A stretch of DNA of 64,000 nt, from positions 21,784 to 85,783 of the forward strand of contig JAFPWD010000023.1 of NCBI GenBank assembly GCA_017395105.1, read 5' to 3'. Source of the DNA: Clostridia bacterium. Its GTDB lineage: Bacteria > Bacillota > Clostridia > Christensenellales > CAG-138. Position numbers and translations under genes: made by a program. The notes under the pieces are model-generated. The model made no database searches. It was not told where the DNA came from and was given only the letters and a program-made list of their open reading frames with translations. This document shows, piece after piece, positions 1 through 64,000 of this stretch. Every line of letters begins with the position of its first letter. Positions within the stretch are counted from its first letter, which is position 1.

Positions 1-1
1 T

Positions 2-805
2 GAAGGAACGCTCAAAAACCTGCTTGCAGCGGCGATGCAGCCCGTTGGTCACACGCTGTACGTTTACGGCGGCGGCTGGAATTGGCAGGACGACGGCGCT
101 TCGGCGCTCACAAGGCGAACGGCTGCGCCGCGCACTTGGCGCGAATTCTTCCTCGGGCAGGATGCGAATTATTCCTATAAGAATGAAGCTTCGCCCGAAA
201 CGAGCTATTATCCCTTTGGCGGCTGGATAGAATACTTCTATGCCGGGCTCGATTGCTCCGGCTACCTCGGGCGGACGGTTTACTGCACGCTCGAATCCCG
301 TGACGGCGGCGCAGGCTGCGTTTTCAAATCCACCGATATTGCAAAAACGCTTTCCTCCATGGGCTACGGCGCTTTCAGCTCCGATAAGCTTGAAAACGGC
401 GGCACCAAGCTTCAAAGCGGCGATATAGTGAGCTTCAAGGGACATGCCTACCTCGTGCTCGGCCGCTGCGAGGACGGAAGCCTCGTTATACTGCACTCCT
501 CCCCCACTCCCTCGAGAACGGGCAGCAAGGGCGGCGGCGTTCAGCTAAGCGCGCTCGACCCGAACGGAAAAGGCGGCGGCATGGCGCTTGCGCTCGTCAA
601 GCGGTATACCGAAAGGTACTATCCCGAGTGGTATGAAAGGTATGAGAATATCACGGTGCCGTACTCGACTTACATCGACTTTGAGCGCAGCGGCAATGCG
701 GGCTTCTTCCGTTGGAGCTTGGACGGCAGCGGCGTGCTCACCGACCCGGACGGCATCCTTGGCATGAGCGCCGATGAGATACTATCTCTGCTGTTCGGCA
801 AGTAA
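2..805 (+). CDS. NlpC/P60-like cell-wall peptidase, 5' truncated by window edge
   Basis: The reading frame is open from the first bases of the window, so the N-terminus lies outside it; an in-frame ATG at 35 is probably internal. Counting from that Met, a DCSG motif (about residues 73-76) with a following hydrophobic helix fits the catalytic Cys of NlpC/P60 (C40) cysteine peptidases, and FKGHAYLVLG (His about 136) fits the catalytic His strand. Such enzymes cleave peptide stems of peptidoglycan outside the cell. No signal peptide can be judged because the start is missing. A hairpin terminator follows. Family assignment rests on two motifs only; exact substrate is unknown. Confidence 0.6.
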   Translation, partial: EGTLKNLLAAAMQPVGHTLYVYGGGWNWQDDGASALTRRTAAPRTWREFFLGQDANYSYKNEASPETSYYPFGGWIEYFYAGLDCSGYLGRTVYCTLESRDGGAGCVFKSTDIAKTLSSMGYGAFSSDKLENGGTKLQSGDIVSFKGHAYLVLGRCEDGSLVILHSSPTPSRTGSKGGGVQLSALDPNGKGGGMALALVKRYTERYYPEWYERYENITVPYSTYIDFERSGNAGFFRWSLDGSGVLTDPDGILGMSADEILSLLFGK

Positions 806-853
806 GCTCAAGCGGGCTTTATCGAGCCTTTTGGGTCCCATACGATACATCAA

Positions 854-888
854 AAGCGCAGACCGGGCAAAAGCCTCGATCTGCGCTT
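854..888. terminator. Bidirectional terminator between the NlpC/P60 gene and pckA
   Basis: A 9-bp perfect stem, AAGCGCAGA with TCTGCGCTT, is flanked by T-rich tracts on both strands (ATTTTCTT to the right, TTTTGATG on the minus strand). It sits between two convergent genes and can end both transcripts. Confidence 0.75.
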
Positions 889-907
889 ATTTTCTTACGG
901 TTACAGC

Positions 908-2482
908 TTATTTCGCCTTGGGGCCCGCGGCTATGATGTTTTCGGGCATGTTGTCGTACTTACCGAAGTTCTTAACGAACATATTGGCAAGCTCCTGCGC
1001 CGCCTTGTCGTAGGCTTCCTTATCGGCCCACATCTCGCGGGGATCGAGCACCTCATCCGGCACGTTTTCGCAGGTCTTGGGCACCATAACGTTGAAGATG
1101 GGATGCAGGTTGTATTCAACGTCGTTCAGCTTGCCCTCGAGCGCAGCGGTGACCATGGCGCGGGTGTACTTGATCTTCATGCGGCTGCCAACGCCGTAGG
1201 GGCCGCCGGACCAGCCTGTGTTGATGAGGAACACGTTTGCGCCGTGCTCGTCGATCTTCTTGCCGAGCATCTCGGCATATACCGAGGGATGCATGGGAAG
1301 GAAGGGAGCGCCGAAGCAGGTGGAGAAGGTGGCCTGAGGCTCCTTGATGCCGCGCTCGGTGCCTGCGAGCTTGCTGGTGTAGCCGGAAACGAAGTGATAC
1401 TTCGCCATATCCTTGGTCAGCTTCGCGATGGGGGGCAGAACGCCGAAGGCATCCGCCGTCAGGAAGATAACGGTCTTGGGGTTGCTGCCAACGCCGGGGA
1501 TGACGCAGTTCGGAATGAACTCCACGGGGTACGCCACGCGGGTGTTCTCGGTGATGGATGCATCGTTGAAATCGAGCTCACGGCTCTCCTCGTCCATAAT
1601 GACGTTTTCAACGACAGCGCCGAAGCGGATCGCGTTCCAGATCTCGGGCTCGTTTTCCTTGGAGAGATTGATGCACTTTGCGTAGCAGCCGCCCTCGAAG
1701 TTGAAAACGCCGTTATCGCTCCAGCCGTGCTCGTCGTCACCGATGAGCCAGCGGTTGGGGTCGGCGGAGAGGGTGGTCTTGCCGGTGCCGGAGAGGCCGA
1801 AGAACAGCGCCGCATCGCCGTCGTTGCCGATATTGGCGGAGCAGTGCATCGGGAAAACGCCCTGCTGCGGCATGAGGTAGTTCATAACGGAGAACATGCC
1901 CTTCTTGATCTCGCCGGAATACTTGGAGCAGGCCACGGTAACTCGCTTTTTCTCGAAGTCGAGGATGATGGCAGCCTCGGAATGCACGCCGTCCTTCTCA
2001 GGATCGCACTTGAAGCCGGGGGTGCAGAGCACGGTGAACTCGGGCTTGAAGGAGTCAAGCCTGTCCTTCTCGATGCGAACGAAGGCCTGGGTGGCAAACA
2101 GCGCGCTCGCAGCGTTTTCGCATACAACGCGGATGGGAAGCGCATACTTGGGGTCGGCACCAACGAAGCCGTCCACAACAAAGACCTCGCGATTCTGCAT
2201 ATAGGCACACATCTTATTATAGATATTATCCGCCCTTTCGCGGCTGATAGGCACATTTATCTTGCCCCAGTCGATCGTGTCATGAACCGAGGGAACGTCC
2301 ACAACGTAGCGATCATCGGGGGAACGGCCGGTGTATTTGCCGGTTTTGATTACCAGCGCGCCGGTTTTGCTGAGCTTGCCCTCGCCGCGGGCGACTGCGC
2401 GCTCGGTGAGCTCGGCGGGGGAAAGGTTGCGGTGGATCGCGGTGGGATCGTAGATACCCATTGCTTCAAGATACGCTTTCAT
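908..2482 (-). CDS. pckA: Phosphoenolpyruvate carboxykinase (ATP)
   Basis: Converts oxaloacetate and ATP to phosphoenolpyruvate, CO2 and ADP, in gluconeogenesis or, in many anaerobes, in reverse as an ATP-yielding CO2-fixing step. The 524-residue length is normal for the ATP-dependent family. The P-loop GLSGTGKTTL (about 229-238) and the metal/kinase-2 stretch IGDDEHGW (247-254) are intact, and TGRSPDDRY near residue 51 is the typical N-terminal substrate-site motif. The start has GGAG nine bases upstream. It stands alone between convergent and divergent neighbours. Cytoplasmic. The antisense strand is also open over its whole length, a codon-bias artefact. Confidence 0.97.
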   Translation of the reverse strand: MKAYLEAMGIYDPTAIHRNLSPAELTERAVARGEGKLSKTGALVIKTGKYTGRSPDDRYVVDVPSVHDTIDWGKINVPISRERADNIYNKMCAYMQNREVFVVDGFVGADPKYALPIRVVCENAASALFATQAFVRIEKDRLDSFKPEFTVLCTPGFKCDPEKDGVHSEAAIILDFEKKRVTVACSKYSGEIKKGMFSVMNYLMPQQGVFPMHCSANIGNDGDAALFFGLSGTGKTTLSADPNRWLIGDDEHGWSDNGVFNFEGGCYAKCINLSKENEPEIWNAIRFGAVVENVIMDEESRELDFNDASITENTRVAYPVEFIPNCVIPGVGSNPKTVIFLTADAFGVLPPIAKLTKDMAKYHFVSGYTSKLAGTERGIKEPQATFSTCFGAPFLPMHPSVYAEMLGKKIDEHGANVFLINTGWSGGPYGVGSRMKIKYTRAMVTAALEGKLNDVEYNLHPIFNVMVPKTCENVPDEVLDPREMWADKEAYDKAAQELANMFVKNFGKYDNMPENIIAAGPKAK

Positions 2483-2557
2483 TTTTCAATGCTCCTTTCA
2501 GCATTTGATTATGATATGTTATGCGAAGATTTTTCGCAGGTATCGCGTGATAATAAA

Positions 2558-2580
2558 ATCATGCCCTTTTCGGGCATGAT
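2558..2580 (-). terminator. Terminator of the degV gene
   Basis: The 9-bp perfect stem ATCATGCCC/GGGCATGAT with a 5-nt loop is followed on the minus strand by TTTTATTA, directly after the DegV stop codon. Confidence 0.8.
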
Positions 2581-2586
2581 CGCATA

Positions 2587-3444
2587 CTACTTGCGTATAA
2601 ACAGTATTCCGAGGGTTCTCGGTCCGCAGTGGCTTGCAACCGTGCAGCCTGCGGTGGTGGGAATGACCTCGTCGAAATAGCCGAAGCTCTTTACGAGTTC
2701 CACGGCTTCTTCAACTATTTCATTCGGCGTGTCGGTATAGGTAACGAAGATACGGTGCGGCCTGATATCGGCGCGCCCGTCGAGCTTGTCGTGAATATAG
2801 TTTTTAAGGCAGCGCTGCCATGAACCGCGGTACTTTTTGAAAACGCGCATACTGCCGTCCGCCACCTCAATGCCGGGGTGGAGCTGAAGTATGTTTGCGC
2901 CAAGCGCGGAAACCGCGGAGCAGCGGCCGCCCTTTACCATATAGTCGAGCCTGTCCAAAACAAAGCTGGTTTCGACCTTTGGAACTATCTCCTCATCGAG
3001 CTGTTTTTTTATCTCGGCACCGCTCATGCCCTTCTTAGCCATGTCCACAGCCTCGAGCACTACGTGCCCCACGCCGCTGGACAGATTCTTGGAGTCCACA
3101 ACGAAAACGTTTTCAAAATCCTCGGCGGCAAGCACAGCGTTGCTGTTGGAGGAGGAAAAGCCCGAACTGATCGTGATGAAAACGAGCTCGGAGCCGTCCG
3201 CCGTCATCTCACGGAATATGCCCTTCAGTCTTTCCACGGCCGGAGCTGCCGTCTGGGGCAGCTTATTGCTCTTTGAACAGCGCTCAAGAAGCTTGCGCAT
3301 GGTGATATCCACGCCGTCGAGATACTCTTCCTCGTCTATGCGCACGTAAAGCGGCACAACAGTTATTCCGTTTTGTTTATAAAGATCGGTCTCCTTCACT
3401 TCGTTCAGAAGATCCGCAGTGCTGTCACAGCATATTTTTACCAT
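2587..3444 (-). CDS. DegV family fatty-acid-binding protein
   Basis: DegV (FakB-like) proteins bind a fatty acid and present it to a fatty acid kinase for phospholipid synthesis. At 285 residues it has the usual length. CCDSTADL at residues 5-12 is the characteristic opening, a TISSGFSSSNSNA segment near 105 fits the second lipid-contact loop, and VVDSKNLSSGVGH follows in the order seen across the family. The start is preceded by GGGAG. A terminator follows the stop. No kinase partner (FakA) lies nearby. Cytoplasmic; the lipid specificity cannot be read from the sequence. Confidence 0.93.
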   Translation of the reverse strand: MVKICCDSTADLLNEVKETDLYKQNGITVVPLYVRIDEEEYLDGVDITMRKLLERCSKSNKLPQTAAPAVERLKGIFREMTADGSELVFITISSGFSSSNSNAVLAAEDFENVFVVDSKNLSSGVGHVVLEAVDMAKKGMSGAEIKKQLDEEIVPKVETSFVLDRLDYMVKGGRCSAVSALGANILQLHPGIEVADGSMRVFKKYRGSWQRCLKNYIHDKLDGRADIRPHRIFVTYTDTPNEIVEEAVELVKSFGYFDEVIPTTAGCTVASHCGPRTLGILFIRK

Positions 3445-3599
3445 TCTTAAAACTACTCCCGATAGTTTTCATATTTTACCCTAATTCTACCACAGGCGCG
3501 GCAAGGTGTAAAGAAGAATGCTCGGCAATTTGCCCGCAAAAAGCAAATATACAAAATCAAATTGGGGAAATCCGTCGATTCTCTCCTTCCCCGCCGCTC

Positions 3600-4916
3600 T
3601 CAGCCTTGCTGCGCGCTCTCGATCAGCTTTTTCGCATCGCGAAGGCTCAGCCCGTTTTCGCGGGCTATACGCGCAAGGTCATCGTATTCCGGCTTTGATT
3701 TTTGCACACCGAAGCCAAACGCTCTTTTGATGCGCATATCCCCGAGCGGAGTTGTGAGCGTTTCGACTTCACGCGAAAGCTCGTACCGCCTGCAGAAACG
3801 CTCGCGCACACCGAGGGTGGAGGTGTGCTTCAGCATGGCTTCAACGATTGCTGCGCGCATAGCGGGATCGCACAGTACGCAGATCATCACGCCCGGGCGG
3901 GATTTTTTCATGCCGATCGGGATATAGTACGCATCCTTCGCTCCGAGCTCAAAGAAGGTTTCGAGCGCAAAGCCTATCTCCTCCCCCGTCATATCGTCCA
4001 CGGTGCAGCAAAGCTCGAGTATTTCGCTGCCCATCAGGCATCCGTTTCCGCTCTTCCCCGCCCACGCTTCGCCGAGGACGGCACGAACGCAGTTTGCCTT
4101 GGCAAAGTCCTTTTTGCCCATTCCGTAACCGATACCGTCAGCTTTCATCGGCTGAAGCGTTTCAAACTCCTCAGCAAAAGCTCGTATCAGCGCCGCGCCC
4201 GTCGGGGTGCAGAGCTCGCCCTCGATATTTCCCGCATAGATAGGAAGCCCGTTCAGTATATGTGCCGTTGCGGGCGCGGGCACGGGCAGAATGCCGTGTG
4301 CGCATTTGACGGAGCCGAAGCCCACGCACACGGGCGAAGCCGTGATCCTTTCCGGCACAAGCATCTCGATGAGCAGGCATACGGCGGTTATATCCGCCAC
4401 CGCATCCAGCGCGCCGACCTCGTGAAAATGCACAAGCTCCACGGGCTCACCGTGCGCTTTGCTCTCCGCCTCTGCGATGATCGAGTAGACCGCCATCACA
4501 TTCTCACGGCAGCTCTCGGATACCGGCAGGTGCGAAACGATATGCTCGATATCCGCAAGGCCGCGATGCTCGTGGCGGTGGGCACGGTCATGGTCATGGT
4601 CATGGTCGTGGTCATGGTCGTGGTGATGAGCGTGGTGATGAGCGTGGCTGTGCTTGTGGTGATGCTCGTGGTGATGCGCGTGATGGTGCGCATCCTCGGA
4701 CAGCTCCTCCGCACCGTCGATCAAAACCTTAAAGCGGGTACCGTTTATGCCGCATTTCACGGACGGCTCGACCGAAACCGAAACGCCCGGAAGGCCGAGC
4801 GAATTCATTTTTTCAATGAACGCCGCTTTTTGTTCGCCGTCAAGCAGCTCGTAAAGTGCCGCGGCAAGCATATCCCCCGCTGCGCCCATATTGAGTTCAA
4901 AATGCAGTTTTTTCAT
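3600..4916 (-). CDS. larC: LarC, nickel-pincer cofactor nickel insertase
   Basis: LarC is the CTP-dependent enzyme that inserts nickel into the pyridinium-dithiocarboxylate precursor of the lactate racemase cofactor. The start at 4916 is chosen because GGAGGTA lies just upstream and MKKLHFELNMGAAGDMLAAA is the family opening; a longer frame upstream is not supported. The protein (438 residues) is one uninterrupted chain, unlike the frameshift-split larC1/larC2 known from Lactobacillus plantarum. A very His-rich segment (about residues 76-118) plausibly stores or delivers nickel. CTPTGAALIRAF near 235 is conserved. No larA, larB or larE is in the window, so the racemase or another nickel-pincer enzyme must lie elsewhere. 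Confidence 0.93.
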   Translation of the reverse strand: MKKLHFELNMGAAGDMLAAALYELLDGEQKAAFIEKMNSLGLPGVSVSVEPSVKCGINGTRFKVLIDGAEELSEDAHHHAHHHEHHHKHSHAHHHAHHHDHDHDHDHDHDRAHRHEHRGLADIEHIVSHLPVSESCRENVMAVYSIIAEAESKAHGEPVELVHFHEVGALDAVADITAVCLLIEMLVPERITASPVCVGFGSVKCAHGILPVPAPATAHILNGLPIYAGNIEGELCTPTGAALIRAFAEEFETLQPMKADGIGYGMGKKDFAKANCVRAVLGEAWAGKSGNGCLMGSEILELCCTVDDMTGEEIGFALETFFELGAKDAYYIPIGMKKSRPGVMICVLCDPAMRAAIVEAMLKHTSTLGVRERFCRRYELSREVETLTTPLGDMRIKRAFGFGVQKSKPEYDDLARIARENGLSLRDAKKLIESAQQG

Positions 4917-4983
4917 TCCATACCTCCGAATCACTTGGGTCTTTTGTTTAGTTTTATACCACGAACGCGCCCGCTTGTCAATC

Positions 4984-5022
4984 AAAAAGCACGAGGGAGC
5001 CGGCACTCGGCCGACTCCCTCG
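4984..5022 (-). terminator. Terminator of the beta-helix protein gene
   Basis: A 13-bp stem (CGAGGGAGCCGGC against GCCGACTCCCTCG, one wobble pair on the minus transcript) is followed on the minus strand by TGCTTTTTGATT. Confidence 0.8.
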
Positions 5023-5058
5023 GTTTCGGGAAGATAGAGAATTATTATGAAGATGCTT

Positions 5059-6939
5059 TTATTGTTGATCCCCACCGCTCTCGCGTTCGGTTGAGCCGCG
5101 CTTTTTTCTGTTGCGCGCGTTCACGGTTATGATGGTGGCCGCGCAGGCGATCGCAACGAGCGCTGCCGCGCCGAGAACGAGCATTATCGTCCTTGCGGAG
5201 CTGCCCGAAGCGCCATCGTTCTTGGATGCTTCAGCTTCAGTGGGAGCTGCAGTGGGAGCCGCCGTGTTCTCCACGCCGTTTGCACCGTCACCGGACGGTG
5301 CGGGCGGGTTGCCCCAGCCGGAGCCTCCGGGAGACTGCGCCTCCGTTGCGGCCTGCGCTGTGGCGATCTCGGCTCCGTTCACAACGAGGGAGTAGGTCTC
5401 GCCCTTCGCAAGCTCGGGGCTGCTGAACATAACGAAGCTTGCGCTTCTCTTTGCCGTAACCGAGTAAACCGTTTTTCCGTTTGCATCCTTTATCGATACC
5501 TCATCGCCCTCTGCTATGTTCAGCATCGAGCCGTTATTCGGATCAAACGGAGGCTGCATTCCATTGCCGTTTGGATCGAACGGAGGCTGCATCATATTGC
5601 CGTTTTCATCGGTCGGCGGGGGCAATACATTACCGTTTTCATCCGTCGGCAGGGGCGGCGGCATACCGGGACCACCGGGACCACCGGGACCTCCGGGACC
5701 ACCGGGACCACCGGGACCACCGGGACCTCCGGGACCACCGGGACCACCCGGGCCTCCGGGACCACCCGGGCCTCCGGGACCTCCGGGACCACCGGGGCCC
5801 ATGCCGCCGCGGCCGAAGTAAACATAGGCCTGCTCAACGCTTGAGGGCAGACTGCCCATGCCGGGCATGCCGATCCCGAACACGGTGCCGCCCGAAAGGC
5901 TGATAACGCCGTCCGCATCGAACGGTGAATTATCGTGCCTTGTGCTCGAGTACACCTCAAGCTCGGTGCCTGCGAAGTTGATCTTGCCGTTTGAGTCGAT
6001 GCCGTCGCCGGTGGTGGTGTTGATAACGACCTTGCCGCCGTAGAAATTGCAGGCGAAGCTGTAGCCTACAAGATCGCCGTTTGCAATGTTGATACCGTCA
6101 TCGATGGAGTTGACGGTTATATTGCCGGAGTATACGTTCAGCGTTGCCGCCTCGATACCCTCGTTGCTTGAAACTATGTTTATATTCGGCCCCTCTCCGT
6201 TCTCGGTGCCGATATTCAGGGTGTAGTCGGATTTTAACGCATCGTCCGCAGCTTCTATCGTGATATTTCCGCTCTCCATATTCAGCAGAGTGTCCGCTTT
6301 AAGCGCATCGTTGACGTTCGCCTTGATATTGAGCGTCAGCTCACGCACCGTGAGGCTCGATTCGCCCTCAAGCTCGGTGCTCAAGCCGCCCTTGATGCCG
6401 TTCTTGCCGTTTGCGTTGATGTTCAGCGTGCCCTCGCCCTCGATAACAACGTTTGAGCCGTCCTTACATTTGATGACCGCGTTCTCCGCATCGAGATTGT
6501 CGGTATTGGTCTCACTGTTGTTTCGCTCGGTGTCGGACAGGGTGTTCACCGTGCCTGCAGAAACGATGATCGTTACCTCGGTGGTCTTGCCGCAGAGTAT
6601 CGGCGAGGTGTTCTCGCTTGCAAGAGTAAGGCCGTCGAGCACGAGCACAACGCCCTTGGTGTCCTTCTTGACCTTTACCGATGCATCGGCACTTTCGCCG
6701 CGCAGCACGTAGGTGCCGGCCTGATCGATATTGACCAAGTTTGCTTCAACGGAACAGCCCGCGTATTTGCCCACGGTAAGCTCTATCCCGCTTTCTGAGA
6801 AGTCGATTACTGTTGCACCGCTCATATCGGCCTGCGGTGCTGTCTGCGCGCTTGCTTTTCGAGTGATAAACGGTACTGCCGCAATTGCGAGGGAGAGCAT
6901 TACCGCAAGCGCTCTTCGAAAAAGCTTTGCTGTTTTCAT
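5059..6939 (-). CDS. Secreted Cthe_2159-type beta-helix (carbohydrate-binding domain) protein with Gly-Gly-Pro tract
   Basis: The start at 6939 is preferred over 6954 because GGAGG lies eight bases before it. An N-terminal signal peptide ([15 protein letters not shown], cleavage near ASAQ) and a C-terminal membrane segment ([20 protein letters not shown]) followed by RNRKKR predict export and anchoring. The middle (about 40-390) has repeats typical of the Cthe_2159/DUF4353 parallel beta-helix family: [42 protein letters not shown]. One founding member binds polygalacturonate. A run of 15 near-identical 9-bp units codes a Gly-Gly-Pro tract. Divergent from the two-component system at 7139, a common neighbour for this family. 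Ligand unknown. Confidence 0.85.
5666..5800. repeat. 15 tandem 9-bp units encoding Gly-Gly-Pro
   Basis: Fifteen consecutive 9-base units of the form CCGGGACCA/T (plus-strand sense) fill 135 bases inside the beta-helix gene. All are in frame, so gain or loss of units changes the protein length without a frameshift. Third-position variants (CCCGGGCCT) occur in units 10 and 12. Confidence 0.95.
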
Positions 6940-7138
6940 CTTGTGTTCCTCCATTGATCTTTCTTATTTGAACGGCGGCCGTGCGCGTTTCCTCCGTCCA
7001 TGCTCCATATTATACGAATAAAGCTTAAAAATTTTTTAAAATCGCAAATCTTTTTTAAGTTTGTTTTCAGCTTTTCAGTTATACTTTATGGTATAATAAG
7101 ATGCAAGGGCGCGCAAACCGCCCGCGAAAGGAAGAAAA

Positions 7139-7813
7139 ATGCAGATCTTGGTCGTTGAGGATGAGCTTTCGCTTGCGAGAGCTATCAAAAAAATACTTGA
7201 GCAGCATGGTTTTTTTGTGGACACCGTGCATGATGGGCTGTCCGCGATCGACTACGCCAAGGGCGTGGAATACAACCTTATAATACTCGACGTTATGCTG
7301 CCCAAGCTCGACGGCTTCGAGGTTGTTCGCATTCTGAGGAAGGACGGCGTAAACACCCCCATACTCATGCTTACTGCGCGCACCGCCACCGCCGATAAGG
7401 TGAGCGGGCTAAACAAGGGCGCGGACGACTACATGACCAAGCCCTTCGACACCGACGAGCTGCTCGCAAGGGTGGGCGCTCTGACGAGGCGGCGCGGCGA
7501 GGTGATGGTGAACGAGGTCAAATACTCCGACCTCTCGCTCAATCTTCAATCCGCCATGCTGAAGCGCGAGCATGAATCCGTTCAGCTGAGCCACAAGGAA
7601 TTCGAGGTGGTGCGAACCTTCCTTTCCAACCCCACCATGACCGTGCCTACCGAAACGCTTATCAACAACGCATGGGGCATGGACTCCGAGGCCACGGACA
7701 ACAACGTGGAGGTCTATATCTCCTTCATAAGAAAGAAGCTGAAATACCTTAAATCGAACGTTACCATCAAGAAGATCCAGAAGATCGGCTACCGTTTGGA
7801 GGTGGGTGAATGA
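7139..7813 (+). CDS. OmpR/PhoB-family response regulator
   Basis: A 224-residue two-domain regulator. The receiver domain has acidic pair E7/D8, phospho-acceptor D51 in IILDVMLP, T79/A80 and K101 in MTKPF. The winged-helix DNA-binding domain covers about 125-224 (LSHKEFEVVRTFLSNP, NNVEVYISFIRKKL, IQKIGYRLE). It overlaps the downstream kinase gene by an ATGA junction, so the two are co-translated. A TATAAT at 7092-7097 is a likely -10. It is divergent from the beta-helix gene, which it may control; that link is inference from position only. Confidence 0.96.
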   Translation: MQILVVEDELSLARAIKKILEQHGFFVDTVHDGLSAIDYAKGVEYNLIILDVMLPKLDGFEVVRILRKDGVNTPILMLTARTATADKVSGLNKGADDYMTKPFDTDELLARVGALTRRRGEVMVNEVKYSDLSLNLQSAMLKREHESVQLSHKEFEVVRTFLSNPTMTVPTETLINNAWGMDSEATDNNVEVYISFIRKKLKYLKSNVTIKKIQKIGYRLEVGE

Positions 7814-9114
7814 ACGAATACCGCCGCCGCTTCGTTGCCTTCACAATGGCGCTTATCGGCATAATACTGCTTATCCTTTTCGTTCTTCTCGGCATATACA
7901 TGCACAGGCGCGTAAAAAAAGAGCTTGAAAACACGATGCGCCTTGTTATCGAGCCCTGGGGTGAGCATTATTTGGGTCTGCCTCCCCACGGCGGCCCCAA
8001 TCACGGCCCCGACCCCAACGGAAAGCCCGTAGGTATGCCTCCTCCGCCCCCTCCGGACGAAGAGTTTGAGCCGCGCGAACCCAGGCAAACGTTCCTCAAT
8101 GCAGAGGGCGTTGAATTGGTGTTTTACGACATTGAAAACAACGAGCTCACGCTGCTGAACAGCGAGCTTGCCGACGATGCGGACAGGATCAATGCCGCAG
8201 TGAGCGAGATGATCGGTAAGAAGGAAGGCTACGGAACGCTGCGAAAGTACGGTCTTATCTACCGTTACGAGCGCATTAACTCATCGCTTTACAAGATCGC
8301 GCTTGCGGACACCTCGTTCATTCTTTCGCGAACGGCGAACAATGCGCTCAGCCTTCTTGGCGTGTTTGCGGCGGCAATGGTACTCTTCTATTTCGTCAGC
8401 CGCCATCTTTCAAAGCTTGCGGCAAAGCCGATGGAGGAGGCTGTGGAGATGGAGCGGCAGTTCGTTGCCGATCTTTCGCACGATCTCAAGACCCCCGTTA
8501 CGGTGGTGCTTGCAAACAACAGCATACTGCGCGCAAACTCGGATTCGACCGTATCGGAGCAGCTTCAATGGGTTGACAGCACCGATGCTGCGGCAAAGAA
8601 CATGATGGGGCTTGTGAACAGCATGCTCGAGCTTTCCTCGCTTGAGGGCAAAAAGAAGATCAGGAAGCATCCCGTGGAGCTTTCTCAGGCGGCTGAAAAG
8701 TGCATACTCCAGCTCGAATCCCTCGCCTACGACAAGGGCATCGAGCTTGGATCCGATATTCCCGAGGGCGTTACGGTGCTCGGGGAAACGTCACTTGTGG
8801 AGCAGATCATCAGCGGTCTTATCGACAACGCGATAAAATACGAGCCAGTGGGCGGCAGTGTGGAGATAACGCTAACAAGATCGCGCAAAAAGGCGCTTCT
8901 GACCGTCCACAACCGAGGCAGCTTCATCACGGAGAGCGATCTTGCGCATATCTTCGAGCGCTTTTATCGGGGCGACAAGGCGCGCACCGAGGGCGGGCAC
9001 GGGCTCGGGCTTCCGATAATGAAAAAACGCGCCGAGCTTATAGGCGCGGATATCGAGGTAAAGAGCAGCGAAAAGGACGGAACGAGCTTTACCGCGGTGT
9101 TTGAGATTGCGTAA
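7810..9114 (+). CDS. Membrane sensor histidine kinase
   Basis: Partner of the preceding regulator through an ATGA overlap. Membrane segments at about 10-30 and 178-197 enclose a roughly 145-residue extracytoplasmic part that contains a Pro/Gly/His-rich stretch (about 58-84: PHGGPNHGPDPNGKP) and no recognised sensor fold. The phospho-acceptor His is H224 in DLSHDLKTP; N-box LIDNAIKYEP and G-box GHGLGLPIMKKRAE are intact, so it should be an active HisKA/HATPase kinase. The signal is unknown. The Gly/Pro richness echoes the Gly-Gly-Pro tract of the divergent secreted protein, which may be coincidence. Confidence 0.95.
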   Translation: MNEYRRRFVAFTMALIGIILLILFVLLGIYMHRRVKKELENTMRLVIEPWGEHYLGLPPHGGPNHGPDPNGKPVGMPPPPPPDEEFEPREPRQTFLNAEGVELVFYDIENNELTLLNSELADDADRINAAVSEMIGKKEGYGTLRKYGLIYRYERINSSLYKIALADTSFILSRTANNALSLLGVFAAAMVLFYFVSRHLSKLAAKPMEEAVEMERQFVADLSHDLKTPVTVVLANNSILRANSDSTVSEQLQWVDSTDAAAKNMMGLVNSMLELSSLEGKKKIRKHPVELSQAAEKCILQLESLAYDKGIELGSDIPEGVTVLGETSLVEQIISGLIDNAIKYEPVGGSVEITLTRSRKKALLTVHNRGSFITESDLAHIFERFYRGDKARTEGGHGLGLPIMKKRAELIGADIEVKSSEKDGTSFTAVFEIA

Positions 9115-9164
9115 AGCATTAAAATATGATACAATGGCTTCATTGAATCAAGGAGGATGAAATA

Positions 9165-9758
9165 ATGAACGATTCAAAAAGTCTGAATACCATCATAACG
9201 CTCACCAAGATCGCAAAGGTTCTGAGCATGATAGTATTTGTTTTGCTCATCATTTCAACGGTTGCTTGCGCCATTTCGCTCGCAGTTATCCCCAAGCTCA
9301 ACGATTTTCTCTTTAAGGGTGACAACTGGAATACTTTTATCGAGAACTTGAGCGCAGCCCAACGCGAGGAGTTCATATCCGTTTTCGGCGATTTGACTCC
9401 CGATAAGATCGCTCCAATGATGCAATCCTTGCTGATTTGCGCCGTGATCGTGCTCATCGGCTCCGCTGTGGTCGCATTCCTTGCATACAGATACTTCAAG
9501 CGCGTTATCGAAGCGGGCACGCCCTTCACCTTCGCCGGTGCGAACGAGCTTAGAACACTCGGCATAGTCAGCCTTGCGATCGCACTCGCTCAGGCTATCG
9601 CCGCAGCGATCATCCTTAAAACCGACTTCAGCATTGGCAGCAATCTTGCGCCCGGCATCGCGTTCCTTGTGGTTTCCGTTATCTTCCGCCATGGCGCGGA
9701 GCTTCGCGAAATGGCGGAAAGCACCTCCCCCGCGCTTCCGTTCGGCGGGGAGCAGTAA
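9165..9758 (+). CDS. DUF2975 membrane protein
   Basis: A 197-residue protein with four likely membrane helices (about 15-40, 82-108, 128-150, 153-175) and the charged connector YFKRVIEAGTPFTFAGANELRTLGI, which I recognise as typical of DUF2975. In many Bacillota such genes pair with a small XRE regulator; here the nearest XRE-type gene is convergent at 9892. Ribosome site AAGGAGGATG lies close upstream. Function unknown. Confidence 0.75.
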   Translation: MNDSKSLNTIITLTKIAKVLSMIVFVLLIISTVACAISLAVIPKLNDFLFKGDNWNTFIENLSAAQREEFISVFGDLTPDKIAPMMQSLLICAVIVLIGSAVVAFLAYRYFKRVIEAGTPFTFAGANELRTLGIVSLAIALAQAIAAAIILKTDFSIGSNLAPGIAFLVVSVIFRHGAELREMAESTSPALPFGGEQ

Positions 9759-9782
9759 ATAAGTTTAAACGTTTTTTCAAGC

Positions 9783-9813
9783 AAAAAAGCATCCGATCCG
9801 CTCTGGTGCTTTT
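9783..9813 (+). terminator. Terminator after the DUF2975 gene
   Basis: AAAAGCATCC pairs with GGTGCTTTT across a short loop, one bulged base, and a T-rich stretch follows. The mirrored A/T runs could also serve the convergent regulator. Confidence 0.55.
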
Positions 9814-9891
9814 AATTTGCGGTAAATGCTTTATTTGAGGGAACACGCTTTACCTCAGCGATCGATATTTTGCAGCTTGAAAAGACGGACT

Positions 9892-10623
9892 TCAAAAAAC
9901 TATCTTGCCGTCCTCGGCATGAGGATAACGAACGACCTTGTACTTAAATATCTTTTTCAGAATAAAACGATTGAACAGATAAAACACTATACCGGCTGCC
10001 GCAAGCGCAGTAATTAGAATCAATACCCTTGCATACCGGGCACATGTTACCGCATTCGGGAAGTATTCGAGCATGATGCTGTGCGCCTGCGCTTTGGCAT
10101 GGCTCGCGAAGTATTCTGCAAACATACCACGGGTGATCCGCTCAGCCCATTCAATAGCGATGGATTCAAAAACGGTTGCGATGATGAGCGCCGAAAGACG
10201 CTGAAGCGCTATGGATGCGGAGCGTTTTCTTATAGTCGCTCCGCATTTTTTACAGGTTTCAACCGAATTCCTGTTTTCATCGAGCGTTTCCCCGAATATG
10301 GTTTTCGACTCATGCTTGCAGCAATCGCAGCGCTGAACAACGGAAAGGTAGCTCTCCTCAAGCGCACGCGTATCCACGGGCTCGCGCCCCTCGCCCTCGG
10401 CTATGCGCCTGCCGAGAAACAGCTCCTCCTGCTTGCAGCCGAGAACTACGGCAAGCTGCTGAAGATATTCTACCCTCGGCAGCGCAGCGCCCGTTTCCCA
10501 TTTTGAAACCGCCTTGTTCGTTACGCCCAAAAGCTCACCAAGCTCCTTCTGTGTCCATCCCTTTTGCTGGCGAAGCTCGCAGATAAAATTGCCTATCGCA
10601 TACTTCTTGTCCAAACTATGCAC
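9892..10623 (-). CDS. XRE-family regulator with zinc-ribbon and membrane helices
   Basis: An N-terminal Cro/C1-type helix-turn-helix (about 11-66: WTQKELGELLGVTNKAVSKW) is followed by a possible metal site made of CDCCKHES (about 98) and CKKCGA (about 120). Two hydrophobic helices (about 137-157 and 194-215) suggest membrane attachment. This architecture, an HTH fused to a membrane part, is frequent in Clostridia but its targets are unknown. It is convergent with the DUF2975 gene. The C-terminal tail is basic (KKIFKYKVVRYPH). Confidence 0.8.
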   Translation of the reverse strand: MHSLDKKYAIGNFICELRQQKGWTQKELGELLGVTNKAVSKWETGAALPRVEYLQQLAVVLGCKQEELFLGRRIAEGEGREPVDTRALEESYLSVVQRCDCCKHESKTIFGETLDENRNSVETCKKCGATIRKRSASIALQRLSALIIATVFESIAIEWAERITRGMFAEYFASHAKAQAHSIMLEYFPNAVTCARYARVLILITALAAAGIVFYLFNRFILKKIFKYKVVRYPHAEDGKIVF

Positions 10624-10757
10624 CTCAAATCATAATTTCATAAAAACTATAGCATGAGCGCAGGTTCAAGTCAATAAAAGCACGGTCGAATTTCGGTAGA
10701 ACTTGCTTTTTCGAGGGTTAAAACACTAAAAAAGCGAAACAGCGGGCTTATCCGCGC

Positions 10758-11609
10758 TCAAATATTCAAAAGCACAAGCGATGCGATTATCATAAGATAC
10801 CCGATAAGCCTTCTGCCCTTCACACTTTCGCGGAAGATGAACATTCCCGCAAGACCGATCAGCACTATCGCGCCAACATTGTACACGGGATAGACGATAA
10901 CCGCGGGCACGGACGAGAGCGAGAGAATGAGAAGCCGCGTTGCAAAATAGTTCGGAACGCCGATCGCCGCGCCGTAGATCAGGTCGTATTTATGCACGCC
11001 GCGCTTTTTAACAAGCGTTATCGCGGTGCTTATAAGGAACGCCGCGAAGAAGGTGAAGAACATATAATGGTTCTTGAACTGCGCAGAGCCGAGCTTTTCA
11101 TAGATATTCGCAAGCGAATTCGTGAGCCCGCCGATGATGAATAAAAGGATCAGAAGTGCCGCCGAACTTAGTCCCTTGCGCTTTTTCTTCTCCGCATCCT
11201 TTTCAAAATAGATTATGATTATCGCGGCGGCGGCGATGATAAAGCCGATTATCTGCACAGCGCTCGGACTTTCCCCAAAGAAGATTATAGCGATCAGAAG
11301 CGGTATTATCACGCCAAGCTTCATAAACACCGAGGCGAGCATAACGCCGTTTCGTGTTATATTATACTTCAAAAACACGAAGCAAACGAGATACATCACG
11401 CCTGCGAACGCCCCGAGCAGCAGCGCAAATGGGAAGCCCTCGCTTGAAACGGGCTTATCCCCCGAAAGCACGAAGAAAAGCGCGATGGCGCTGCAAACGA
11501 AATAATTTGCCATAAACATGGCGAAGCTGTTTTTAACTCTGCCCTCGCCATGGCGCATTATTATCGAAACGGCGGAGCTTGCGAGCACCGCAAGAATAAG
11601 GTAAAGCAT
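10758..11609 (-). CDS. EamA/DMT-superfamily transporter
   Basis: A 283-residue polytopic protein with about ten hydrophobic segments and the two-repeat layout of the drug/metabolite transporter superfamily (second half starting near LLILLFIIGGLTNS). The start follows GAGGAAAAT. Conserved-looking elements include GAFAGVMYLVCFVFLKYNI and AIGVPNYFATRLLI. Likely an exporter of a small metabolite in the cytoplasmic membrane; substrate unknown. It stands alone. Confidence 0.82.
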   Translation of the reverse strand: MLYLILAVLASSAVSIIMRHGEGRVKNSFAMFMANYFVCSAIALFFVLSGDKPVSSEGFPFALLLGAFAGVMYLVCFVFLKYNITRNGVMLASVFMKLGVIIPLLIAIIFFGESPSAVQIIGFIIAAAAIIIIYFEKDAEKKKRKGLSSAALLILLFIIGGLTNSLANIYEKLGSAQFKNHYMFFTFFAAFLISTAITLVKKRGVHKYDLIYGAAIGVPNYFATRLLILSLSSVPAVIVYPVYNVGAIVLIGLAGMFIFRESVKGRRLIGYLMIIASLVLLNI

Positions 11610-11799
11610 ATTTTCCTCAAAGCAGTTTATTCATAGCGCAAAAAACCAATCTTCGCGCCCGAAGAATGATACCACAAAGGCGCGAAGAATACAATAGCGG
11701 CGCGAAAAAAGCAAGGTTTTGCATGGTGCTTTGATTGACCGATCGAGCATAATAAAGTATAATATGGAAAAACAGTCCGCAAACGGCAAGGAGGCATAT

Positions 11800-12426
11800 A
11801 TGAAAAAGGTTCTTTTGATAAACGGAAGCCCGCATAAGGACGGCTGCACCGCGGAGGCGCTTTCGGAGATGATGCGCGTTTTTGAAGCGGCAGGCATGGA
11901 GTGCGAGCTCGTGCAAATCGGAAGCAAGGCGATCCGCGGCTGCATTTCCTGCAATAAATGCGGCGAAACAGGCAAATGCGTTTTTAATGACGAGGTGAAC
12001 GAGATCGCCCCGAGATTCGAGCAGGCGGATGCGCTGGTGGTCGGAAGCCCCGTGTACTTCGCTTCGCCGAACGGCACTCTTCTTTCCTTCCTCGACAGGC
12101 TCTTTTACAGCACCCGCTTTTCAAAGTACATGAAGGTGGGAGCAAGCGTGGTGAGCGCAAGGCGCGGCGGCAACACCGCTTCATTTGATGCGCTGAATAA
12201 GTATTTCACGATCAGCGGAATGCCGGTTGCTTCGAGCACCTACTGGAATATGGTGCACGGCTTCACCGCCGAGGATGTCCGCAAGGATAAGGAAGGGCTG
12301 CAAACGATGCGCAACCTTGCAAGGAACATCGTTTTTATGGTGAACGCGATCGCGGATGCGAAGGAAAAGTACGGCCTGCCCGAGATGGAAAGGGGCAGCT
12401 TTACAAGCTTTCCGGATGGAAAGTAA
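11800..12426 (+). CDS. NADPH-dependent FMN reductase / flavodoxin-fold oxidoreductase
   Basis: The start at 11800 is chosen because AGGAGG lies seven bases upstream and MKKVLLINGSPHKDGCT is the usual flavodoxin-fold opening; the frame extends further but without support. GSPHKDG binds the FMN phosphate, CISCNKCGETGKC (about 47-59) is the Cys motif seen in iron-sulfur flavoproteins and many clostridial NADPH:FMN reductases, and VVGSPVYF is the second FMN loop. 208 residues. Cytoplasmic redox enzyme of unknown substrate. Confidence 0.88.
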   Translation: MKKVLLINGSPHKDGCTAEALSEMMRVFEAAGMECELVQIGSKAIRGCISCNKCGETGKCVFNDEVNEIAPRFEQADALVVGSPVYFASPNGTLLSFLDRLFYSTRFSKYMKVGASVVSARRGGNTASFDALNKYFTISGMPVASSTYWNMVHGFTAEDVRKDKEGLQTMRNLARNIVFMVNAIADAKEKYGLPEMERGSFTSFPDGK

Positions 12427-12435
12427 AGGCTTTTT

Positions 12436-12460
12436 AGTGAATAGTGAATGATGAATAATG
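12436..12460. repeat. Dispersed AGTGAATAGTGAAT-type intergenic repeat, copy 1
   Basis: The motif AGTGAATAGTGAATGATGAA lies ten bases after a stop codon. Related copies occur at 27990-28062, 53505-53526 and 61437-61463, always between genes. Confidence 0.6.
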
Positions 12461-12597
12461 TGCAGCAAGCTTACCGTAACCCCATTGAATTAGGGCGAAG
12501 CTCGGCTTCATTATTATTTAAGTGCTGCCCTTTTTAGGGTACGGCGAAAATCATGATGTACCCGACTTATTAAACAGCACCGGAATGTCGATTTCTC

Positions 12598-12626
12598 TTG
12601 CGTGAAGTACCTTCTTTTGCTATAAT
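12598..12626 (+). promoter_or_regulatory. Sigma-A-type promoter before the 12673 gene
   Basis: TTGCGT and TATAAT are 17 bases apart, 47 bases before the start codon of the hypothetical gene. Confidence 0.6.
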
Positions 12627-12672
12627 CAGTATACAGGCTCAGCTTGAGTTAACTCTTGAAAGGTAAGCGGTT

Positions 12673-13290
12673 ATGATATCAGGTGCTATCGATAGGCATG
12701 ATCTGCATATTGGCTCATGGTATACAGGCTACAGCGCGGGGTTCTGGCAGTTGATAGAAATAATCCCCAAATATGCTTCTTTCGATTATTCGGGCGAGGG
12801 TGCAAAATGGAATAAAGGCAACTTGATCGGTCAATGGTGCATACTTAAAAAGGCTTTTACTTCCAAAATGAAGAAAAGCCTTCGTGTTGAGTTTTCGGAT
12901 TCGGCGTGGCTAAAGCCCGTTTCGGACGAAACCGCTTGCTTGATCGAAAAGCTTTTTCGGGATGATCCCGCATATAAGACGAAGTTTGAACTGTACAGCA
13001 ACACTCCCCCGCCTCTGATTACGAATCAATGGTTGACCTTGAGCGATTCTGAGGAAGCCGCGCTGCTTCGGAGGATCGGTCTGCTGCCCTCTCGGTTTAC
13101 AATGGAGCAATTCGTTTCCGTCACTCATATACCGAAACATTGTTTTTGCAAGCCACCTGCTTCACATCTTTTAAGCTTCTGCGGATACCCATGGGAGCTG
13201 ACCGATGGTTTTGATGAGATTTATTTCAAAGCTGACGTCACACGCACGAATGGCTGCCTACCCGGCCGATCACAGGCATTATTCTTATAA
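12673..13290 (+). CDS. Hypothetical protein, 205 residues
   Basis: Not recognised. The protein opens MISGAIDRHDLHIGSWYTGY, is soluble, rich in aromatic residues, and has no signal peptide or membrane helix. A ribosome site (GAAAGGTAAG) precedes the ATG and a good promoter lies upstream, so it is probably real. It is followed 21 bases later by the DUF4288-like gene, suggesting an operon. Its base composition is somewhat lower in GC than the neighbouring genes, which may indicate later acquisition. Confidence 0.6.
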   Translation: MISGAIDRHDLHIGSWYTGYSAGFWQLIEIIPKYASFDYSGEGAKWNKGNLIGQWCILKKAFTSKMKKSLRVEFSDSAWLKPVSDETACLIEKLFRDDPAYKTKFELYSNTPPPLITNQWLTLSDSEEAALLRRIGLLPSRFTMEQFVSVTHIPKHCFCKPPASHLLSFCGYPWELTDGFDEIYFKADVTRTNGCLPGRSQALFL

Positions 13291-13311
13291 AAAACAGCGA
13301 GAGGAACCCGT

Positions 13312-13734
13312 ATGAAATACAGCGTAAAATTGCTCGTTCGATACACGGTTGAAACCGGAGAGGTGTTTTTAGAAGAATCCATACTTATGCTTGAAGCTGC
13401 CTCATTCGATGACGCTTATTCGAAGGCGGAGAAATATGTCGAAGAAGATGGACTGTTTGAGTATGATAACTTGTTCGGGAAGAAAGTGCGCAAGCAAGTC
13501 ATATCCTATGTCGATTGCTTCAGAGTGTATGATGATCCGGATGACGTTCTTGAAGTATACTCAACTATCAGGCGTTCGAGTGAGCAGCTGCCGGAAAATG
13601 TGATCGTTTCCGTTTTGGAGAACTCGTGTACAAGAGCCGAAATGCTCCCATTAAGACAATGGGCTGACCCAGATGACCCCGAGGAGCTGGAGCTGATCGA
13701 GAGGGGCATCACCGCGAGCGAAAGTAACCGCTGA
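13312..13734 (+). CDS. DUF4288-like protein
   Basis: A 140-residue acidic soluble protein. YSVKLLVRYTVE, an EESILMLEAASFDDAYSKAE segment and the VLEVYS turn match the pattern of DUF4288 proteins (short alpha/beta proteins that often sit beside immunity-type or stress genes). It is 21 bases after the hypothetical gene at 12673 and probably co-transcribed; a hairpin terminator follows at 13933. Function unknown. Confidence 0.65.
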   Translation: MKYSVKLLVRYTVETGEVFLEESILMLEAASFDDAYSKAEKYVEEDGLFEYDNLFGKKVRKQVISYVDCFRVYDDPDDVLEVYSTIRRSSEQLPENVIVSVLENSCTRAEMLPLRQWADPDDPEELELIERGITASESNR

Positions 13735-13932
13735 ACCGTTTATCAAGCTTGACAAGCATTGCAATGGACGGATCCAAACATAGTATACCGAAGATCGCAG
13801 CGATATTCGATGTTTCGGTATTGATGATCATATCTGTTTTCGCAGTCCTGCCGGAACCTGCTTGATCATTACATTTCCGGAATTCATTCTTGCCCCGGTT
13901 TGCCGTTCTTTCAGTCGAGCTTTCAAATTAAC

Positions 13933-13966
13933 AACGCCTCATTTGTTCGCAAACAAATGAGGCGTT
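13933..13966. terminator. Bidirectional terminator between convergent genes
   Basis: A 15-bp perfect stem (AACGCCTCATTTGTT with AACAAATGAGGCGTT) and a 4-nt loop, followed by TTGATTT to the right and preceded by T-rich sequence for the minus strand. It lies between the DUF4288-like gene and the dockerin gene. The remaining bases of 13735-13932 show no gene. Confidence 0.85.
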
Positions 13967-14004
13967 TTGATTTAAATATTTATCCGAACGGCGATGCCGC
14001 GCCG

Positions 14005-15093
14005 TCAGCTCCCGATGCTGAACGAATTTATCAATCCCATCGCATAGCGCAGTATAGTAAGCGCATCCGCAACGTTGATGCTGCCTTCGCCCGTGACATC
14101 GGCCCAGAACAGGTTGTCGTTCGACAGAAGCGCGAGACCGAGCGCATGGCGAAGCACGAGCACCGCATCCGCAATATCCACTCTTCCGTTATTATCCACG
14201 TCGCCATGCATTCCGTCCGGCGGAGGCGGCGCGGAAGGATCGATTATCTTGAGCTTTACATAGCCGTTGCCCCATTGATTTGAAAGGTTTACGGGCGTAA
14301 GCACCACGTACCAGTAGCCGCTGCTCGTGGGTCGGATGTTCAGAGTTGGATACTCGCCCGTGTGAACGCTGTATGCATAGGAAACAAGGTCGAAATTGCT
14401 GTTGTAAACCGAGATGAAAACCTCAACGTCGTGATCCTGCTGCCCCGAATACGCCTCCGTTGAAATCGTGTAATCGCGCCCGGCCTGCGCATTGAAGCGA
14501 AAGCCCGTTGCATAAGAAAATGCCCAGCCGTTGTTGGCGTTCGGATTGTAGCCGGGGTTGTCGATCTTTTCGCCCGATCTCGGCTTGAACCTTCGGAGTA
14601 TCACAGGCTCGCCGCCGTTGAGCGCGCCGATGCTCACCTGATTATTCACATAGGAAAGCTCATTGATATGAGTATAGTTTAGCTGGTTGACTTTGGTAAA
14701 GCTTGCGTTCGACACCACCGTCACCGTGCAGGTGGCTGTTCTGCCGTTCTGCGCCCGCGCGGTAATGGTGGTTGTGCCTGTGGAAGAAGCATAGACGCAG
14801 CCCACGTTATCCACGGAGGCGACGTATGAGCTTGAGCTCGTCCATGTGATGCTGAACGGCGACTGCTCCACGCCATCGATATACGCATGTATCCGCACGC
14901 CGAAATAGCCGCTGAATACGGGAACGGTCAGCGAAGTAGGATCAAGCGTAAGTGCGCCGTCCGCAGGCTCTGCGCTCGATTTAAGCGATAGTGCTTCCGA
15001 TTTATAAGCCTGCGCAGAAGCAAGCGGAAGCGATGCGCAGGTGAACGCAAACGCAAGAACAAGACTCAGAAGTATCCTAAGGTTTCTTTTCAT
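14005..15093 (-). CDS. Secreted BIG_2 / dockerin type I protein
   Basis: The start at 15093 follows GGGAGGC and gives a clear signal peptide (MKRNLRILLSLVLAFAFTC, cleavage near ASAQA). A bacterial Ig-like BIG_2 domain is visible (about 50-130: SLTVPVF, WTSSSSYVASVDNVG, TTTITARAQNGRTATCTVTV). A pre-peptidase-C-like segment follows (about 140-285, with GYWYVVLTPV). The C-terminal 60 residues form two dockerin-type calcium loops, GDVDNNGRVDIADAVLVLRH and ADVTGEGSINVADALTILRY. No catalytic domain is present. Dockerins normally bind cohesins on a scaffold; none is visible here, so it may be a free cell-surface or secreted adhesin-like protein. Confidence 0.85.
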   Translation of the reverse strand: MKRNLRILLSLVLAFAFTCASLPLASAQAYKSEALSLKSSAEPADGALTLDPTSLTVPVFSGYFGVRIHAYIDGVEQSPFSITWTSSSSYVASVDNVGCVYASSTGTTTITARAQNGRTATCTVTVVSNASFTKVNQLNYTHINELSYVNNQVSIGALNGGEPVILRRFKPRSGEKIDNPGYNPNANNGWAFSYATGFRFNAQAGRDYTISTEAYSGQQDHDVEVFISVYNSNFDLVSYAYSVHTGEYPTLNIRPTSSGYWYVVLTPVNLSNQWGNGYVKLKIIDPSAPPPPDGMHGDVDNNGRVDIADAVLVLRHALGLALLSNDNLFWADVTGEGSINVADALTILRYAMGLINSFSIGS

Positions 15094-15333
15094 ATTTGCC
15101 TCCCGTTTTTTTTTGATTTTACCACAGTATCCCCTTGTGCGCAATCGTTTTTTGCCGATAAAGCAACCCTTTTTTCAAAATGCTGGCTTATTTTTGTGGA
15201 AGCATCTCTGTTGAATTATGCAAGGCGGAATGATATGATCCAAATCGGGCGCATCAAGTATAATCATTGAATAAAGCCCGATCCATCCCCGGGGTGCGGC
15301 GGAAAGCATATTCAGATTTTCCCGTTTTTTTGA

Positions 15334-15363
15334 TTGACACGTGCGCTCTGAAGATGGTAAAAT
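15334..15363 (+). promoter_or_regulatory. Sigma-A-type promoter of the dnaD-dnaC operon
   Basis: TTGACA and TAAAAT separated by 18 bases, 42 bases before the chosen start of the DnaD-domain gene. Confidence 0.7.
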
Positions 15364-15404
15364 CAACCCAAGGCGAAAGCCAAACCGATCACGCGAGGAA
15401 ACCG

Positions 15405-16640
15405 ATGTCCGCCACCGCAATAATAAAAGAAAGCTCCCTTTTCGCATATACCCCCGTTGAGGACAGCTTCATACTCGAAAAGCTCTCCATTCTTTCCGGC
15501 GATGCTGTGAAGGTCTATCTTTATGCGCTCATGCTCTCGCATAAGGGCATCGGCTCTGCGGACGAGCTTCCGCTTGCGCTTGAAATGAGCGCGGAGCGGG
15601 TGGATGAAGCCTATTCGGAGCTTGAGCGGGAGGGTGCTTTGCGCATCATCTCGGGAGAAAACGGCGATTACGCGGTGCAGCTGATAAGGCTTTCGGGCGG
15701 CGAGACTGCGCTCTCCGCTGCCGAGGCAAGGCGCTATTCTTCGCTTATAGAAAAGCTGCGCGGCGTGCTCGGAACGCGGAATTTCTCGGGTGCGGATCTG
15801 AGAAGGATTTACGACTGGATAGAGGTTTTCCGTTTCGAGGAGGATGCCGCGGTGGAGATAGTGCGCCATTGCATCGCCGTTAAGGGCGTGCGTGTGCATA
15901 TAAACTATATGGATGCCGTGGCAAAGCGCCTTGCGGCGGATGAGCTGCATACGCTTGAAGAGGTTCGGCTCAATTTCGAGCGCGAGGCCAAGCTTTCAGG
16001 CGGCGCAGGAGCTGTTTTGAAGCATTGGAACAAGCGCAGAAGCCCCACCGAGGACGAGCTTGCGCTCTACGAAAAATGGACGGGCGAATGGGGCTTTGGC
16101 GAGGATGCCATAGCCATCGCCGCCTCATCCGCGGGCGCTCTGGGTAATCCGAGCTTCAAGCTGCTCGATTCCATCCTATCCGACTATCGCGAAAGCGGCA
16201 GCGTGGATGCCGAGAAGCTTCGCGAGCTGAGCCGCGAGCACGATATGATCGAAGAGCTTATGCGCGAAGCACTGAATCGAGCGGGCGTAAAGAGCAAAAC
16301 CGCGAATATGCGAAGCAAGTTTGCCCTCTGGGTGCGCGATTATCGCATGGAGCGCGAGCAGATACTCTACGCCGCCGAGCTTTCAAGCAAAAAGCATAAT
16401 TCCTTCGCCTATATGAACACGCTTATAACCGATTGGCACGAGCGCGGCATAGCGGGCTTTGCCGCCGCGAAGGACGATTTTGAAAAGCGCTCCGCCGAGG
16501 CCTCGCTGCCCGAGAATGCGGCGAAGGGCAAGCGAGTGAACCGCGCCCTTGGGTACAAGCAGCAGCATTATTCAAAGGAGCAGCTAAAGGCGCTCGGAAT
16601 AGATTTCGGAGAGGATATTTATACGGAAGATGAAGATTAG
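15405..16640 (+). CDS. DnaD domain replication-initiation protein
   Basis: The start at 15405 (MSATAIIKES) has GAGGAAACC just upstream and lies behind a consensus promoter; the longer frame is not supported. Helical 411-residue protein with an N-terminal winged-helix-like region (SGDAVKVYLYALMLSHKGI) and one or two DnaD/DnaB_2 modules (about 225-290 and 300-365, e.g. WGFGEDAIAIAASSAGALGN and MRSKFALWVRDYRME). In Bacillota such proteins bring the helicase loader to the origin or to restart sites. It overlaps the next gene, a DnaC/DnaI-type ATPase, by 11 bases, which fits a loader pair. Confidence 0.88.
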   Translation: MSATAIIKESSLFAYTPVEDSFILEKLSILSGDAVKVYLYALMLSHKGIGSADELPLALEMSAERVDEAYSELEREGALRIISGENGDYAVQLIRLSGGETALSAAEARRYSSLIEKLRGVLGTRNFSGADLRRIYDWIEVFRFEEDAAVEIVRHCIAVKGVRVHINYMDAVAKRLAADELHTLEEVRLNFEREAKLSGGAGAVLKHWNKRRSPTEDELALYEKWTGEWGFGEDAIAIAASSAGALGNPSFKLLDSILSDYRESGSVDAEKLRELSREHDMIEELMREALNRAGVKSKTANMRSKFALWVRDYRMEREQILYAAELSSKKHNSFAYMNTLITDWHERGIAGFAAAKDDFEKRSAEASLPENAAKGKRVNRALGYKQQHYSKEQLKALGIDFGEDIYTEDED

Positions 16641-17598
16641 ATCCGCCGCATTCAATCAGGCGCTCAAAAATGAGCTGAATGACCGAAGGCTTCGCATCGC
16701 GCGGCTGAAAAAGGAGCGCGAAAACGAGGTCTATTCGCGCATACCCGAGCTTAAGGCACTTGATGAAGAAACCAAGCGCTCCGCCTACGACATGGGTAAA
16801 CAGCTCATGGGCGCGGAGGATGCAAACGCGCTTTCGGCCGCCGTTCACGCCGCCATTGAGGAAAAAAAGAGGGCGCACGACCGCCTGCTCCGCGAGCACG
16901 GCTATCCCGAAAGCTACCTTGATCCCGAGTATATCTGCCCCGACTGCCGCGACACGGGGCGCATCGGCGGCGGGCTCTGCCGCTGCGTTACTGCGCTTGC
17001 GGTCAAAACGGCGTTTGCCGATTCGGGCATAGACCGCGAAAAGCGCTTTGAGCGCTTCGATCTTGAGCTTCAAAAGGATTCGCGAAACCGCGCCGCAATG
17101 AAAAAGATACTCGATCATGCGATCGCCTACGCCGATTCCTTCCCCGAAAACGATCGCTCCGACCTGCTGTATTTCGGTATGCCGGGCGTTGGAAAAACCT
17201 ATCTTTTAAACTGCATCGGCGCACGCGTGCTCGAGCGCGGCTATTCCGTGCTGAAGCTCAACTCCTACGAGCTGATACAACTCACTCTCGATAATCTGCG
17301 CACCGAGCCCGATGAAAGACCCGATTTCACCCTGCCGGAGCTGCTTATAATCGACGATCTCGGCACCGAGCCGATGATACCGAATATCACCATTGAAACG
17401 CTGCTTTCGATAGTCTGCCGCCGCCAGGATGCGGGCAAGCCCACGCTGTATGCCACAAATCTTTCGCTCACCTCGAGCGACCCGCGGGAGCAGACCATAC
17501 AAGACTTTTACGGCGAGCGCCTCGCCTCAAGGCTCATGGCGCCACGAAGCGTTAAGCTTCAGGCGGTGCTGACCGAAAACGTTCGCTTCTCGATGTGA
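16630..17598 (+). CDS. DnaC/DnaI-type AAA+ helicase loader ATPase
   Basis: A 322-residue protein. The N-terminal part carries a zinc-binding group (CPDCRDTGRIGGGLCRC, about 98-114), as in DnaI. The AAA+ core has Walker A GMPGVGKTYL (about 184-193), Walker B LLIIDDLGTEP (about 238-248) and sensor/arginine region YGERLASRLMAP. It shares 11 bases with the upstream dnaD-type gene and ends at a strong terminator. It should load the replicative helicase in the cytoplasm. Similar pairs occur in phages, and the array and capsid cassette lie just downstream, but the GC-rich sequence and pairing suggest the host copy. Confidence 0.9.
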   Translation: MKIRSAAFNQALKNELNDRRLRIARLKKERENEVYSRIPELKALDEETKRSAYDMGKQLMGAEDANALSAAVHAAIEEKKRAHDRLLREHGYPESYLDPEYICPDCRDTGRIGGGLCRCVTALAVKTAFADSGIDREKRFERFDLELQKDSRNRAAMKKILDHAIAYADSFPENDRSDLLYFGMPGVGKTYLLNCIGARVLERGYSVLKLNSYELIQLTLDNLRTEPDERPDFTLPELLIIDDLGTEPMIPNITIETLLSIVCRRQDAGKPTLYATNLSLTSSDPREQTIQDFYGERLASRLMAPRSVKLQAVLTENVRFSM

Positions 17599-17648
17599 TA
17601 AAGCGAATCGGAATAAGAAAATAATTTAAAAATGAATGAAAATACGGA

Positions 17649-17674
17649 AACGGCGGAGCGCCTGCCCCGCCGTT
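17649..17674 (+). terminator. Terminator of the dnaD-dnaC operon
   Basis: AACGGCGG pairs with CCGCCGTT over a 10-nt loop and is followed by TTTC. It isolates the operon from the CRISPR array; the opposite strand may end the precursor CRISPR transcript. Confidence 0.75.
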
Positions 17675-17737
17675 TTTCTTATACCCAAAATGCTTTTTAT
17701 TACCAAAGTGCAGCTGCTCGGAATAAGGGCAGCTCTC

Positions 17738-19444
17738 GTTTCAATTCCCTATGGGAATGGCAATACGATGGATTCATGCCGGAATGGCTTGAGTGGACTA
17801 ATATAGTTTCAATTCCCTATGGGAATGGCAATACATGAAGTGAAGTTCTTTGGCAACGTGTCCACTCTGTTTCAATTCCCTATGGGAATGGCAATACAAA
17901 AAGACCCCAAGAGCACCCAGAGACTGGGTTAGAAGAGTTTCAATTCCCTATGGGAATGGCAATACGAAGGTACGTGCAGGACGTATTAACGGAGGTGATG
18001 GGTTTCAATTCCCTATGGGAATGGCAATACTTTTTTTAATGATGCTGCAAATATCCTTTTGTGCAAGTTTCAATTCCCTATGGGAATGGCAATACGAATG
18101 CCGAGTACGACATTACCGCAGCAGAAGGGTTTCAATTCCCTATGGGAATGGCAATACATGGCTACCAACAATAATACCAACCCATCCACCACCTCGTTTC
18201 AATTCCCTATGGGAATGGCAATACACCTATATTCAAAATTAAAGGAAGAGAATATTGAGGTTTCAATTCCCTATGGGAATGGCAATACACATTTCGCTTT
18301 GACCACCTAAAAGCTGGTGAAATGTTTCAATTCCCTATGGGAATGGCAATACCAGACGTTGAGTGAAGCGGAAAAATACAAGCAGGGTTTCAATTCCCTA
18401 TGGGAATGGCAATACCCTGAACCGGTATCGACACCTACTCCTAAGCCGACACGTTTCAATTCCCTATGGGAATGGCAATACAATGCAGACCGTTCGCGCA
18501 CGCTTGGTCACGGGTTTCAATTCCCTATGGGAATGGCAATACTTCGCAGAGGAAGTTAAGCATGAGCTTCTGCACGTTTCAATTCCCTATGGGAATGGCA
18601 ATACATGACTGCATCGGGCATCACACTATCGAGCTTACGTTTCAATTCCCTATGGGAATGGCAATACCGTTGGTGACTACGCAAAGCGAATAGACCCTGA
18701 TGGTTTCAATTCCCTATGGGAATGGCAATACGTTGTGGCACCTTCAAGCTATAATCAGGAAGTCTTGTTTCAATTCCCTATGGGAATGGCAATACAAAAA
18801 AAGTTGCTCTTTTCTAATTCGTTTAGGGTATAGTTTCAATTCCCTATGGGAATGGCAATACGAACTAATTTCTGAACACCCTAGAGTCCTCGAGGTTTCA
18901 ATTCCCTATGGGAATGGCAATACGTAAGTGCATATTAAATATGCAAATAATAATAAAGGTTTCAATTCCCTATGGGAATGGCAATACTATTTTATATGAA
19001 AAAGAATATACGATAAAAAACTTGTTTCAATTCCCTATGGGAATGGCAATACGAAATTCAAGTCATAAGCAAAATATTACAAGATAGTTTCAATTCCCTA
19101 TGGGAATGGCAATACAATATTGGGGCTGAATCCCCACTTTTACTATCCTCGTTTCAATTCCCTATGGGAATGGCAATACCCAAGTCGCTTGGAGATAGCA
19201 ACTGGTTGCAAATGTGTTTCAATTCCCTATGGGAATGGCAATACTTTGAAAGCATTAAGAAAGCTGTTGAAGCGTTGAACGCGTTTCAATTCCCTATGGG
19301 AATGGCAATACCAATAATTACAAAGGACTTGACAAGCAGATTGATGTTTCAATTCCCTATGGGAATGGCAATACCGAACCAGAAAAAATATTCTATATTA
19401 ATATTCCGCTGAAATGTTTCAATTCCCTATGGGAATGGCAATAC
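17738..19444 (-). CRISPR. CRISPR array: 27 identical 29-bp repeats, 26 spacers
   Basis: Repeats start at 17738, 17806, 17869, 17937, 18002, 18067, 18129, 18196, 18260, 18324, 18387, 18453, 18514, 18576, 18639, 18703, 18767, 18833, 18895, 18959, 19024, 19087, 19151, 19216, 19283, 19346 and 19416. Each begins GTTTCAATTCCC and ends GGCAATAC on the plus strand, with a 6-bp ATTCCC/GGGAAT stem around TAT. Spacers are 32-41 bases. Read on the minus strand the repeat ends ATTGAAAC, the classic 8-nt crRNA 5' tag of type I and III systems, and a consensus promoter faces the array from the right. No repeat is degenerate. No cas gene is present in the window. Confidence 0.98.
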
Positions 19445-19460
19445 AACAAGCATTTGTTGT
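19443..19460. repeat. Inverted repeat at the leader-repeat junction
   Basis: ACAACAA and TTGTTGT are perfect 7-bp arms around GCAT, overlapping the last two bases of the leader-proximal repeat. It lies exactly where spacer integration would occur. Confidence 0.6.
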
Positions 19461-19467
19461 GGCTATA

Positions 19468-19497
19468 ATTATAGCACACAAGGTATTGCGTTGTCAA
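19468..19497 (-). promoter_or_regulatory. CRISPR leader promoter
   Basis: On the minus strand, TTGACA (19497-19492) and TATAAT (19473-19468) are both perfect consensus hexamers 18 bases apart, aimed into the array. Transcription would start around 19461, about 17 bases before the first repeat. This fixes the direction of the array independently of the ATTGAAAC tag. Confidence 0.9.
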
Positions 19498-19706
19498 CTT
19501 TTTGCCACAAATCTGTTCCATCAAAAAATAAGGTTAATTAAATTATAATAAAAGCATGTAAAATAACATTAAATTCATTTTTAACACTTATTTCTAATTG
19601 ATTGCCTCATTTTATTCGAATAATATTTCCGTAAAATACCGCCTATATCGTTTTTTCGCCCCAAATGCCCCAAACAAGCCCCCGAAACCAATGAATCGTT
19701 AAAATA
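19498..19706 (-). promoter_or_regulatory. AT-rich CRISPR leader and gene-free flank
   Basis: About 200 bases right of the promoter hold no reading frame and are strongly AT-rich up to about 19640, unlike the GC-rich surroundings. AT-rich leaders of this size carry the integration signals for new spacers. The rest of 19445-19873 holds only the promoter, this leader, and the terminator at 19707. Confidence 0.7.
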
Positions 19707-19740
19707 GCGGGAGCTGCGCTTTCAACCGCGCAGCTCCCGC
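19707..19740. terminator. Strong terminator ending the capsid cassette
   Basis: A 13-bp perfect stem (GCGGGAGCTGCGC/GCGCAGCTCCCGC) with an 8-nt loop; minus-strand continuation is TATTTTAACG. It lies between the last leftward cassette gene and the CRISPR leader and would stop phage-gene transcripts from entering the array. Confidence 0.85.
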
Positions 19741-19873
19741 CTTTTGCCGCCCGCTGCAAGCTGCGGGATCGGCATATTTAGGAGGAAAAACACATATCTT
19801 CGCTTTGTCTTACTCTCTTCCCTTTATCTCCCCAATACACAGTATGTTTATGCGTGCATTTTCGTGCATTGAA

Positions 19874-20107
19874 TTACGATCGTCCATCCTCGCTCGCAAT
19901 TGCATTCAGCGCCGCATTCGCGCGTTCAAGCGCGCCTTCGAGCATATTTATGCGCGCCTCGAATTCATAGACCTTGCCCGCGAGCAGGCTGAAATTCTGA
20001 TTGAGGCAGTTTTCATTCGCCTTAACGTCCTCATCATGCTTCTGCGCATCCTCGTTTTTTGCGCGCTCGGACGGCAGATAGATATAGTAAAGCGCTCTCA
20101 TATCCAT
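19874..20107 (-). CDS. Small coiled-coil protein of the phage cassette
   Basis: 77 residues, with a predicted heptad-rich stretch (about 44-72: YEFEARINMLEGALERANAA). Preceded by GAGGTGATGAAAG, 16 bases after the propeller gene on the same strand. It is the last gene of the leftward cassette. Not recognised; a role in particle assembly or tail is inferred only from position. Confidence 0.55.
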   Translation of the reverse strand: MDMRALYYIYLPSERAKNEDAQKHDEDVKANENCLNQNFSLLAGKVYEFEARINMLEGALERANAALNAIASEDGRS

Positions 20108-20123
20108 CTTTCATCACCTCTTT

Positions 20124-21539
20124 CTATTCCGTTCTGCGGCGAAGCCCCATCTCAAGCTCCGCGCCGCCCGTAAGCTCGAAGAAGCCGCCGTTCACGTTTG
20201 AAAAGGTCAGCCCGAGGCACCTGCCCTCGTTGAAAACGGGCAGCTCGGTCACTTCCCCGCCGCCGGCCTTTTTAAGCGGCGCATAATAGGCGCTTTTTTT
20301 GCCGTCCAGCTCGATCTCCACCTTTATGCCGTCCCCCCTGCCGCGAAGATAGAGCATCCTCGGGCTCTTTATCGCCGCCTTGTCGCCAAGATCGGTATAG
20401 GGAGTTCGCCAGAATGCCTCGATCGGCTCGCCGTCATAGCTCGTTGAATCGCCGAACTCATAGAGTATGCGCTTTCGGTTTATCATGATGAGCTTTCCGC
20501 CTATTGCGGCAAGCTCGCTTATATCAAAGCCGTTTCGGCGCATGTATTTGCGCTCCTCAAGATCGTAGACCATCATCTCGTCATCCATGCCGCTCGTATA
20601 GTTGAAATAGAGCCTGCTTCCAACTATCACCGCGCGGCATTTCGCAAGCTCCGCCCTCGCCATTATGCTTTTTATAAGGCGCATATCGGGGCAGGGGCGC
20701 ACTGTTACGCCGTTGTAATAGTAAAGCCCGTCGCGGGTCACGAAATAAAGCATATCGCCGTAAACGGCTATCGAGGTATGCCTTGTCGTCGGCATATCCG
20801 CATCGATATGCTCTATGGTATAGTTCGATGGGCGGTCGCCGATCAGCCTGTAAAGGCTGTTCTTTTTGAAGATAAGAAGCTGATTTGAAAGCGCCTTTAT
20901 CGCCACTATCGGGTCGCCGCCTATCGAACCGACCTCGGTATGCCCGCCCTCCACGGCGGGCGAGGCCTCGACATAGCCCCAATCCTCCACGGTGCGCCCG
21001 CTTCCGGGAAGCACGGAATAGTAGAGCCTGTCCGGATTCTCGGGATCGCCCGCGGCAAAGAGCCTGCCCCTGTACATCGTTAAAAACGAAACGGGAACGT
21101 TCGAGCAGCCCTCCGCCGAGCCGAAGGCCGAAACGCTTTCGCCGTCGAATTTAATCAGCTGATTCTGCCCGTCCGCTATCACGAGGCAGTCGGTGGAGCC
21201 TATGCGCACCATCGCGGCATCGCAGGTAACATTCGTATCCTGCCTGCTTGCGGTGTGCATCAGCTCCCAGCGGTTTGAAATAAGCGCATACAGCTTTCCG
21301 CCGCTCATAACGACCGGTATCTCGCCCGATGCCGTCTTGAGGCTCGAAAGCAGCTCTATTCGCCCGTTGCCCGGCACGGGAATGGCATTCAGCTTATAAA
21401 AGCCGTCCGCAACGCGAAGGCGGCCGCCCTCGGTATCCATATTTACGGCATCGATCGCGAACCTGCTTGAAAGCGAATTCTCGCCTCCCGCCTGATTTAT
21501 TCCCAAAAAATACGGGATATCGTATGTTTTTATGCTCAT
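20124..21539 (-). CDS. Phage head-completion/stabilisation-like propeller protein (P22 gp10-like)
   Basis: 471 residues, beta-rich, with repeated blades of the form VKALSNQLLIFKKNSLYRLI, AVYGDMLYFVTRDGLYYYNG and GSRLYFNYTSG. The opening (YDIPYFLGINQAGGENSLSS) resembles proteins annotated as phage stabilisation or tail-hub proteins that follow the head-tail adaptor in podovirus-like modules. Its ATG directly abuts the TAA of the adaptor gene, so the two are translationally coupled. In the P22-like order this protein plugs the portal after DNA packaging; here no portal gene is seen. Family call from pattern and context, not from a search. Confidence 0.65.
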   Translation of the reverse strand: MSIKTYDIPYFLGINQAGGENSLSSRFAIDAVNMDTEGGRLRVADGFYKLNAIPVPGNGRIELLSSLKTASGEIPVVMSGGKLYALISNRWELMHTASRQDTNVTCDAAMVRIGSTDCLVIADGQNQLIKFDGESVSAFGSAEGCSNVPVSFLTMYRGRLFAAGDPENPDRLYYSVLPGSGRTVEDWGYVEASPAVEGGHTEVGSIGGDPIVAIKALSNQLLIFKKNSLYRLIGDRPSNYTIEHIDADMPTTRHTSIAVYGDMLYFVTRDGLYYYNGVTVRPCPDMRLIKSIMARAELAKCRAVIVGSRLYFNYTSGMDDEMMVYDLEERKYMRRNGFDISELAAIGGKLIMINRKRILYEFGDSTSYDGEPIEAFWRTPYTDLGDKAAIKSPRMLYLRGRGDGIKVEIELDGKKSAYYAPLKKAGGGEVTELPVFNEGRCLGLTFSNVNGGFFELTGGAELEMGLRRRTE

Positions 21540-22082
21540 TTATTCATACCTGTTCGTTATCGTGTATGGGTCGCCGCAGTTCAGGCTTCCTCTCAGCTTC
21601 GCCTTGGCGGCGTTATACATCGAAAGATAGATATTGCCGCCTCCCTGCGTGGAAACGTCGCCGCCCATGCGCTCCCTTCCCACAACGTAGCTGACGATCA
21701 GCGGATGCACCGCCTCGGGAAGCTCGCTTATATCCGTTGCCGAGCGAAGCTCCTTCGGCGCGAAGCGGTAGGTTATCCTCGCCCTTTCGTTATAGGGCAG
21801 AAAGAGCCTGTCGGGGCTGTCCCCCATGCGAAACGGCACTCTTTTGCCGAGCTGCTCCACATACTCAACGCGAAGGCAGCTTCTTGATAGCGCCGAAAGC
21901 TCCGCCACGCCGTCAACCGGCTCCACCTCGTCCGTCCTTTTCAGCGCAAGCGTTAGGGCAAGATCGTTCTGCGCATCGTTTGCAAACGCCGCGAACCTCG
22001 TTCTATACACCTCCACGGTCTGCATATCGTGTGCGCGGTCGAGCTGTGCAAGTGCGGAAACTATGATATCGTTCAAAGTCAT
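21540..22082 (-). CDS. Phage head-tail adaptor-like protein
   Basis: 180 residues, mostly helical, opening MTLNDIIVSALAQLDRAHD, with RTRFAAFANDAQNDLA and LPEAVHPLIVSYVVGRERMG. This layout fits the helical adaptor that sits between portal and tail (SU10 adaptor or P22 gp4-like). A strong GAGGAGGAG ribosome site precedes it. It lies between the small capsid-associated gene and the propeller gene, exactly as in phage head modules. The adaptor call is inference from length, helix content and gene order. Confidence 0.6.
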   Translation of the reverse strand: MTLNDIIVSALAQLDRAHDMQTVEVYRTRFAAFANDAQNDLALTLALKRTDEVEPVDGVAELSALSRSCLRVEYVEQLGKRVPFRMGDSPDRLFLPYNERARITYRFAPKELRSATDISELPEAVHPLIVSYVVGRERMGGDVSTQGGGNIYLSMYNAAKAKLRGSLNCGDPYTITNRYE

Positions 22083-22101
22083 ATTCGCTCCTCCTCTCGG
22101 T

Positions 22102-22311
22102 TTAAAGCTTCATTCCTTCGGCACGGCTGAATGATGCAAGCCTCGATTCGCTCTTGAGCCTCTCCGTCTGCCTTCGTCTGTAGAGCTCGGCTACCTCGTG
22201 CGGCACCTCAACCTTCACGCCGCGCTCTATGCGATAGTTCACAGAGTTTATGCAGCACTCAAACGGCGCACCGCTCCCGTTCTTTTCGATAATGATGGTT
22301 TCCGTTTTCAT
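22102..22311 (-). CDS. Small phage capsid-associated protein
   Basis: 69 residues. INSVNYRIERGVKVEVPHEVAEL is a motif I associate with short proteins placed between major capsid and adaptor genes in clostridial prophages. GGAG lies six bases upstream of the ATG and the adaptor gene follows 19 bases later. Function unknown. Confidence 0.55.
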   Translation of the reverse strand: MKTETIIIEKNGSGAPFECCINSVNYRIERGVKVEVPHEVAELYRRRQTERLKSESRLASFSRAEGMKL

Positions 22312-22502
22312 TTTGCTCTCCTTTCGCCCGAGTGGGGCTTTATATCATTGAATAGGGAATGGTTCTGATGGAAATTTCCGTGCTTCTTCTTCGTTTTTCG
22401 GCTCGTGCGCCGCTCCGCTGCTTTTCATGCCCAAATGCCGCTCGACAAATCCGCTCAAATGTTGTAATATAGGGATGCAGTTTTCCGAAAGGACTTACCC
22501 AA

Positions 22503-23540
22503 ATGGATACGAATAAAGCCTCAAGCAAAGCTTACGCAAGCACGGGCGGAAAAAAGCGTTCAAAGGGCGGCAGCGCCTTTCTTGGCGTGCTCTTCGTGGT
22601 GCTCGCCTCCGCCTGCTACGGCATAACGCCGATACTTTCAAACGCAGCCCTGCGCGGCGGCTTCCCAAAGGACTTCGTTCTGCGCGTTTTCGGCAGCGGC
22701 AGCTTCGCTTCATCGCTGATCGCCTCCCCCGCCCGCGCCGTCAGCAACGAAACGCTCGTTGCCCTCTGCATGGGCATCGCCTGCGTTATCTCGTTTTTAA
22801 ATGCGCTTACGGGCGGCAAAAAGCTTACCGTGAGCGGAAAGCAGTTCTTCCATCTCTCCACGCTCGGCGGCGGGGCTTTGGCGGCAACGCTGCTGCTCAT
22901 CACCTACGCCTATCTCTATATCCCCGCGGGAATGACGATAGTTATAAACTTCACCTATCCCGTGTTCGTTCTGCTCGCGGGCATGCTCTTTTTTAGGGAA
23001 AAGGCGAGCTCCGCGCTGTTCACCTCGCTGCTTTTCGCCATAGTCGGAATCGCGCTCATCTCAAGCGCATCCTTCTCGGGCAAGGTGGAGCTTATCGGCA
23101 TTCTGCTTGCGCTCGCTTCGGGCATAGCCTACGCCGTTTACTTCCTCGCAGGGAAGAATTCGAGCTATGCGCACCTCGATTCCGCGGTTTCAAACTTCTA
23201 TATCACCGGCGCCGCATCGCTTCTTAGCTTCATAGTTGCCGTTGCCACCAAGCGCATAGGCATACCGACCGATCCCGTAATGTGGCTGCTGCTCTTGCTC
23301 GAAGCCGCGTTCGGCTATATCCTCGGGCTGCGCCTTCTGCTTGCGGGCATACGCATCCTCGGCTCTGCTCCCGCCGCCGCGCTCAACACGCTCGAGCCCG
23401 TTTTCGCCTCCATCACAAGCATGCTCGTTTTCGGCGAAGCGATCGGGCTTTTGAAGGGCGTTGGCATCGCGCTGGTGCTTCTCGGTGCGCTCATAAGCAT
23501 ACTTGCGCTTCGCTCAAAGCCGCGCAAAGCAAAAGCATAA
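22503..23540 (+). CDS. EamA/DMT-superfamily transporter inserted in the phage cassette
   Basis: 345 residues: a hydrophilic N-terminal 30 (many Ser/Lys/Gly) and then ten membrane helices in two EamA repeats (about 32-165 and 195-335). NFTYPVFVLLAGMLFFREKAS and ALNTLEPVFASITSMLVFGE are the typical ends of the two repeats. AAAGGA lies upstream of the ATG. It is read rightward while all flanking phage-type genes are read leftward, so it interrupts the cassette. Probable metabolite exporter in the inner membrane; substrate unknown. Confidence 0.88.
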   Translation: MDTNKASSKAYASTGGKKRSKGGSAFLGVLFVVLASACYGITPILSNAALRGGFPKDFVLRVFGSGSFASSLIASPARAVSNETLVALCMGIACVISFLNALTGGKKLTVSGKQFFHLSTLGGGALAATLLLITYAYLYIPAGMTIVINFTYPVFVLLAGMLFFREKASSALFTSLLFAIVGIALISSASFSGKVELIGILLALASGIAYAVYFLAGKNSSYAHLDSAVSNFYITGAASLLSFIVAVATKRIGIPTDPVMWLLLLLEAAFGYILGLRLLLAGIRILGSAPAAALNTLEPVFASITSMLVFGEAIGLLKGVGIALVLLGALISILALRSKPRKAKA

Positions 23541-23542
23541 GG

Positions 23543-24298
23543 CTATTTCAGCCTTGCAAGATGAGTTTTTGAAAACTCCTTCACCGCGCTCAAGGTGAAT
23601 TCACCGCAAACTCCGTCCGCATCGCCTGCGAAATAACCAAGCGCATTCAGCGCCTGCTGAAGCATTTTAACGGCTTCACCCCGCACTCTCGGCTTCTGAA
23701 GGCTCAGTACGATCTGCTCATCGTAGCAGTTTTCATCGTATATGAGCCTTCTCGTGCATAAGCCGCGATGCGTCCACGGGCGCTCCGAAAGCTTCGTCAC
23801 ACAAACGCCGAAGGCTATGCCCCGCGCCTCCACAACGAGCGGCTCGCCGCCGAGCTGACCGCAGATGAAGCCCGTGTGCATCATCCGCTCCTCGCTGTCC
23901 ATTATAAAAACCGCCTCGCCTATCGCATAGGGGCGCTTCACCGTGCCGATCCTTCCCTTTTCGGTGCACCATGCGCTGTAGCAGTAGTTCGGCGTGGCCT
24001 CCATGCCCGTGTAGGCCGTCAAAAGCCCCTGACTGTCGCAGGCATGCACCCTTTTTCTGGCGAAATTGGTCGTAACGTGGTCGAATCGCTCCCTCGTCCA
24101 CCCGAAGAGCTTATAAAAGTTCTCATATTTCGCTTCGATAAGCTCATCCGTCACCTGCTCCCCCTTCATACCGGGCAGGTATTCCCATTCCTCCGTGCCG
24201 CACTCCTCGATATCCAGCGGCAGCTTCGCTCCGAGAGGTATGCTTTCAAGCTTTGCGTGCGAGAGCGCGAAGCGAATAAAATCCAATGCGTTCTTCAT
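23543..24298 (-). CDS. Phage-type NlpC/P60 endolysin with peptidoglycan-binding repeat
   Basis: 251 residues without a signal peptide. ACDSQGLLTAYTG (Cys about 88) resembles the catalytic segment of C40 peptidases, and MHTGFICG followed by VVEARGIAFGVCVTKL is the pattern around the catalytic His in many clostridial phage lysins. The C-terminal 60 residues are a PG_binding_1 repeat (GEAVKMLQQALNALGYFAGD, FTLSAVKEF). It would cleave peptidoglycan peptides to release particles. GGAG precedes the ATG. It stops two bases from the convergent transporter stop. No holin gene is seen beside it. Confidence 0.78.
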   Translation of the reverse strand: MKNALDFIRFALSHAKLESIPLGAKLPLDIEECGTEEWEYLPGMKGEQVTDELIEAKYENFYKLFGWTRERFDHVTTNFARKRVHACDSQGLLTAYTGMEATPNYCYSAWCTEKGRIGTVKRPYAIGEAVFIMDSEERMMHTGFICGQLGGEPLVVEARGIAFGVCVTKLSERPWTHRGLCTRRLIYDENCYDEQIVLSLQKPRVRGEAVKMLQQALNALGYFAGDADGVCGEFTLSAVKEFSKTHLARLK

Positions 24299-24422
24299 TT
24301 TTTAAAACTCCTTATCCTTAGTTAAAATCATTTCAAATTCGCCTTTCGGCAAGCGTATTTCCTTCTTCGCGCCCGTTTCGGGGCGGAAAAGCCCGCCCCG
24401 ATCCCGGTTCACAGTAAAAGCA

Positions 24423-25637
24423 TCAGTTGGTCGTGTTCACGTTCCAATTTCTTCCCGGCGTTTGGCCCGAGCTCGTGCCCCCGCCGCCCGAGTAATTCGG
24501 ATCGAACGCCGCTCGCAGCCGCTCGTACTGCGCCGAAGAAAGATTCCTTCTCAGCTCCTCGCGTATCGCCGTCCAGTACGATGAATTGCTGTTGAAAACG
24601 TTGCTTCGGTCGCTCGAGGAGAGCGTATTCAGATACACCGTATAATTATAGTAATTGGAATCGCTGCCCGTGCCGGTGTCCGTATACCCTGCTGCGCCGC
24701 CCGTGTTTCCGCCCGCACCCAGCTTGTCCACCTTGGGCTTTCCGCTCTGTCCGCCGCTCTGTCCGCCGCTCTGTCCGCCGCTGCCGCCCGAGCTGCCCGA
24801 GCTGCCCGAGCTGCCCGCGCCCGATGCTTCGCGCATGGCGCGTTCAAACTCCTGCTGCTGACGGAGGCGCTCCATCTCGTAGGCGCGCCTGAGCCTCTCC
24901 TGCTCCGCCTCGAATTCCTGCTGACGGCGCAGGCGCTCGTTTTCGTATGCCTGCTGCTGAAGCTGGCGCTGCATCTCAAGCTCGTGCTGACGGTTTATCT
25001 CCGCAAACTGCGCCTGTATGCTCGCAAGCTCGTTCGAGGCGTTGTAAAGGTACTCGGCGAGCGTTGAATTATAGCTCGTTTCCATAGCGGCGATGTCGTT
25101 TGCGATGTCGTCGTGTTCGCGGTTCTTCATGCTTGAAAGATAGCTCGAGGAGCCCATGCCGCGCGAGTAGGCATCCGCATCCAGCTCCGCCATAACGGTT
25201 TCGCCGTACCTCTGTCTGCCCGCTATCGCCGCATCCACAGAGGGGCGCAGAAACGCCGAAAGCTGATTATAAAGCTCATCGAGCGTGGGTAGCGCCATAT
25301 CTATGCCGTAGCTGTGCAGAGCGGAGATAAGGCGGCTGTAATAGTCCTCGAAGCTGCCCGCATCGTAGCCGCCTGTTGGCGCAGCATCGCCGCCTTCGCC
25401 GCCCTTCGGTTGGTGATGCCCGCCTCCCGAGCTCATGTGCTGAGCGGATGCCTCGCCGCTTTGGGAGCTTTGCGCCTGTGCATCGAAGAAGCCGCCGTTT
25501 GCAGAGCCTCCCGAGGCCGTGTTCACGCCGCCCCCTCCCATCTCGGAATACTGAGGGCGTATCGGTTTAACGTCGTATTCGCCCCTCTTTTTCGATTCGG
25601 GGCGCACCCTTCCGCTTGTAAAGAAAAACTTTGCCAT
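24423..25637 (-). CDS. Coiled-coil, low-complexity virion-like protein
   Basis: The start at 25637 (MAKFFFTSGRVRPE) follows GGGGGATAG; an upstream extension to 25721 lacks support. 404 residues: Gly/Ser-rich N-terminus, a helical region, a long Gln/Glu/Arg coiled coil (about 215-275, MERLRQQQEFERAMREASGA), a Gly-Ser-Gly and Gly-Gln-Ser repeat linker, and a Tyr/Asn-rich tail. It lies directly after the capsid gene in the leftward cassette. Not recognised. An internal virion or tail-fibre-like role is possible from position and composition only. Confidence 0.55.
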   Translation of the reverse strand: MAKFFFTSGRVRPESKKRGEYDVKPIRPQYSEMGGGGVNTASGGSANGGFFDAQAQSSQSGEASAQHMSSGGGHHQPKGGEGGDAAPTGGYDAGSFEDYYSRLISALHSYGIDMALPTLDELYNQLSAFLRPSVDAAIAGRQRYGETVMAELDADAYSRGMGSSSYLSSMKNREHDDIANDIAAMETSYNSTLAEYLYNASNELASIQAQFAEINRQHELEMQRQLQQQAYENERLRRQQEFEAEQERLRRAYEMERLRQQQEFERAMREASGAGSSGSSGSSGGSGGQSGGQSGGQSGKPKVDKLGAGGNTGGAAGYTDTGTGSDSNYYNYTVYLNTLSSSDRSNVFNSNSSYWTAIREELRRNLSSAQYERLRAAFDPNYSGGGGTSSGQTPGRNWNVNTTN

Positions 25638-25732
25638 TCTATCCCCCGTTTCTGATCCTATCCTGCCATTTCCCGGGCGGGAAGCGCAATGATTGCCCCC
25701 GCCCGATTCGTATCCGCTCAAAGCTTTTCAGC

Positions 25733-26950
25733 TCAGGAAACGGTGTGCTCGATACGCACGAGCCACAGATCGTTGAGGATCGCGGCGGTGTACGCGGTCA
25801 CCTTTGCGCCGACGGTCGCGCGCTGATCGAGGGGATCGGCGGTGCCGCTCGAGCCGTGAGGCTTAACAATAAGCTGAACCGCGCCCTTGCCCTCAACGTC
25901 CACAACGCCGTAGGCATCCCTGCCGAAAACGATGGTGCCGTGAACGTCCCTTGCGCGGTTGGTATCCGCCGCGCGTTCGCCCGCATCGTCGCTCCAAACC
26001 GCATCGTCCGCGCTGAGGCTCGCGGTCTCGGTGAGATACACGGTGCGGGTCTCGGGATCGTAGGTGGTGTCGGCGGCGAGGGTGTACTCGGCTTCGCCGA
26101 TGCAGAGCTTGTTACCCGGGATCGAAAGGTAAGCAAGCTCCTCCTCGGTGGGCTCGTTCTTAAGAACGAAGGTCTTGCTTTCGCTGGTATCCTCGTCAAC
26201 GTAGTTGCGAACGGTTTGGGAAAACACCTTCGCCTCGGTGCTCTCAACGAATACAACGCCGTAGAGCCTGCCGATCTCGCCGCTGTAGATCGCCTCGGAG
26301 TTCTGATAGGTGGAAACGTTCTTCCACATCTCGTCGTTCTGAAGATCATAGGTCGCCTCGGGCGAGCAGATGCAAACAAAGTGCGGCTGCCTTCCGTTCT
26401 CGCTGAAGGGGCGCGCCTTGTTCTTTTTAAGGGTGCGCACGGCCTTTCTGATCTCGGTGGTGGTCAGCTTATCGTTTGCGCCGAGCTGGCTTCTTGCGGT
26501 CTTGCCGCCTGCATACTGAACGTTGCTGCCGTTTGAGACCGCATCGCGGGTGACCCACTCCACCACGGTGCCGAGCTGCTCGCCGAGAAGCTCGGCGGAG
26601 TCGTTGATGACCTGATCGTATGCGGTCAGATCGAGAAGATCCGTGACCTCCACGTATGCGCCGTACTGCTTGACCTCGGCCTCGACCTCGGTCTGCGAGA
26701 GGGTCTGACCCAGCGGGGTAACGCCTTCAACGAGGCCCTGCACCGCCCTTGCGGGATCGAAAAGGTTCCAGCGGCGGAAGTTGACGTACTTGCCGTTGTT
26801 GCGCGGGATGGATCGCTTCTGACCGAACTCCTGATAAACAAGGCGTGTCTTGGCGCTCTCAAGAAGCTGCCTGTCGTAAAACTTGGAGGGGAATTTGACC
26901 GCCCTGCTCGCGGTGGTGTTGATATAGGTTCTTGAAGTATCGTTAGGCAT
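25733..26950 (-). CDS. Phage major capsid protein, N4-gp56 type
   Basis: 405 residues. I recognise the N4-gp56 family pattern: an N-terminal FYDRQLLESAKTRLVYQEFG, the YVNFRRWNLFDPA segment, LVEGVTPLGQTLSQTEVEAE, QYGAYVEVTDLLDLTAYDQV, and a KNKARPFSENGRQPHFVCI core. This HK97-fold protein forms the icosahedral shell. GGA lies upstream of the ATG and the scaffold-like gene ends 45 bases before it. The frame is intact and of family length. No terminase or portal gene accompanies it in the window. Confidence 0.88.
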   Translation of the reverse strand: MPNDTSRTYINTTASRAVKFPSKFYDRQLLESAKTRLVYQEFGQKRSIPRNNGKYVNFRRWNLFDPARAVQGLVEGVTPLGQTLSQTEVEAEVKQYGAYVEVTDLLDLTAYDQVINDSAELLGEQLGTVVEWVTRDAVSNGSNVQYAGGKTARSQLGANDKLTTTEIRKAVRTLKKNKARPFSENGRQPHFVCICSPEATYDLQNDEMWKNVSTYQNSEAIYSGEIGRLYGVVFVESTEAKVFSQTVRNYVDEDTSESKTFVLKNEPTEEELAYLSIPGNKLCIGEAEYTLAADTTYDPETRTVYLTETASLSADDAVWSDDAGERAADTNRARDVHGTIVFGRDAYGVVDVEGKGAVQLIVKPHGSSGTADPLDQRATVGAKVTAYTAAILNDLWLVRIEHTVS

Positions 26951-26994
26951 GTTTATTTTTCCTTTCTTTTGATCGTAGTGTTCATGCTCCGCGC

Positions 26995-27483
26995 TTACAG
27001 GCGGATCCTTCTGCCGTCCATGCTCGCGCGCTCAAGCTGCTTTTTGAGTCTGCGGAACTGCTCCGCGCTCATGCTCTCGTAGTCCGCCCTCGGTGCCTCG
27101 AAAAGCCCGCCGCGAATCGGAGCGGGAAGCCTGCCCCCATGCCTTTCGCCGCGAGCCCCGCTCATGGGGGCATCTTCAATGGGCTCGTTTTCCCCGGCGT
27201 TTTCCTCGGAGTAGTCTTCACCGTTCTCGGCCTGGTTTTCGGCCGCGCCGCGAGTATCCGCACCGTTCCACATTGCGATGATCCTTTCTGCGGCCTCGCG
27301 CTCGTCCATGCCCTCGGGAAGGTTCAGCCTTGCGAGGAAGGCCGCGCCGAGCCTTGCAAGATGCCCGTCATCCTCCCCGTTCGCGCCGCCATGTTCGCCG
27401 CCGTTCTCGTGCTCCGCTTCCCCGACCTTTTTATCGAGGATGCCGTCGATAAGCTCCGCGATGCTCCTTCGTTTCTTCATCAT
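26995..27483 (-). CDS. Scaffold-like protein upstream of the capsid gene
   Basis: 162 residues, strongly acidic in the middle (ENGGEHGGANGEDDG, ENQAENGEDYSEENAGENE) with a basic C-terminal helix (EQFRRLKKQLERASMDGRR). That charge layout and the position just before the major capsid gene are those of capsid scaffolding proteins, whose basic C-terminal helix binds the shell. First gene of the leftward transcript, behind a promoter and structured leader. The call is inference from composition and order. Confidence 0.6.
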   Translation of the reverse strand: MMKKRRSIAELIDGILDKKVGEAEHENGGEHGGANGEDDGHLARLGAAFLARLNLPEGMDEREAAERIIAMWNGADTRGAAENQAENGEDYSEENAGENEPIEDAPMSGARGERHGGRLPAPIRGGLFEAPRADYESMSAEQFRRLKKQLERASMDGRRIRL

Positions 27484-27570
27484 CTTCGCCTGTTCCTTTC
27501 AGTTTCGCTCAGATGGCATACGCCGCGCCGACCTTCCCCGCAGTGTTTTATCGATTAAAGAGCCGAAAAC

Positions 27571-27712
27571 AAAAAGCGCCGTGGGCCTACCCTAAAGCCC
27601 AAGTCGCTCTTTTAGCGGCGCATATACCGATAGAGACCTTTCGCTTTCTATGATAAAAAGCTTCAAAGGATCCCCTCCCGACGGAAAGAGCGGCGCCAAC
27701 GCATCCCCATCT
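27571..27712 (-). ncRNA. Structured leader or small RNA ahead of the capsid cassette
   Basis: From the promoter at 27719-27747 a minus-strand RNA would begin near 27712. It can pair CGCUCUUU with AAAGAGCG, CCUUU with AAAGG around a GCUUU/AAAGC hairpin, and UGGGC with GCCCA. Near its end GCGCCG/CGGCGC closes a hairpin followed by TTTTTGTTTTC at 27575, which resembles an intrinsic terminator 90 bases before the scaffold start. It may be an attenuator or a free small RNA. 6S RNA was considered because 6S-1 lies near cymR-iscS in Bacillus subtilis, but the fold is not a clear match. Confidence 0.45.
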
Positions 27713-27718
27713 ATTTCC

Positions 27719-27747
27719 ATTATACCATGCCCGCCCTCAAAAGTCAA
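27719..27747 (-). promoter_or_regulatory. Promoter driving the leftward capsid cassette
   Basis: On the minus strand TTGACT (27747-27742) and TATAAT (27724-27719) are exactly 17 bases apart, near-perfect sigma-A hexamers aimed at the structured leader and the scaffold-like gene. Confidence 0.8.
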
Positions 27748-27870
27748 CCGTTAAGAGATTTATTTTTGTTTTTTCTCCTTTTGAGCGTGTCATGTGGTTT
27801 AAATTCCCCTTCCCTTGGTTCTCATCGGCAAGCTTTTGCAGGTTTAAAATATAATCCGACAAATAAACTC

Positions 27871-27889
27871 GGAATTATTGACTAATTCC
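27871..27889. promoter_or_regulatory. Palindromic operator overlapping the Rrf2 promoter
   Basis: GGAATTA and TAATTCC are perfect 7-bp arms around TTGAC. The spacer contains most of the -35 hexamer, so a bound dimer would block RNA polymerase. It is a good candidate site for the Rrf2 protein encoded just downstream. Confidence 0.6.
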
Positions 27890-27906
27890 TATCGTTGTGG
27901 TATGAT
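27878..27906 (+). promoter_or_regulatory. Promoter of the rrf2-nifS-nifU operon
   Basis: TTGACT and TATGAT are 17 bases apart. The start codon of the Rrf2 gene is about 180 bases downstream, leaving a long untranslated leader that holds the 21-bp tandem repeats. The remaining part of the 27484-28083 gap contains only the capsid promoter, its leader, and this region. Confidence 0.75.
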
Positions 27907-27989
27907 TTAGGCAAAGAAAGCAAAACTAACAGGTGAACGGCAAAGCGCGAATACGCGAATAATTCTCGGATATCCCCTCAGCGGATATC

Positions 27990-28062
27990 ACCCTCAACTA
28001 TTCACTATTCACCCTCAACTATTCACTATTCACCCTTCACTATTCACTCTTCATCATTCACC
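27990..28062. repeat. Three tandem 21-bp repeats in the rrf2 leader (dispersed family, copy 2)
   Basis: Two identical 21-base units beginning ACCCTCAACTATTCAC at 27990 and 28011 are followed by a variant at 28032 and a short tail. On the other strand this is the same GTGAATAGTGAA motif found at 12436, 53505 and, more diverged, 61437. Confidence 0.85.
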
Positions 28063-28083
28063 AACAACAAGGGGGTGTGGAAT

Positions 28084-28521
28084 ATGAAGCTCAGCACCAA
28101 GGGGCGCTACGGTCTCAAGGCAATGGTCGATCTTGCCACCGAATACGATTCGGACGGCAAGCTCTCCATAGCGCAGCTCTCCGAGCGGCAGGGGATCAGC
28201 TATTCCTATCTCGAGCAGCTCATATCGCTTCTCAAGAAATCGCATCTCGTAAGCGCGAGCCGTGGTGCGGCGGGCGGATACAAGCTCGCAAGGCCGCCCG
28301 AGGATATCACCGTGGGCGAAGTATTAAAGGCGCTTGAGGGCAGCACTGCGCTTGTTGAGTGCGTGGACACCTGCGGAACGGACTGCGAAAACGTTTGCTC
28401 CTGCGCGGCGCGTCCACTTTGGCTCAAGCTGCAGCAGCGCATCGACTCCGTGCTCGAATCCACCACCATTCGCGATATGGCGATCGACTATATAACTCAA
28501 AAGGAAAGGAACCTTGATTAA
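28084..28521 (+). CDS. Rrf2-family transcriptional regulator (IscR/CymR-like)
   Basis: 145 residues; the start at 28084 (MKLSTKGRYGLKAMVDLA) follows AAGGGGGTG. The winged helix is clear (SIAQLSERQGISYSYLEQLI, SRGAAGGYKLARPP). Four or five Cys residues in CVDTCGTDCENVCSC (about 95-109) lie where IscR carries its [2Fe-2S] ligands, so it probably senses Fe-S status. It heads an operon with NifS and NifU and its promoter overlaps a palindrome, which suggests autoregulation. Stop and the next start are one base apart. Confidence 0.92.
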   Translation: MKLSTKGRYGLKAMVDLATEYDSDGKLSIAQLSERQGISYSYLEQLISLLKKSHLVSASRGAAGGYKLARPPEDITVGEVLKALEGSTALVECVDTCGTDCENVCSCAARPLWLKLQQRIDSVLESTTIRDMAIDYITQKERNLD

Positions 28522-28522
28522 A

Positions 28523-29686
28523 ATGAAAAGGGTCTATATGGATAATGCGGCAACGACCGCTCTTAAAAAAGAAGTTCTCGATGCGATGATGCCGTATCTG
28601 ACCGATATCTACGGCAACCCTTCAAGCCTGCACACCTTCGGGCAGGAGGCGCATAAGGCGGTCGAAAACGCCCGCCATCAGGTCGCCAAGGCGATAAACG
28701 CTGCGGACGATAAGGAGATAATCTTCACCGGCTGCGGCACCGAATCGGACAACATGGTGCTTCTCGGCATCGCTCAGCGCTATTCTAAGAAGGGCAAGCA
28801 CATCATCACCTCCGCCGTTGAGCATCATGCGGTGCTCTACACCTGCGAGCGCCTTGAAAAGATGGGCTATGAAGTGACCTATCTTCCGGTCGATGAATAC
28901 GGCATGGTCACCGCCGCGCAGGTCAGCGAGGCGATAAGACCCGACACGATCCTCGTTTCGATCATGTTCGGAAACAACGAGGTCGGCACCATTATGCCCA
29001 TTAAGCGCATCGGCGAAGTCTGCCGCGAAAAGGGCGTTTTTTTCCACACCGATGCGGTACAAGCGGTCGGCCATATTCATATAGACGTTCAGGATATGAA
29101 TATCGACCTGCTCTCCCTCTCCGCGCATAAGTTCCACGGCCCCAAGGGCGTTGGTGCGCTGTACGTAAAAAAGGGCATAGTCGTTCCCGCTCTGCTCACC
29201 GGCGGCGCACAGGAGCGCAATAAGCGCGCGGGCACCGAGAACGTTGCGGGCATAGTCGGCCTTGGCAAGGCGATCGAGCTTGCCTGCTCCGCTATCGACG
29301 AAACAAGCGCAATGATGACCCATCTTCGCGATAAGCTCATGACGGGCATCGCGGGCAGCATCCCCGAGGTGAAGCTCAACGGCCACCCCACCGAGCGCCT
29401 GCCCGGCAACGTCAATTTCTCCATAAAATACATCGAGGGCGAATCCATTCTGCTTATGCTCGATATAAACGGCATTGCGGCATCCAGCGGCTCCGCCTGC
29501 ACGAGCGGCTCGCTCGATCCCTCGCACGTGCTTCTTGCTATGGGTCTGCCGCACGAGATCGCGCACGGCTCGCTGCGCCTCACGCTTGGCGACGACACCA
29601 CCGAAGAGGAGGTCGATTACGTTCTCGAGGTGCTGCCCAAGGTCGTTGAAAGGCTTCGCAAGATGAGCCCGCTGTACAAAGGATAA
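28523..29686 (+). CDS. nifS: Cysteine desulfurase, NifS/IscS type
   Basis: PLP enzyme that moves sulfur from cysteine to Fe-S scaffold proteins. 387 residues. YMDNAATTALKKEV opens the fold, SVEHHAVLYTCERL-like His region binds PLP, LSLSAHKFHGPKG carries the Schiff-base Lys, and SSGSACTSGSLDPSHVL holds the catalytic Cys. A TTG nine bases earlier could also serve as start; the ATG at 28523 gives the usual N-terminus. It lies between the Rrf2 gene and the NifU-like scaffold gene. Confidence 0.95.
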   Translation: MKRVYMDNAATTALKKEVLDAMMPYLTDIYGNPSSLHTFGQEAHKAVENARHQVAKAINAADDKEIIFTGCGTESDNMVLLGIAQRYSKKGKHIITSAVEHHAVLYTCERLEKMGYEVTYLPVDEYGMVTAAQVSEAIRPDTILVSIMFGNNEVGTIMPIKRIGEVCREKGVFFHTDAVQAVGHIHIDVQDMNIDLLSLSAHKFHGPKGVGALYVKKGIVVPALLTGGAQERNKRAGTENVAGIVGLGKAIELACSAIDETSAMMTHLRDKLMTGIAGSIPEVKLNGHPTERLPGNVNFSIKYIEGESILLMLDINGIAASSGSACTSGSLDPSHVLLAMGLPHEIAHGSLRLTLGDDTTEEEVDYVLEVLPKVVERLRKMSPLYKG

Positions 29687-29717
29687 ATTCAAGAAGATTC
29701 CCAAGGAGGATAAAAAT

Positions 29718-30176
29718 ATGTACACAGAAAAAGTTATGGATCATTTCTCCAACCCGCGCAACATGGGCGAGGTTGAGGGCGCAAACGGCGTTGGCATGGT
29801 CGGCAACGCGAAATGCGGCGACATTATGCAGATGTTTCTCAAGATAAACGATGAGGGCATCATCGAGGACGTTGGCTTCAAAACCTTCGGCTGCGGCGCG
29901 GCAGTTGCCACCAGCAGCATGGCCACCGAGCTTATAAAGGGCAAGAGCATCGATGAGGCGCTGAATCTCACCAACTCCGCGGTCGTGGAGGCGCTCGAGG
30001 GTCTTCCCCCCGCAAAGCTGCATTGCTCCGTGCTCGCCGAGGAGGCCGTGAAGGCCGCCATCGACAACTACTATGCCCGCAAGGAGGGCAGGGATATCGA
30101 ATGTACCTGCGCCGACTGCGGCCACGATCACGAGCATGAACACGCTCATGAGGACGATGAAAGCGAGGAGGCTTGA
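29718..30176 (+). CDS. nifU: NifU/IscU-like Fe-S cluster scaffold
   Basis: 152 residues. Three ligand Cys are present in NAKCGD, FGCGAA and LHCSVLAEEA, in family order, and the Asp beside the first Cys is conserved. GGAGG precedes the ATG. The last 30 residues form an unusual tail with CTCADCGHDHEHEHAHEDD, a Cys/His/acid metal-binding-like extension not needed for the scaffold fold. Assembles transient [2Fe-2S] clusters with sulfur from the upstream NifS. Confidence 0.95.
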   Translation: MYTEKVMDHFSNPRNMGEVEGANGVGMVGNAKCGDIMQMFLKINDEGIIEDVGFKTFGCGAAVATSSMATELIKGKSIDEALNLTNSAVVEALEGLPPAKLHCSVLAEEAVKAAIDNYYARKEGRDIECTCADCGHDHEHEHAHEDDESEEA

Positions 30177-30182
30177 GCCTTT

Positions 30183-31160
30183 ATGAGTTCCACCGTATGT
30201 GCCTGCTGTAAGCAAGGCGGCAGCGAAACCTGTATTCGCGAGCTTGATAAATGCTCCGCGATCGATTTTGAACCCATCACGCCTCGGTTCATCATCAAAA
30301 ACCGCGAGGTGCTCAAGGCAAGCTCTATTAAGCTTTGCGACCTCACCCCCGGCTGCCTTTATATGTGGCGCGATTTCTACAGCATGAAGGCTGCCATCGT
30401 GCACGACATGCTCGTTTGCATCGCCGGCGATGCAGAGGAGCACGGCGAGGACGGCAATCTGTACTACACCTGCCCCATCGGCGGAGGCGATTTCGGTGCG
30501 GCGGTTCGCGCCTGCAAGCGCGATGCGGATGCGCGCGGCATTGTTTTCCGCATGTGCACCGTTCCCGATGAGGCGATAGCGCCCATAGAGAGTGCCATCG
30601 GCAGAAAGGCGAGCGTTGAAAGCGATATCGACCGTCCCGATTTTCTCTATCACTACGAGAATTTTCTCGGCTACTCAGGCAAGGCGCTTCACGCACACCG
30701 CAACCATATCAACCGCTTCATTCGCGAGAATCCCGAGTATCGCTTCGAGCCTCTCACCCTTGAGAACCGCGATGCCGCGCTCAAATTCCTGCGCGAGCAC
30801 CATGCGGAGCTTGAAAAAGGCAACGCCGTTTCGGACGAGGATCTTATGCGCACCGAGGAGCTTTTAAATTGCTTCGACCTGCTCGACCTCTCGGGTGGCA
30901 TACTCTACGCGGGCGAAAGGGCCGTCGGATTCACGCTCGGCGAAACCATCGCCGACACGCTTCACGTTCACGTTGAAAAGGCGGATCACTCGGTTCACGG
31001 CGCGTTCCAGATGCTCGCGATGAGCTTCGCGGAATACATGAAGCGCGACGGGCTCAAATTCATCAACCGCCAGGACGATGCGGAGGATGAGGGGCTCTAC
31101 CGCTCCAAGATGAGCTACCGCCCCTGCGCGCTTCTCAATAAAAACGTGCTGACCTTTTAA
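30183..31160 (+). CDS. DUF2156 (LPG synthase C-terminal-like) protein
   Basis: 325 residues with the double-GNAT-like fold of DUF2156, related to the catalytic half of phosphatidylglycerol lysyltransferase but without its membrane part. Family-like segments are DFLYHYENFLGYSGKALHAH, RNHINRFIRENPEY, and FINRQDDAEDEGLYRSKMSY. It starts seven bases after nifU and probably belongs to the same transcript. Soluble, cytoplasmic. Acceptor and aminoacyl donor are unknown. Confidence 0.85.
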   Translation: MSSTVCACCKQGGSETCIRELDKCSAIDFEPITPRFIIKNREVLKASSIKLCDLTPGCLYMWRDFYSMKAAIVHDMLVCIAGDAEEHGEDGNLYYTCPIGGGDFGAAVRACKRDADARGIVFRMCTVPDEAIAPIESAIGRKASVESDIDRPDFLYHYENFLGYSGKALHAHRNHINRFIRENPEYRFEPLTLENRDAALKFLREHHAELEKGNAVSDEDLMRTEELLNCFDLLDLSGGILYAGERAVGFTLGETIADTLHVHVEKADHSVHGAFQMLAMSFAEYMKRDGLKFINRQDDAEDEGLYRSKMSYRPCALLNKNVLTF

Positions 31161-31372
31161 GCTGTATTACCATTTTTTATAATGTGTTTTGACTTTTTCC
31201 CCTGTTTTCGCTCTTTTGCGAAAGCGGGGCTTTTATTTCGCCTTTTTTGCGGAATTAAGCCTCCCTATTTTCACGCCCTGCGTCTTTACAGTGCCGATGC
31301 TTTATGATATGCTTTTTATACATTAAGCGGAGCTGCAAACGCGCCCGCAAAAGGAGTGAAAAACGCACGAAT

Positions 31373-31717
31373 ATGAATAAGCTTTCAAAAAGATTTAAAA
31401 AACTCGACCGCTTTCAGAAAACGATTCTGATCCTTCTTCTGCTTATCGCGCTCGTTTTAAGCGTGCTCTTCATCGTTTTCTCCATAAGCAAGGGCAAGGG
31501 AAACTTGCTCATTTGGTTCGCAGGCATTTTCTTCACCGCGCTGTTTATCATCGATATCCTTTTTGCAGATGAGCTTTTCCGCTACCGCATGAGCTTTCGC
31601 ATCCGCGAACCCGAAAAGGCGGAGCCCTCGGAATGGGAGATGGATCAAAGGTATATCGGCTGGATGCTTGCACCGCTCGTAACCGTTATCGTATTCTTAT
31701 GGGGGCTGTTTGCCTGA
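31373..31717 (+). CDS. Small three-helix membrane protein
   Basis: 114 residues from the ATG at 31373, behind AAGGAGTG. Hydrophobic helices at about 18-38, 44-64 and 92-112; basic start (MNKLSKRFKKLDRFQK). Not recognised. It stands alone between two terminators. Confidence 0.6.
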   Translation: MNKLSKRFKKLDRFQKTILILLLLIALVLSVLFIVFSISKGKGNLLIWFAGIFFTALFIIDILFADELFRYRMSFRIREPEKAEPSEWEMDQRYIGWMLAPLVTVIVFLWGLFA

Positions 31718-31748
31718 CACCAAAAAATCAATACCATCCTCCTATCAA

Positions 31749-31783
31749 AACGGCATGGCGAATGTGAAAATCGCCATGCCGTT
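31749..31783. terminator. Bidirectional terminator between convergent genes
   Basis: 13-bp perfect stem AACGGCATGGCGA/TCGCCATGCCGTT, 9-nt loop, T-rich flank on the right (GTTCTATTTCGTTTTTT) and TTTGATAGG on the minus strand. Confidence 0.8.
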
Positions 31784-31810
31784 GTTCTATTTCGTTTTTT
31801 GCCGTTCCAA

Positions 31811-33133
31811 TCAGGCTTTCTTTACGGGCTTATCCTTTTCGCCCTTTTTAAACATCGGTCTTCCCATGATAAGATTTGCAAAGGGCTTCTCGATAAGATA
31901 GGTCGCCAGCACCGCCGCCACGAACGCGGCAACGGTTATGATGAGCGCATATTTATTCATCCACACCCTGTCGCCAAGCTGATTGGGCGGAGTCGTGCCC
32001 TCCCAATGCGGTATGCGCCAAACGGATTTGAGCTGCACCGCAAGCCATTGATGCCATATATAAAGGTTATAGGAAATGCCCGCGAGGAAGCGCATAAGGC
32101 GGTTTGAAAAGATGAAGCGATACCATTTCGCCGCAAGCGCCGTTGATAGGATGAACACCGAGAACGCCGCCGTCAGCCTCGCCCTCTCGGATACCTGCCA
32201 AAGCTGCGCGGGTGCAGGCTGAAGCTTTGCGCATTCGTTTATCATCGAAACTATATAAACTATGCTCAATATGGAGAGCACCGTGCAGATTATCGCCATT
32301 CCGCAGCTTCTGTCGGCGTGTTTCGCTATCAGCACGAATATGAGCGATGCGAGCATACCGTTTGCGTAGGTTCCCATGAACGCGGGAAGCTGGTTTATAT
32401 ACATTGAAACATTTATGCCCTTTTTGAGCACATACGCCTGCTCCCACCAAATCGAGATGCCGTGGAACAGAACGAAAGCTATGCCTATGCAGATAAACGA
32501 AACAGTCTTCGCCTTCTTGCTCTCAAGCTTTTTATCGGTGCGAAGCAGCGTTGCTATGAACGGGAAGAGGATATAGAACCAAACCTCAATAGCCACCGTC
32601 CAAAGCACAACGTCAAGCCTCGTTGCGATATAGGTTTTATAAAAAAGCGTTTGCGTGAAGGTGAGGTGCGTAACAAGATCGCGTATAGCATCGCCCGTGT
32701 TCGCGTACAGCTTTCCGGGCAGCGCAACGAAGAAAAACAGCACCAGCACCGCAAAAAGATAGCTCGGCACGATGCGCGCAACGCGCCGCCTCGCGTAGTC
32801 CTTCCAGCTTGCAAGGCTTTCGCCCATAACGATATGCCTCATCAGCGGCAAAAACAGAAGAAAGCCGCTCAGAAGCACCATCATATCCACAAAAAGATAG
32901 CCAACGCGGGCTATCGGCGTGAAATCAAGCTGCTTCAGCCCGATGAACGCAAGAAACGGCGTTTTGATCGTTGGAAAGATCCATGTCTGCTGCCAGAAAT
33001 GGAAGATAAGAACGATTATAACGCTTATCGCGCGGATACCGTCCAAAACGTCGATATACTTAGAATTTATGCTTCTGTCCAAGCTCTTTTCAAGCTTTGG
33101 CTCTCCGCGCTTGAATATTCCCTTTAATGCCAT
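31811..33133 (-). CDS. Acyltransferase 3 (OafA-like) membrane protein
   Basis: 440 residues with about ten membrane helices. YIDVLDGIRAISVIIVLIFHFW near the N-terminus contains the catalytic-type Arg/His of the acyltransferase 3 family, and RRVARIVPSYLFAVLVLFF plus YNLYIWHQWLAVQL are further family signatures. Transfers an acyl (often acetyl) group to a surface glycan, lipid or peptide from the membrane. GGAGG precedes the ATG. Stands alone, so the acceptor is not indicated by context. Confidence 0.9.
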   Translation of the reverse strand: MALKGIFKRGEPKLEKSLDRSINSKYIDVLDGIRAISVIIVLIFHFWQQTWIFPTIKTPFLAFIGLKQLDFTPIARVGYLFVDMMVLLSGFLLFLPLMRHIVMGESLASWKDYARRRVARIVPSYLFAVLVLFFFVALPGKLYANTGDAIRDLVTHLTFTQTLFYKTYIATRLDVVLWTVAIEVWFYILFPFIATLLRTDKKLESKKAKTVSFICIGIAFVLFHGISIWWEQAYVLKKGINVSMYINQLPAFMGTYANGMLASLIFVLIAKHADRSCGMAIICTVLSILSIVYIVSMINECAKLQPAPAQLWQVSERARLTAAFSVFILSTALAAKWYRFIFSNRLMRFLAGISYNLYIWHQWLAVQLKSVWRIPHWEGTTPPNQLGDRVWMNKYALIITVAAFVAAVLATYLIEKPFANLIMGRPMFKKGEKDKPVKKA

Positions 33134-33210
33134 ATTGCCTCCTGAAAACTATCATACATAGATGATACCATCAAAGAGGCATTTTTTCAATAGTAAAAAG
33201 CAGATCGAGT

Positions 33211-33468
33211 TCAGTCTATGCGCTTTAAGTCCGCAAGGTCAACGAGTATCACGTCGTCCCCTATCTTCTGTATCTTGCAGTACGGGATAACCAGCTCCTC
33301 GGCGTTTTTGATTAGCCCGAGCATCCTCGGCGGCCCGGGAACGACTATCGAACAGATCGTGCCCGTGCAGTCGTCCAGCTCCAGATCGCAGATATACCCA
33401 AGCCGCGCCCCGTCGCAAATGTTGATTATCTCCTTCTGTTTAAGCTCCGTATAGGTCGTGTTCGCCAT
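33211..33468 (-). CDS. YlmC/YmxH-family PRC-barrel protein
   Basis: 85 residues from MANTTYTELKQKEIINICDG. ICDLELDDCTGTI and LVIPYCKIQKIGDDVILVDL are diagnostic for this family, which is restricted to Bacillota and linked to sporulation. The longer frame to 33498 lacks a better start; only a weak G-rich ribosome site is visible. The role is unknown; it supports a spore-forming host. Confidence 0.88.
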   Translation of the reverse strand: MANTTYTELKQKEIINICDGARLGYICDLELDDCTGTICSIVVPGPPRMLGLIKNAEELVIPYCKIQKIGDDVILVDLADLKRID

Positions 33469-33655
33469 GCTTTCGCCGCCCTTCGTCGTTTTTCCCAATT
33501 ATATGGCGGCGCATAGCTGAAAATTCCCTCTTTTTCGCACCGCCCTGTTGTATTGAAGCGAGCGATGGGTTATAATCATTGGGTGCATCCGCATCGTTTC
33601 AAGCGGAAAATATGGTATAAATTGTAATTTTGCAAAAGAAAAAGGAGCGCTCTTA

Positions 33656-34366
33656 ATGATAAAAGCGATATTATTCGATCTTGACGGCACGCTTCTGCCG
33701 ATGGATCAGGATGAATTCACAAACGGTTATTTCAAATTCCTTGTTAAAAAGCTTGCGCCGCACGGCTACGAGCCCGAGTCGCTTATAAAAGCGATCTGGC
33801 ACGGCACCGCCGCGATGGTCAAAAACGACGGCTCGCGCACCAATGAGGAGGCGTTTTGGGCGGATTTCGCGAATACCTGCGGCGAGCGCGTGCTGTCGGA
33901 TGCGCCCATCTTCGATGAATTCTACGCTGTCGAATTTTTAAACGCAAAAAGCTTCTGCGGCTATGATGAAAACGCCGCCAAAACGGTTCGTTTTTTGAAG
34001 GATGCGGGAATTCGCATCGTGCTTGCGACCAACCCCATCTTCCCCGATGTTGCGACCCGTGCGAGGATCGGCTGGGCGGGGCTTGAGCCCGAGGATTTTG
34101 AATTCTACACGACCTATGAGACCATCGGCTGCTGCAAGCCCAATCCCGAGTACTACGCAGAGATACTGCGCCGCCTTGAGCTTGAGCCGCAGGATTGCGT
34201 TATGGTCGGAAACGACGTTGGCGAGGATATGATAGCCGAAAAGCTCGGTATGCGCGTTTTCCTGCTCACCGATTGCCTTATCAACAAGGCAAATGAGGAT
34301 ATCTCCCGCTTTGCGCACGGCGGCTACGCGGAGCTTACGGACTATCTCAAAAAAGAAATGGAATAA
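33656..34366 (+). CDS. HAD-superfamily hydrolase
   Basis: 236 residues with motif I FDLDGTLLP, motif II IRIVLATNPIFP, motif III Lys in CCKPNPEYY, and motif IV GNDVGEDMIAEKLG. This is the Cof/phosphoglycolate-phosphatase-like branch with a helical cap (about 20-90). Cytoplasmic phosphatase of unknown substrate. AAAGGAG lies upstream. It ends before a terminator that overlaps the ribosome site of the next gene. Confidence 0.9.
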   Translation: MIKAILFDLDGTLLPMDQDEFTNGYFKFLVKKLAPHGYEPESLIKAIWHGTAAMVKNDGSRTNEEAFWADFANTCGERVLSDAPIFDEFYAVEFLNAKSFCGYDENAAKTVRFLKDAGIRIVLATNPIFPDVATRARIGWAGLEPEDFEFYTTYETIGCCKPNPEYYAEILRRLELEPQDCVMVGNDVGEDMIAEKLGMRVFLLTDCLINKANEDISRFAHGGYAELTDYLKKEME

Positions 34367-34384
34367 ACTCTATCACGAAACAAA

Positions 34385-34429
34385 GCCCTCCATCCGGCAT
34401 AGTATGATACGGACGGAGGGCGTTTTTTT
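34385..34429 (+). terminator. Terminator whose 3' arm holds the next gene's ribosome site
   Basis: GCCCTCCATCCG pairs with CGGACGGAGGGC (one mismatch), followed by seven T. The right arm contains GGAGGG, nine bases before the ATG at 34430, so hairpin formation would hide the ribosome site of the following gene. Confidence 0.8.
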
Positions 34430-35272
34430 ATGATAAGGCTTATAGCGCTGCACGGCAAGCTCAGCGGCTCCGCCGTGCTCAATTCAACAGGAGGCAGAAC
34501 CGAATTCACTCTGAAAATGCGGCAAAATATCTCGGGCGACTCGGCGGGAAGCCTTGGCGCATTTCTCATTGCGCCCGATGCAAACGGAAGCCTTCGCTTG
34601 GTGCGCGCGGAGATCGCAAACGGAGCGGGCGGCGCGAATATCGACGGCGTTCGCGGCATATTCATAACGGGCGGAAATGCGATCCTCGCCGAGGGTGCAA
34701 GCGGCATGAGCGAAACCCTGCTTGAGCGGGCGAGAGTGAAGCTTCGCTTAGAGCTTTCCCAAAATGGCGGCGCCGCAGAGCCGCAGGGGGCGCAGAGGCG
34801 CGGCGAAGTTACCGCACCAAGCAAACCGAACGGGAAAGCGGAGGAATTGCCGAAGCCCGAAGCTGCGCAAAGCGAACAAAGCCCGAGCGTTTCGCCCGTC
34901 ACAAGGCGAATCCTGAGCCAGGCCAAGGCGCTCTTCGGCGCGGGGGATGCGGATGCTTTTCTATTCGACGGTGCGCCCGCATCCGAGGATAAGCCCCCGC
35001 CCTCCGCTTCGCCCGAAGTCGAGCCGTATATGCCCGACAGCGAGGCGGTCAAAAACCCCTTCCCCGCGCTTTTTCCAAACTCAAGCTGGCGAAAAAAGGC
35101 GGGCGAAGCGGCGCTTTCGGGCAAGGTCAAACACCGAGGGCGGCTGTACTCCGTTGCCGCCGTTCCCCGCGAGGGGCGATTCCCGCCGAACGAGCTATCG
35201 CCGTTTTCCAATATCCGAAGGGCGAGGGGCGAGGACGGAAAAATGTATTGGCTTGGGATAAAACGGCTTTAA
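34430..35272 (+). CDS. Hypothetical protein with conserved-looking ends
   Basis: 280 residues, not recognised. The first 105 residues form a beta-rich module (MIRLIALHGKLSGSAVLNST, GAFLIAPDANGSLRLVRAEI, GIFITGGNAILAEGASGM). The middle is low-complexity Ala/Pro/Glu-rich. The C-terminus (RGRLYSVAAVPREGRFPPNE, EDGKMYWLGIKRL) is again ordered. No signal peptide or membrane helix. The start lies right after the terminator T-run. Confidence 0.6.
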   Translation: MIRLIALHGKLSGSAVLNSTGGRTEFTLKMRQNISGDSAGSLGAFLIAPDANGSLRLVRAEIANGAGGANIDGVRGIFITGGNAILAEGASGMSETLLERARVKLRLELSQNGGAAEPQGAQRRGEVTAPSKPNGKAEELPKPEAAQSEQSPSVSPVTRRILSQAKALFGAGDADAFLFDGAPASEDKPPPSASPEVEPYMPDSEAVKNPFPALFPNSSWRKKAGEAALSGKVKHRGRLYSVAAVPREGRFPPNELSPFSNIRRARGEDGKMYWLGIKRL

Positions 35273-35273
35273 C

Positions 35274-35310
35274 AAAAAGCGGCCGCTTCGAAATTGAAGC
35301 CGCCGCTTTT
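35274..35310. terminator. Bidirectional terminator
   Basis: AAAAAGCGG..GCTTC pairs with GAAGC..CCGCTTTT around GAAATT, giving an A-run before and a T-run after. It separates convergent genes at 34430 and 35328. Confidence 0.75.
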
Positions 35311-35327
35311 CGTTATCATAAATTCTT

Positions 35328-36356
35328 TTAGTCTCCCCAAATGCTCAGAAAGCCCGCACCGTCCGTTGTGTAGAGCAGAGCTCCGTTTTGATCGAAAACC
35401 CGCCTGTGGCCACCCTTCATCCAATAAAGATCGTCTTCAGCGTACGGCACGGTATGATCCAAACAGATCCATTCTTTTACCGCAAATCCGCTCTTTGTAT
35501 ACAGGTCCACGCGCAGTATCAGATAATCCTCGGTCTTGATGTCCGTATCGATCGAAATGTATTCCTTCTTCAGCACCTTTTCGGTTATATCCGCGGATCG
35601 GACCTCTTTTCCTCCCGTGATATAGACGGCGTTTACCCTTTCGATATCATCATAGAATACGGGCGAAACAGCAAGGTCGTATGTGCCGCCGATGATCCTT
35701 CCGTTTCTTATCTCAAGCTCATTTGTATGAAGATTCGGCACGGGCAGAACACTCTCATATAGTGTCCCCATCCAATCCAAATTTTCTGCGGTCGATCTCT
35801 CGCCTTCCTTTATAACGAGCTTCACCTCGCCTAAATCCGCGAAAATATTTTCGCTGAATTCGCCGATCAAAGCGCCGTCCTCGCGCACCGTGAGCGGAAC
35901 GCTCCTGCCGCCAACACTGAAGAAGCCGCTCGTTTCGGAGGTGTATTCCTTCAAAAATGCGCTGAGCTGAACCGTTGCGGTTCCGGTTTCAAGATCCGCA
36001 TCCTTAACCTCCCATTGGAAATCAAAAACGCGCTTCTCCTCTTCCTCAAGTCGGCTTCTAAGCACATTGATCTCGGTGCTCAGATCGTGCATTCTGCTGT
36101 CCATGGCGCTTTTCAGGAAATCAAGCTGCGTTTTCAGCGAGCTTGTGTTTAAAAACATCAGCAGCACAAGCACGAACATAGTCACCTTATAGATAAGGCT
36201 CGCCATTGTGCGCGGCTCGGGCATATTGCTGTGCGCGTCGCGCTGCTCGCCCCTTGCTATCCTATCGAGCCACCTGTTGTATAGAATAATGCTGATAACG
36301 ATGATGCCCACCGCCAGAATAAGCACAGGCAGTATGGTTAGCGAATATACTTCCAT
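35328..36356 (-). CDS. Membrane-anchored coiled-coil protein, function unknown
   Basis: 342 residues. Two N-terminal membrane helices (about 8-27 and 54-72) are followed by a coiled coil (about 74-108) and a beta-rich extracytoplasmic domain with repeated modules (FSVGGRSVPLTVREDGALIG, INGG-like turns, LHTNELEIRNGRIIGGTYDL). It starts 14 bases after the LytTR regulator gene, in the same direction, so the two are likely one operon and the regulator may act with it. Not recognised. Confidence 0.65.
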   Translation of the reverse strand: MEVYSLTILPVLILAVGIIVISIILYNRWLDRIARGEQRDAHSNMPEPRTMASLIYKVTMFVLVLLMFLNTSSLKTQLDFLKSAMDSRMHDLSTEINVLRSRLEEEEKRVFDFQWEVKDADLETGTATVQLSAFLKEYTSETSGFFSVGGRSVPLTVREDGALIGEFSENIFADLGEVKLVIKEGERSTAENLDWMGTLYESVLPVPNLHTNELEIRNGRIIGGTYDLAVSPVFYDDIERVNAVYITGGKEVRSADITEKVLKKEYISIDTDIKTEDYLILRVDLYTKSGFAVKEWICLDHTVPYAEDDLYWMKGGHRRVFDQNGALLYTTDGAGFLSIWGD

Positions 36357-36370
36357 TTCTCTCTCCTCCT

Positions 36371-36820
36371 TTAAAAACCGAAAAATCTTTTAAACTCGCT
36401 GTAATAGCTCCGCGTAACGTCCACAAGCCTTCCGTCCGAAAGCGTTAAAACAAATTTCATGGACAGCGCTGGACGTATCTTTTTAACATGCTTTTTGGAG
36501 ATTATCACGGATTTACTTATCCTTATAAACTCCTTCGGATCGAGCAGCTCCTCAAGCCTGTATATGCGCTCCTGCGCAAGATATGTGCGGCGCTCGGTAT
36601 GCACCTCTATATCCTTTCCGAATGCCTCTATGCAAACTATCTCGTCCGCAGCAAGGCGCATACTCTCCCGCTCCCCGTTTCGCACGGATATGAACGACGG
36701 ATATCTCTGCGCTTCGGTTATGACATAGGGCGCATCGTCCGCAAGCTCGATCCCGCGCTCCAATAGAAACGCCGTTATCTCTTCGCGCATTTCATCGGAG
36801 ACCGATAAACGAAACCTCAT
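36371..36820 (-). CDS. LytTR-domain transcription factor without receiver domain
   Basis: 149 residues from the ATG at 36820, six bases after GGAGG; a longer frame runs into repeated DNA and is not believed. The C-terminal LytTR DNA-binding domain is clear (ADEIVCIEAFGKDIEVHTER, FIRISKSVIISKKHVKKI, FVLTLSDGRLVDVTRSYYSE). The N-terminal 50 residues are short and not a response-regulator receiver. Such stand-alone LytTR proteins are often held by a membrane partner; the downstream gene encodes a membrane protein. Confidence 0.9.
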   Translation of the reverse strand: MRFRLSVSDEMREEITAFLLERGIELADDAPYVITEAQRYPSFISVRNGERESMRLAADEIVCIEAFGKDIEVHTERRTYLAQERIYRLEELLDPKEFIRISKSVIISKKHVKKIRPALSMKFVLTLSDGRLVDVTRSYYSEFKRFFGF

Positions 36821-36867
36821 GGCGCACCTCCTTTCCCTCTCGGAAAGCATGATAACAGAAAAGAAAC

Positions 36868-36948
36868 GAGAAAACAACCGTTTTGAAACAAGCTGCACGG
36901 TTATTCGGAACAAGATGCAAAAGAGCCGTACACTCTCGCGCACGGCAC
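36868..36948. repeat. 81-bp direct repeat, left copy
   Basis: Matches 37241-37321 at 79 of 81 bases (the two differences are near base 13). Begins GAGAAAACAACC and ends GCGCACGGCAC. Confidence 0.95.
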
Positions 36949-37240
36949 GTTCTATTCGTGACTTTTAGCGGGGGGCTTCGCCCCAAGGCTTCTCCTCGAG
37001 GAGAAGCTGTCAGCGAAACTGACTGATGAGGTGGCACGAAAAATGCGCAGCGCAGCGAGCATTTTCGGATCGCTTGTGATAAAAACTTGCAGCGGTTGGG
37101 CAAGCTGCTTGCGCCGTTTTCCGATCTGTTTCAAATCCCTTGCGGGATTTGTGCAGGTTTCCACCTCATTCGCCGCTCGCCGCGGGGGCATTTTGCTCCG
37201 CCTCAGCCACCTTCCCCTCAAGGGGAAGGCATAGCGCAGC
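36949..37240. repeat. 292-bp palindrome-rich element between the 81-bp repeats
   Basis: No convincing gene. Contains hairpins GGGGCTTCGCCCC, GGCTTCTCCTCGAGGAGAAGC and CCTTCCCCTCAAGGGGAAGG, plus CAGTCAGTTTCGCTGACAG on the minus strand. This composition is that of small non-coding mobile or palindromic elements seen between genes in gut Clostridia. Together with the direct repeats it fills the 556-base gap 36821-37376. Confidence 0.55.
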
Positions 37241-37321
37241 GAGAAAACAACCTCTTTGAAACAAGCTGCACGGTTATTCGGAACAAGATGCAAAAGAGCC
37301 GTACACTCTCGCGCACGGCAC
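37241..37321. repeat. 81-bp direct repeat, right copy
   Basis: Second copy of the sequence at 36868-36948. Both orientation and length are identical, so the 292-bp element is flanked symmetrically. Confidence 0.95.
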
Positions 37322-37376
37322 TTTGAATTTGCCGCTTCAAGCCGAGCGTATCGGCTCAAAGCGCTGTTCCGAATCA

Positions 37377-38024
37377 TTAGTTTTTCTTCCTGCTGTCGTA
37401 ATCCGCCTCGATGCTCTCCTTCCACGCCCTACCAAGGCTCTTGCTCTTGCGAACGGTGGAGATGGCCTCGCTCATGACCGAGAAATTGAGCGCGGTTCCG
37501 GCGGAGTCGCTGTGGTAGTTGACCGCGCGATCCTCAGAAATGCCGAAATGCTTGGCGGTTTCGATGGCGTCGATATTCGCGCCGAGGAAGATGAACTCCC
37601 AGCCCTTTTCCTTTTTCTCCTCGATAAGCTTCTTCACCTTATCGGAGCTGTACTCGCGGCTGGCGTTCTCCATGCCGTCCGTGGTGATGATGAACATCGT
37701 GTGCTCCGGCACGTCCTCCTCGCGGATGTACTTATGCACGTTTGAAATGTGATGCACCGCTCCGCCGATCGCATCAAGAAGCGCGGTGCAGCCGCGAACG
37801 AAGTAGTCCTTCTCGGTCATCTTCTCGATCTTGTCGAGCGGCACACGGTCGTGCAGCACCTCGCTCACGCCGTCAAACAGCACCGTGGAAACGATGGCTT
37901 CGCCCTCCTCCTTGCTCTGCTTGGCGATCATGGAGTTGAAGCCGCCGATGGTGTCCGCTTCAAGGCCGCTCATCGAGCCGCTGCGGTCAAGGATGAATAC
38001 GATCTCTGTAAGGTTCTTTTTCAT
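37377..38024 (-). CDS. VWA-domain protein
   Basis: 215 residues, single von Willebrand A domain. The MIDAS metal site is visible as LDRSGSMSG (about 13-21), a Thr in GCTALLDAIGG and Asp in ITTDGMENAS. No signal peptide, so cytoplasmic. Proteins of this compact type resemble tellurite-stress/TerY-like VWA proteins, but no ter genes are nearby. GGAGG precedes the ATG. Confidence 0.9.
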   Translation of the reverse strand: MKKNLTEIVFILDRSGSMSGLEADTIGGFNSMIAKQSKEEGEAIVSTVLFDGVSEVLHDRVPLDKIEKMTEKDYFVRGCTALLDAIGGAVHHISNVHKYIREEDVPEHTMFIITTDGMENASREYSSDKVKKLIEEKKEKGWEFIFLGANIDAIETAKHFGISEDRAVNYHSDSAGTALNFSVMSEAISTVRKSKSLGRAWKESIEADYDSRKKN

Positions 38025-38160
38025 GGTTGTGTCCTCCGATACTTTGTTTTATCTGTGAGGCTTGCCCGCCGTGGGCTCTTGCCAATCCTGCGGGGCTTTC
38101 CTCACCCTGTGACTGCATTATAACAAAGCAGCGGAGGTAGTAGGTCGCTTGGGAGGCGAC

Positions 38161-38200
38161 AAAAAAGCAGTCGGTTGTGAACACGTCGACTGCTTTTGTT
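38161..38200. terminator. Terminator between the VWA gene region and the zinc-ribbon protein gene
   Basis: AAAAAGCAGTCG pairs with CGACTGCTTTTG around a 13-nt loop with T-run on the right and A-run on the left. It is just past the stop of the leftward gene at 38210. Confidence 0.7.
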
Positions 38201-38209
38201 TTCTTTGGT

Positions 38210-38779
38210 TTACTTCTCTTCCGTATTCGCTTTAATTGGTATAAAACAAGCTACAATCAAAGCTATTCCGGCGATCAGATAAAGTATGCCGCCTATTTCA
38301 AGTTGTGCGCTCATTTTTTCAGATGTTTCAATATATTCATAAAGAGGATGTCCAATGCATAGTATCGCGATAATACCCGCTATAATGCGGAGCGTTCTTT
38401 CCTTGAAAAAAATCAAAACATATACTATTCCAAGCCCGATCGGTACAAGAACATCAGCACCGGTCGCGCCGGCAATGTACGCTTCATATAAGTTCACCTG
38501 CATCAAATCATAGCCCCATGCTTTTATAGTCATAAACGGCAAGAAAAAAGCTATGGCAACAAGTGCAAATGCAAAAAGAGCGATTATATATGCGAGCGGT
38601 TCGCCCTTTGAGTCATCCGTCGATACAGATTTGACATTGTGAGTGAAATTATCAACTTCCGTATCACAATCGTATGCTTCATTGCTTTGTACGCTCATAT
38701 CTGCTCCGACTTTGTTTCCGCACTCCGTGCAGTATACCGCATCCTTTACTAACTGAGCTCCGCATTTTGAGCAAAACAT
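38210..38779 (-). CDS. Zinc-ribbon membrane protein
   Basis: 189 residues. MFCSKCGAQLVKDAVYCTEC is a canonical four-Cys zinc ribbon at the N-terminus; about four membrane helices follow from residue 64. The basic/acidic linker (about 28-60) is variable. This layout (zinc ribbon plus tetraspan) is common in Bacillota and has no assigned function. GGAGAAAGAAC precedes the ATG. Lower GC than its neighbours. Confidence 0.8.
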   Translation of the reverse strand: MFCSKCGAQLVKDAVYCTECGNKVGADMSVQSNEAYDCDTEVDNFTHNVKSVSTDDSKGEPLAYIIALFAFALVAIAFFLPFMTIKAWGYDLMQVNLYEAYIAGATGADVLVPIGLGIVYVLIFFKERTLRIIAGIIAILCIGHPLYEYIETSEKMSAQLEIGGILYLIAGIALIVACFIPIKANTEEK

Positions 38780-38881
38780 GTTCTTTCTCCTTCATCGTAT
38801 TCTGCGAATCACTCACTAAAACTATTATAGCGAATTTTCCGCTAAAGCGCAAGTTTAGCGAACCATTCGCTTATAATATAT

Positions 38882-39112
38882 TTGATGATAAAGAAGGTTC
38901 ACTACAAACGACTTCGCGATTTAAGAGAGGATCACGACCTAACGCAGGTTCAGGTCGCGAAAATGCTCTCTTGCAGTCAGCGGGTATACAGCAATTATGA
39001 GCGCGGGGATATAGATATTCCCACGTATGTTTTGATAGAGCTTTCCAATTTTTACGGCGTTTCGGTGGATTATCTGCTCGGGCTTACGGATAATCCGAAA
39101 AGGAATACTTAG
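38882..39112 (+). CDS. Small XRE-family regulator
   Basis: 76 residues, essentially one helix-turn-helix (DLTQVQVAKMLSCSQRVYSNYERG) and the SVDYLLGLTDNPKR tail typical of Cro/C1-type repressors in Clostridia. Divergent from the zinc-ribbon membrane protein across 102 bases, so it may control that gene. An internal Met at codon 2 is an alternative start. Confidence 0.85.
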   Translation: MMIKKVHYKRLRDLREDHDLTQVQVAKMLSCSQRVYSNYERGDIDIPTYVLIELSNFYGVSVDYLLGLTDNPKRNT

Positions 39113-39139
39113 ATTTTTTCACTTGTTTTAGAGCTGAAT

Positions 39140-39568
39140 TCAATACTTCAGCCGCATAAAGCCGCAGCAGCCAAGCTCCGCCATCGGCGCAAAGCCGAGG
39201 CTTTTATAGAATGATATGGTTTTTTCGGTATCGTCGGTCGCAAGCTCGATCTGGCGCACATGAGCATACCTTTCGAGTATCGATTGCAAAAGCAGCGAGC
39301 CTATCCCCCGCCGCTGATGCTCGGGAAAAACCAAAATATCCTGTATAAAAACTATCGTTTGCCCATCGCCCACGGTGCGGATCAGCCCCACGAGCTTTTC
39401 ATCTTCGTATGCGCCGAGGGTAAAGAGCGAATTTTCATAGCCGAGCCGCAGCTTTTCGGGTTCAGCCGTGTACGCCGTCCAGCCCACGCTTGAATAGAGC
39501 GCAAGTATCTCGGCTTCGTTGTATTCGGTGTAGGGTTTGAGTTTGATATTCTTCATTTTTTCCGCCAT
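39140..39568 (-). CDS. GNAT-family N-acetyltransferase
   Basis: 142 residues (138 if the Met at 39556 is used). The acetyl-CoA pyrophosphate-binding motif QDILVFPEHQRRGIGSLLLQ (about 76-95) is intact, followed by LATDDTEKTISFYKSLGFAP. Similar short GNATs acetylate small amines or protein N-termini; the substrate is unknown. It lies after a set of tandem hairpins that separates it from the macro-domain gene. Confidence 0.9.
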   Translation of the reverse strand: MAEKMKNIKLKPYTEYNEAEILALYSSVGWTAYTAEPEKLRLGYENSLFTLGAYEDEKLVGLIRTVGDGQTIVFIQDILVFPEHQRRGIGSLLLQSILERYAHVRQIELATDDTEKTISFYKSLGFAPMAELGCCGFMRLKY

Positions 39569-39629
39569 TTATCATCAGTTTCTTTTGAGCTTCCCGGATC
39601 AAGCCGAAAACCGCAGGCTTTCAATTTGG

Positions 39630-39733
39630 CTAAATCCGCCTAACGGCGAGCGAAATTTGCCTGCGGCAAGCTAAATTGCGCTTTCAGCGCAGCTAAATTC
39701 GCCTTTCGCCGAGCTAAAACGCCTTCGGCGATA
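39630..39733. repeat. Five tandem ~21-bp hairpin units
   Basis: Units of the form (A/G)GCTAAAT followed by a small hairpin repeat five times. Loops are closed by different but self-complementary stems: CGCCTAACGGCG, TTGCCTGCGGCAA, TGCGCTTTCAGCGCA and CGCCTTCGGCG; one unit (TTCGCCTTTCGCCG) pairs poorly. Lies between the macro-domain gene and the GNAT gene. Confidence 0.7.
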
Positions 39734-39745
39734 AGCGGTGAGCGG

Positions 39746-40900
39746 TCACGCACCCAATAATTGCTGATCAAACACGAACAGCGCCTCGTTTATCTCGAAA
39801 ACATCGTAAACGCCGTGCTTGATGAAGTATTCTATTATGAGATCGAATTTATTTGAGTGCGAAAGCGCAAATCCCGCCTTCATCAGCATATTGCTCGTTT
39901 CATCGAGCGAAAGCTCCAGCGCGATCGCGAAGGCGATGACGGTCGGCTTGCTCGGCTTATAGAGCCTGTCCGAGCGGATCTTTGAAAAGAGCTTGCGGTC
40001 GATATTCGCCTTTTTGTAGCACTCCGAATCCGTCATGCCGCACTCGTCTATCTTGCGCAGCAGCATATCGGAAAAGCTCTCGTCCAGCAGTTCGTCGATC
40101 GTTCTACCGATATTGGAGATGCTCGGCGCAGCTCCCGAGGGTTTGGCATTTGCAGATGCTTTCGGCTTCGCGGGGGTGGGTGCAGCGCCCGCCGAGTCAA
40201 AGGCGGCTTCGGCATTGGGCGCGATGCTTGCGCTCGCTTCCTCGTCGCGGCACTCATCCTCCCGATACGCTGTGTCAAGCAGCGCATTATCCATGGAATA
40301 CGAATATTCGGGTCTATTCAGACTCTCCCGCCTTTTCGCAAAATAGCTCGCGCTGTCGCCGTGCGCTTTTGCGTAGCGGTCGCCGATGAACTCCTCTATC
40401 TCCTTGAAGCGCTTTTTGCCGATATCGAGCGCCGCGCGGTCGAAAATGACCAGATATACCGTCATATCCGCTTCGGTTTTGGCGAGGTAATCGCGAATCG
40501 TATCCTCGGCAACGCGCAAGGCTTTTTCCTTCGGATAGCCGTAAACCCCCGAGGATATCAGCGGAAAAGCGATGCTTTCAAGCCCGTTTTCCTCCGCAAT
40601 TTTTAGTGAATTTCTATAACATGATGCAAGCTTTTCTTTTTCGCCGAAAAAGCCCCCGCGCCATATAGGGCCAACGGCGTGGATAACGAATTTTGCGGTC
40701 AGCTCATAGCCGCGCGTGATCTTGGCTTCGCCCGTTTCGCAGCCGCCGAGCCTTCGGCATTCCTCAAGCAGCCTCGGCCCCGCCGCGCGGTGGATCGCGC
40801 CGTCCACTCCCCCACCGCCGAGCAGGGACTTGTTTGCGGCGTTCACTATCGCATCCACCTTCATCTTGGTTATATCGTTTCTGACTATGATAAGCGGCAT
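39746..40900 (-). CDS. Macro-domain protein with C-terminal helical domain
   Basis: 384 residues. The N-terminal macro domain (1-175) binds ADP-ribose: [33 protein letters not shown] and [14 protein letters not shown] are intact, as in O-acetyl-ADP-ribose or ADP-ribosyl hydrolases. A low-complexity Ala/Pro linker (about 215-260) leads to a C-terminal helical module (about 265-384: [38 protein letters not shown]) that recurs on different proteins in Clostridia and looks like a degenerate HTH. GGAGGGTGCC precedes the ATG. No ADP-ribosyltransferase gene is adjacent. Confidence 0.9.
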
Positions 40901-41056
40901 GGCACCCTCCTTCGCATTTTATTTCCTGTATACAATAATACAATCAAACCGCCATTTAGTCAATGCTTTCCTGTGCACTTTTCCCAAAACAAAAGGAACG
41001 GCTTTTCGCCGCTCCCTTCGCTCTATTTTATCCGTATGAAGGAAACCCTTCCCGCA

Positions 41057-41332
41057 TCACCAGGTCTGCTGCTGAAGCTTGGTCATATCCTGCTTCGCGG
41101 TCTGTATCTCCTGCTGCTGTGCGGGCGTGGTCTTATAGAGATTGCGCTGCTTCATCTGCTCGAAAACGGCGAACTGATCCTCGGAAACCTCGCTCATGCA
41201 GTTGATGAGCAGGCTGCGAAGGTTCATGCAGCCGGATTCGGTGCAGCTTTCCGCATATTGCTTGACTGCCGCTCTTTCGGACTGAAGAAGATCCGTGAGC
41301 AGCTCCTGTTCGGTCATGGATGAATTCTGCAT
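41057..41332 (-). CDS. CotF-like spore coat protein, short
   Basis: 91 residues of helical, Gln-rich sequence (MTEQELLTDLLQSERAAVKQ, VSEDQFAVFEQMKQRNLY). This pattern, an N-terminal LL-x-x-KAA-like helix followed by FxxMxxRGLY, is that of CotF/spore coat proteins in Clostridia. It follows 15 bases after a second coat-like gene on the same strand. Expected in the outer layers of the spore. Confidence 0.8.
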   Translation of the reverse strand: MQNSSMTEQELLTDLLQSERAAVKQYAESCTESGCMNLRSLLINCMSEVSEDQFAVFEQMKQRNLYKTTPAQQQEIQTAKQDMTKLQQQTW

Positions 41333-41347
41333 AGTTCTTTCCTCCCC

Positions 41348-41728
41348 TTATTTTGAAGAATTGAGATAACTGTGGAGCTGTTCAAAATGCCTGCGATGAT
41401 GCTCCGCAGCGGTGTTGGCCATGCTCTTGAGCTGAGGGTCGCTGAAATAGTTTGCGTAGACCGAGCATTTCTTGTATAGCAGAGCCTCGGTATGCATCTC
41501 ATCCTGAATGATCGAAAGATCCGTGGTGTCTATCGGGGCGCTCGCCGCCTCGGTGTTCCAGCGAGCACTCGATGCGCCGCTTTCGCAGCAGCTCCGATCC
41601 GAGCCGCTTTGATCGTTGCATCCGTTCCAATACGGGCTGCCGTTATTGCAGCCGTTCATATTGGGGTTGTTTTGGCCGCTGAAAAACCTGTCGGTGTTCG
41701 CGCCCCGACCATTGCCGTTTGTGTGCAT
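41348..41728 (-). CDS. CotF-like spore coat protein with Asn/Gly/Cys-rich N-terminus
   Basis: 126 residues from MHTNGNGRGANTD (GGAGG precedes). The N-terminal half is Asn/Gly/Cys-rich low complexity (PNMNGCNNGSPYWNGCNDQ); the C-terminal half is a four-helix-type coat segment (IDTTDLSIIQDEMHTEALLY, SMANTAAEHHRRHFEQLHSY). Upstream of, and in one operon with, the shorter coat protein. Confidence 0.75.
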   Translation of the reverse strand: MHTNGNGRGANTDRFFSGQNNPNMNGCNNGSPYWNGCNDQSGSDRSCCESGASSARWNTEAASAPIDTTDLSIIQDEMHTEALLYKKCSVYANYFSDPQLKSMANTAAEHHRRHFEQLHSYLNSSK

Positions 41729-41839
41729 AATAATGCCCTCCGTGATGAGTTTTGCCGGCGTTTTTGCCTGCAAGCTTAGTTTGCTCGATCACGAAGGGCT
41801 TATTCAGGTTAATATTTGTATTTTTGCCAAATTACGGCA

Positions 41840-44212
41840 TCATGCGGGCGCGCCCGCCGCAACGGGCGAAGGGTCTATAACGATGCGCTTTTCGGGGCGA
41901 GCTGTGAGCGCGTGCTCAAGCACCTCGTCCGCGTTGTCAACATAGATGATATTCAGCGCATCGAGGATATCCTGCGGCACATCGCGAAGGTCCTTGCGGT
42001 TCTTTTCGGGAATGAGCACGGTATCTATCCCCGCGCGAACCGCCGCAAGCAGCTTCTCCCTCAATCCGCCGATCGGCAGCACCCTGCCGCGAAGCGTTAT
42101 CTCGCCCGTCATCGCAAGCCCCGCGCGAACGGGGATACCCGTCAGCGCACTTGTTACAGCGGTAAACATCGTTATGCCCGCCGATGGGCCGTCCTTGGGG
42201 ATCGCGCCCTCGGGAAGATGAATATGGATATCCGTTTTGCCGTAGAAGTCGCTCTCAAGCTCGAGCTGCTGCGCCCTTTCGCGGATGCAGGTTATCGCCG
42301 CCTGTGCGCTCTCCTGCATAACGCTTCCGAGCTGACCCGTGAGCTGAACCTTGCCGGTTCCGGGAAGCACGGCGACCTCAACCGTCAGCATCTCGCCGCC
42401 AACGCTCGTCCACGCAAGCCCGTTCACAAGCCCGACCTGCGGCTCCTTATCTGCGGGATCGTATGTGAATCTCGGAGCGCCGAGATATTCCTCAACCTTT
42501 TTCCTGCTCACGGTAACGCGCTTTTTGCCGCCTGCGATATCCACCGCCGCCTTGCGGCAGACCGTGGCGATGCATCTTTCAAGGCTGCGAACGCCCGCCT
42601 CGCGGGTGTAGCCGTTTATAATATCGGAAACGCTCTCGCGCGGAACGCTCAGCATACTCTTTTTAAAGCCGTTTTTCTCGAGCTGGCGCGGCACGAGATG
42701 GCGCAGCGCGATCTCGACCTTCTCGTTTGCGAGATAGCTCGGCACCTCGATTATCTCCATGCGATCGAGCAGCGGGCGCGGAATGCCCGATTTATCATTC
42801 GCGGTGGTGATGAACAGCACCTTGGAAAGATCGTAGGGCATCTCAAGAAAATGATCGCGGAATTCGAAATTCTGCGCGCTGTCGAGCACCTCGAGCATGG
42901 CTGCGGCCGGGTCGCCGTGGAAGGAATCCGCTCCGAGCTTATCGATCTCATCGAAAAGGAGCACCGGATTCACGGTCTGCGCCTGTCGCATCGCGGCGAT
43001 TATCCTTCCGGGCATCGCGCCGATATAGGTGCGCCTGTGGCCGCGTATCTCCGCCTCGTCGTGAATGCCGCCAAGGCTCATGCGAACAAATTCCCTGCCG
43101 AGCGCCCTTGCTATTGATGACGAAATGGAGGTTTTGCCCACGCCCGGAGGGCCCACGAAGCAGATTATCTGCCCGTTCACCTTGCCGGTGAGCTTTGCAA
43201 CGGCGATGAACTCGAGTATCCTTTCCTTGACCTTTTCAAGCCCGTAATGATCCTCGTCGAGCACCTTGCGGGCATGCTCGATATCGAGATCATCCTCGCT
43301 CATCTCTGTGAACGGCAGGCTCAAAAGCGTGTCGATATAGGTGCGCATCGAGGGCGTTTCATGCGAGCTTGAGGGGAGCATCGCAAAGCGCTCTATCTCC
43401 TTTTCAAGCTTCTTGCGAATCTCATCGGGGAAGGCTTTTTCGCTGAGACGGCGGCGGAAATCGTCGGCCTCGGACTGCTCGTCCTCCCCAAGCTCCTTTC
43501 GCACGGCCTTCATCTGCTCGCGCAGATAGTATTCGCGCTGGTTTTTATCGATCTGCTGCTTAACGTTGCTGTCGATAAGCTGCTTTATCTTGATCGCCTC
43601 GGCTTCGCGCCCGAGCATATTCACAAGCTCTATCGCGCGCTCGGTATAGCTTTCCGTTTCGAGCATCGCCTGTCGATCCGCAGGATCGAGCAGAAACACG
43701 TTTGCAACGCGGTAGGCGTATTCAACGTCGTTCGCGCTTCTTCCAATGAAGGACAGTGTGGTTTTAAGCTGTGCGTTGCCGATCATCGAAACGTACTGCT
43801 CGCATTTCTCCTCGATCAGCTCGCGCAGAGCGCTGAGCGATTCCGCCGCGCTCGGTGCCTCGTTTTCATAGCTTTCGATCTCCGCGCAGAGGTAGGCATC
43901 GTTTTCGATGAAGGCGGTTATCTTCGCGCGGCTCTGACCCGAAACGAGCACTCGAAGCGAGCCTCCCTCGAGCTTTTCGCTGCCCTTGATGCGGCAGAGA
44001 CAGCCGCAGGTATAGATATTGTTCTTGGTTGCTTCGAGCTGCTTGGCATCGTGCTGAGAGGTGAGCATAACCAGCCCGTCCCCCTCCATCGCAGCCTTAG
44101 CCGCGAGCACGCTCTTCTCCCTGCCAACATCGAAGCTCATCGCCGAATACGGGAGCACCACAAGCCCGCGCAGCGGTATAACAGGAATGTTTTTATAGAG
44201 TGCAGTTTTCAT
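41840..44212 (-). CDS. lon: ATP-dependent protease Lon
   Basis: 790 residues from the ATG at 44212 (AAAGGA upstream, promoter at 44276-44304). N-terminal substrate-binding domain opens [20 protein letters not shown]; Walker A is [10 protein letters not shown], Walker [11 protein letters not shown]; the C-terminal protease domain has the Ser-Lys dyad in [11 protein letters not shown] and [15 protein letters not shown]. Degrades damaged and regulatory proteins in the cytoplasm. Normal length; monocistronic. Confidence 0.97.
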
Positions 44213-44275
44213 ATTGAGTCCTTTCTTTATCCATACGGGAGCGGGGACGCTCGCCTCCGCCATCTTTGTGGATAA

Positions 44276-44304
44276 ATTATAACTCAAATTTCGATTTTTC
44301 TCAA
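44276..44304 (-). promoter_or_regulatory. Promoter of lon
   Basis: On the minus strand TTGAGA and TATAAT are 17 bases apart, about 64 bases before the start codon. No CIRCE-type heat-shock operator was seen. Confidence 0.75.
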
Positions 44305-44344
44305 CACACAAATTATGACTTTTTAGGACTTCTGTCACCAAAAC

Positions 44345-44370
44345 GACAAAAAGACGCGCGGCGTCTTTTG
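44345..44370 (-). terminator. Terminator of lplA
   Basis: AAAAGACGC/GCGTCTTTT stem with flanking A and T runs, between the lplA stop and the lon promoter. Confidence 0.65.
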
Positions 44371-44433
44371 TCATGGCCAAAATATTGAAGAAAAATCCGT
44401 GTTCTCGCCCGAAGCGGAGCGGTTTCTCAGCGA

Positions 44434-45423
44434 TTATTCGGGATTTGCAAGCTGGCCTCTGTTTTCCATGAAATCCACGATCTCTCTTCCAACTTCCTTG
44501 TTGTCTATTTTAAGAAAAGCCTCGCGAAGCGCATTACTCTCGAATTTGCAGCCCTTTAGCACGTAGGTAAGCCTGGAAACGAGCGTGGTGTCAATGCTGT
44601 CGGAATACAGCATAAGCTTTGCGATCCTGCCGTTTTTGATCGTGAAATGCATCTGCATCTCGCCGAAGGAAAAGCGCTGCTCAACGAAATTCTCGCATTC
44701 GGGTGTTTTGCCGAAGCGCCATTCCCATGATATCTGCTGATCCCTGCGGTACTCGATATTGGAAAGCACGGTGTCTGTCATGGGATACTCCCGAGCCTCG
44801 CCGTATTCCTCGATAAAGCTCTCCACGAGCAGCTCCGCCACCCTTTTTACCTCAAGCCCGGGAATGAAATCGGCAAGATTGCATACCCTCGATTGAACGC
44901 TCTCAATGCCCTTGGCTGCGAGCTTGGCCTTTGAAACGTTGAGGTAATTTGAAAGGCGCGTAAGGTCGGTGTTCACAAGGATGGTGCCGTGATGCGCTCT
45001 GTTGCCCTTGGCAAGAGCGTAGGCATTGCCCGAAAACTTCTTGCCCTCCACAAGAATATCGTTTCTGCCCGAAAGCTCCGGCTCAAGCCCAAGCTTTTTC
45101 ATCGCGTTCATAACGACCTTGAACTGCCTTTGAAGATCGTAATCCTTCTCAGCCATTATGAACGAAAAGTTCAGGTTTCCCTTATCGTGGAATACCGCGC
45201 CGCCCCCTGTGTGCCTGCGAACAAGCTGAACGCCGTCACGCTCCATGCTCATAAGGTTGCACTCGCGCCATGCGTTCTGGTTTCTCCCGATTATGACGGC
45301 GTTTTCGTTCACATACATATAGAGCATGATATCGCCCTTCTGCAAGGTGTCCAAAAACAGACCGTCTGCAGCAAGGTTGGTGTAGCCGTCGTATGATTTT
45401 GAAAAATGAATATAGTTTGTCAA
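44434..45423 (-). CDS. lplA: Lipoate-protein ligase A
   Basis: Attaches lipoate to E2 or GcvH proteins using ATP. 329 residues if translation begins at the TTG at 45423, which follows GGGAG and gives the usual opening (L/M)TNYIHFSKS; an upstream ATG would add 17 unrelated residues. RRHTGGGAVFHDKGNLNFSF is the family signature and NDILVEGKKFSGNA contains the catalytic Lys. The C-terminal accessory domain (about 245-329) is present. Suggests lipoate scavenging. Confidence 0.94.
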   Translation of the reverse strand: MTNYIHFSKSYDGYTNLAADGLFLDTLQKGDIMLYMYVNENAVIIGRNQNAWRECNLMSMERDGVQLVRRHTGGGAVFHDKGNLNFSFIMAEKDYDLQRQFKVVMNAMKKLGLEPELSGRNDILVEGKKFSGNAYALAKGNRAHHGTILVNTDLTRLSNYLNVSKAKLAAKGIESVQSRVCNLADFIPGLEVKRVAELLVESFIEEYGEAREYPMTDTVLSNIEYRRDQQISWEWRFGKTPECENFVEQRFSFGEMQMHFTIKNGRIAKLMLYSDSIDTTLVSRLTYVLKGCKFESNALREAFLKIDNKEVGREIVDFMENRGQLANPE

Positions 45424-45476
45424 ACGAACTCCCAAGCGGATACATTCCGCTATTTTATAATACTGTGATAACACGA

Positions 45477-45507
45477 AGTCCTGCCCGGTTTTAGGCCGGG
45501 CAGGACT
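45477..45507 (-). terminator. Terminator between the SEC-C gene and lplA
   Basis: 12-bp perfect stem AGTCCTGCCCGG/CCGGGCAGGACT with a 7-nt loop, just past the leftward SEC-C gene stop at 45535. Confidence 0.75.
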
Positions 45508-45534
45508 AACGCTCGTAATAAATAATACAGCTTA

Positions 45535-46044
45535 TCAGTCTGCGGTTCTGCCGCAGCACTTCTTAAATTTCTTTCCGCTGCCGCAGGGGCAGGGATCGTT
45601 GGGGCCGACCTTGGCCTCGGCATTGATAAACTGCTTGGAAACGCGCCAGGCCTTGGTTATCTCCCTGCGCTTTTCCTCGGTAAGCACCTTATCCCACTCC
45701 TTGAGACCATAGAGCCAGTCCGCCTTCGCCTCATGCATGTTGAAGTAGAGCTTTTCAAAATCGATATCGAGCGCGATCTCGGTATCGGCCTCGATGGAAT
45801 CTATGTCAAGCTCCGCCTTCAGGCTGGTGTTGATGCCGTCAAGAAAGCCGCCGAAGGTAGCTTCGCTCATACCGAAGCCCTCGGCAAGCTCGCCCGCCTT
45901 GCCCGCGTAGCGAACCGAAGTGTCGGAAAGAATTTTTTTATACGCCTCGGTTTCCGAAGCAAAGTATTCGTTCCAGAACGCTCTTACCGCAGAATCCTCA
46001 TCGGAGCCCTCGGCAAGCTTGCGCCACTGTTCAATAAGAGTCAT
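45535..46044 (-). CDS. SEC-C zinc-binding motif protein
   Basis: 169 residues. The C-terminus carries a complete SEC-C motif, [17 protein letters not shown], the zinc-binding module of SecA. The rest is helical and acidic ([24 protein letters not shown]). Not a SecA fragment by sequence. Lies 33 bases after icd on the same strand. Function unknown; possibly chaperone-related by motif alone. Confidence 0.88.
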
Positions 46045-46077
46045 AGTTGTCTCCGAAATTCTTAATTTACAAGAGCC

Positions 46078-47292
46078 TTATGCAAGCAGCATCTCAAGCC
46101 TCTCGCGAATCTTCTTGATGAAGCCGTCGGTGGTGCAAACGGTTTTCTTGTCCATATCGGCAAGAAGCGCAAGGTCCTTGGTCATGAAGCCGGAGGAGAT
46201 GGTCTCAAGCGAAGCCTGCTCGAGCTTGTTTGCAAAGTCAACCAGCTCGGGGATCTCGTCCAGCTCGCCCCTCTTGCGAAGCGCGCCGCTCCATGCGAAG
46301 ATGGTGGCCATGGAGTTGGTGGAGGTGGACTCGCCCTCAAGGTGCTTGTAGTAATGCTTGGTAACGGTGCCGTGTGCGGCCTCGTACTCGTAGTTGCCGT
46401 CGGGCGAAACCAGAACGCTGGTCATCATCGCGAGGCTGCCGAAGGCGGTTGCGACCATGTCGCTCATAACGTCGCCGTCGTAGTTCTTGAGCGCCCAGAT
46501 GAAGCCGCCGTTGGAGCGGATAACGCGGGCAACCGCATCATCGATCAGGGTGTAGAAGTACTCGAGGCCGAGCTTCTCGAATTCAGCCTTATACTTCTCG
46601 TCGTAGATCTTCTGGAAGATATCCTTGAAGGTGTGGTCATACTTCTTGGAGATGGTATCCTTGGTGGAGAACCACAGATCCTGCTTGGTGGAGATAGCGT
46701 ACTGGAAGCAGGCGTTCGCGAAGCTCTCGATGGAGTCGTCCTTATTGTAGGTGCCCATGAGAACGCCGGGGCAGTCGAAATCGAACACGGTCTCATCGAA
46801 GGTCACGTTGCCGTCCTTATCGGTGAACTTGATCTCGGCTTTGCCGGGGCCGGGTACGCGGTATTCCTGGCACTTGTAGATATCGCCGTAAGCATGACGG
46901 GCGATGGTGATGGGCTTGTTCCAGCTCCTGACGGAGGGCTTGAGGCAGTCCATGGTGATGGGAGCGCGGAAAACGGTGCCGTCGAGAATGGCGCGAATGG
47001 TGCCGTTGGGGCTCTTGTACATCCTCTTGAGGTTGTACTCGGTCATGCGCTGAGAGTTGGGGGTGATGGTTGCGCACTTAACGCCAACGCCGTACTTCTT
47101 GCAGGCTTCGGCAGCTTCAACGGTGATCTTGTCGTCGGTCTCATCCCTCTTAACGAGGCCAAGGTCATAGTACTCGGTCTTGAGATCAACAAAGGGAAGA
47201 ATGAGCTCGTCCTTGAGCATCTTCCAGATGATCCTGGTCATTTCGTCGCCGTCCATCTCTACAAGGGGGGTCTTCATTTGAATCTTCTGCAT
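46078..47292 (-). CDS. icd: NADP-dependent isocitrate dehydrogenase
   Basis: Oxidative decarboxylation of isocitrate to 2-oxoglutarate. 404 residues. The sequence is of the eukaryote-like, homodimeric class II type: [52 protein letters not shown] and [17 protein letters not shown] are diagnostic. GGAG lies six bases before the first ATG. Cytoplasmic; supplies 2-oxoglutarate and NADPH. No other TCA-cycle gene is adjacent. Confidence 0.97.
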
Positions 47293-47346
47293 GGTGGTCT
47301 CCTTAGGGTACTTTGATTAAAGATATTTTTGGTTTTATCATTATTT

Positions 47347-47379
47347 TGGCGCATCAAGTCGAGAGGCTTCGATGCGCCA
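47347..47379 (-). terminator. Terminator of mscL
   Basis: TGGCGCATC/GATGCGCCA perfect 9-bp stem followed on the minus strand by AAAATAATG; lies between the mscL stop and icd start. Confidence 0.65.
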
Positions 47380-47414
47380 AAGCAACAATCTATTCGGTTA
47401 TGCCGAATGCGCGA

Positions 47415-47864
47415 TTACGCATTCTCGGGAAGCTCGCTGGTGCAATGCGGGCAGCGAGTTGCATCGTCTGCGATGTCGCCCTTGCAGTAGGGGCACTTGC
47501 GGGCGGGCTTGGGCTCTTCCTTCTTAACGACCTTGTTGATCGCCTTAACAACGAAGAAGATGATGACGGCGATGATAAGGAAGTTGATGACAGCGCCGAT
47601 GAACTTGCCATAGGTAAGCACGTTTGCGCCGAGCTCGGCTGCTTCGGTCGCGGTCTTGCCCGCGAGGTCAACGCCGTCAACGCCCTTGAGAAGGATATAC
47701 TTCTCGTTAAGGTCGGAACCCTTGAAAACGAGGCCGATGAGCGGCATGAAGATGTCGTTCACCAGAGAGGTTACGATCGCACCGAAAGCGCCGCCGATCA
47801 TGACACCGACTGCCAGATCCATGACGTTGCCCTTAAATGCGAACTTCTTAAATTCTTTCCACAT
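47415..47864 (-). CDS. mscL: Large-conductance mechanosensitive channel with zinc-ribbon tail
   Basis: 149 residues. MWKEFKKFAFKGNVMDLAVG is the MscL N-terminal amphipathic helix and TM1 start; TM2 is FIGAVINFLIIAVIIFFVVK with KAINKV after it. Opens in response to membrane tension to release solutes on osmotic downshock. The C-terminal 25 residues add a four-Cys zinc ribbon (CPYCKGDIADDATRCPHC) not found in the E. coli protein but common in Clostridia. GGAGG precedes the ATG. Confidence 0.96.
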   Translation of the reverse strand: MWKEFKKFAFKGNVMDLAVGVMIGGAFGAIVTSLVNDIFMPLIGLVFKGSDLNEKYILLKGVDGVDLAGKTATEAAELGANVLTYGKFIGAVINFLIIAVIIFFVVKAINKVVKKEEPKPARKCPYCKGDIADDATRCPHCTSELPENA

Positions 47865-48113
47865 ATTTTCTACCTCCTTACTGGTATAATATAACTATAC
47901 TCCTTTTTTCCGCCAATTTCAATAGTTTTTGAGAATATACCTCTTGCACGGAGCGGTTTTCCCGCTTAGAAACATCGCTAAGTGGGGCATATCTCAAACA
48001 GCTTGCTTCATAACGCATAAGGCAGGGCCGTTTCGGGCGCATACTCCATACTCGGCAGAAGTCGAGCCGCCGAAACGGTATCCTTAAATGCTCAATTTGA
48101 TATAGTAAAACTC

Positions 48114-48143
48114 ATTGACGGCAGCAAGGGTACCGTGGTAGAA
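48114..48143 (+). promoter_or_regulatory. Possible promoter inside a hairpin-forming leader
   Basis: TTGACG and TAGAAT lie about 18 bases apart. The region also pairs CAGCAAGG with CCTTGCTG (about 48170) and a T-run (TTTCTTTTTT) follows, resembling a terminator. The rest of the 47865-48299 gap shows no gene; it may be a leader of the gene at 48300. Confidence 0.4.
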
Positions 48144-48299
48144 TATACCTATGGCAGTTAGTAAAACGCCTTGCTGTCGCGGGTTTCTTTTTTGCAGAGG
48201 GCATTTGAACTAAGCAATGGGTAAGGCCTGCAGTACAGACCTAAGGCAATACCGCCGCGTGATGAAACGAAACATTATCAGCTTGGGGAGCAGATAAGT

Positions 48300-49283
48300 A
48301 TGGAACAGGAGCTATTCAATGCAAAGCATAAATATGCTGCGCTTAATCATACCGATATATTCATCGGTGTGTTTATTGTTCTACCACTGCTTTTAGTCAT
48401 CGGCGATATACTCTTTGCTATACTTCCAAGCACTTCATCAAATGGACTTCTTGCAGGTAGTGGTGTTTTCGTTGCGCTTTGCGGCATAATTTGGTTTAGA
48501 CCGCTTCTGGCAGCTACCTTTCAAAGAGTATTTCTTACCGATTACGGAATCGAAGTGCGATTGTTTTCAAAAACAGTTGCATCAATACAATGGCGTGATT
48601 GCAAAACGGTGTTTCCTTGTTATTTGGGAACAACGGGTGATTTGTACAATCATTATTGGACATGTTTTTCAACCACGCAAGCCGACACGACTAAATTCTC
48701 AAACTTGGGCTCAAGGGGATTGATGGTAATTCCAAAGCAAACCAACGAGTGCATATATATGAATCGCTCGGAATTCTCCTATGCTTTTATAAAGAAGAAT
48801 GTGAGTGAGGCTGTTTGGAAAGCGTATTTGCGATATCTCGAAAGAGAGAAAAAGCAGTATACGAACGAAGATATTTTAGATGCTTCCAACGATTATACCG
48901 TAAGGCAATCCCCCACAATGACGATGCTGGGAGTGCTGTTTATTACGGTTTTCGGAATCGGACCTATTATCGATATGATTCAAACAGGCGGTGTTTCCTC
49001 CTGGCATATAATTCTTATGGTTATCGGACTTCCGTGGGGAATACTGCTCATGATTCGCTGGCGGGCAGCGTGGTTTGTTCTGAAGGATGACGGTTTTGTT
49101 TTTAAAACCGCATTTAAGAAAAGCGAGTTCTACACCTACGATCAAGCAGCTTTCAGCATCAAATGCTCCGCCCGAGTAATAGTGTTGAAAGCGAGTGACA
49201 GACGGCTGTTGCTTGAGTTAAGTCTTTCTGGCCACCGAGAGCTGGTTCATCGCATTCTTTCTGCACATGGACTGTCATCATAA
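48300..49283 (+). CDS. Four-helix membrane protein, function unknown
   Basis: 327 residues with helix pairs at about 22-65 and 205-250. The segments between and after them (about 70-130 and 260-327: YGIEVRLFSKTVASIQWRDC, FVFKTAFKKSEFYTYDQA) look like two PH-like/YcxB-type beta modules. AT-richer than neighbours. A GGGGAGCAG ribosome site precedes the ATG. Not recognised further. Confidence 0.65.
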   Translation: MEQELFNAKHKYAALNHTDIFIGVFIVLPLLLVIGDILFAILPSTSSNGLLAGSGVFVALCGIIWFRPLLAATFQRVFLTDYGIEVRLFSKTVASIQWRDCKTVFPCYLGTTGDLYNHYWTCFSTTQADTTKFSNLGSRGLMVIPKQTNECIYMNRSEFSYAFIKKNVSEAVWKAYLRYLEREKKQYTNEDILDASNDYTVRQSPTMTMLGVLFITVFGIGPIIDMIQTGGVSSWHIILMVIGLPWGILLMIRWRAAWFVLKDDGFVFKTAFKKSEFYTYDQAAFSIKCSARVIVLKASDRRLLLELSLSGHRELVHRILSAHGLSS

Positions 49284-49387
49284 GAATACAGAGTTTGAAA
49301 CGGCTGCGGTTTATATCGCCGCCGTTTTCACGCTTTTGCCCGCATATTCGTTCTTGCCAATAGTTTGATTTGGGTTTATAATGGAAG

Positions 49388-51313
49388 ATGGATTATTATA
49401 CGCACCGAAAGGAAAGCTTCGTTTTGAATAAACAGGCGGCAAACTCTGCCGAAACAAGGCTTGCGCGAATAAACGCGCTGATATCAAAGGTTGAAAAGCC
49501 GACCCGCTACATGGGCGGCGAGCTCAATATGCGCATCAAGGAGGGCGAAGGGCTCCATCGCTTCGCGCTCTGCTTCCCCGATACCTACGAGATAGGCATG
49601 AGCCATCTCGGTTCGCGCATCATCTACAATGTTTTGAACAACCGCGCCGACACCTACTGCGAGCGCTGCTATGCGCCGTGGGTGGATATGGAGGCGCTTT
49701 TACGCGAAAGCGGCGAAAAGCTTTTCTCGATCGAAACCAAGCGCGCGCTTGATGAATTCGATGTTATCGGCTTCTCGCTTCTGTACGAGATGTGCTACAC
49801 TAATATCCTCACCATGCTCGAGCTTTCGGACATACCGCTCAGATCGAGCGAGCGCGGCGAGGACGATCCGCTCATAGTTGCAGGCGGCCCCTGCGTTTGC
49901 AATCCTGAGCCCATCGCCGATATCATAGATGTTTTCTTCTTCGGCGACGGCGAGGAGGTCGTGAACGACTTTATGGACGTTTACGCCGAAGCAAAAAGAG
50001 CCGGCGCAGGCAAGCATGAAACTCTCGTTCGCCTGAGCCGCATACCGGGCGTATACGTTCCCGCTTTCTACCGCGCCGAATATGAAAACGGGCAGTTTGC
50101 AAGGCTTATTAAGATAGAGCCCGAAGCGCCCGACACGATCGAGCGGCGCATAGTGCGCGATCTTGACAGGGCGGAGTTCACCGGCGATCTCGTGGTTCCC
50201 TATATGAGCATAGTTCACGACCGCATTGCGCTGGAGCTTTTCCGAGGCTGCACGCGCGGCTGCCGCTTCTGCCAGGCCGGCTTCATCTACCGCCCGATAC
50301 GCGAAAGGCGCATGAAAACGCTGATAGACTATTGCGACGGTCAGCTTAAAAGCACGGGGCACGATGAGGTTTCCCTCTTCTCGCTCTCAAGCGGCGATTA
50401 CACCGAGATCCACGAGATGGTGCCCACGGTGCTTGAAAGATACACCAAGGATCGCATCTCGGTTTCCTTCCCCTCGCTGCGCATCGATTCGTTTTTGAAG
50501 GACGACCTTGAAAGGATGCAGGGCGTTCGCAAAACAGGCCTCACCTTCGCGCCCGAGGCCGGAACCCAGCGCATGAGGGACGTTATAAACAAGGGCGTTT
50601 GCGAGGAGGATCTTCTTCGCACCGTTAAGGATGCTTTCGAGGCGGGCTGGCAGGGCGTTAAGCTCTATTTCATGATAGGTCTTCCGGGCGAAACGGACGA
50701 GGACATCCTCGGAATAGCCGAGCTTGCGCGTAAGGTCAGCCGCGAATTCTACTCCATGCCCAAGGATAAGCGCGGCAAGGGGCTGAGATGCACCGTTTCC
50801 GCTTCGACCTTCGTTCCAAAGCCCTTCACCCCCTTCCAATGGGAACCTCAGATCACCGTGGACGAGGTTCTGAGAAGGCAGGCGCTGCTCCGCTCCGCAC
50901 TCAAGGGCATTCGAGGCGTTGAGTTCAACTGCCATTTCTCCGAAACGAGCCGCCTTGAGGCCTGCTATGCGCGCGGCGACCGCCGCCTTGGTGAGGTCAT
51001 GATAGGCGCATACAAGCGCGGCGCAAGGTTTGATTCCTGGGACGAGCATTTCAAAAAGGAAGCCTGGGACGAAGCCTATGCCGAGCAGGGCTTATCCGTG
51101 GATATGTTTGCAAACCGCGTTATCTCGCTCGACGAGCCGCTTGCGTGGGCACACATGGACGCGCTCGTTACGCAGGAATACCTTAAAAAGGAGCATGAGC
51201 GCGCCTTCGAGGGCATAGTTACACCCGACTGCCGCGAAAAATGCAACGGCTGCTTCGGCAAAAAATGCACCACGCACTGCGAGATGCACAAGGCAGGGGA
51301 GGAAGCAAAATGA
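49388..51313 (+). CDS. B12-binding-domain radical SAM protein, TIGR03960 type
   Basis: 641 residues. The N-terminal part (LINALISKVEKPTRYMGGEL, CFPDTYEIGMSHLGSRI) is a cobalamin-binding-like fold; the radical SAM cluster motif is CTRGCRFCQAG (Cys spacing C-x3-C-x2-C, about residue 285). A Cys-rich C-terminal tail (CREKCNGCFGKKCTTHCEMH) may bind a second cluster. It is always paired with TIGR03936, which follows by an ATGA overlap. The reaction is unknown; the pair is often found before ribosomal genes rplU-rpmA. Confidence 0.9.
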   Translation: MDYYTHRKESFVLNKQAANSAETRLARINALISKVEKPTRYMGGELNMRIKEGEGLHRFALCFPDTYEIGMSHLGSRIIYNVLNNRADTYCERCYAPWVDMEALLRESGEKLFSIETKRALDEFDVIGFSLLYEMCYTNILTMLELSDIPLRSSERGEDDPLIVAGGPCVCNPEPIADIIDVFFFGDGEEVVNDFMDVYAEAKRAGAGKHETLVRLSRIPGVYVPAFYRAEYENGQFARLIKIEPEAPDTIERRIVRDLDRAEFTGDLVVPYMSIVHDRIALELFRGCTRGCRFCQAGFIYRPIRERRMKTLIDYCDGQLKSTGHDEVSLFSLSSGDYTEIHEMVPTVLERYTKDRISVSFPSLRIDSFLKDDLERMQGVRKTGLTFAPEAGTQRMRDVINKGVCEEDLLRTVKDAFEAGWQGVKLYFMIGLPGETDEDILGIAELARKVSREFYSMPKDKRGKGLRCTVSASTFVPKPFTPFQWEPQITVDEVLRRQALLRSALKGIRGVEFNCHFSETSRLEACYARGDRRLGEVMIGAYKRGARFDSWDEHFKKEAWDEAYAEQGLSVDMFANRVISLDEPLAWAHMDALVTQEYLKKEHERAFEGIVTPDCREKCNGCFGKKCTTHCEMHKAGEEAK

Positions 51314-51978
51314 GGATGATAGCCGCGTTTTCCAAGTTTGAACCCGTTAAATTCGTTTCGCATCTGGATATGCAGAGGCTTTTTCAGCGCGCCTTCAGGC
51401 GGGCGGGGCTGCCGCTTGCATATTCCAAGGGCTTCAATCCGCACCCGCTGCTTTCCTTCGCCACGGCCATCTCGGTCGGCTTCACTTCGGGCGGCGAGTA
51501 TTTCGACGTTATGCTGACCGAGCCCGTTTCGCCCGAGGAATTCACCGAGCGCGTGAACGCCGTGCTTCCCGAAGGCGTTATGATAACGAGCGCGGTCGAT
51601 GCGGGCGAATTCAAGGCTTCGCTCACAACGCTGATGCAAAGCGCCGAATACGAAGCGCGGCTGAGCTTCGCCGAGCCCGTGGAAAGAGCCGCTTTTGAAG
51701 AGGCGATATCCTCGCTTCTTGGCGGCGAAATCGTTGTGGATAAAAAGACCAAGGGCGGCATCAAGCCCGTGGATATACGCCCGATGCTCATTTCAATGGA
51801 GCTTGCCGAGTTTTCGGGCGATACTGCGAAGCTTGCGATAAAGGGCGCATTGACCGCCGAGGGCGGACTTCCTCTGGAGCTTCTCTTCGGCGCGCTCGAA
51901 GCAAGGCTCGGAGCATCGTTTTCCCGCCTCGTTCACCGCAAAAAAATCGAAATGGACTGGTCCGATCTTAAAAAATGA
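51310..51978 (+). CDS. TIGR03936 radical SAM-associated protein (DUF2344)
   Basis: 222 residues from the ATG at 51310, which overlaps the TGA of the previous gene. FSKFEPVKFVSHLDMQRLFQ and LAYSKGFNPHPLLSFA are the family signature. It has no radical SAM motif itself and is thought to serve the upstream enzyme. It overlaps the RNase E/G gene by ATGA, so three genes are translationally coupled. Confidence 0.92.
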   Translation: MRMIAAFSKFEPVKFVSHLDMQRLFQRAFRRAGLPLAYSKGFNPHPLLSFATAISVGFTSGGEYFDVMLTEPVSPEEFTERVNAVLPEGVMITSAVDAGEFKASLTTLMQSAEYEARLSFAEPVERAAFEEAISSLLGGEIVVDKKTKGGIKPVDIRPMLISMELAEFSGDTAKLAIKGALTAEGGLPLELLFGALEARLGASFSRLVHRKKIEMDWSDLKK

Positions 51979-53495
51979 ATGATTATCCGATAAAAACCGA
52001 TAAGCGCATAGCGATCGACGCAAATCCTTACCGCACCCGCGCCGTGCTCGTTGAAAACGGGAAGGTGGTTGAGATCTTCTCGGAGCAGCAGAGCCGCGAA
52101 AGCCTGCTCGGAAGCATCTACCGCGGCAGGGTATGCTCCGTTCTGCCCGGAATGAGCGCGGCTTTTATCGATATCGGCGCCGAGAAGAACGCCTTTTTCA
52201 GCATAGCCGATATGGACTCCCCCGCCGCTCCCGGCGCGGATATAGTGCAAGGCGGCAAGGGCGCTCCCGATACGCGCAGCGGGGCAGGGAAAAAGCCCCG
52301 GAGCGCGCTCAAGGTCGGTCAGGAAATAATGGTTCAGGTCGTCAAGGATGCGCAGGGCAGCAAGGCGGCAAGGGTCAGCACGCGCATATCGCTCTCGGGG
52401 CATCTGATCGTTATGTTCCCCGATTCGGAGCTTATCGGCATAAGCAAGCATATCACGGCGGATGAGGATAGGGAACGGCTCAGAACGCTCATCGCCGAAA
52501 ACAAGGGCGAGGGCTTCGGCGTTATCGTTCGCACCGCCGCCGCTGCAAGGCCGAACGAGGACATTATTTCGGAGCTTGAGCAGCTCAAGGCAAGGTGGAG
52601 CGGCATTCAAAACGCCTTTAAGATCAGCGCGGCTCCCAAATGCCTTTTCAGCGAGGACGGGCTCGTTGAGAGAACGCTGCGCGACCTTTTCAGGCCGGAC
52701 GTTTCGCGCGTTACGGTCAACGACAGGGAGCGCTATCTTTCGATACTCGCGCTTGCAAACGAGCTTGAGCCGGGCGCAGCCGAGAAGGTGCATTTTGCCG
52801 AGAACGCGCCCGATCTTTTCGAGCAGCTCGGAATAGAGAAGCAGATCGACGAGGCGCTGTCAAGGCGGGTTTGGCTCAAGAGCGGCGCATACATAGTGCT
52901 CGATCAAACCGAGGCGCTTTTGAGCATAGACGTGAACTCGGGCAAGAATATCGGCCGAAGCGACCTTCGCGCAACGGCGCTCGCCACCAACTGCGAGGCG
53001 GCCAAGGAGATCGCGCGGCAGCTTCGGCTTCGCAACATCGGCGGCATAGTTATAATCGATTTTATCGACCTTGAGAGCCCCGAGGATAAGCAGACCGTTG
53101 TCAAAACGCTTAAGGAGGCGCTTGAAAGCGACCGCACCACCGCGCTTGTGCACGGCATGACCACGCTTGGCCTTGTTGAAGTAACGCGCAAAAAGCTGCG
53201 CGAAAACCTCTCCTCCTCCATGCAGCGGGAATGCTTCCTCTGCGGCGGCAGCGGCAGGCTCTGCACTCCCGAGACCGTTGCCCTTCGCATTCGCGCCCGC
53301 GCACTCGCCCGCCTCTTTGATTCAGGCGCGAATCGCATCTCCATCAGCGCGCATCCATCCGTTATCGCGCTTATAAAAAAGCATCTCAACGAGGAAAAGC
53401 TGCGAAACGGCTTTGAGCAGGTTGATGTCGTGCTGAACGAGCTTCGAGGCTCCGCACCCGATGAATTCGAGGTGCGGCTTATGGAAAACCGGTAA
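51975..53495 (+). CDS. Ribonuclease E/G
   Basis: 506 residues. N-terminal S1 domain (GSIYRGRVCSVLPGMSAAFI, DIGAEKNAFF) and the RNase E/G catalytic core with the Mg-binding Asp motif SIDVNSGKN (about 318) and IIDFIDLESPED (about 360). The Zn-link Cys pair CFLCGGSGR is present near 425. Single-strand endonuclease for rRNA maturation and mRNA decay. Third gene of the coupled TIGR03960-TIGR03936 set, the usual clostridial arrangement, but here not followed by rplU and rpmA. Confidence 0.95.
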   Translation: MNDYPIKTDKRIAIDANPYRTRAVLVENGKVVEIFSEQQSRESLLGSIYRGRVCSVLPGMSAAFIDIGAEKNAFFSIADMDSPAAPGADIVQGGKGAPDTRSGAGKKPRSALKVGQEIMVQVVKDAQGSKAARVSTRISLSGHLIVMFPDSELIGISKHITADEDRERLRTLIAENKGEGFGVIVRTAAAARPNEDIISELEQLKARWSGIQNAFKISAAPKCLFSEDGLVERTLRDLFRPDVSRVTVNDRERYLSILALANELEPGAAEKVHFAENAPDLFEQLGIEKQIDEALSRRVWLKSGAYIVLDQTEALLSIDVNSGKNIGRSDLRATALATNCEAAKEIARQLRLRNIGGIVIIDFIDLESPEDKQTVVKTLKEALESDRTTALVHGMTTLGLVEVTRKKLRENLSSSMQRECFLCGGSGRLCTPETVALRIRARALARLFDSGANRISISAHPSVIALIKKHLNEEKLRNGFEQVDVVLNELRGSAPDEFEVRLMENR

Positions 53496-53504
53496 ACGGT
53501 AAAA

Positions 53505-53526
53505 AGTGAATAGTGAATAGTTGAGG
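53505..53526. repeat. Dispersed AGTGAATAGTGAAT-type repeat, copy 3
   Basis: AGTGAATAGTGAATAGTTGA ten bases after the RNase E/G stop; same family as copies at 12436, 27990 and 61437. Confidence 0.6.
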
Positions 53527-53604
53527 AAGAAATTCCTGCGGAATTTCTCAGGATTTTCTTTTGATCGTGTAAAGTAAAATAAAATTTAAGAAAGGGTTCT
53601 GTAA

Positions 53605-54396
53605 GTGACAGTTAAAAAGAAAGGGTTTGCTATCGTATTGCGCATATTTTTGATAATTTTCGGCGCTGCGCTCGTTTTCGAGGGCATCATCGCCTCCACC
53701 ATGCGAAACTTCAATCTCGGCATCCTGATGCCGATCGTCATAGGCGCTCCGCTGGTGCTTCTCGGCATTTTCTATACGCCGATCACTCGCTTTTTCGAGG
53801 CTTCGACCTTCGGCAAAATAATAAAATGGGGCTTTATCTCCACATACGCGCTGTTTGCGCTTCTTTTCTCTTTCACCACCGTGCTTATCCTTAAAAACGC
53901 TGCCATGCCTAAGGATAAAAAGGCGGATGCCGTTATCGTTCTGGGCGCGGCGGTGCGCGGCAGCACGCCGTCCGTTCAGCTTGCGTTCAGGCTCGAGCGT
54001 GCGCTCGAATACCACCGCGAAAACCCCGATGCCGTTATCGTGGTCAGCGGCGGGCAGGGACACGACGAAGCCTATCCCGAGGCGGAGGTCATGAAAAAAT
54101 GGCTCGTTGCCCGCGGCATTCCCGAGGAAAGTATAATCGAGGAGCTTCAAGCCACCAGCACCGAGGAGAATTTCCTTTTTTCAAAGGCGCTTATCGACAA
54201 AGCGCTCGGCGGCACGGAGCACGAGATCGCATTCGTTACGAACCGATTCCACGTTTTCCGCTCGGAGCGGATAGCGAAAAAACTCGACATAGATGCCTTC
54301 GGCATCGCGGCAAGCGAGTTCAAGCCCACGCTTTTAAACGATTACCTGCGCGAATGCGCCGCCATTGTGCAGTATTTTTTGAGCGGCAAACTATAA
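53605..54396 (+). CDS. YdcF-like (DUF218) membrane protein
   Basis: 263 residues from a GTG start (GAAAGGG upstream). Two or three membrane helices occupy the first 95 residues, then a DUF218 domain with ADAVIVLGAAVRGSTPSVQL, VVSGGQGHDEAYPEAEVMK and SIIEELQATSTEENFLFSKA. Members act on cell-envelope precursors or vancomycin resistance (SanA/ElyC-like), but the substrate is unresolved. A terminator follows at 54402 before the retron island. Confidence 0.9.
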   Translation: MTVKKKGFAIVLRIFLIIFGAALVFEGIIASTMRNFNLGILMPIVIGAPLVLLGIFYTPITRFFEASTFGKIIKWGFISTYALFALLFSFTTVLILKNAAMPKDKKADAVIVLGAAVRGSTPSVQLAFRLERALEYHRENPDAVIVVSGGQGHDEAYPEAEVMKKWLVARGIPEESIIEELQATSTEENFLFSKALIDKALGGTEHEIAFVTNRFHVFRSERIAKKLDIDAFGIAASEFKPTLLNDYLRECAAIVQYFLSGKL

Positions 54397-54401
54397 TACA
54401 A

Positions 54402-54437
54402 AGCCCGATCGCGCCATGCGCCGCGGTCGGGCTTTTT
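54402..54437 (+). terminator. Terminator of the ydcF-like gene
   Basis: AGCCCGA pairs with TCGGGCT, with further inner GC pairing, followed by TTTTTCGC. Confidence 0.85.
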
Positions 54438-54455
54438 CGCATACATCGAAGGCAA

Positions 54456-54492
54456 GGGCGAAACAGCACGGCTCCGTCCCTGCTTTTCGCCC
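54456..54492. repeat. Hairpin at the left edge of the retron island
   Basis: GGGCGAAACAG pairs with CTGCTTTTCGCCC with a two-base bulge. The right arm forms the first bases of the 18-bp direct repeat. It may be the recognition site where the island inserted. Confidence 0.55.
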
Positions 54493-54499
54493 GAATTTA
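54482..54499. repeat. 18-bp direct repeat, left boundary of retron island
   Basis: GCTTTTCGCCCGAATTTA, identical to 57010-57027. The pair encloses the IS30 remnant and the whole retron. Confidence 0.9.
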
Positions 54500-54551
54500 G
54501 GTAATCGGAAATGTCGCTCTGCCGCAGGTCGGCTATGAACAAAAGTTGTGA

Positions 54552-54735
54552 ATTGAAAGATTTCGAGTAGTGTTCAAAACGATAACCTACGATAACGGAT
54601 CACAAACGGCTGAAAAAATCGCTAAGCGGCAGCAGAAGGTTCGAAGTTTATTACTCTCATCCGTGTAGCGCGCAGGAGATGGGTAAAATGAAAACGCCAA
54701 TAAAGTGATACTCCATTTCATGCCAGTCAAAGAAG
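54552..54735 (+). pseudogene. IS30-family transposase remnant
   Basis: The frame from 54552 reads FKTITYDNGSQTAEKIAK, the DDE region of IS30 transposases. After one frame change FEVYYSHPCSAQEMG continues the YSHPYSSWERG motif, and after another NENANKVILHFMPVKEVIS matches TNENxN-xxRxxxPKG. At least two frameshifts are needed and start and end are missing, so it is dead. Recognisable sequence may continue to about 54865. No inverted repeats were identified. Confidence 0.75.
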
Positions 54736-54867
54736 TGATATCGGCAGGTTTACTCACAAGCAGCTCGAGAGGGGGCTGCACTGAATGATTATTCAAGAGT
54801 GCTCCTAGGAGGATGCCTAATTGTTGTGCTTTTAAGTGGTGGACAGTTAAAACTGCAATTTACATTC

Positions 54868-54896
54868 TTGAAAAACACCTTATTTTGGTGTATAAT
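54868..54896 (+). promoter_or_regulatory. Promoter of the retron
   Basis: TTGAAA and TATAAT are 17 bases apart; transcription would start near 54903, about 23 bases before the a1 arm of the msr-msd RNA. Confidence 0.85.
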
Positions 54897-54925
54897 AGTT
54901 AAGCAGGATATCGGCCTGCGATTTC

Positions 54926-55073
54926 AAACGTGCGGCAAGATTTTGTACTTGTGTCTCGCAAGTATTGACGAAAACGGTAGGAGGACTAGCGCCTTCACAT
55001 TACTGGTATTGCATTGGATTGCATTGCATTGAGGTGCGATTCGACTGCGCGCGGAATGAGTTGCCGCACGTTT
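54926..55073 (+). ncRNA. Retron msr-msd RNA (Ec67-like)
   Basis: The 148-base RNA is closed by a 13-bp perfect inverted repeat: a1 AAACGTGCGGCAA (54926-54938) and a2 TTGCCGCACGTTT (55061-55073). The base after a1, G at 54939 in AAGATTTTG, is the predicted branching guanosine. The msr has stem TACTTG/CAAGTA (54946-54964, 7-nt loop) and GGAGG/CCTTC (54980-54996). The msd template (about 54997-55060) has CATT/AATG at its base and GTGCG/CGCGC near the tip. Layout and short motifs (GGCA-GATTT, AGGAGGA) resemble, from memory, the Ec67 (Eco2) msr. It ends 17 bases before the RT start. Confidence 0.88.
55008..55032. repeat. Five 5-bp ATTGN units in the msd
   Basis: ATTGC, ATTGG, ATTGC, ATTGC, ATTGA follow without gaps inside the predicted reverse-transcribed part, so the msDNA would carry CAATG-type repeats. 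Confidence 0.85.
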
Positions 55074-55090
55074 TCTTGGAGCTTATAGCA

Positions 55091-56764
55091 ATGAAAAAGT
55101 TTAATGAAATACAATCGCGAAATGATTTTGCAGACCTTTTAAAAATTCCTCTGAGTTCACTTACCTATCTTCTCTATGTATTGAAACCAGATAATTGCTA
55201 TAATGTGTTTTCGATTCCCAAACGGAGCGGAGGAGAACGTGAAATCAGCGCCCCAAACAAACGTTTGAAGAGCGTTCAAACAGCTGTTGCTATGGAGCTT
55301 TGGAGGTATATCAAGAACATACCTGACTTCAATCGTTCTGCAGTTTCTCACGCCTTTACAAAGAAAAAGGGGATAATTACAAATGCAGCAATACATCGCA
55401 ATAAGCGCATAGTGGTTAGCTTTGACTTAAACGACTTTTTTCCCTCTATCCATTTTGGACGAGTTGTCGGATTCTTTGAAAAGAATCGTCATTTCAAATT
55501 ACCGCATGCTGTATCTCTGATTATTGCTCAGATTGCATGCCACAATGGTAGCCTGCCTCAGGGTTCTCCGTGTTCGCCAATAATATCGAATTTAATTTGC
55601 CAAATCCTGGATTACAGAATACTGAGGCTAGCAAAAAAGTATAAACTTGATTATACAAGATATGCGGATGATTTGACTTTTTCAACAAACTGGAAAGGTT
55701 TTGTTGATGCTGAAACTTGTTTCTATTCAGATTTGAGTGTCCTAATAAGCAAAGCCGGTTTCACAATTAATGAAGCAAAAACCCGAACTGTTTTTCGCAA
55801 TTCACGTCAAACCGTAACTGGCATAGTTGTTAATAAAAAGCTGAATATAAATCGTGAGTATTATAAAGAGACCAAAGCTATGGCACACAATCTCTATTCA
55901 AAAGGATCGTTTGTTATAAACGGGAAAGAAGGAACCATTAACCAATTAGAAGGAAGATTTGCATTTATCGATCAAATAGAACTTTATAACAATCGGATTG
56001 ACGGAAACAGGCACAATTACAGGAACCTCTGTGGAAGGGAACTAGAGTATCGCAAGTTCTTGTTTTATAAATATTTCTATGCTGCAGATAAACCTACTCT
56101 TATTACGGAGGGCAAATCCGACGAACTTTATATTAAAGCCGCACTAAGGAAGATGTTTTTAATGTATCCATCTCTGATTAATAAAAAAGCTGATGGTAGA
56201 TTTGAATACAAAGTACGCTTCCTTAAACGTTCAAAACGTTTACAATACTTTTTTGGTTTTAGCCCGACTGGAGCTGATGCTATGACAGAACTCAGAAAGT
56301 GTTTTATTGACGAATCGAACAGCACGAGCCTTTTTAGCTTCTTTAATCGAATCTGCGCAAGCGGTCAAATTCATCCCGTAATTTTTATTTTTGATAATGA
56401 GACTGAACGAGACAAACCCCTCAAAAAGTTCCTAAATCAAAAGCCCGCAACAAGCGAAGTTGATAAAGAGTTCTTGCAAAACAATTTGTATTTAAATATT
56501 ATAAAAGGTTCAAAACTCTTTATTATTACGAATAAATTGGTTTCAGGTAAATCCGAGGCTGAAATAGAAGATTTATTTTCGGAGAATACACTATCAACTG
56601 AGATAGGAGGAAAATCATTTTGCAGGAAAGATAACTTTGACGAATCCAAATTCTACGGAAAGGCCTTTTTCTCTAAATATATATATAAGAATTATGAATC
56701 TATCGATTTTTCTAATTTTATCCCAATGCTTGATGCATTAAACAACATAATAACGACGTATTAA
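55091..56764 (+). CDS. Retron reverse transcriptase fused to TOPRIM-like domain
   Basis: 557 residues from the ATG at 55091 (TTGGAG nine bases upstream). RT motifs in order: retron-specific NAAIH (98-102), FDLNDFFPSI (111-120), QGSPCSPIISN (157-167), catalytic YADD (191-194) and VTG (242-244), the retron motif Y. After about residue 330 a TOPRIM-like effector follows: LITEGKSDELYIKAAL (337-351) and IFIFDNETERD (431-441) carry the Glu and acidic motifs. RT-TOPRIM fusion is the architecture of Ec67/Eco2 (type I-C as I recall). The gene is markedly AT-richer than all neighbours, indicating transfer. Predicted role: anti-phage defence by making msDNA that holds the effector inactive. Confidence 0.95.
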   Translation: MKKFNEIQSRNDFADLLKIPLSSLTYLLYVLKPDNCYNVFSIPKRSGGEREISAPNKRLKSVQTAVAMELWRYIKNIPDFNRSAVSHAFTKKKGIITNAAIHRNKRIVVSFDLNDFFPSIHFGRVVGFFEKNRHFKLPHAVSLIIAQIACHNGSLPQGSPCSPIISNLICQILDYRILRLAKKYKLDYTRYADDLTFSTNWKGFVDAETCFYSDLSVLISKAGFTINEAKTRTVFRNSRQTVTGIVVNKKLNINREYYKETKAMAHNLYSKGSFVINGKEGTINQLEGRFAFIDQIELYNNRIDGNRHNYRNLCGRELEYRKFLFYKYFYAADKPTLITEGKSDELYIKAALRKMFLMYPSLINKKADGRFEYKVRFLKRSKRLQYFFGFSPTGADAMTELRKCFIDESNSTSLFSFFNRICASGQIHPVIFIFDNETERDKPLKKFLNQKPATSEVDKEFLQNNLYLNIIKGSKLFIITNKLVSGKSEAEIEDLFSENTLSTEIGGKSFCRKDNFDESKFYGKAFFSKYIYKNYESIDFSNFIPMLDALNNIITTY

Positions 56765-57009
56765 ATGTCAGCATAAAAACGAATAACTATTATGCACATT
56801 TATACTTTGTATAAGCGATAAGTTCAAGCAAAATCACACAAATTGATACGCCGATTCGTCCCAACTTGTTCGGGTATTATGAGGTTCAATCACAGAGAGA
56901 TATGGACTACATTTCGCTGAATGAACGATTATTATTTAACAATCCTCGATGGTTTGGCCACCAAACTGGCGCTTCTTTCATATAGGGAGGGCATTAAAAG
57001 TTACAATTG
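56765..57009. other. Gene-free right part of the retron island
   Basis: AT-rich; the longest plausible frame is 29 codons starting MDYISLNERL and is not recognised. No terminator with a strong stem was found directly after the RT. Together with the repeat and promoter below it fills the 56765-57099 gap. Confidence 0.5.
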
Positions 57010-57027
57010 GCTTTTCGCCCGAATTTA
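57010..57027. repeat. 18-bp direct repeat, right boundary of retron island
   Basis: Perfect copy of 54482-54499. It ends 12 bases before the -35 of the ABC exporter gene; the left-arm hairpin sequence is absent on this side. Confidence 0.9.
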
Positions 57028-57067
57028 CCATGGTATATTTGATTTTTTCATTCCCATGGTATATAAT
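57028..57067 (+). promoter_or_regulatory. Promoter and repeated operator of the ABC exporter
   Basis: TTGATT (57039-57044) and TATAAT (57062-57067) are 17 bases apart. CCATGGTATAT occurs at 57028-57038 and 57054-57064, flanking the -35 and overlapping the -10; the first copy lies in the palindrome TACCATGGTA. Two such sites suggest repressor binding. Confidence 0.7.
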
Positions 57068-57099
57068 AAAGGTTGATTTTGTTTAACGAGGATTCGCTT

Positions 57100-58875
57100 A
57101 TGAAAAAAAAGGACACGCCCGAGCATTCCGAAAAACCGAAGGAAAAGCCCGGCATACTGAAAAAAATCATAATCAAGCAAAAGGAAGGCACCCTCGGCGA
57201 AACCATCAGGGATTGGCGGTGGATATTTCAGTACACAAAGAAATACCGCTGGTACGTCGTGGTGCAGACCATATTCGGCGTTATCGGCTCAACGATGGGT
57301 CTTTTATCCTCCATCCTCAGCAAATACACGGTCGATATCGTCACCGGCAAAAAAACCGATTATATCGTATTCATTGCGGTGTCCATGGTCGTCAGCGCCA
57401 TACTCGGCATGCTGTTTTCAAGCATCCAGTCCAGGATATCCACCAAGATCAGCCTGCGCGTTTTCAATGACATCCGCGCCGAGGTATACGAAAGGCTGCT
57501 CGACGGCGAATGGCAGCATGTGCGCGGCTATCAAACGGGTGATATAATAAACCGACTCAACAACGACACCAATCGAATAGCAAGCATCGCCATAAGCTGG
57601 ATACCTTCCGTTATCGTAACGTTTTATTCCTTCGTTTCGTCATTCGTTGCGATGCTGTACTTCAACGCAAGCGTTGCGTTGATCGCGCTGCTCGGCGCGC
57701 CTCTGCTTGCCGGTGCAAGCAGCATCCTGCTGAAAAAATCACGCTACTACAATCGCTTAGTGTTTGAAAAGCAGAGCAGCATTCTGAACTTTGAATCCGA
57801 AACCTTCCATAACTACGACACCGTAAAGAGCCTTGGAGCGACCAGAGCCTTTTCCAAGCTTTTTGTAAACAGGCAGGAGGAGCATAAGGCGGCTTCGCTC
57901 GATGCAAATTTGTTCTCCATCCGTTCCAAGATATTTCTCTCCGTCGTGGGGCATCTCGTTTCCTATGCGGCGTTTGGCTACTGCCTGTTTCTGCTTTGGT
58001 CAAACCAGATAACCTACGGCACGATGACCTTCTTCCTTAACCAAAGATCGAAGGTCACCAGCGGCTTCAATTCGCTTCTTGGCATACTCCCCCAGATGGT
58101 GCAGAGCGCCGTTTCCGCAAAGCGTGTGCGCGAATTCTTCCTGATCCCCTCGGAGAAGCACTATCTCTCCGAGCGCGAGCTTACCGAGCTCACAAGGCCC
58201 CCCGTTACGGTTCGTCTCAGCGGCGTGGACTTCGGCTATGACGACGGAAAAACCGTCCTCAGCTCCGCCGACTTTTTGGCGCAGCCCGGCGAGATAATCG
58301 CCGTTATCGGCGCAAGCGGTCAGGGCAAGACCACGCTGTTAAGGCTGCTTTTGAGCCTTGTTTCCCCGCAAAAGGGCAAGGCTGAATTCATAGATTCAAA
58401 GGGCTATGCGCATGTACTCGAAGCGGATCACCGCAGGCTGTTTTCCTACGTTCCGCAGGGCAATACCATGGTTTCCGGCACGATAGCCGACAACCTTCGC
58501 GTTACAAACGAGAATGCCACCGAGGAGCAGATGATGCATGCCCTTGAATGCGCCTGCGCAACGGAATTCGTTGAAAACAAGGGCGGGCTTGAAGGCATGA
58601 TCGGTGAAAGAGGACACGGCATCAGCGAGGGTCAGGCTCAGCGTATAGCCATAGCGCGCGCGATCCTGCGCGATGCGCCCATACTGATGCTCGATGAGGC
58701 CACCAGCAGCCTCGATGCCGATACCGAGCAGAAGATAATAAACAACATTATTACGCGCAATCCGAACAAGACCTGCATCATTTCCACGCACCGCACCAGC
58801 GCGCTTGCGCTTGCCGATCGGATCTACCGCGTTTCGGATGAGAGAATAAGCATCGTGTCCCTCGATGAGGTCTAA
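57100..58875 (+). CDS. ABC transporter, fused permease and ATPase
   Basis: 591 residues; the start at 57100 follows GAGGATTCG. Membrane domain with six helices (about 45-320), then a nucleotide-binding domain: Walker A GASGQGKTTLL, signature GISEGQAQRIAIARA (variant of LSGGQ), Walker B ILMLDEATSSLD, His in IISTHR. A half-exporter that works as homo- or heterodimer; one only is present, so a homodimer is likely. Substrate unknown. The signature is degenerate (ISEGQ), which may lower ATPase activity or suit a heterodimer. Confidence 0.93.
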   Translation: MKKKDTPEHSEKPKEKPGILKKIIIKQKEGTLGETIRDWRWIFQYTKKYRWYVVVQTIFGVIGSTMGLLSSILSKYTVDIVTGKKTDYIVFIAVSMVVSAILGMLFSSIQSRISTKISLRVFNDIRAEVYERLLDGEWQHVRGYQTGDIINRLNNDTNRIASIAISWIPSVIVTFYSFVSSFVAMLYFNASVALIALLGAPLLAGASSILLKKSRYYNRLVFEKQSSILNFESETFHNYDTVKSLGATRAFSKLFVNRQEEHKAASLDANLFSIRSKIFLSVVGHLVSYAAFGYCLFLLWSNQITYGTMTFFLNQRSKVTSGFNSLLGILPQMVQSAVSAKRVREFFLIPSEKHYLSERELTELTRPPVTVRLSGVDFGYDDGKTVLSSADFLAQPGEIIAVIGASGQGKTTLLRLLLSLVSPQKGKAEFIDSKGYAHVLEADHRRLFSYVPQGNTMVSGTIADNLRVTNENATEEQMMHALECACATEFVENKGGLEGMIGERGHGISEGQAQRIAIARAILRDAPILMLDEATSSLDADTEQKIINNIITRNPNKTCIISTHRTSALALADRIYRVSDERISIVSLDEV

Positions 58876-58909
58876 TGACATAGCGGAGGCATAAGCAGTT
58901 AAATTTAAA

Positions 58910-59959
58910 ATGAAATGCACAAATAAAAAAATGATGAATATTATTAAAAAAGGAGCGGCCGCGCTGGCCGCTTCTTCGGCGGCGCTCGCGCTTTTTCTAA
59001 CTGCCGCGTGCTCCGGCGATAATCCCGTAAAGCCCGGCAATATAGTGGAGGTGGACTCCCCCGCTCCCAGCGCGAACTCGGAAGCCGCTTCCGCCGTGCC
59101 CACGGCCGAACCTACGCCCGCTTTGTATACCTATGCCGCTATTTTCGATAATTCGGACATAGGCCGCGGGCAGTACGTGCTTGTGAACTACAACCATTTG
59201 TACGCGCACACCGGCGATGCGGAGAAGCTGGTTAAGCCAGTTAAAAAATCGAAGGAGCTTCTGCTCGCCAAATCCGATCTTGCACTGCTTAATGAGGTGA
59301 ACTCCGCGCTGCAAGCCTTTGCCGAGGGCTTCTATGAGGCCACGGGCGGCGATCGGCTGCTCGTTACGAGCGCGTTCCGCACCGAGCAGTATCAGCGCGA
59401 GCTTTACGACGACTACGTCAAGCAGCACGGCGAGGAGATGGCGCGCATCTACGTTGCCGATCCCGGCGCAAGCGAGCACCACACCGGCCTTGCCGTCGAT
59501 CTTTCCACCATGAGCAAGGACGGCCTGCGCATCCCGCTGATCGAGCATGAAAAATTCGAATGGGTGACCTCTCATTGCGCCGACTACGGCTTCATCCTGC
59601 GCTATCCCGTGGGCTCTGAGGAGACCACCCGCGTGGCCTACGAGCCCTGGCATTTCCGCTATCTCGGCAGCCCCCACGCCCATGCCGTGACCGCGCTCGA
59701 TATGGTCTACGAGGAATATATCGAGCATCTCAAGGTCTACACCGTCGAAAGCGGCATGCTTCACCTTGATATCACCGAAGGCGGTGCCGAGGTTTCGGTC
59801 GCAAGCATCGATGCTCTGCCCGATTCGGGCTATCTCATCTACTTCGTTCCCGCATCCGAAAGCGATGAAACCGCGATCCCCGTGCCTGTCGGCTGCGATA
59901 GTTACGAGGTTTCCGGCAACAATGAGGACGGCTTCACAGTGACCGTTCCTCTCGGATGA
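58910..59959 (+). CDS. VanY-like D-alanyl-D-alanine carboxypeptidase lipoprotein
   Basis: 349 residues. Signal peptide with lipobox LFLTAAC (about 24-30) predicts a membrane-anchored lipoprotein, followed by a Ser/Ala/Pro linker. The M15B (VanY) domain has zinc and catalytic motifs SAFRTEQYQRELYDDYV, SEHHTGLAVDLS and EPWHFRYLG. Trims the terminal D-Ala of peptidoglycan stems. An extra 70-residue C-terminal beta region follows. No strong ribosome site lies directly before the first ATG; a second Met at 58931 is possible. 34 bases after the ABC exporter. Confidence 0.92.
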   Translation: MKCTNKKMMNIIKKGAAALAASSAALALFLTAACSGDNPVKPGNIVEVDSPAPSANSEAASAVPTAEPTPALYTYAAIFDNSDIGRGQYVLVNYNHLYAHTGDAEKLVKPVKKSKELLLAKSDLALLNEVNSALQAFAEGFYEATGGDRLLVTSAFRTEQYQRELYDDYVKQHGEEMARIYVADPGASEHHTGLAVDLSTMSKDGLRIPLIEHEKFEWVTSHCADYGFILRYPVGSEETTRVAYEPWHFRYLGSPHAHAVTALDMVYEEYIEHLKVYTVESGMLHLDITEGGAEVSVASIDALPDSGYLIYFVPASESDETAIPVPVGCDSYEVSGNNEDGFTVTVPLG

Positions 59960-60007
59960 TAGGGGACACGAATTGTTAAGCTTTTCCCGTATTTTTTGTA
60001 TTGCCGA

Positions 60008-61411
60008 ATGTTCGCTTTGAAGGGATCGAAAAAGGATATCTTTGAAACCATGCCCGTGCGCCGCGCCGTGCTTGCCCAGATACTTCCCGCGATAGCAAGC
60101 CAGCTCGTCGCACTTCTGTATTCGCTTGCGGACACTTATTTCGTTGGAAGGCTGAACGATCCCGACCAAACCGCCGCAGTGACCGTGGCGGGCGCTGTGT
60201 TCCTGCTTCTGACCGCGCTTTCAAACCTCTTCGGCATCGGAGGCGCAAGCCTCGTTTCACGCAAGCTCGGTATGAAAAAAGGCTCCGAAGCGGCGCAGGT
60301 ATCCGCGTTCTGCTTTTGGTACGGCGCGATCGCTGCGGTCGTTTTCGGTCTTGCCGTCGGCATTTTCAGCGAACCTATACTGAAGCTTGCGGGCGCGAAG
60401 CAGGCCTCGCTTGAATACGCCAAGGGGTATCTGTTTTACTCCGTTGCGCTCGGCGCTCTGCCCACCGTGGCCACAACGCTGCTTGCGAATCTCGTTCGCG
60501 CCGAGGGTGCTTCGCTCGCGGCAAGCATCGGCGTTATGCTCGGCTGCTTCATCAATATCGCACTCGACCCCGTGTTCGTTCTGCCCTTCGGTCTCAATAT
60601 GGGCGCGGCAGGCGCGGGCGCGGCAACCGCAATCTCCAACGCGGCGGGAATGCTGTATTTCATAGTCTGTATCGGCGTTTCAAGGAGGGCTCGCCGCTCC
60701 GTGCTCTCGCTTGAGCCGAAGCTTCTGCGTTTTGCGGGAAGCCACTCCAAGGAGGTTCTGAAGATCGGCCTTCCGAGCGCACTTCAATATGCGCTTACCG
60801 TTGTGGCGGTTTCGGTTCAGCTCAGCTTCGTTTCAAAATACGGAAGCTCCGCAGTTGCCGCGCTCGGAATAACCAAAAAGCTCGATCAGCTCCCGCTCTT
60901 CTTCTCCATCGGCGTTGCAAACGGGCTTCTGCCCCTGATAGGTTACAACTACTCGGCAGGAAATTTCGAGCGCACCGAAAAAGCGTTTCGCTTCGGCTCG
61001 GCGATCTCCCTCGGCTTTGCGCTCGCTTGCGTTATCGTTTACGAGCTTCTCGCGCCCTCGCTCGCCGCGCTTTTCATCAAGGACGGGCAAACGGTCGAAT
61101 ACGCCGCTTCCTTCCTTCGCAGAATGGTTATCGCAATGCCGTTCATGAGCATCTGCTACCCGATGATAACCAAGTTTCAGGCGATGGGCAAGGCAAAAGA
61201 ATCGCTGACAGTATCGCTGATGCGCAAGGGCGTTTTGGATATTCCGCTCTACTTTGCGCTCGATGCCGCAAGGCCCCTCTACGGCTGCATGTGGGTGCAG
61301 CCCATCGTGGACAGCGTTTCGCTCGCCGCCGCCATAGCCTTGAACAGCAGGATAGTGAATGCGGATAAGCGCAAAGCCGCGCAAGGCGGCGAAGCCGAAA
61401 ATCAAGAATAA
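60008..61411 (+). CDS. MATE-family efflux transporter
   Basis: 467 residues with about twelve membrane helices in two six-helix halves. MPVRRAVLAQILPAIASQLV, ADTYFVGRLNDPDQTAAVTV and the second-half QYALTVVAVSVQLSFVSKYG follow the MATE pattern. Exports organic cations or other drugs using a Na+ or H+ gradient. A TTG four codons earlier is an alternative start; no strong ribosome site is visible. Ends just before a copy of the dispersed repeat. Confidence 0.93.
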   Translation: MFALKGSKKDIFETMPVRRAVLAQILPAIASQLVALLYSLADTYFVGRLNDPDQTAAVTVAGAVFLLLTALSNLFGIGGASLVSRKLGMKKGSEAAQVSAFCFWYGAIAAVVFGLAVGIFSEPILKLAGAKQASLEYAKGYLFYSVALGALPTVATTLLANLVRAEGASLAASIGVMLGCFINIALDPVFVLPFGLNMGAAGAGAATAISNAAGMLYFIVCIGVSRRARRSVLSLEPKLLRFAGSHSKEVLKIGLPSALQYALTVVAVSVQLSFVSKYGSSAVAALGITKKLDQLPLFFSIGVANGLLPLIGYNYSAGNFERTEKAFRFGSAISLGFALACVIVYELLAPSLAALFIKDGQTVEYAASFLRRMVIAMPFMSICYPMITKFQAMGKAKESLTVSLMRKGVLDIPLYFALDAARPLYGCMWVQPIVDSVSLAAAIALNSRIVNADKRKAAQGGEAENQE

Positions 61412-61436
61412 AAAATGCCGCTCTCGGCATTTTACC

Positions 61437-61463
61437 CCAACTATTCATCATTCAATCTTCACC
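61437..61463. repeat. Dispersed TTCACTATTCA-type repeat, diverged copy 4
   Basis: CCAACTATTCATCATTCAAT followed by CTTCACC, between the MATE and mazG genes; related to the copies at 12436, 27990 and 53505. Confidence 0.5.
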
Positions 61464-61490
61464 AAACCCCAAACCCGCGGAGGAATACCT

Positions 61491-62972
61491 ATGAAAACAC
61501 TTACCGTGATACCGCTCGGAACGCCCGGCACAATATCCAAATCCAATATCGATGCGCTTTTAAAAAATCAGAGGCTCATTTTCCAAACCCTTGAGCATCC
61601 CTGTGCCAAAGCCGCGCTCACTCTTTGCGGCCTTGATGCGGCAAGCGTTGTTTCATTCGATGAATATTACAACGAAAGCTTCGATTTTGATGATCTGAAC
61701 GAGCGCATAGCTTCGGAGCTTGCAAGCGCTTTCGACGAAGCCGGCATTGAGACCGTCGGCTTTGCCGTGCTCGGACGCGGCGTTGGCGCCGATCTTATAC
61801 GCCAAATTCATACTCACTTGCCCGAAAAACACGCGGCGCTCAGGCTACTCCCCTCCTGCGGCTTTGCCGAGGCAGCGCTTGCTTCGGCGTTCGCTGCGGG
61901 TCTTCCCTATTTTTCGGATTTCGACCTTCGCACGGCGCAGTCGCTGAAGATCACCGATCCGGAGCAGCCCCTCGTTATCGAGGAATGTGACACGCTTTTG
62001 AGAGCGGGCGAAGTGAAGCTCATGCTCTCGGAGTATTATCCCGATGATTTCATACTGTATCTTGCCAATATGAACGATGCGGGCGAATACGAAGTTAAAA
62101 TGCTGCCCGTGTATATGCTCGATCATGCCGAAAACGCGGCTCTTTACGGCGCGGCAACGGTCGTTATCGTGCCGCCCTGCGAATTGGCTCGGCGCACGCG
62201 CCACGGCTTTGATGCGCTTATGGACGTTATGCACCGCCTGCGCGCGCCAGGCGGCTGCCCGTGGGATGCTGAGCAGACCCATTCGAGCCTGCGCTCCTCG
62301 CTCATCGAGGAAAGCTACGAGGTGCTGGATGCTATCGACCGCGATGACATGACGGCGCTTGAAGAGGAGCTCGGCGACCTGCTGCTTCAGGTGGTTTTCC
62401 ACGCCGTTATCGAGGAGGAAAGAAGCGAATTCAATATGCGCGACGTTGTAACGGGAATAGTGAACAAGCTCATCTACCGCCATCCGCACGTGTTCGGCGA
62501 CGTTTCTGTGGATTCGAGCGACGAGGTGCTCTACAACTGGGAAAACCTGAAAAAGAAGGAGAAGCATCAGGACACCGTTGCGGATGCGATGCGCTCCGTG
62601 CCCGCCGCATTCCCTGCGCTGATGCGCAGCTATAAGATCCAGAAGAAGGCGGCGCACGTCGGCTTCGACTGGTCAAGCGCGAAGCAGGCGCTTCCGAAGG
62701 TCACCGAGGAAGCCGCCGAGGTGCTCGAAGCGATCGACTCGGGCAGCCCCGATCAAGCCGCCGAGGAGGTGGGCGATCTGCTGTTTGCATGCGTCAACGT
62801 TGCGAGGCTTTTGAAGATCGACCCCGAGCTTGCTCTCAATGCGGCTGCCGATAAATTCATGCGCAGATTTATCAGTATGGAACAGCTGATTTTAAGCGAT
62901 GGCCTCGATTTGGGCGCTATGACGCTCGAAGAAATGGACCGTTACTGGGAAAAGGTCAAAAAAACTGTATAA
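61491..62972 (+). CDS. mazG: YabN-like protein: methylase-like domain fused to MazG
   Basis: 493 residues from the ATG at 61491 (GGAGGAATACC upstream). The first 220 residues are a tetrapyrrole-methylase-like domain (TVIPLGTPGTISKSNIDALL, VVIVPPC), then two MazG modules: LMDVMHRLRAPGGCPWDAEQ-type with EESYEVLDAIDRDD and EELGDLLLQVVFHA, and a second EEAAEVLEAIDSG...EEVGDLLFACVNVARL. Hydrolyses nucleoside triphosphates to monophosphates. This fusion is the YabN arrangement of Bacillota. Confidence 0.95.
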   Translation: MKTLTVIPLGTPGTISKSNIDALLKNQRLIFQTLEHPCAKAALTLCGLDAASVVSFDEYYNESFDFDDLNERIASELASAFDEAGIETVGFAVLGRGVGADLIRQIHTHLPEKHAALRLLPSCGFAEAALASAFAAGLPYFSDFDLRTAQSLKITDPEQPLVIEECDTLLRAGEVKLMLSEYYPDDFILYLANMNDAGEYEVKMLPVYMLDHAENAALYGAATVVIVPPCELARRTRHGFDALMDVMHRLRAPGGCPWDAEQTHSSLRSSLIEESYEVLDAIDRDDMTALEEELGDLLLQVVFHAVIEEERSEFNMRDVVTGIVNKLIYRHPHVFGDVSVDSSDEVLYNWENLKKKEKHQDTVADAMRSVPAAFPALMRSYKIQKKAAHVGFDWSSAKQALPKVTEEAAEVLEAIDSGSPDQAAEEVGDLLFACVNVARLLKIDPELALNAAADKFMRRFISMEQLILSDGLDLGAMTLEEMDRYWEKVKKTV

Positions 62973-63154
62973 AATTCATTAAAATCAGCAAAATATACTA
63001 AATAACTATTGATTTTTTGCCTATTTACCGCTAAAATGATTAGCGTTGCATTTGGGCGATAGAAAAGCTCGGCGCGCATTCGGTTTTTCCGCATGAGCGT
63101 GTCGGCCGCGCAAATAATAATCTAAGATACTATTTATATATGGAGGAATCTAAC

Positions 63155-63433
63155 ATGAACAAGGCTCAGCTCATTGGCGCTCTTGTAAACAACGCAAAGC
63201 TTTCCCGCAGGGATGCCGACGTTGCCGTCAACACCATCTTCGACATCATCGTCGATCAGCTCCGTCAGGGCGAAAAGGTCCAGATCGTTGGCTTCGGCTG
63301 CTTCGACGTTCGCGAGCGCCCCGCCCGCAAAGGCCGCAACCCCATGACCGGTGAGTCCATCGATATCGAGGCAACCCGCTCCGTAGCTTTCAAGCCCGGC
63401 AAGTCCCTCAAGGATGCCATGGAGCAGAAATAA
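63155..63433 (+). CDS. hup: HU-family DNA-binding protein
   Basis: 92 residues from the ATG at 63155 behind GGAGG. MNKAQLIGALV, VQIVGFGCFDVRERPARKGR and NPMTGESIDIEATRSVAFKP are the classic HU pattern with the DNA-contacting beta arm. Compacts the chromosome and may help spacer integration or other DNA bending. Stand-alone with a strong terminator. Confidence 0.97.
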   Translation: MNKAQLIGALVNNAKLSRRDADVAVNTIFDIIVDQLRQGEKVQIVGFGCFDVRERPARKGRNPMTGESIDIEATRSVAFKPGKSLKDAMEQK

Positions 63434-63459
63434 GTTCTTTAAACATAGGGTTACCCCTT

Positions 63460-63487
63460 AAACCGCGCGGCCGAGGCCGTGCGGTTT
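63460..63487 (+). terminator. Terminator of the HU gene
   Basis: AAACCGCGCGGCC pairs with GGCCGTGCGGTTT (one wobble), 2-nt loop region, followed by TTGCTTT. Confidence 0.8.
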
Positions 63488-63582
63488 TGCTTTATAATAT
63501 TCTCTTAAATATCTCCGCTCGCTCGTTATTATAATAAAAATGGATTTCCGTTACTAAATTTTTGACATTTTTGTGAAACGAC

Positions 63583-63610
63583 TTGATTTTTTTTGAAAAC
63601 ATGATAGAAT
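63583..63610 (+). promoter_or_regulatory. Promoter of the ferredoxin gene
   Basis: TTGATT and TAGAAT 16 bases apart in a very AT-rich stretch, 60 bases before the ferredoxin ATG. Confidence 0.55.
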
Positions 63611-63669
63611 GATTACAGTCGGGCGCATAAGCGCCACGTAAAAATTATTTTTATCAGGAGGTACTTATA

Positions 63670-63840
63670 ATGGCTTATAAGATCACTGACGCTTGCATCG
63701 CATGCGGCGCTTGCGCTGCAGAATGTCCCGTAAACGCTATCGCCGAGGGCGACGGCAAGTTCGAGATCAATCCCGACGAGTGCATCGAGTGCGGCGCCTG
63801 CGCCGGCGTATGCCCCGTTGAGGCTCCCGTTCAGGGCTAA
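63670..63840 (+). CDS. 2[4Fe-4S] ferredoxin
   Basis: 56 residues, [20 protein letters not shown] to the stop. Two complete cluster motifs, [12 protein letters not shown] and [12 protein letters not shown] (C-x2-C-x2-C-x3-C-P), in the normal clostridial ferredoxin layout. Electron carrier for pyruvate oxidation, hydrogenases and radical SAM enzymes. CAGGAGG lies just upstream, promoter at 63583, terminator at 63856. Its length and motif order match classic Clostridium ferredoxins. Confidence 0.98.
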
Positions 63841-63855
63841 TCAAAATCGAACAAG

Positions 63856-63897
63856 CGGCGGCTGTTGCACAAGCAAGCAAATTGCGTGCAGCAGCCT
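63856..63897 (+). terminator. Terminator of the ferredoxin gene
   Basis: GGCTGTTGCAC pairs with GTGCAGCAGCC (one wobble) and TCTTTCTTTT follows. Nothing further is seen in the last 100 bases. Confidence 0.75.
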
Positions 63898-64000
63898 CTT
63901 TCTTTTCGCGGTATTTGAGTTTGATTTGGAAAATTATCTTTCGGTGTGCGGAAATCAGCGGTATTTATAGGGTTGGATTGATTTTTGGGTACACTAAAAA

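Follow-up and report, generated by a model that had tools for sequence, protein, structure and literature searches.

A very probable complete type I-C retron with a fused TOPRIM effector, set in an AT-rich island between IS30-family remnants of a Clostridia bacterium

Retrons are small bacterial immune units that are thought to restrain a built-in nuclease by means of a DNA-RNA hybrid. The locus described here lies within a 64,000-nt stretch of DNA from a Clostridia bacterium (the window) and raises the question of whether a promoter, a non-coding RNA and a reverse transcriptase (RT) gene found side by side form such a unit, to which type it belongs and how it reached its present site. Our analysis indicates that the locus is very probably a complete type I-C (Ec67/Eco2-type) retron, with a mechanism that we infer from Eco2, residing in an AT-rich island between remnants of IS30-family insertion sequences (IS). 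The features are collected in Table 1; the coordinates given in the original prediction were correct.

Table 1. Features of the retron locus and its borders (window positions).
Feature	Position	Strand	Basis or detail
Left copy, 18-bp perfect direct repeat GCTTTTCGCCCGAATTTA	54482..54499	.	exact repeat search
Left decayed IS30-family remnant	54500..54864	+	transposase part, tblastn 54537-54725, internal stops; IS right end pattern 54841-54861
Sigma-70-like promoter of retron	54868..54896	+	TTGAAA-17-TATAAT, 11/12 consensus bases
msr-msd non-coding RNA	54926..55073	+	model match 54922-55077, 108.5 bits; fold; covariation
a1 arm	54926..54938	+	inverted repeat; covariation
Predicted branching G (place of Eco2 rG15)	54939	+	RNA alignment and Eco2 layout (sections of PMC12405507)
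msr stem-loop (RSL)	54945..54965	+	9 bp, 3-nt loop; fold and covariation
Predicted msd template	54976..55059	+	about 84 nt; comparison with Ec67 msDNA
a2 arm	55061..55073	+	inverted repeat; covariation
RT-TOPRIM fusion	55091..56764	+	ATG start, 557 aa; profile and structure-sequence matches
TOPRIM effector part	56081..56761	+	about aa 331-557: E340, D344, D435, E437, E491, E493, K524; Eco2 alignment
Right decayed IS30-family remnant and IS right end	56780..57009	+	tblastn 56780-56980, two internal stops
Right copy, 18-bp direct repeat	57010..57027	.	exact repeat search
Promoter-like site before ABC transporter gene	57039..57067	+	-10 box starts 52 nt past right IS end

The type of the retron was assigned from its protein. 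The 557-residue product was matched best by PADLOC RT-Toprim_I-C (E 2.9e-230), with four of the PADLOC I-C models covering residue 2 or 3 to 557 at 545-764 bits, and scored 624 bits on the NCBIfam model retron_Ec67_fus against a cut-off of 450. The nearest solved structures were those of Retron-Eco2 (PDB 9lm3 and 9i2f; E 2.5e-102 over residues 8-553). Pfam models passed their cut-off for the RT part only, and the group II intron RT model reached 56 bits against its own cut-off of 300. The motifs NAAIH, YADD and VTG were located at residues 98-102, 191-194 and 242-244, respectively, with N98, H102, Y191-D194 and V242-G244 invariant across 28 aligned sequences, and the segments LITEGKSD and IFDNETERD were both found in the C-terminal part. 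In a residue alignment with Eco2 (42 sequences, including some fragments and L040, which matches the family over its RT part only), F46, H281, E374, D378, D460, E515 and K546 of Eco2 had as their window counterparts F40, H266, E340, D344, D435, E493 and K524. A lysine at position 562 has been given as catalytic in Eco2 (sections of PMC12405507); residue 562 of the Eco2 sequence is D by our count, and we used the conserved K546 (37 of 42 sequences) in its place. As judged from these alignments, the protein is an RT that carries YADD, NAXXH and VTG and groups with retron RTs, and it bears at its C-terminus a fused TOPRIM effector of the type I-C/Ec67 kind. The RT motifs and most of the TOPRIM catalytic residues are retained, the active-site residues E340, D344, D435, E493 and K524 among them. 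The retron-specific RT motifs, the TOPRIM-like segments and the Ec67/Eco2 architecture proposed for this protein were thereby borne out.

The position of this protein among its relatives was examined by database scans and by phylogeny. A scan of genome contigs identified 35 loci, titled Bacillota in 28 cases, Alphaproteobacteria in 6 and Bacteroidota in 1. Across 61 genomes (the window's own and those of its relatives), the family was detected in 6 at E up to 0.001, with near full-length matches restricted to G000, G005 and G022; a weak second match was present in the window's own genome (G000:C17, 19 bits). A scan of IMG/VR with the RT yielded no confirmed relative. Among 22 aligned Bacillota rows of RT-Toprim_I-C proteins (PADLOC PDLC02964/02967; NCBIfam NF038237), 18 were 47-53% identical to the window protein and four outliers (three Streptococcus, one Apilactobacillus) were 40-45% identical. 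These Bacillota retrons share with the window the family of the non-coding RNA and, for the most part, a short loop and a DxE motif (see below), whereas their msd sequence and place in the genome are unlike those of the window. When 42 RT parts were placed in a tree, the window grouped with L059 (same genus), L070, L001, L002 and L009 at a support of 97/94, forming a mostly clostridial set of six rows among many Bacillota rows. Left out beforehand were L012, L024, L032, L033, L034 and L072 (fragments or broken frames), and L027 and L035, with no usable frame, also stood outside the tree. Eco2 was placed elsewhere, with L071. A clade uniting the window, Eco2 and other proteobacterial-type rows was disfavored, although short of a firm rejection (log-likelihood lower by 33.7; p-AU 0.064).

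The RT tree was built of retron-type RTs only and therefore provides no test against other RT classes. An alternative is that the protein belongs to a different retron RT class (e.g., RT-TIR XII or RT-protease XI) and has acquired a swapped C-terminal part. On the RT-TIR_XII and RT-Protease_XI models the RT part alone scored well, surpassing the scores given by two of six I-C models (residues 11-555, 292-297 bits), with RT-TIR_XII the best of the other-class models (310.7 bits, best stretch residues 2-270). In the tree, RTs matched over the RT part alone were also nested close to Eco2, and monophyly of all 35 RT-Toprim rows was neither found nor rejected (p-AU 0.45). By contrast, the end-to-end span of four I-C models, at scores well above the 310.7 bits reached elsewhere, leaves this alternative a very small chance. 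The window retron is a new member of the already known type I-C, Gram-positive members of which are already in databases and in print. The branch had been described in the original prediction as an under-described Gram-positive one; a mostly clostridial set is indeed seen among the Bacillota rows, but besides the PADLOC and NCBIfam models, a 'retron Ec67 family' annotation is already found on plasmids of Enterococcus, Staphylococcus and Lactiplantibacillus, and Ec67/retron-TOPRIM has been reported in 15372 S. aureus strains (in the sections available of PMC8765062). In the open-licence literature searched, no bench test of a Gram-positive RT-TOPRIM retron was found. Two of the relatives have neighbors worth recording. 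L070 (MT836041.1, 13.6 kb, from human faeces) is named Bacteriophage sp. and carries a close RT-Toprim retron; neighboring frames resemble, by eye, genes for a conjugation ATPase, a cell-wall hydrolase and a large serine recombinase, and the record could perhaps represent a conjugative element instead of a phage. In L001, a frame at 1308-2216 next to the retron resembles by eye a CRISPR Cas7-type gene, making a defence cluster possible.

A retron also requires an msr-msd RNA, and the region directly upstream of the RT gene was analyzed for conserved structure. The a1 and a2 arms form a perfect 13-bp inverted repeat, and the RNA of 54926-55080 folded at -56.2 kcal/mol (z -3.5), a value that none of 200 shuffles equaled. 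Covariation was assessed over 22 named pairs in 24 aligned RNAs, comprising the window and 23 relatives taken from upstream of RT genes. By this approach, 91% of cells were found to pair, and two-sided changes were detected in 17 of the 22 pairs (11 of 13 in the a1/a2 stem and 6 of 9 in the msr stem). In controls, none of 500 shuffles attained any of five measures, and slid versions paired in 26-51% of cells. Rfam gave no family at gathering score in the window and none in 54400-57100 at E up to 1; the RNA was therefore modelled in this analysis. The resulting model, R1, built from the aligned RNAs, returned 41 matches in 51 sources, the window included. Of these, 39 had E-values no worse than 1.6e-6 and came from 39 different sources, each directly upstream of an RT gene; the only two others were weak (E 0.55 and 0.65). 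Fifteen of the 39 lay outside the building set, corresponding to 13 distinct loci (L004, L020-L023, L029, L030, L032, L059, L070, L071, L073 and L074) after removal of L060, which duplicates L001, and of L072, whose score and place equal those of L071. The 12 sources in which R1 had no match were L027 and L033-L035 (without the N-terminus), L040-L043 (partial) and L054-L057 (fetched for the ABC transporter). Over the 61 genomes, R1 detected the three with full-length retrons and gave one weak match in G040 (E 0.06). The predicted msd was placed with the help of the ends of Ec67 msDNA; as a lone DNA strand, it did not fold with unusual stability (z +0.56; 144 of 200 shuffles as good). Taken together, the fold and the covariation confirmed the predicted msr-msd RNA with its 13-bp stem, and the comparative evidence indicates that an RNA under structural constraint lies directly upstream of the RT gene.

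We next turned to the DNA around the retron. Windows over the retron had a G+C content of 0.30-0.43 and those of the flanks 0.43-0.60, with 18 of 27 flank windows at 0.53 or above, such that the host may be called GC-rich, as had been proposed, in a relative sense only. A DUF218 gene borders the island on one side and an ABC transporter gene on the other. In the sister genome G008, the flanks are matched at 92% (52501-54395) and 97% (57022-59500) with 29 nt between them and the island missing; this empty site therefore reflects either insertion in the genome of the window or loss in G008. The two copies of the 18-bp repeat at the outer borders were the only exact matches to it in the 1.9-Mb (68% complete) assembly. 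Between repeat and retron lies one IS remnant on each side, both in the same direction; the left remnant stops a few bases before the retron promoter and the right one where the right repeat starts. An open relative in the same genome, L096, matched the IS30 transposase model NF033563 (217 bits against a cut-off of 80), and the two remnants matched the L096 transposase by tblastn (E 1.7e-11 and 2.5e-8). By sequence homology, the flanking remnants are members of the IS30 family. The whole is a 2.5-kb unit in which a retron of about 1.9 kb stands between two decayed and cut IS30-family copies.

Decay of both IS copies raises the possibility that the retron left among these dead remnants is itself inactive or dying, and the promoter is relevant to this point. 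The TTGAAA-17-TATAAT site was the top scorer of 10 promoter-like sites in 54300-57150; such sites were no commoner there than in shuffles (10 vs 7.7, sd 3.2), and the retron promoter is therefore plausible rather than proven. In 24 of 34 relatives, the best -10 box ends 4-7 nt ahead of a1, compared to 29 nt here. The promoter claimed for this retron accordingly stands as a near-consensus site but is unusual in its placement, and the original promoter may therefore have been lost. This spacing and the internal stops in both remnants speak for a dying retron. By contrast, the 557-aa frame is open with its RT motifs and most of its TOPRIM key residues kept, and the a1/a2 stem is perfect over 13 bp, unlike the decayed IS pieces alongside. 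We consider a dying retron improbable and continue with the complete type I-C retron as the preferred reading.

A compound-element origin of the island is likely, and the retron may have been delivered as IS30 cargo. A precedent is the IS30-family composite Tn6330 (ISApl1-mcr-1-ISApl1), which, as described in sections of PMC5821093, likewise holds its cargo between two IS30-family copies (about 2.6 kb vs about 1.9 kb here) and generates 2-bp duplications. The window differs from Tn6330 in that its IS copies are decayed and cut, its border repeat is 18 bp instead of 2 bp, and the cargo role is one that we infer. In a genome of the same genus, L112 (reverse strand) was observed to contain a cut IS30 unit of about 545 nt that ends at the IS right end and is bordered by a 12-13-bp duplication, longer than the 2 bp of ISApl1 (PMC5821093, in part) and to be compared with 18 bp in the window; no clear border duplication was detected in 8 other loci scanned. 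The retron of G005, also of the same genus, sits elsewhere (L059), between direct repeats of about 124 bp (5101-5224 and 7479-7602) whose sequence repeats the 5' end of a MATE transporter gene and which are identical at 92 of 96 positions in the core. Since this site differs, no single common insertion route is seen. The notion that RT-Toprim retrons generally lie between direct repeats was dropped: flanks that did not belong together gave matches of up to 15 bp, and of 33 loci only two exceeded this length, the window with 18 bp and G005 with 29 exact bp within its repeats of about 124 bp, followed by L070 at 14 bp.

The right end of the IS30-family element was used as a search pattern to examine where such elements insert. 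The pattern was found at 18 sites in 7 of 11 genomes of the genus and, with these included, at 30 sites in 9 of 103 genomes of the family. Distance was taken from the pattern to the first base of the -10 box in the best -35/-10 pair within the next 95 nt. By this measure, the -10 box was 51-54 nt downstream at 25 of 31 sites (window 57010-57067; L112-L128; L132-L143), consisting of 13 of 17 genus sites (without the left copy in the window), 11 of 12 further family sites and the right copy in the window. At this spacing, the IS end would lie close to where bound RNA polymerase reaches furthest upstream. Outside this range were the window left copy (29 nt), L113 (36 nt), L116 (48 nt) and L142 (47 nt), with L117 and L126 having no promoter. 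In the strict form of the rule (9 of 12 bases, offset 51-53), 20 of 31 sites qualified, compared to 452 of 192734 control positions (0.23%). The rule was first noticed on 12 copies, and the 12 further family sites served as a check, of which 6 obeyed the strict form and four of the remaining six scored just 8. A hypothetical -10 box 5 nt before a1, as in many relatives, would place the left copy at 53 nt too; the bases at that place are now CCTGCG, which is not a -10 box.

The idea that such promoter spacing is wholly unheard of was rejected, as TnGBS/ISLre2 and ISKra4-group elements, which have Mutator-like transposases, are known to insert at a fixed distance ahead of sigma-A promoters (sections of PMC3942029; cited in PMC10433421). 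These elements differ from IS30 in transposase family, and TnGBS inserts 15-17 bp before the -35 box (PMC3942029, same sections), whereas the IS30-family end described here lies about 27-29 nt before it. No report of a promoter-distance rule for IS30-family elements was found in the literature searched. If the retron was cargo, insertion at a fixed distance from promoters would mean that a defence unit was delivered to transcribed intergenic sites.

Finally, the window was compared with Retron-Eco2 (Ec67) of E. coli. The two have in common a non-coding RNA before a single RT-TOPRIM gene, an a1/a2 stem, one msr stem-loop with a 3-nt loop, a G after a1 and the YADD, NAXXH and VTG motifs (Eco2 layout from sections of PMC12405507). 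They differ in the predicted msd, which is about 84 nt in the window and 67 nt in Eco2 (PMC12405507, same sections), and at two TOPRIM metal-site positions. Eco2 D462 corresponds to E437 of the window, changing DxD to DxE (E in 28, D in 12 and a gap in 2 of the 42 sequences), and Eco2 S513 corresponds to E491 (E in 16, D in 17, S in 3, other residues in 3 and a gap in 3). In addition, the trimer-interface loop of Eco2 (residues 328-342), which includes R332, is absent from the window. The place of D331-R332-Y333 was a gap in 32 of 42 sequences, window included, and R332 itself was restricted to Eco2, L071 and L072; the loop is thus a feature of Eco2 and does not define type I-C. In four streptococcal RT-Toprim proteins (L020-L023), a long insert was observed where Eco2 has this loop. 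With the loop missing and the D462 and S513 positions changed, assembly and chemistry may differ from those of Eco2. The R332A substitution abolished defence by Eco2 (sections of PMC12405507), yet the aligned RNAs keep the msr stem-loop; in the branch of the window, any assembly may therefore depend on the msr RNA without the R332 loop.

By analogy with Eco2, the RT would prime from the 2'-OH of G54939 and reverse-transcribe the msd, leaving about 84 nt of DNA attached to the msr RNA. This hybrid would bind the RT part and keep the fused TOPRIM nuclease shut, within an oligomer that is perhaps bridged by RNA as in Eco2. A phage factor may then strip the msDNA and free the TOPRIM part; for Eco2, the trigger is hinted at by escaper phages carrying denB mutations, and the freed TOPRIM part is an RNase (both from sections of PMC12405507), with tRNA named as its target in the available part of a second paper (PMC12956279). 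The freed TOPRIM part of the window protein would likewise cut RNA, such that phage growth stops and the cell is sacrificed. The fuller proposal, in which a compound IS30-family element with promoter-guided insertion carries the retron as cargo and the branch of this retron assembles via the msr RNA without the Eco2 loop, is put forward tentatively and is on balance doubtful.

As a clean clostridial-type member, this retron can be used along with its relatives to judge which elements of the Eco2 mechanism may hold generally. The msr stem-loop is kept, as is most of the active site, but the R332 loop is not, which makes it testable what holds the complex together. In its flanks, the unit shows itself to be a bare 2.5-kb insertion, and these flanks pointed to an IS30-family element that seemingly obeys a promoter-distance rule known so far, in the literature searched, for Mutator-like transposons (sections of PMC3942029). 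Two aspects of this retron merit a second look: its insertion context and the lack of the R332 loop in most of the family.
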